From assembly GCA_903831335.1 (NCBI GenBank), contig CAIKXH010000041.1, positions 1-8,515 of the forward strand: 8,515 bases of DNA, in the 5' to 3' direction. The stretch comes from Candidatus Uhrbacteria bacterium (GTDB lineage: Bacteria; Patescibacteriota; Patescibacteriia; UBA9934; GWF2-40-263). The stretch's first letter is position 1, and every line of letters starts with the position of its first letter. The notes under the pieces are model-generated. The model was not told where the DNA came from, did not search any database, and was given only the letters and a program-made list of their open reading frames with translations. Positions 1 to 8,515 of the stretch are shown piece after piece. The position numbers and the translations under genes were made by a program.

Positions 1-545
1 TCTCTCTTTTCTTTATTTTGTTCCAGGGTTATCTTGTGTTCTCTGAAAAACACAGAGTGTCCCGATTTCGGAGATGTATGATTATCATACCCACCAACAA
101 CGAGACGAAAGAAGATCATCTCATCGGATCTGCCCTCTGGTTTCACTTCAAGCATGTCTCCTTGTCTGCTTGCGAGCCTGCAAAAATCCTTAATCGATTT
201 CAACACCTCTTTCTCTGTCAGATCAACAAGCTCATCCTCATCGGAAAAAAGCTTCCAAAATTCTCTCTGGGAAATTCCGAGGTCTTCATCGATCGTCGGA
301 CGCCAAGAAAGCGAACTTGGATTTGTGATTCTCACAGAAATAGATCGTTGAAACAGCTTGCCCCCAAGAAACTCGTGCCTTCCATAAACATCCTCAGGAA
401 TGAATGGCATCAAAATTTCTCTAGATTCAAGCACCTCACGAATAGCGGAAAGAATAGCCTGATACGACTCAGGTGAATCACGAAATTGAGAAAGATGATT
501 TCTTTTGTGGAACTTGGAAGGAACAATCACTTCGTTCTCTGTCAT
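1..545 (-). CDS. Unrecognised protein, C-terminus cut by the window edge
   Basis: An open frame with no stop runs from an ATG at 545 to the left edge, giving at least 181 residues. I chose this ATG because GGGGTG lies about 5 nt upstream. Another in-frame ATG at 557 has no such site. The protein begins MTENEVIVPSKFHKRN and is soluble in character, rich in charged and aromatic residues, with no membrane segment or signal peptide. The first 60 residues look helical; a central part contains RPTIDEDLGISQREFW, and an acidic stretch (SDEDELVDLTEKE) follows. I do not recognise a family and assign no function. The gene is separated from the MFS gene by a strong terminator and has its own possible promoter, so it is probably transcribed alone or with genes beyond the edge. 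The opposite-strand frame at 18-476 is an antisense shadow. Confidence 0.82.
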   Translation of the reverse strand, partial: MTENEVIVPSKFHKRNHLSQFRDSPESYQAILSAIREVLESREILMPFIPEDVYGRHEFLGGKLFQRSISVRITNPSSLSWRPTIDEDLGISQREFWKLFSDEDELVDLTEKEVLKSIKDFCRLASRQGDMLEVKPEGRSDEMIFFRLVVGGYDNHTSPKSGHSVFFREHKITLEQNKEKR

Positions 546-581
546 GAAACACCCCATGCAGGTTAAAAACGAATACTTTGG

Positions 582-610
582 ATCCTGCCATTTATTCGTG
601 ATTACGTCAA
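582..610 (-). promoter_or_regulatory. Possible promoter for the left-edge gene
   Basis: Minus-strand TTGACG (605-610) is followed after 17 nt by CAGGAT (582-587), which has a TGG extension just upstream as in extended -10 promoters. The -35 is good but the -10 matches consensus at only three positions. It lies immediately after the MFS terminator and about 37 nt before the chosen ATG, which is a sensible place. Confidence 0.4.
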
Positions 611-640
611 TGAAAAAAGTCGTCACAATGACGACTTTAG
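611..640 (-). terminator. Rho-independent terminator of the MFS gene
   Basis: A perfect 10-bp stem (616-625 with 629-638, three-base loop) is followed on the minus strand by six T (613-618, partly in the stem). It lies 7 nt after the MFS stop codon. Confidence 0.88.
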
Positions 641-644
641 GTAT

Positions 645-1814
645 TCAGTTACGAGGTCGCACGAGCGCGAGAAGTGCAGCACCACCAACAATGAACGCAC
701 CAGAGAGAATCCAGATGAATCCAATAGTACTTTGAGTGTTTGGATCATTTCGAATGGTGAGCCAAATGAGCAACGGAGTAATCACAAGACCGATGCGACC
801 AAGAAAGGACTGCAAGGATCCAAATGTTGCACGGAACCCGCTTTCAACACGATGCTGAACAAACGAATCCACAAGCGGCGCAAACATACCACGACCAAAT
901 TCATGCAAAATGGCCGCAGACAATGAAACCCAAAGGCCTGTTGCAAAGCCTGCAAACATCAACCCCATCCCTGTAAACACGAGGGCTAAAAGAATCAGCT
1001 TAGATTCATCTCCCTGCGAAATCTTCAATCGGCGAACCCAAAATCCGGAGAGGGCGCATGCGAAATAGATGAGAGCCCAAACCCACGAAAGTCCGAGTGT
1101 TCCAACAAAAGGCTTGAAGTAAGGGGACCAGAAGTGATTGAATGCCACAATTCCACCACTCACGATCATCGCAAGAATCACCCACACGAGCGATCGGCTT
1201 TTTTTCAAAAGCGAAATACTTGCCCGCAAGGCCTCACGTTCACTCATTTTGTGAATAGGCTCTCCTTGGCCATTCATCCATTTGTACGTCACAAAAAACG
1301 TCATGGGTGATGTAATCATAAGCGGAATCCAAATCCATTGCGCATTCCAAAGAGCAATCAATGAACCAACTAGACCACCGATCACAATGGCAACACTTCG
1401 GACAATGGCGGATGTTGCAAACACGTGTCTGCGCTCATGATCCTTCCCTTCACGATGAAGGGCATCTGTAATCCACGCTTGCTCTGCTCCAGAAAAGAAT
1501 GCCATACCAACACCAATGAAGGACTCGGAGATCAGGGCGATTCCAAATCCTTGTGCGAAAAGATATCCAATCGCACCTATCATCAGAAACACACTCCCCA
1601 TTTTGAGAGACCACGCACGACTCTTCCCGTCTGCGAGCATGCCTGTTGGGAGCTCTGACAAAATTGCGACAAGCCAAAAAACAGCATTGAGCAAAGAAAT
1701 CTCTCCCAGCGACAATCCAAGAGACAACAGAAACGGAGCGTATGTTGTGAATGTGCACGCGAGCCCAAAAACGCCGATTGCTTGATACACATAGTATGTC
1801 CGAGCGGCGAGCAT
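645..1814 (-). CDS. MFS transporter
   Basis: A 389-residue polytopic membrane protein with about 12 hydrophobic segments. This is the usual size for the major facilitator superfamily, which moves small solutes across the cytoplasmic membrane, commonly by proton coupling. Between the second and third segments is the motif A region ELPTGMLADGKSR (about residues 54-66), which fits the family GxLaDrxGrr loop. EQAWITDAL follows segment 4, as in many drug-efflux-like MFS proteins. A basic loop (KKSRS) divides the two halves. I chose the ATG at 1814 because GGAGG (1820-1824) lies 5 nt upstream; an in-frame TTG at 1826 would place that ribosome site inside the gene. The substrate cannot be read from sequence. 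The gene stands alone, with its own promoter, a long structured leader and a terminator. Confidence 0.87.
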   Translation of the reverse strand: MLAARTYYVYQAIGVFGLACTFTTYAPFLLSLGLSLGEISLLNAVFWLVAILSELPTGMLADGKSRAWSLKMGSVFLMIGAIGYLFAQGFGIALISESFIGVGMAFFSGAEQAWITDALHREGKDHERRHVFATSAIVRSVAIVIGGLVGSLIALWNAQWIWIPLMITSPMTFFVTYKWMNGQGEPIHKMSEREALRASISLLKKSRSLVWVILAMIVSGGIVAFNHFWSPYFKPFVGTLGLSWVWALIYFACALSGFWVRRLKISQGDESKLILLALVFTGMGLMFAGFATGLWVSLSAAILHEFGRGMFAPLVDSFVQHRVESGFRATFGSLQSFLGRIGLVITPLLIWLTIRNDPNTQSTIGFIWILSGAFIVGGAALLALVRPRN

Positions 1815-2080
1815 TGTATCCTCCAAAGAACAGATCGAATCAACCGATTACGGAAAATCCGCACTCGATCACCCGACAACGACTGTGTCGACAAAGTCAG
1901 TTTGCACCAACGAACCGATCAATCGCGTAACAAAACAACCCGGTTTCCCGAGTTGATTTTGGATTGATTTGGTTTTTTGAACTTAAATCAATACATCACA
2001 ACCCGAGAAACAAAAAGCTTCGCCCATATTATCGGCGAACACTGTGTGTGTTGGGATGTATTGAGAAATTAAGTTCATAC
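1815..2080 (-). promoter_or_regulatory. Long structured leader of the MFS gene (possible cis-regulatory RNA)
   Basis: About 265 nt lie between the predicted transcription start near 2080 and the MFS ATG, with no convincing reading frame but several strong inverted repeats. (1) A closing helix joins 2069-2076 to 1979-1986 (8 bp) and 2055-2064 to 1988-1997 (10 bp). It encloses a 4-bp helix (2050-2053 with 1999-2002) and a 6-bp hairpin (2034-2039 with 2019-2024). (2) A hairpin with a GAAA loop joins 1948-1955 to 1936-1943, extended by 1957-1961 with 1931-1935 and by 1962-1968 with 1918-1924. (3) A 6-bp helix joins 1865-1870 to 1833-1838 and encloses a small CGGA/TCCG hairpin. The last helix ends 9 nt before the GGAGG ribosome site. 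I do not recognise a known riboswitch class. A separate small RNA is the main alternative. Confidence 0.5.
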
Positions 2081-2087
2081 TACTCAC

Positions 2088-2116
2088 AGTAAAGCAGAAA
2101 AAACACGGTTTGTCAA
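2088..2116 (-). promoter_or_regulatory. Promoter of the MFS transcript
   Basis: Perfect TTGACA (2111-2116), a 17-nt spacer and TTTACT (2088-2093) on the minus strand. It starts just beyond the proS terminator stem and points toward the MFS gene 270 nt away, so the structured leader would be transcribed. Confidence 0.7.
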
Positions 2117-2118
2117 GC

Positions 2119-2148
2119 AAAAACAGACCTTTCGGTCTGTTTTTCTTT
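2119..2148 (-). terminator. Rho-independent terminator of proS
   Basis: A perfect 11-bp stem (2119-2129 with 2134-2144). Read on the minus strand it has a GAAA tetraloop and its 3' arm ends in five T. It begins 4 nt after the proS stop codon. The A/T tracts at both ends would let it work in either direction. Confidence 0.9.
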
Positions 2149-3420
2149 TTACACTTTTACAAACTCACCTATCTCTTCCACAACATCAACGAATTTTACA
2201 AGTCTTCCCTCTGCTGAAATGCGCTCTTTCCATTCCACAGATTCTTCCTTCAATGATTTCTCCGAAATAAGAATACGCAGTGGAGCACCAATCAGATCTG
2301 CGTCCGCGAACTTTGCGCCTGGCGCAACATCTTCACGATCATCCCAAAGGACTTCTATGCCCTGAGCCTCGAGATCTCTCACGAGGTCATCGGCCGTACC
2401 CATAATATTTTCACGAACCGTTTCATCTTTGCTATTGAGCGTTATGAGATGAACCTGAAATGGTGCAACACTCTTTGGCCAGATCATTCCGCGATCATCG
2501 TGATTTGCTTCTACGATGGATCCGACGAGTCTCGACGTCCCAATTCCATAACATCCCATAAGAACACGTTTACGATCGCCGTTCTCGTCGACAAAGTTCA
2601 AATCAAACGCATCAGAATATTTTGTTCCAAGATCAAAGATGTTTCCAACCTCAATCCCCTTCACGGTCGATAGCACACCTCCACACTTTGGACACGCATC
2701 ACCTTCCTTCAACGTGGCGACTTCTGAATTTTGTCCGAATTCGCATTTACCACATGCGAGAATAACATCCTCACCCGCTGGTGTGAGTGCTTGAAATTCA
2801 TGAGAAGGATTCTTTGTAAAAATTCCACCACTTGCTTCTACGACTTTTACATTTAATCCGCAGCGGTTGTAAGCGCGAACGTAAGCTTCCAATGTTTTTT
2901 GATAAAACGCAGACAAATCTTCTTGGCTTGTATGAAAACTATACATGTCCTTCATGCGAAATTCACGACCGCGGAGCACGCCGGACTTTGCGCGAAGTTC
3001 ATCACGAAACTTTGTGTTGATTTGATATGTTGCGAATGGCAAATCTTTATAGGACTTCAAAAACTTGAGCGCAAGCGGAGTCACAATTTCTTCATGACTT
3101 GCCCCGAGTGCATACTCTTTATCTGTTTGCGAATGCAATTTAAAAAGAATATCAACTGTGTCCCAACGGTTTGTTGCCTCCCAAAATTCTTTTGGCTGCA
3201 AAGATGGCATCATGATTTCAAGAGCCCCGAGCGCATTCATTTCCTCACGGACGATTTGTTCTACTTTCCGAAGAACCGCGAGTCCGAATGGAAGCCAGGT
3301 ATAAACCCCGGCCATGGTTTGGTCCACAAATCCAGCCTGAACCAGAAACTTCGCGTTTGCGGAATCTGAATCAGATGGGGGTGTTTTAAAGGTTTTTGCA
3401 AAACAAGAAGAGTATTTCAT
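2149..3420 (-). CDS. proS: Prolyl-tRNA synthetase, short form without the editing insertion
   Basis: A class II aminoacyl-tRNA synthetase of 423 residues that charges tRNA-Pro with proline in the cytoplasm. Visible parts in order are: motif 1 around residues 37-72; TxE-like substrate loop SHEEIVTP (109-116); motif 2 at 138-162 with FRDE and REFRMKDMYSF; SHEFQ (206-210); motif 3 at 289-304 (GCYGIGTSR); and the C-terminal anticodon-binding domain from about 320. Typical bacterial ProRS is about 570 residues and carries the INS editing domain between motifs 2 and 3. Here only about 125 residues separate them, so INS is absent, as in alphaproteobacterial short forms. Two CxxC pairs (C223/C226 and C243/C246) lie in that segment and could bind zinc. 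The ATG at 3420 has no Shine-Dalgarno sequence; a -10-like box lies 9 nt upstream. Confidence 0.97.
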   Translation of the reverse strand: MKYSSCFAKTFKTPPSDSDSANAKFLVQAGFVDQTMAGVYTWLPFGLAVLRKVEQIVREEMNALGALEIMMPSLQPKEFWEATNRWDTVDILFKLHSQTDKEYALGASHEEIVTPLALKFLKSYKDLPFATYQINTKFRDELRAKSGVLRGREFRMKDMYSFHTSQEDLSAFYQKTLEAYVRAYNRCGLNVKVVEASGGIFTKNPSHEFQALTPAGEDVILACGKCEFGQNSEVATLKEGDACPKCGGVLSTVKGIEVGNIFDLGTKYSDAFDLNFVDENGDRKRVLMGCYGIGTSRLVGSIVEANHDDRGMIWPKSVAPFQVHLITLNSKDETVRENIMGTADDLVRDLEAQGIEVLWDDREDVAPGAKFADADLIGAPLRILISEKSLKEESVEWKERISAEGRLVKFVDVVEEIGEFVKV

Positions 3421-3429
3421 AACAAGAAG

Positions 3430-3458
3430 ATCATACCAAAAGCAAGAGAAGCCGGAAA
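3430..3458 (-). promoter_or_regulatory. Promoter of proS, giving a nearly leaderless mRNA
   Basis: TATGAT (3430-3435) with an extended TGG just upstream on the minus strand lies exactly 9 nt before the proS ATG. A weak -35 (TTTCCG, 3453-3458) sits at 17-nt spacing. A normal start about 7 nt after the -10 would leave only 2-3 nt of leader, which fits the missing ribosome-binding site. Read-through from the Nudix gene is also possible, since no terminator lies between them. Confidence 0.5.
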
Positions 3459-3469
3459 GAGTAAAAAGT

Positions 3470-3904
3470 TTATCCGATCATTCGCCCTTTCCAAATAGCG
3501 ATAAGCGCCTGACGAACTTTTGGGATCATATTTTCTGGCAGTTCATCAAGAGGCACCCAAAGCAATGCGTCACATTTATGCGGTTCAACAATCACAGGCT
3601 CACCTGACCAGTTTGTTGCTCGGAAATAGAAATCCACTCGGTTCCCTGTTTCATCATGAGGCAACTCATATGCCACATGAACAAACTCAAGGTCGCTTGC
3701 GAGAAGATCGACATTGATTTCCTCTTTTGCTTCACGGACCATCGTATCAACAGGAAGTTCGCCTTCATCCACATGTCCCGCTGGTAATCCATAACTTCCA
3801 TCCATGTATCCTGTTTGAAAACGGCGCATGAGAAGAATTTTTCCATCACGTTCGAGGAGAAGATAAGAAGCAGGAACAGCAACGTTGTTGTGTGACATAG
3901 GCAA
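3470..3904 (-). CDS. Nudix hydrolase
   Basis: A small cytoplasmic hydrolase of nucleoside diphosphates linked to another group. The Nudix box GX5EX7REUXEEXGU is clear: counting from the ATG at 3898, G41, E47, R55, E56, E59 and E60 are all present. The acidic residues bind the catalytic divalent metal. Two positions are relaxed: Ala for the first U and Asn for the last Gly. The stretch before it (YGLPAGHVDEGE) is typical, and the length (142-144 residues) is normal for a single-domain Nudix protein. The substrate cannot be told; mutagenic nucleotides, NDP-sugars or ADP-ribose derivatives are all possible. The start is uncertain. The ATG at 3898 is conventional, but a TTG at 3904 is exactly 9 nt after a TATAAT box. 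Neither has a Shine-Dalgarno sequence. The gene follows the M14 gene by 10-16 nt. Confidence 0.93.
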   Translation of the reverse strand: MPMSHNNVAVPASYLLLERDGKILLMRRFQTGYMDGSYGLPAGHVDEGELPVDTMVREAKEEINVDLLASDLEFVHVAYELPHDETGNRVDFYFRATNWSGEPVIVEPHKCDALLWVPLDELPENMIPKVRQALIAIWKGRMIG

Positions 3905-3913
3905 TACTTATGG

Positions 3914-3919
3914 ATTATA
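3914..3919 (-). promoter_or_regulatory. Consensus -10 box before the Nudix gene
   Basis: Perfect TATAAT on the minus strand, overlapping the stop codon of the upstream M14 gene, 9 nt before TTG (3904) and 15 nt before ATG (3898). No good -35 is present at 16-18 nt. Transcription from here would give a leader of only a few bases. Confidence 0.4.
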
Positions 3920-4793
3920 TGATTTTTCCTAAATACAGAACCGGCTGACCAATTTTCCAGTGCTCTGAAACTTTTGGAAAAATAATGACTCCATCATACT
4001 CTGCGATGAGCGATTCTTCTCCAACATATCCAAGCACATCCCCTTTTTTAAATTCTTCAAACGATCCTTTTCCTCTTCCGTCTGCGTATCGAAAACCAGC
4101 TTCTGTTAAATTAATACGTTCAGTCAGTTCGAAAACGTGTCGAGACCCCCTCATGCTCCCCCTTGGTAAGGGGGAGGTAACGAGCCCTTGATCGCACAAT
4201 ACATTCAAAACATTTTCATAAACAGAATCGACACGTGTCAGATCTCCCACAAAACCTGTTTCATAACAGATCCCGATTCCTCCTTGAACATCAATGAATT
4301 CATCGGTTGTTACAGGCTCGCCCGCGAGAATGTAACGAGGATCTGCGAGCACACGATCACAATCAAACCAACGATAAATCTGCTCGTGTTTTTCATCTGC
4401 GAGACAACAAAGGAATGGAACAGATGGTTTATTCGTCGCATGCAAATCAATGGAGACATCTGCATTTACAAGAATCTTTGCAATCTCTTTCGCGCGTTTT
4501 CGTTCATACAATTCATCCGATTGCAAAAGAACGTCTTTTTTGAAACAGCGATTCAGATCTGCATGATCTTCACTTCCGCGTGTATTCCGTTCAATAGCAC
4601 GCGGGTTTCCGAGGATTAAATAAAGCACCCCGCTTTCGATCATCTGCTGCCCCGATTCGATTGTGTGGAGCAATTTTTTTACAACCTCTATTCCCGTAAG
4701 TTCATTCCCGTGTGTTCCCCCAAACACAACAACTGTTGGTCCTATTTTTGAACCAGCACATTTCCAAATCCCTTCTCCAACAATTTCGATCAT
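3915..4793 (-). CDS. M14-family aspartoacylase / succinylglutamate desuccinylase-like deacylase
   Basis: A zinc-dependent amide hydrolase of 292 residues, related to AspA and AstE. The zinc-binding HxxE is seen in GGTHGNELTG (H28, E31), and the third ligand in DLHAT (about H117). The NPRA...RNTRG...DLNRCF segment (about 62-83) gives the substrate-binding Asn/Arg set of the family, and GICYETG (about 173-179) holds the likely catalytic Glu. From about residue 217 a beta-rich C-terminal domain (GDVLGYV, EYDGVIIFP, GQPVLYLG) resembles the capping domain of these enzymes. The family removes acyl groups from N-acyl amino acids; the exact substrate here is unknown. A GC-rich palindrome at 4156-4176 is translated in frame at the junction of the two domains. 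The ATG at 4793 has only a weak AGG upstream and a TATGAT box 9 nt before it. Confidence 0.9.
   Translation of the reverse strand: MIEIVGEGIWKCAGSKIGPTVVVFGGTHGNELTGIEVVKKLLHTIESGQQMIESGVLYLILGNPRAIERNTRGSEDHADLNRCFKKDVLLQSDELYERKRAKEIAKILVNADVSIDLHATNKPSVPFLCCLADEKHEQIYRWFDCDRVLADPRYILAGEPVTTDEFIDVQGGIGICYETGFVGDLTRVDSVYENVLNVLCDQGLVTSPLPRGSMRGSRHVFELTERINLTEAGFRYADGRGKGSFEEFKKGDVLGYVGEESLIAEYDGVIIFPKVSEHWKIGQPVLYLGKII
4146..4183. repeat. GC-rich palindromic element read in frame inside the M14 gene
   Basis: A perfect 9-bp inverted repeat, CTCCCCCTT (4156-4164) with AAGGGGGAG (4168-4176) and a 3-nt loop, is followed closely by a further C5 run (4146-4150). On the minus strand it encodes about SPLPRGSMRGS. 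Its composition is unlike the surrounding gene and it matches the look of small dispersed palindromic repeats. No second copy is in the window. Confidence 0.55.
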
Positions 4794-4802
4794 ATGTTGC
4801 CT

Positions 4803-4831
4803 ATCATAAAGAAGCTGCGTGTGTCTTGCAA
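4803..4831 (-). promoter_or_regulatory. Promoter of the M14 gene, giving a nearly leaderless mRNA
   Basis: TTGCAA (4826-4831), a 17-nt spacer and TATGAT (4803-4808) on the minus strand. The -10 lies exactly 9 nt before the ATG at 4793. TTGCAA is its own reverse complement, so it could also serve as -35 for the divergent acetyltransferase gene, with TACTCT (4849-4854) as a weak -10. Confidence 0.55.
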
Positions 4832-4870
4832 CTTTTGGTCATTTCCGATACTCTCGTCAGGTTCACAAAG

Positions 4871-4874
4871 GGGG
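4871..4874 (+). promoter_or_regulatory. Ribosome-binding site deciding the acetyltransferase start
   Basis: AAGGGGGAA ends 3 nt before the ATG at 4879. It is the only good Shine-Dalgarno match in the frame and rules out the earlier in-frame ATG at 4819. Confidence 0.7.
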
Positions 4875-4878
4875 AACC

Positions 4879-5595
4879 ATGCTGAATTCGTTCTTTCAAA
4901 ACCAGAGACAAAAAGATCTTCTGACTGTGTTTGCCACAAGTTCCATCGGAACGATCCCGGCAAACATCCTCGACAAAATTCGCACACCAGGAATCAACTA
5001 TGTCTCTGGATATGACCTGAAACGTTTCGGGGATTCGTGGGTCTCTCAAGTTGTTGCTGCAACACAAGGAGAACAGCACCTTCTCACAAAGACCTCTGTT
5101 GAGCTGAAGACGGTCATGAACGAACACCACATCATCATCGCTGTCGACACGCGTCGTAAGCATGTGATTGTGGGATGCATTGCTCTGTGGCACCTCGGTG
5201 TCGATGAGTACAAAAAAGACTGGTTTGAACTTGGAACGCTTTGGGTGAAACCCGATTACCGATTCCACGGCTCGCGCCACATGCCGATCGCAGACGCATT
5301 GTACCGACGCATTCTTGCAGACAATCAAGACAAAAACATCTTGGCAACTACAACGAACCTTTCTGCTGTACACCTCGGTGCGCGGCACGGAATGCAGATG
5401 ATTCCGTATCGTGCCCTTCCGCAGGAAACACACAAAGCAACCTGTGTTTGTCCAATCGAAAAAACAAAGACCAACAACAACATGCACTGTTGTCTCAAAG
5501 ACACCAAATGCTTCATCCGCGTTCCTTTCCCCACATGGCAACGAATGGGCAAACCCAAGCGTACTACAGATTTTCAGACCGAAACTACCTCCTGA
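4879..5595 (+). CDS. GNAT-like N-acetyltransferase with a C-terminal Cys/His cluster
   Basis: A 238-residue cytoplasmic protein. Residues about 83-180 have the GNAT pattern: IIIAVDTRR and VIVGCIALW (beta strands), FELGTLWVKPDYR (about 116-128, strand 4 leading to motif A), an HGSRHMPIADALYRR segment in place of the usual acetyl-CoA loop and helix, then ILATTTNLSAVHLGARHGM (about 154-172), the usual strand 5 and helix 4. The family moves an acyl group from acyl-CoA to an amine; the acceptor is unknown. The acetyl-CoA loop is not the canonical RxxGxG, so activity is not certain. After the domain, C189, C191, H203, C204, C205 and C211 form a cluster that may bind metal. The stop codon overlaps the first bases of its terminator. 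It is one of two plus-strand genes and runs divergently from the M14 gene. Confidence 0.72.
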   Translation: MLNSFFQNQRQKDLLTVFATSSIGTIPANILDKIRTPGINYVSGYDLKRFGDSWVSQVVAATQGEQHLLTKTSVELKTVMNEHHIIIAVDTRRKHVIVGCIALWHLGVDEYKKDWFELGTLWVKPDYRFHGSRHMPIADALYRRILADNQDKNILATTTNLSAVHLGARHGMQMIPYRALPQETHKATCVCPIEKTKTNNNMHCCLKDTKCFIRVPFPTWQRMGKPKRTTDFQTETTS

Positions 5596-5616
5596 GCGAT
5601 TCCTCGCTCTTTTTTT
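5594..5616 (+). terminator. Rho-independent terminator of the acetyltransferase gene
   Basis: Stem GAGCGA (5594-5599) with TCGCTC (5604-5609), loop TTCC, then seven T (5610-5616). The stem starts within the TGA stop codon. Confidence 0.92.
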
Positions 5617-5621
5617 ATTCC

Positions 5622-5650
5622 TTGACAAAAACACAAAAATACCATACTAT
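5622..5650 (+). promoter_or_regulatory. Near-consensus sigma-70-type promoter of the 117-residue gene
   Basis: TTGACA (5622-5627), a 17-nt A-rich spacer and TACTAT (5645-5650). This is the strongest promoter in the window. It begins 5 nt after the preceding T-run and gives a leader of about 50 nt before the ATG at 5707. Confidence 0.85.
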
Positions 5651-5706
5651 TTTCGCGCTCAGGTTTAAGTTGGATCTGGGTATTCTCAAATCGATCCGAG
5701 GAATCA

Positions 5707-6060
5707 ATGACGAATACAACTGGTTGCGCAGGCTGCCAAAAGACTATCTTCACGGAAAAGAGTTCGCCCATCTTTCTGGGCGCCAACATCGTTGGTCATG
5801 TGCACAAAGTGCCCGGCGCTGTCTCAGAGAAGGTCACACACTTCTGCATTCGCCAAGCGTTCTGGCGCCTGCGCGCAGAACACCCGACAATGATCGCCAT
5901 CAGCATCGATGGCAAAATCTACAATGAAGAAAACACGCCGCCGCCGAACGCTCGCCGCCCAAGCGGCTCTGGTGCCAGCGCCCTGCGTCATGCACAGGCA
6001 CAAAAACCTGGTGTTGGCAGCATCACCCACACTCTCCACCACCCTTCCCGTTCCTTCTGA
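5707..6060 (+). CDS. Small protein of unknown function with an N-terminal CxxC
   Basis: A 117-residue protein, not recognised. The ATG at 5707 has GAGGA 5-6 nt upstream, and the gene has a near-consensus promoter and a terminator touching its stop, so it is a self-contained, probably well expressed unit. Residues 1-70 look folded: a CxxC (C7 and C10) near the start, FLGANIVGHVH, a helix with CIRQAFWRLRAEH, and MIAISIDGKIYN. From about residue 73 the chain turns into a disordered tail rich in Pro, Ser, Gly, Ala and His (PPPNARRPSGSGASA...). There is no membrane segment or signal peptide. C7/C10 with C47 could bind a metal, but that is only a guess. Frames overlapping it on both strands lack comparable start and stop signals. 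Confidence 0.72.
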   Translation: MTNTTGCAGCQKTIFTEKSSPIFLGANIVGHVHKVPGAVSEKVTHFCIRQAFWRLRAEHPTMIAISIDGKIYNEENTPPPNARRPSGSGASALRHAQAQKPGVGSITHTLHHPSRSF

Positions 6061-6082
6061 CGCACGCTCGTGCGTTTTTTTT
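6060..6082 (+). terminator. Rho-independent terminator of the 117-residue gene
   Basis: ACGCAC (6060-6065) pairs with GTGCGT (6070-6075), loop GCTC, followed by an eight-T run (6075-6082). It begins at the last base of the stop codon. Confidence 0.92.
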
Positions 6083-6090
6083 ATTTCCTT

Positions 6091-6124
6091 TAAAACAAAA
6101 ATCACCTCATGATGAGATGATTTT
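6091..6124 (-). terminator. Rho-independent terminator of the proline-rich gene
   Basis: A 12-bp stem (6098-6109 with 6113-6124, three-base loop). On the minus strand it is complete with one G-U pair and followed by TGTTTT; on the plus strand the same position is a C-A mismatch. This favours action on the minus strand, 8 nt after the stop of the 6132-8003 gene. Confidence 0.82.
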
Positions 6125-6131
6125 ATTTTCT

Positions 6132-8003
6132 CTATTCCTCATTAAGCTCCGCCTGTTTATTCTTTTTTATAAAAGCCCTTTCTGCATCTCTATCTATTGT
6201 TCGTTGTTTTACGCCCGTGGATTTGTCTCCTGCTCCCACACCCTCAGCACGAAGACGAGCTCCGGATTGTCTACTACCAATCCATGTTGCATCACCACTT
6301 TCATCCAACTCAACCTTTTGTCTTCCTGTGTTATTTGGCAAAGAATCACCAACAACACCAACGACCTCACGCCCTTCATCAACCACACTTCTTTTCATTG
6401 CCTGAATTTCCCGAGATCCTTGCCCTTCCAACACAGGAAAAAATTCGGGTCGTGGTGGTGGAGGTGGTGGAGGTGGTGGAAGTGGAATTGGAGGCAACAC
6501 ATCACCATCGTCATCAGGATCAATATCTCCATCATCATCTGGATCAATAATTGGTGGAGTTTCAGGAACTGGTGGTGTGTCTATGATGTCTGGAACTCGA
6601 GGTCTGACTTCATTCGGATCCACGATCGGAACTTCTGGAACACGCGGAACAACCGTTGGTATTTCTGGAATACTCGGAACTCGAGGTTTTACAATCTGAG
6701 GAACTTCAGGGACGGGAATAACGGGTGTTGTGTCTGGCCCGTTTGGAACCCTAGGAATTGTAGGATCTGGTTCTGGACCAGGAAAAGAAGGAACCAGCTC
6801 AGGACCTGGTGTTAAATGAGTTGTAGAATCTGGACGAGATTTTGATTCTGGAACTGTAGGAAATATCTCAGTCGGACGAATAAACGACGGAGTTGGTTCT
6901 GGCACAGTAGGCGGTACTGGTTTTTTTGGTTCTGGTGGAAGATCTTTATCCTTACCATCTTCGTCTTCGTCTTCCTCTTTCTTAAACGATTCATCTTCTT
7001 CGCGAGCAATGTAAGGTTCTTTATATGCATTCGTATCATCATGAATTGCCCGCACTTCCCCAGGAATCCGATTATCCACATCAATAGGCACCGACTGGCC
7101 AACAAGAACATCGTGAGATTCCGGTGTTAACTTAATATCGTACGTAGGATTACGCTGATCACGCAACGCATGATCAAAGAATCGAGCAATGTATCCTGAT
7201 TGTTTTTTTTGCGCATCTTTTCCATTCATCCCATTGTATGTATGAATCGCATCTGTAAGTTGAATCGAACTCATTCCAAGCTCATGCTGCATCCATGACA
7301 TAAATTCTTGCTTGTCTTTGAACTCAGATCCGTCTGGCTTCTGTGGCATCTGTTCCCCACCAGAGACAGCATGAACATGAACATCACTTGGGTTCATGCC
7401 TAATTCTTCCGCAACCTGCTGAACAATGAGTGATGCTTCACCATCCACAATCTGAGCAGAATCATTTGCAAGATCAATATTCTTATCTGTATCACCTTCT
7501 GCGCTTGCAAATGTTGTGATGGTTACATCAACCCCTTTATAAACACCGCCATCTTGTTTGATTTTTTCAATAACTCCACCCGTAATTGAACCTGTGTTTA
7601 TTCGCCCTTCAGCGTCATAATGACGAGCATAAGAACGGGTGTCTTGTTCATGCAACTGAACATGGTCTCCTTGAATCTCTACAACATCAAAACGCTCCTC
7701 TCCTTGAGCTTTATTTTGTTCTCCTCCCCCAACCATGGATTCTTGTTTCGCGGATCCGTGCTGGGAGGCAGAAAATTCTTGTGCGTTGACGACACGTTCA
7801 CTAAAAACAAGAAGTGCGGCAAGAGCCACAAATTTTGTTGCCGTGCTTTCACGCAACTTCGTCAGAAAAGACGTTGTTCTACCTTGAGCTTCAATCGTCT
7901 TTGCATTTTGATCAATAGCCTTTTTTACTTGCTCTAATTCTGCTTTTGCAGATTCTCTTGATTCCCCACCAAACATTCCCATGAATCGTTCACCAAAACT
8001 CAT
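6132..8003 (-). CDS. Large proline-rich, probably exported protein of unknown function
   Basis: A 623-residue modular protein, not recognised as a whole. Residues 1-55 are charged and probably helical (AKAELEQVKKAIDQNAKTIE). Residues about 57-75 form a short hydrophobic helix (FVALAALLVF) ending in VNAQEF, which could be a late signal peptide cut after VNA or a membrane anchor. Residues about 140-218 hold a possible alpha/beta domain (VDVTITTFASAEGDTDKN, then a helix, then DVHVHAVSGG) that faintly recalls OmpA-type peptidoglycan-binding domains; this is a weak guess. An acidic/lysine stretch (334-354) leads to about 165 residues of PxxP-type linker, with two DPDDDGD units (about 487-501) and a run of nine prolines (about 509-517). 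The C-terminal 100 residues are charged. The ATG at 8003 lacks a clear ribosome site and lies 4 nt after the stop of the 50-residue gene, which suggests coupled translation. Confidence 0.88.
   Translation of the reverse strand: MSFGERFMGMFGGESRESAKAELEQVKKAIDQNAKTIEAQGRTTSFLTKLRESTATKFVALAALLVFSERVVNAQEFSASQHGSAKQESMVGGGEQNKAQGEERFDVVEIQGDHVQLHEQDTRSYARHYDAEGRINTGSITGGVIEKIKQDGGVYKGVDVTITTFASAEGDTDKNIDLANDSAQIVDGEASLIVQQVAEELGMNPSDVHVHAVSGGEQMPQKPDGSEFKDKQEFMSWMQHELGMSSIQLTDAIHTYNGMNGKDAQKKQSGYIARFFDHALRDQRNPTYDIKLTPESHDVLVGQSVPIDVDNRIPGEVRAIHDDTNAYKEPYIAREEDESFKKEEDEDEDGKDKDLPPEPKKPVPPTVPEPTPSFIRPTEIFPTVPESKSRPDSTTHLTPGPELVPSFPGPEPDPTIPRVPNGPDTTPVIPVPEVPQIVKPRVPSIPEIPTVVPRVPEVPIVDPNEVRPRVPDIIDTPPVPETPPIIDPDDDGDIDPDDDGDVLPPIPLPPPPPPPPPRPEFFPVLEGQGSREIQAMKRSVVDEGREVVGVVGDSLPNNTGRQKVELDESGDATWIGSRQSGARLRAEGVGAGDKSTGVKQRTIDRDAERAFIKKNKQAELNEE
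6452..6555 (-). repeat. Low-complexity tract: proline run and duplicated DPDDDGD
   Basis: A GGT/GGA triplet tract (about 6454-6480 on the plus strand) encodes nine consecutive prolines. Next to it (about 6500-6545) is a duplicated unit coding DPDDDGDI then DPDDDGDV. Both are prone to length change by slippage. The Asp units resemble the DxDxDG calcium-binding loop. Confidence 0.75.
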
Positions 8004-8007
8004 ATAG

Positions 8008-8160
8008 TTAATTTGTTTCAGAAATAAATTTCTTCATTTCTGCATTTAATTCCATTAAGATTTTTTTTGCGAAAACAGGATCTGTATCCATCTTCTTCTT
8101 AAGAGCTTCCAGCTCTTTTTGGTCCTCCTCGGAAAGGGTGATGGGGAAAGGCATAGGCAT
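8008..8160 (-). CDS. Small helical protein upstream of the proline-rich gene
   Basis: An open frame of 50 residues (or 48 from a second ATG at 8154), too short for many gene callers. It begins MPMPFPITLSEEDQKELE and continues as charged amphipathic helix (EALKKKMDTDPVFAKK, then MELNAEMKKFISETN). It has no membrane segment and I do not recognise it. Support for it being real comes from its position: TAA (8008-8010) is only 4 nt from the ATG of the proline-rich gene, which itself lacks a ribosome site, so the small frame probably leads the operon and couples translation. A CATAAT box (8164-8169) lies 9 nt before the second ATG. The LSEEDQKELEAL segment looks like a normal coding helix rather than random translation. 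Confidence 0.72.
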   Translation of the reverse strand: MPMPFPITLSEEDQKELEALKKKMDTDPVFAKKILMELNAEMKKFISETN

Positions 8161-8163
8161 GAA

Positions 8164-8169
8164 ATTATG
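8164..8169 (-). promoter_or_regulatory. Possible -10 box of the 50-residue gene
   Basis: CATAAT on the minus strand, 9 nt before the ATG at 8154; no convincing -35 is present. It repeats the spacing seen before proS, the M14 gene and the Nudix TTG. Confidence 0.3.
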
Positions 8170-8218
8170 TCTTTAATTTACAACCATCTTACAGGAAGTG
8201 TTTCTTTTATTACATATC

Positions 8219-8250
8219 AAAAAAACCACCTCTCGCAGGAGATGGGTTTT
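8219..8250 (-). terminator. Terminator downstream of tRNA-Arg
   Basis: On the minus strand the sequence AAAACCCATCTC, a short CTGC loop, and GAGAGGTGGTTTT form an imperfect hairpin with an internal loop, ending in seven T (8219-8225). It begins 2 nt after the encoded CCA, so the tRNA segment is the last part of a transcription unit. Confidence 0.75.
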
Positions 8251-8251
8251 G

Positions 8252-8313
8252 TGGTGCGGGCAGAGGGATTTGAACCCCCGACACCCAGTTCCGAAGACTG
8301 GTGCTCTATCCAG
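8252..8313 (-). tRNA. tRNA-Arg(TCG), D-loop to CCA only; 5' part displaced
   Basis: Read on the minus strand, the segment has D-loop GGATA (8307-8311) and D-stem GAGC (8303-8306), a 5-bp anticodon stem (8297-8301 with 8285-8289) with loop CTTCGGA and anticodon TCG (8292-8294), a five-base variable loop, a T-arm with loop TTCAAAT and stem GGGGG/CCCTC (one G-U), the 3' acceptor strand TGCCCGC, A73 and an encoded CCA (8252-8254). It would read the Arg codon CGA. No acceptor 5' strand resembling GCGGGCA, allowing G-U pairs, lies upstream up to the window edge. Where positions 1-15 should be there are two hairpins and the end of a GIY-YIG-like gene. It is either a tRNA gene split by an insertion, a 3' remnant at an integration boundary, or a tRNA whose 5' half lies elsewhere. 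Confidence 0.8.
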
Positions 8314-8393
8314 CCCCGACGAATCAACACTGTTATTCTTGTTGATTGTCGGGGCCCCGATCCTCGACACTTTTAACAGTCGAGGCGTCGGGG
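8314..8393 (-). repeat. Tandem pair of stem-loops inserted at the tRNA D-loop
   Basis: Two adjacent hairpins share the same outer stem. The first (8355-8393) has CCCCGA/TCGGGG (8388-8393 with 8355-8360) and an inner 7-bp stem CCTCGAC/GTCGAGG (8379-8385 with 8362-8368) around a 10-nt loop. The second (8314-8354) has CCCCGAC/GTCGGGG (8348-8354 with 8314-8320) and inner AATCAAC/GTTGATT (8341-8347 with 8322-8328) around a 12-nt loop. The outer arms can also pair end to end. No T-run follows, so they are not ordinary terminators. They are bounded by GCTCAG (8394-8399) and by the tRNA sequence CTGGATAGAGC. Confidence 0.8.
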
Positions 8394-8515
8394 CTGAGCC
8401 TGAATTCGAATCTCACCTTCATCAATAATCTTTTGCAGATAATCCTTTCGTTTGAGTTTCTTTAATCTTCGTTCAACAGATCTTGCTTCTTCAATATCGG
8501 AATATTCTTGTTTAA
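8373..8515 (-). CDS. GIY-YIG-like nuclease, C-terminal 46 residues only
   Basis: An open frame enters from the right edge and ends at TAA (8373-8375). The visible chain, KQEYSDIEEARSVERRLKK followed by LKRKDYLQKIIDEGEIRI, has the pattern of the last helices of small GIY-YIG proteins of the UvrC/UPF0213 type (EAxxxExxLKxLKRKxYLxKII). The GIY, YIG and catalytic residues would lie beyond the window. The last nine residues (QAQPRRLDC) are coded by GCTCAG and the first hairpin, so the stop codon sits in that hairpin's loop. The end of the protein is thus built from the junction sequence. The family includes homing endonucleases and many stand-alone proteins of unknown role. The family call is from pattern memory on a short fragment and remains moderate. 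Confidence 0.55.
   Translation of the reverse strand, partial: KQEYSDIEEARSVERRLKKLKRKDYLQKIIDEGEIRIQAQPRRLDC

What the first reader, a model, noticed from the sequence alone, without database searches (positions are those of the whole stretch)
8252..8399. tRNA-Arg(TCG) interrupted in the D-loop by two hairpins
The tRNA is perfect from G18-G19 to CCA but lacks its 5' acceptor strand. If the hairpin pair (8314-8393) is removed, GCTCAG joins CTGGATAGAGC, which is exactly a consensus bacterial D-arm, with GCTC able to pair with GAGC. Yet the nine bases before GCTCAG do not pair with the acceptor strand TGCCCGC; they code the end of a GIY-YIG-like protein. Candidate explanations are a mobile element in the tRNA gene with the true 5' half beyond the window, a tRNA fragment left at an integration boundary, or a split tRNA joined in trans. 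Insertion at D-loop positions 15/16 would be unusual: known bacterial tRNA introns sit mainly in or near the anticodon loop.
Basis: partly seen in the sequence, partly recalled or inferred. Interest (0 to 1): 0.8.

Follow-up and report, generated by a model that had tools for sequence, protein, structure and literature searches.

The report
Broken tRNA flanking a nuclease-tRNA element
In an uncultured, small-genomed bacterium, this tRNA-arginine copy is broken in its D-loop by a pair of DNA hairpins next to the end of a GIY-YIG nuclease gene, and the same layout at other tRNA genes of related bacteria, where an intact copy of the same tRNA lies alongside, suggests a mobile element that likely breaks tRNA genes while carrying or creating a working replacement.

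Summary
At 8252-8399 (minus strand) nt 10-15 and 16-77 of tRNA-Arg(TCG) are separated by an 80-nt hairpin pair, and nt 1-9 are replaced by the end of a GIY-YIG ORF. A same-genus genome (G002) has the intact gene. The window is a whole MAG contig (genus of a Ca. Uhrbacteria genome) that ends inside the GIY-YIG ORF. Homologous loci speak against an intron or split tRNA: the three closest GIY-YIG relatives (3 of 3) have an intact tRNA just upstream of the ORF and a hairpin-broken copy downstream. The same genome has two similar loci. Over all fetched loci, 106 of 132 GIY-YIG ORFs lie within 300 nt of a same-strand tRNA; 55 of 103 GIY-tRNA pairs have a fragment of that tRNA nearby (0 of 103 with shuffled flanks; 18 of 110 control tRNAs). 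The hairpin pair is a covarying double-hairpin element found in 36 of 379 phylum genomes, often at D-loop nt 15/16 but mostly elsewhere (56 of 94 sites). Best reading: the edge of a GIY-YIG/tRNA mobile unit that splits a tRNA gene and leaves an intact copy beside it. Anatomy is shown; cleavage, mobility and rescue are inferred.

The parts
8373..8513 (-). C-terminal end (46 residues, stop included) of a GIY-YIG nuclease ORF, cut by the contig end; runs through GCTCAG and stops inside hairpin 1
   Evidence: Translation; 70% identity to a G004 ORF in alignment A1, 76% over 37 residues; homologs match Pfam PF01541 above its cut-off, the fragment itself does not
8394..8399 (-). GCTCAG, tRNA nt 10-15 (5' side of the D-arm) of the broken copy
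   Evidence: Comparison with intact tRNA-Arg(TCG) of G002; sequence
8355..8393 (-). Hairpin 1 of the double-hairpin element
   Evidence: DNA fold; model R1 covers 8314-8393 (the window is one of the 16 sequences R1 was built from)
8314..8354 (-). Hairpin 2, which looks like an inverted copy of hairpin 1 (unpaired C on the 3' side)
   Evidence: Folds; alignment A2
8252..8313 (-). nt 16-77 of tRNA-Arg(TCG), with CCA
   Evidence: Identical to G002 nt 16-77; Rfam tRNA 28.8 bits
8216..8247 (-). Hairpin followed by a T run, terminator-like, just after the tRNA 3' end
   Evidence: Read directly from the sequence; no terminator scan was run

Best explanation
Window 8252-8513 holds a tRNA-Arg(TCG) copy broken between nt 15 and 16 by a pair of hairpins and joined to the end of a GIY-YIG nuclease gene, and it is likely the right-hand edge of a mobile unit (nuclease gene plus a complete copy of the same tRNA) that inserted into the tRNA gene and would carry its working replacement just beyond the contig end. 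Shown: the break, the hairpin pair, the GIY-YIG ORF end, and the same layout with an intact tRNA at homologous loci. Inferred: the nuclease cuts the tRNA gene at the D-loop (CAG^YTGG); repair from an occupied copy, or local recombination as reported for phage SegB, inserts or tandemly duplicates the block; the cut copy survives only as 5' and 3' fragments while the neighbouring intact copy keeps the cell alive; the hairpin pair, a REPIN-like double-hairpin element, marks the cut site and may block re-cutting or move through it. Open: what protects the intact copy from the nuclease, and which enzyme moves the hairpin element to sites outside tRNAs.
For: Closest GIY-YIG relatives G004, G011, G062 (3 of 3): intact tRNA, then GIY-YIG ORF, then hairpin pair and 3' tRNA fragment. 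Same genome: tRNA-Glu L117 and tRNA-Arg(GCG) L012 with [intact tRNA + GIY-YIG] between fragments of the same tRNA; in L117 a 42-bp repeat (hairpin pair with its tRNA flanks) stands on both sides. 106 of 132 unique GIY-YIG ORFs have a same-strand tRNA within 300 nt. 55 of 103 GIY-tRNA pairs have a fragment of the same tRNA within 500 nt, shuffled flanks 0 of 103. 65 distinct inserts in split tRNA copies (window included), 15 of them at nt 15; 176 raw split calls against 2 in shuffled flanks. Genomes with this GIY-YIG subfamily carry the double hairpin in 10 of 24 against 2.3 expected, p 1.3e-5. Precedent for GIY-YIG cutting in tRNA genes and duplicating a tRNA segment: SegB (PMC13096335, abstract and passages).
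Against: The intact tRNA-Arg(TCG) and the rest of the GIY-YIG gene are not in the bin, so the unit is not seen whole here. 48 of 103 GIY-tRNA pairs show no fragment at the threshold used, and 18 of 110 control tRNAs far from GIY-YIG do (9 of these 18 in loci fetched through the hairpin pattern). Some hairpin-broken tRNAs have no GIY-YIG in the fetched stretch, e.g. L014, L093, L157. The hairpin element also sits away from tRNAs at 56 of 94 phylum sites and in 26 of 36 genomes without this GIY-YIG subfamily at the cut-off used, so it can move without them. Of six GIY-YIG matches in this genome, two (C148, C137) show no tRNA in the stretch fetched and one (C117) was not looked at. Fragments are nearly identical to the intact copies, so a carried-in tRNA is not proved over local duplication. 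No cleavage or movement was observed.
Confidence: 0.6

Rival explanations
1. The double-hairpin element is an independent REPIN-like transposon whose target (roughly YWR^YWR) happens to match the tRNA D-loop; tRNA genes are duplicated first, or duplicates are selected afterwards, and the GIY-YIG gene is a separate passenger.
For: 56 of 94 phylum sites have no intact tRNA within 300 nt yet share the YWR flank preference: 27 and 34 of 56 against about 14% (motif chosen after seeing these sites). Hairpin-broken tRNAs without GIY-YIG exist. 26 of 36 genomes with the element lack this GIY-YIG subfamily at E 1e-15.
Against: GIY-YIG ORFs sit between broken copies of the same tRNA, and the element co-occurs with this GIY-YIG subfamily, p 1.3e-5 without correction for kinship. 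Intact copies lie directly beside the broken ones, not just anywhere in the genome. The Y1/RAYT transposase family is only weakly linked (19 of 36, p 0.07) and not found in the window's genome at E 1e-8.
Confidence: 0.25
2. Degraded leftover: ordinary tandem tRNA duplicates decaying by random deletions, with hairpins and GIY-YIG ORFs there by chance.
For: Many fragments are partial and vary in their ends. The broken copy here lacks nt 1-9.
Against: Exact shared break sites across species and tRNA types, covarying hairpins, and 0 of 103 with shuffled flanks argue against chance.
Confidence: 0.07
3. A tRNA intron or a split tRNA: the hairpin pair is spliced out, or nt 1-9 are supplied in trans.
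For: The insert sits in a loop, GCTC could pair with GAGC, and no other tRNA-Arg(TCG) is seen in the bin although the window's ORFs use CGA 22 and CGG 8 times.
Against: The copy lacks nt 1-9 in cis. No intron family of Rfam reaches its cut-off in eight homologous loci, and the evalue scan of the window lists none. No 5' half with up to 1 mismatch in the bin. Homologous loci carry intact copies.
Confidence: 0.05
4. Assembly chimera at the contig end.
For: The window is a whole contig that ends 114 nt past the GCTCAG side of the junction; repeated tRNA copies could mislead an assembler.
Against: The same junction type recurs in other genomes: G062, G011 and, with other tRNA borders, G004, and AQPRR tails occur in P0003, P0005, P0006, P0008.
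Confidence: 0.03

Closest known systems
SegB, free-standing GIY-YIG homing endonuclease of T-even phages (PMC13096335: outline, abstract, passages; PMC2988022: passages)
   Same: GIY-YIG nuclease gene beside tRNA genes; reported to cut inside tRNA genes and, with its active site intact, to be needed for tandem amplification of a tRNA-Tyr segment.
   Different: Phage, not bacterial chromosome; in the passages seen, no hairpin-broken second tRNA copy and no tRNA split around the nuclease gene. No cutting was shown here.
Fungal mitochondrial mORFs that carry a replacement gene end (PMC3630166, passages)
   Same: An endonuclease ORF inserted in an essential gene together with a duplicate gene end, the native end displaced downstream; one of the four cases (atp9) has a GIY-YIG ORF.
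   Different: Protein genes of mitochondria; the replacement there is a diverged C-terminal part, here a whole tRNA nearly identical to the fragments; no double hairpin at the border.
Double-hairpin elements / repetitive hairpin-forming elements of mitochondria (PMC2800124, passages) and bacterial REPINs (recalled)
   Same: Paired palindromes dispersed in a genome, sometimes inside genes.
   Different: Here the stems share a CCGAC/GTCGG core, the D-loop nt 15/16 is a frequent site, and a GIY-YIG/tRNA unit is often linked. A Y1/RAYT partner, as recalled for REPINs, is not clearly linked.
GIY-YIG ORFs in rRNA insertion sequences of CPR bacteria (PMC11270868, passages)
   Same: GIY-YIG ORFs in structural-RNA genes of the same radiation, in inserts not similar to group I or II introns.
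   Different: rRNA genes; the term tRNA has no occurrence in that paper's main text.
Group I introns in bacterial tRNA genes (PMC3984707, passages)
   Same: An insertion in a tRNA gene, sometimes with a homing endonuclease.
   Different: No intron family was matched, and the broken copies lack a tRNA half instead of being a whole gene with an intron.

Membership tests
Free-standing GIY-YIG homing endonuclease (Seg-like) | GIY-YIG catalytic domain | tested here: met
   Met for homologs: L035, L064, L117 and L012 above the PF01541 cut-off. The window's own 46-residue fragment lacks that part and has no Pfam match.
Free-standing GIY-YIG homing endonuclease (Seg-like) | Gene lies beside its target gene | tested here: met
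   Adjacency met: 106 of 132 ORFs within 300 nt of a same-strand tRNA. That the tRNA is the target is inferred.
Free-standing GIY-YIG homing endonuclease (Seg-like) | Site-specific cutting of alleles that lack the gene, and biased inheritance | not testable with these tools
   Needs purified protein and crosses or strain-level data.
mORF-type element with replacement gene end | Native gene end displaced, with an intact gene rebuilt or present alongside | tested here: met
   Met at G004, G011, G062, L117, L012. For the window itself the intact copy is not seen.
mORF-type element with replacement gene end | Replacement part is foreign (diverged from the native part) | tested here: inconclusive
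   Fragments in the loci above are 97-100% identical to the intact copy. In G004 the fragment keeps one base shared with G000, G001 and G003 that the intact copy has changed, one site only.
Double-hairpin element / REPIN | Two palindromes in inverted arrangement, dispersed | tested here: met
   Structure and covariation; found in 36 of 379 genomes.
Double-hairpin element / REPIN | Partner Y1 (RAYT) transposase in the genome (recalled for REPINs) | tested here: not met
   No PF01797 match in G000 at E 1e-8 (bin 81% complete); phylum link weak, 19 of 36 against 13.5 expected, p 0.07. So it is not filed as a REPIN.
Group I intron / tRNA intron | Recognised intron in an otherwise complete tRNA gene | tested here: not met
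   No intron family listed; nt 1-9 are absent from this copy.
Trans-split tRNA | The other half encoded elsewhere in the genome | tested here: not met
   No match with up to 1 mismatch to the 15-nt 5' half of G002 in the bin; the bin is 81% complete, so absence is weak.
tRNA-integrating island (tyrosine integrase) | Integrase gene in the inserted block | not tested
   The blocks printed are a few hundred bases and hold a GIY-YIG ORF; no integrase model was run, and for the window the block is cut by the contig end.

The most novel reading that the evidence does not exclude
A natural home-and-rescue gene drive in essential tRNA genes of Patescibacteria: a minimal GIY-YIG element cuts the conserved D-loop, carries a complete replacement tRNA, and stamps the cut copies with a double hairpin, so that it can spread through tRNA genes with a CAG^YTGG D-loop without killing its host.
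Probability: 0.35. Interest if true: 0.87.

Novelty: new variant of a known kind. Interest (0 to 1): 0.72.

Why it matters
If right, it shows how a selfish nuclease can colonise genes too essential to break, by supplying or provoking an intact copy in the same event. It would explain why many GIY-YIG ORFs of these bacteria sit beside tRNA genes and why tRNA fragments lie there too. It also warns annotators: hairpin-broken tRNA copies, and GIY-YIG tails that read into a tRNA, can be mistaken for tRNA introns, split tRNAs or odd protein ends. It gives a testable cut site (CAG^YTGG) and a defined double-hairpin family (model R1).

Tried and rejected
Rejected or disfavoured: tRNA intron (no intron family listed; nt 1-9 missing); trans-split tRNA (no 5' half in the bin); assembly chimera (junction type recurs). 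A Y1/RAYT-driven REPIN as the whole story was not supported.

Led nowhere: synteny through the 623-aa ORF next to the tRNA (no match in the other 41 family genomes); viral contigs (92 stretches matched a pattern, none encoded a relative by tblastn); closing the contig (no metagenome scan was allowed); the C148 and C137 GIY-YIG ORFs of the same genome, with no adjacent tRNA found.

Limits of the counts: the 132 ORFs come from all loci fetched by then, some fetched through a tRNA or a hairpin; the window's own ORF is among the 26 misses. The 103 pairs are from GIY-fetched loci and count three tRNAs twice (L111, L195, L202); one known broken copy is missed because ARAGORN calls it a tRNA and it was masked (L168 = L064). 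Of the 18 control positives 9 lie in loci fetched through the hairpin pattern, so that control is biased upwards. The 176 raw splits include repeated sub-calls of one fragment and rest on one shuffle per flank; the filter to 65 inserts was not applied to shuffles and keeps some inserts that are not hairpins (44 of 65 fold better than all 60 shuffles). One search tested 94 sites; the listing was truncated, 2 listed places were not fetched, and the sites of G000 and G013 were left out. One search tested 30 of the 33 distinct places. R1 was built from 16 sequences of fetched loci, the window included. The YWR motif was picked by eye from the sites. One search is not corrected for kinship. The 2.4% chance figure is my arithmetic from 30 tRNA matches in 852 kb.

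Full report
What is in the window. On the minus strand, 8399-8252 reads GCTCAG, an 80-nt insert, then nt 16-77 of a tRNA-Arg with anticodon TCG. ARAGORN reports no tRNA in the window and the Rfam tRNA model scores 28.8 bits against a cut-off of 29. The same-genus genome G002 has an uninterrupted tRNA-Arg(TCG) whose nt 16-77 are identical to window 8313-8252 and whose nt 10-15 are GCTCAG; same-genus G001 also has an intact tRNA-Arg(TCG) (L231). The break is therefore between nt 15 and 16, in the D-loop. The insert folds into two side-by-side hairpins (DNA z -9.0, 0 of 200 shuffles as good). Where nt 1-9 should be, a reading frame runs from 8513 to a stop at 8375-8373, through GCTCAG and into hairpin 1. 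Its 46 residues look like the C-terminal end of a GIY-YIG nuclease: 70% identical to a full-length ORF of G004 in alignment A1, 76% over 37 residues in the search. The fragment itself has no Pfam match.

Context limit. The window is the whole of contig C41 in an 81%-complete, 176-contig MAG. The contig ends inside the GIY-YIG ORF. The bin holds tRNA-Arg(GCG) and tRNA-Arg(TCT) but no other tRNA-Arg(TCG) among the 30 tRNA matches, and no match with up to one mismatch to the 15-nt 5' half of G002. The window's ORFs use CGA 22 and CGG 8 times in the eight ORFs counted, so a tRNA that reads CGA should exist.

Closest homologous loci. In G004, tRNA-Arg(GCG) is intact, followed 8 nt later by a GIY-YIG ORF, then two hairpins, then the 3' part of a second tRNA-Arg(GCG) copy. 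G062 has intact tRNA-Ala, GIY-YIG, then TAGCTCAG + hairpin pair + TTGGTAGAGC...CCA: the same D-loop site as the window with another tRNA. G011 has a 5' tRNA-Ala fragment + hairpin pair, an intact tRNA-Ala, GIY-YIG, and hairpin pair + 3' fragment. By homology the window is the right edge of such a unit, and an intact tRNA-Arg(TCG) is expected upstream of the GIY-YIG start, beyond 8515.

Same genome. L117: tRNA-Glu nt 1-35, hairpin pair, GIY-YIG, intact tRNA-Glu, terminator-like stem, the same hairpin pair, nt 36-75; AGGTTTT + hairpin pair + CATCC (42 bp) is the same at both ends. L012: fragments of tRNA-Arg(GCG), each with a hairpin, on both sides of [intact tRNA, GIY-YIG]. L014: tRNA-Thr(CGT) nt 1-15 + hairpin pair upstream of the intact gene, with no GIY-YIG in the stretch fetched. 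Of the six GIY-YIG matches in this genome three are at tRNAs or the broken tRNA (C41, C89, C95), two are not (C148, C137) and one (C117) was not looked at.

How general. 106 of 132 unique GIY-YIG ORFs in the fetched loci have a same-strand tRNA within 300 nt; chance is roughly 2.4% (arithmetic). In the 39 named loci of the subfamily, 37 have a tRNA within 800 nt. Of 103 GIY-tRNA pairs in GIY-fetched loci, 55 have a fragment of the same tRNA within 500 nt (42 upstream, 24 downstream), against 0 with shuffled flanks; of 110 tRNAs more than 1 kb from any GIY-YIG, 18 do, 9 of them in loci fetched through the hairpin pattern. A frequent order elsewhere in the phylum is 5' fragment, GIY-YIG ending close to the intact tRNA, intact tRNA, then sometimes a 3' fragment. 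Exact split pairs (both sides of a break present) number 65 distinct inserts, the window included; the commonest break is nt 15 (15 of 65), and 44 of 65 inserts fold better than all 60 shuffles.

The hairpin pair. Sixteen aligned pairs share CCGA..TCGG and CCGAC..GTCGG stem cores; the outer pairs change together (27 double-change cells against 5.9 in shuffles; 99.6% of cells paired). Hairpin 2 looks like an inverted copy of hairpin 1 (unpaired G after the first arm, unpaired C before the last). A model without tRNA flanks (R1) finds it in 7 of 59 relatives and 36 of 379 phylum genomes. Of 94 phylum sites tested, 38 lie within 300 nt of an intact tRNA and 18 have at least 9 nt of that tRNA at the junction. 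The other 56 lie elsewhere but share a YWR preference on each side (27 and 34 of 56 against about 14%; post hoc), which the D-loop CAG^YTGG also fits. Among 30 sites of the window's relatives, 18 are within 300 nt of an intact tRNA, and 21 left and 22 right flanks are YWR. Genomes with this GIY-YIG subfamily (24 of 379) carry the element in 10 cases against 2.3 expected, p 1.3e-5; the Y1 transposase family is weakly linked to the element (19 of 36 against 13.5, p 0.07) and to the GIY-YIG subfamily (14 of 24 against 9.0, p 0.05), and is not found in the window's genome at E 1e-8. Other hairpin types (CCCGCCCGA.., CCGGC.., CCTGCC.., GTCCGATG..) stand in broken copies of other tRNAs.

Mechanism, with status. 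Shown: the anatomy, its recurrence, its site preference, the hairpin structure. Inferred: the GIY-YIG protein cuts tRNA genes at the D-loop; repair inserts or duplicates a block; the intact neighbour rescues. That the intact copy lies beside the broken one in the loci shown argues that duplication is coupled to insertion, since selection alone could keep the rescue copy anywhere. Tandem arrays such as the three 85-bp units before tRNA-Val in L093 fit repeated local duplication. Precedent: in phage T6, the nuclease activity of SegB, a GIY-YIG enzyme that cuts within tRNA genes, is needed for tandem amplification of a segment with tRNA-Tyr (PMC13096335, abstract and passages). Fungal mORFs displace a native gene end and supply a replacement (PMC3630166, passages). 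Not explained: protection of the intact copy, and movement of the hairpin element outside tRNAs.

Against this reading: the intact copy is unseen for this locus; GIY-YIG is missing from some hairpin-broken tRNAs; the element is dispersed, mostly away from tRNAs in the phylum sample; 48 of 103 GIY-tRNA pairs show no fragment at the threshold used; copies are too alike to prove a carried-in tRNA. The main rival is an independently transposing double hairpin with GIY-YIG as a passenger.

Literature. Searches (CC-licensed PMC only; the lists shown were capped) listed no paper that I recognised as describing GIY-YIG/tRNA nested units or D-loop double hairpins in Patescibacteria. The CPR rRNA-insert paper has no occurrence of the term tRNA in its main text and says that its GIY-YIG ORFs lie in inserts similar to neither intron group (PMC11270868, passages). 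A meeting report mentions archaeal split tRNAs and CPR rRNA introns (PMC10714607, passages).

Verdict. I class it as a new variant of a known kind (selfish endonuclease with gene replacement), with the home-and-rescue reading open.

Noticed in passing
L117 (G000 C95), L065, L067, L069: tRNA-Glu(TTC) fragments carry another hairpin pair type (CCGGC/GCCGG), in the anticodon loop (L117, L065) or near the D-arm (L067, L069).
   Followed up: partly
L068 (G064 C33): A hairpin (GTCCGATGGACATCGGAC) stands in place of the tRNA-Ala anticodon arm in fragments on both sides of the GIY-YIG/tRNA unit, with a third, altered copy downstream.
   Followed up: no
L093 (G011 C5): Three tandem 85-bp units, each tRNA-Val nt 1-16 plus a hairpin pair, stand before the intact tRNA-Val(TAC), with no GIY-YIG in the stretch.
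   Followed up: partly
G000 contigs C41, C148, C137: Three of the six GIY-YIG matches of this genome lie within 300 nt of a contig end, which may reflect assembly breaks at repeats.
   Followed up: no
L296, L257 (phylum genomes): Some double-hairpin elements away from tRNAs sit next to similar flanking sequence (agcggagag..., aaagtcgcagaagaag...) that looks coding and repetitive.
   Followed up: no
window 645-4793, minus strand: Neighbouring genes: MFS transporter, prolyl-type tRNA synthetase (class II core and anticodon-binding domains; 'prolyl' is my reading), NUDIX hydrolase, succinylglutamate desuccinylase/aspartoacylase family.
   Followed up: partly
window 6132-8003, minus strand: A 623-aa ORF with a proline-rich stretch, no Pfam match and no match in the other 41 family genomes.
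   Followed up: partly
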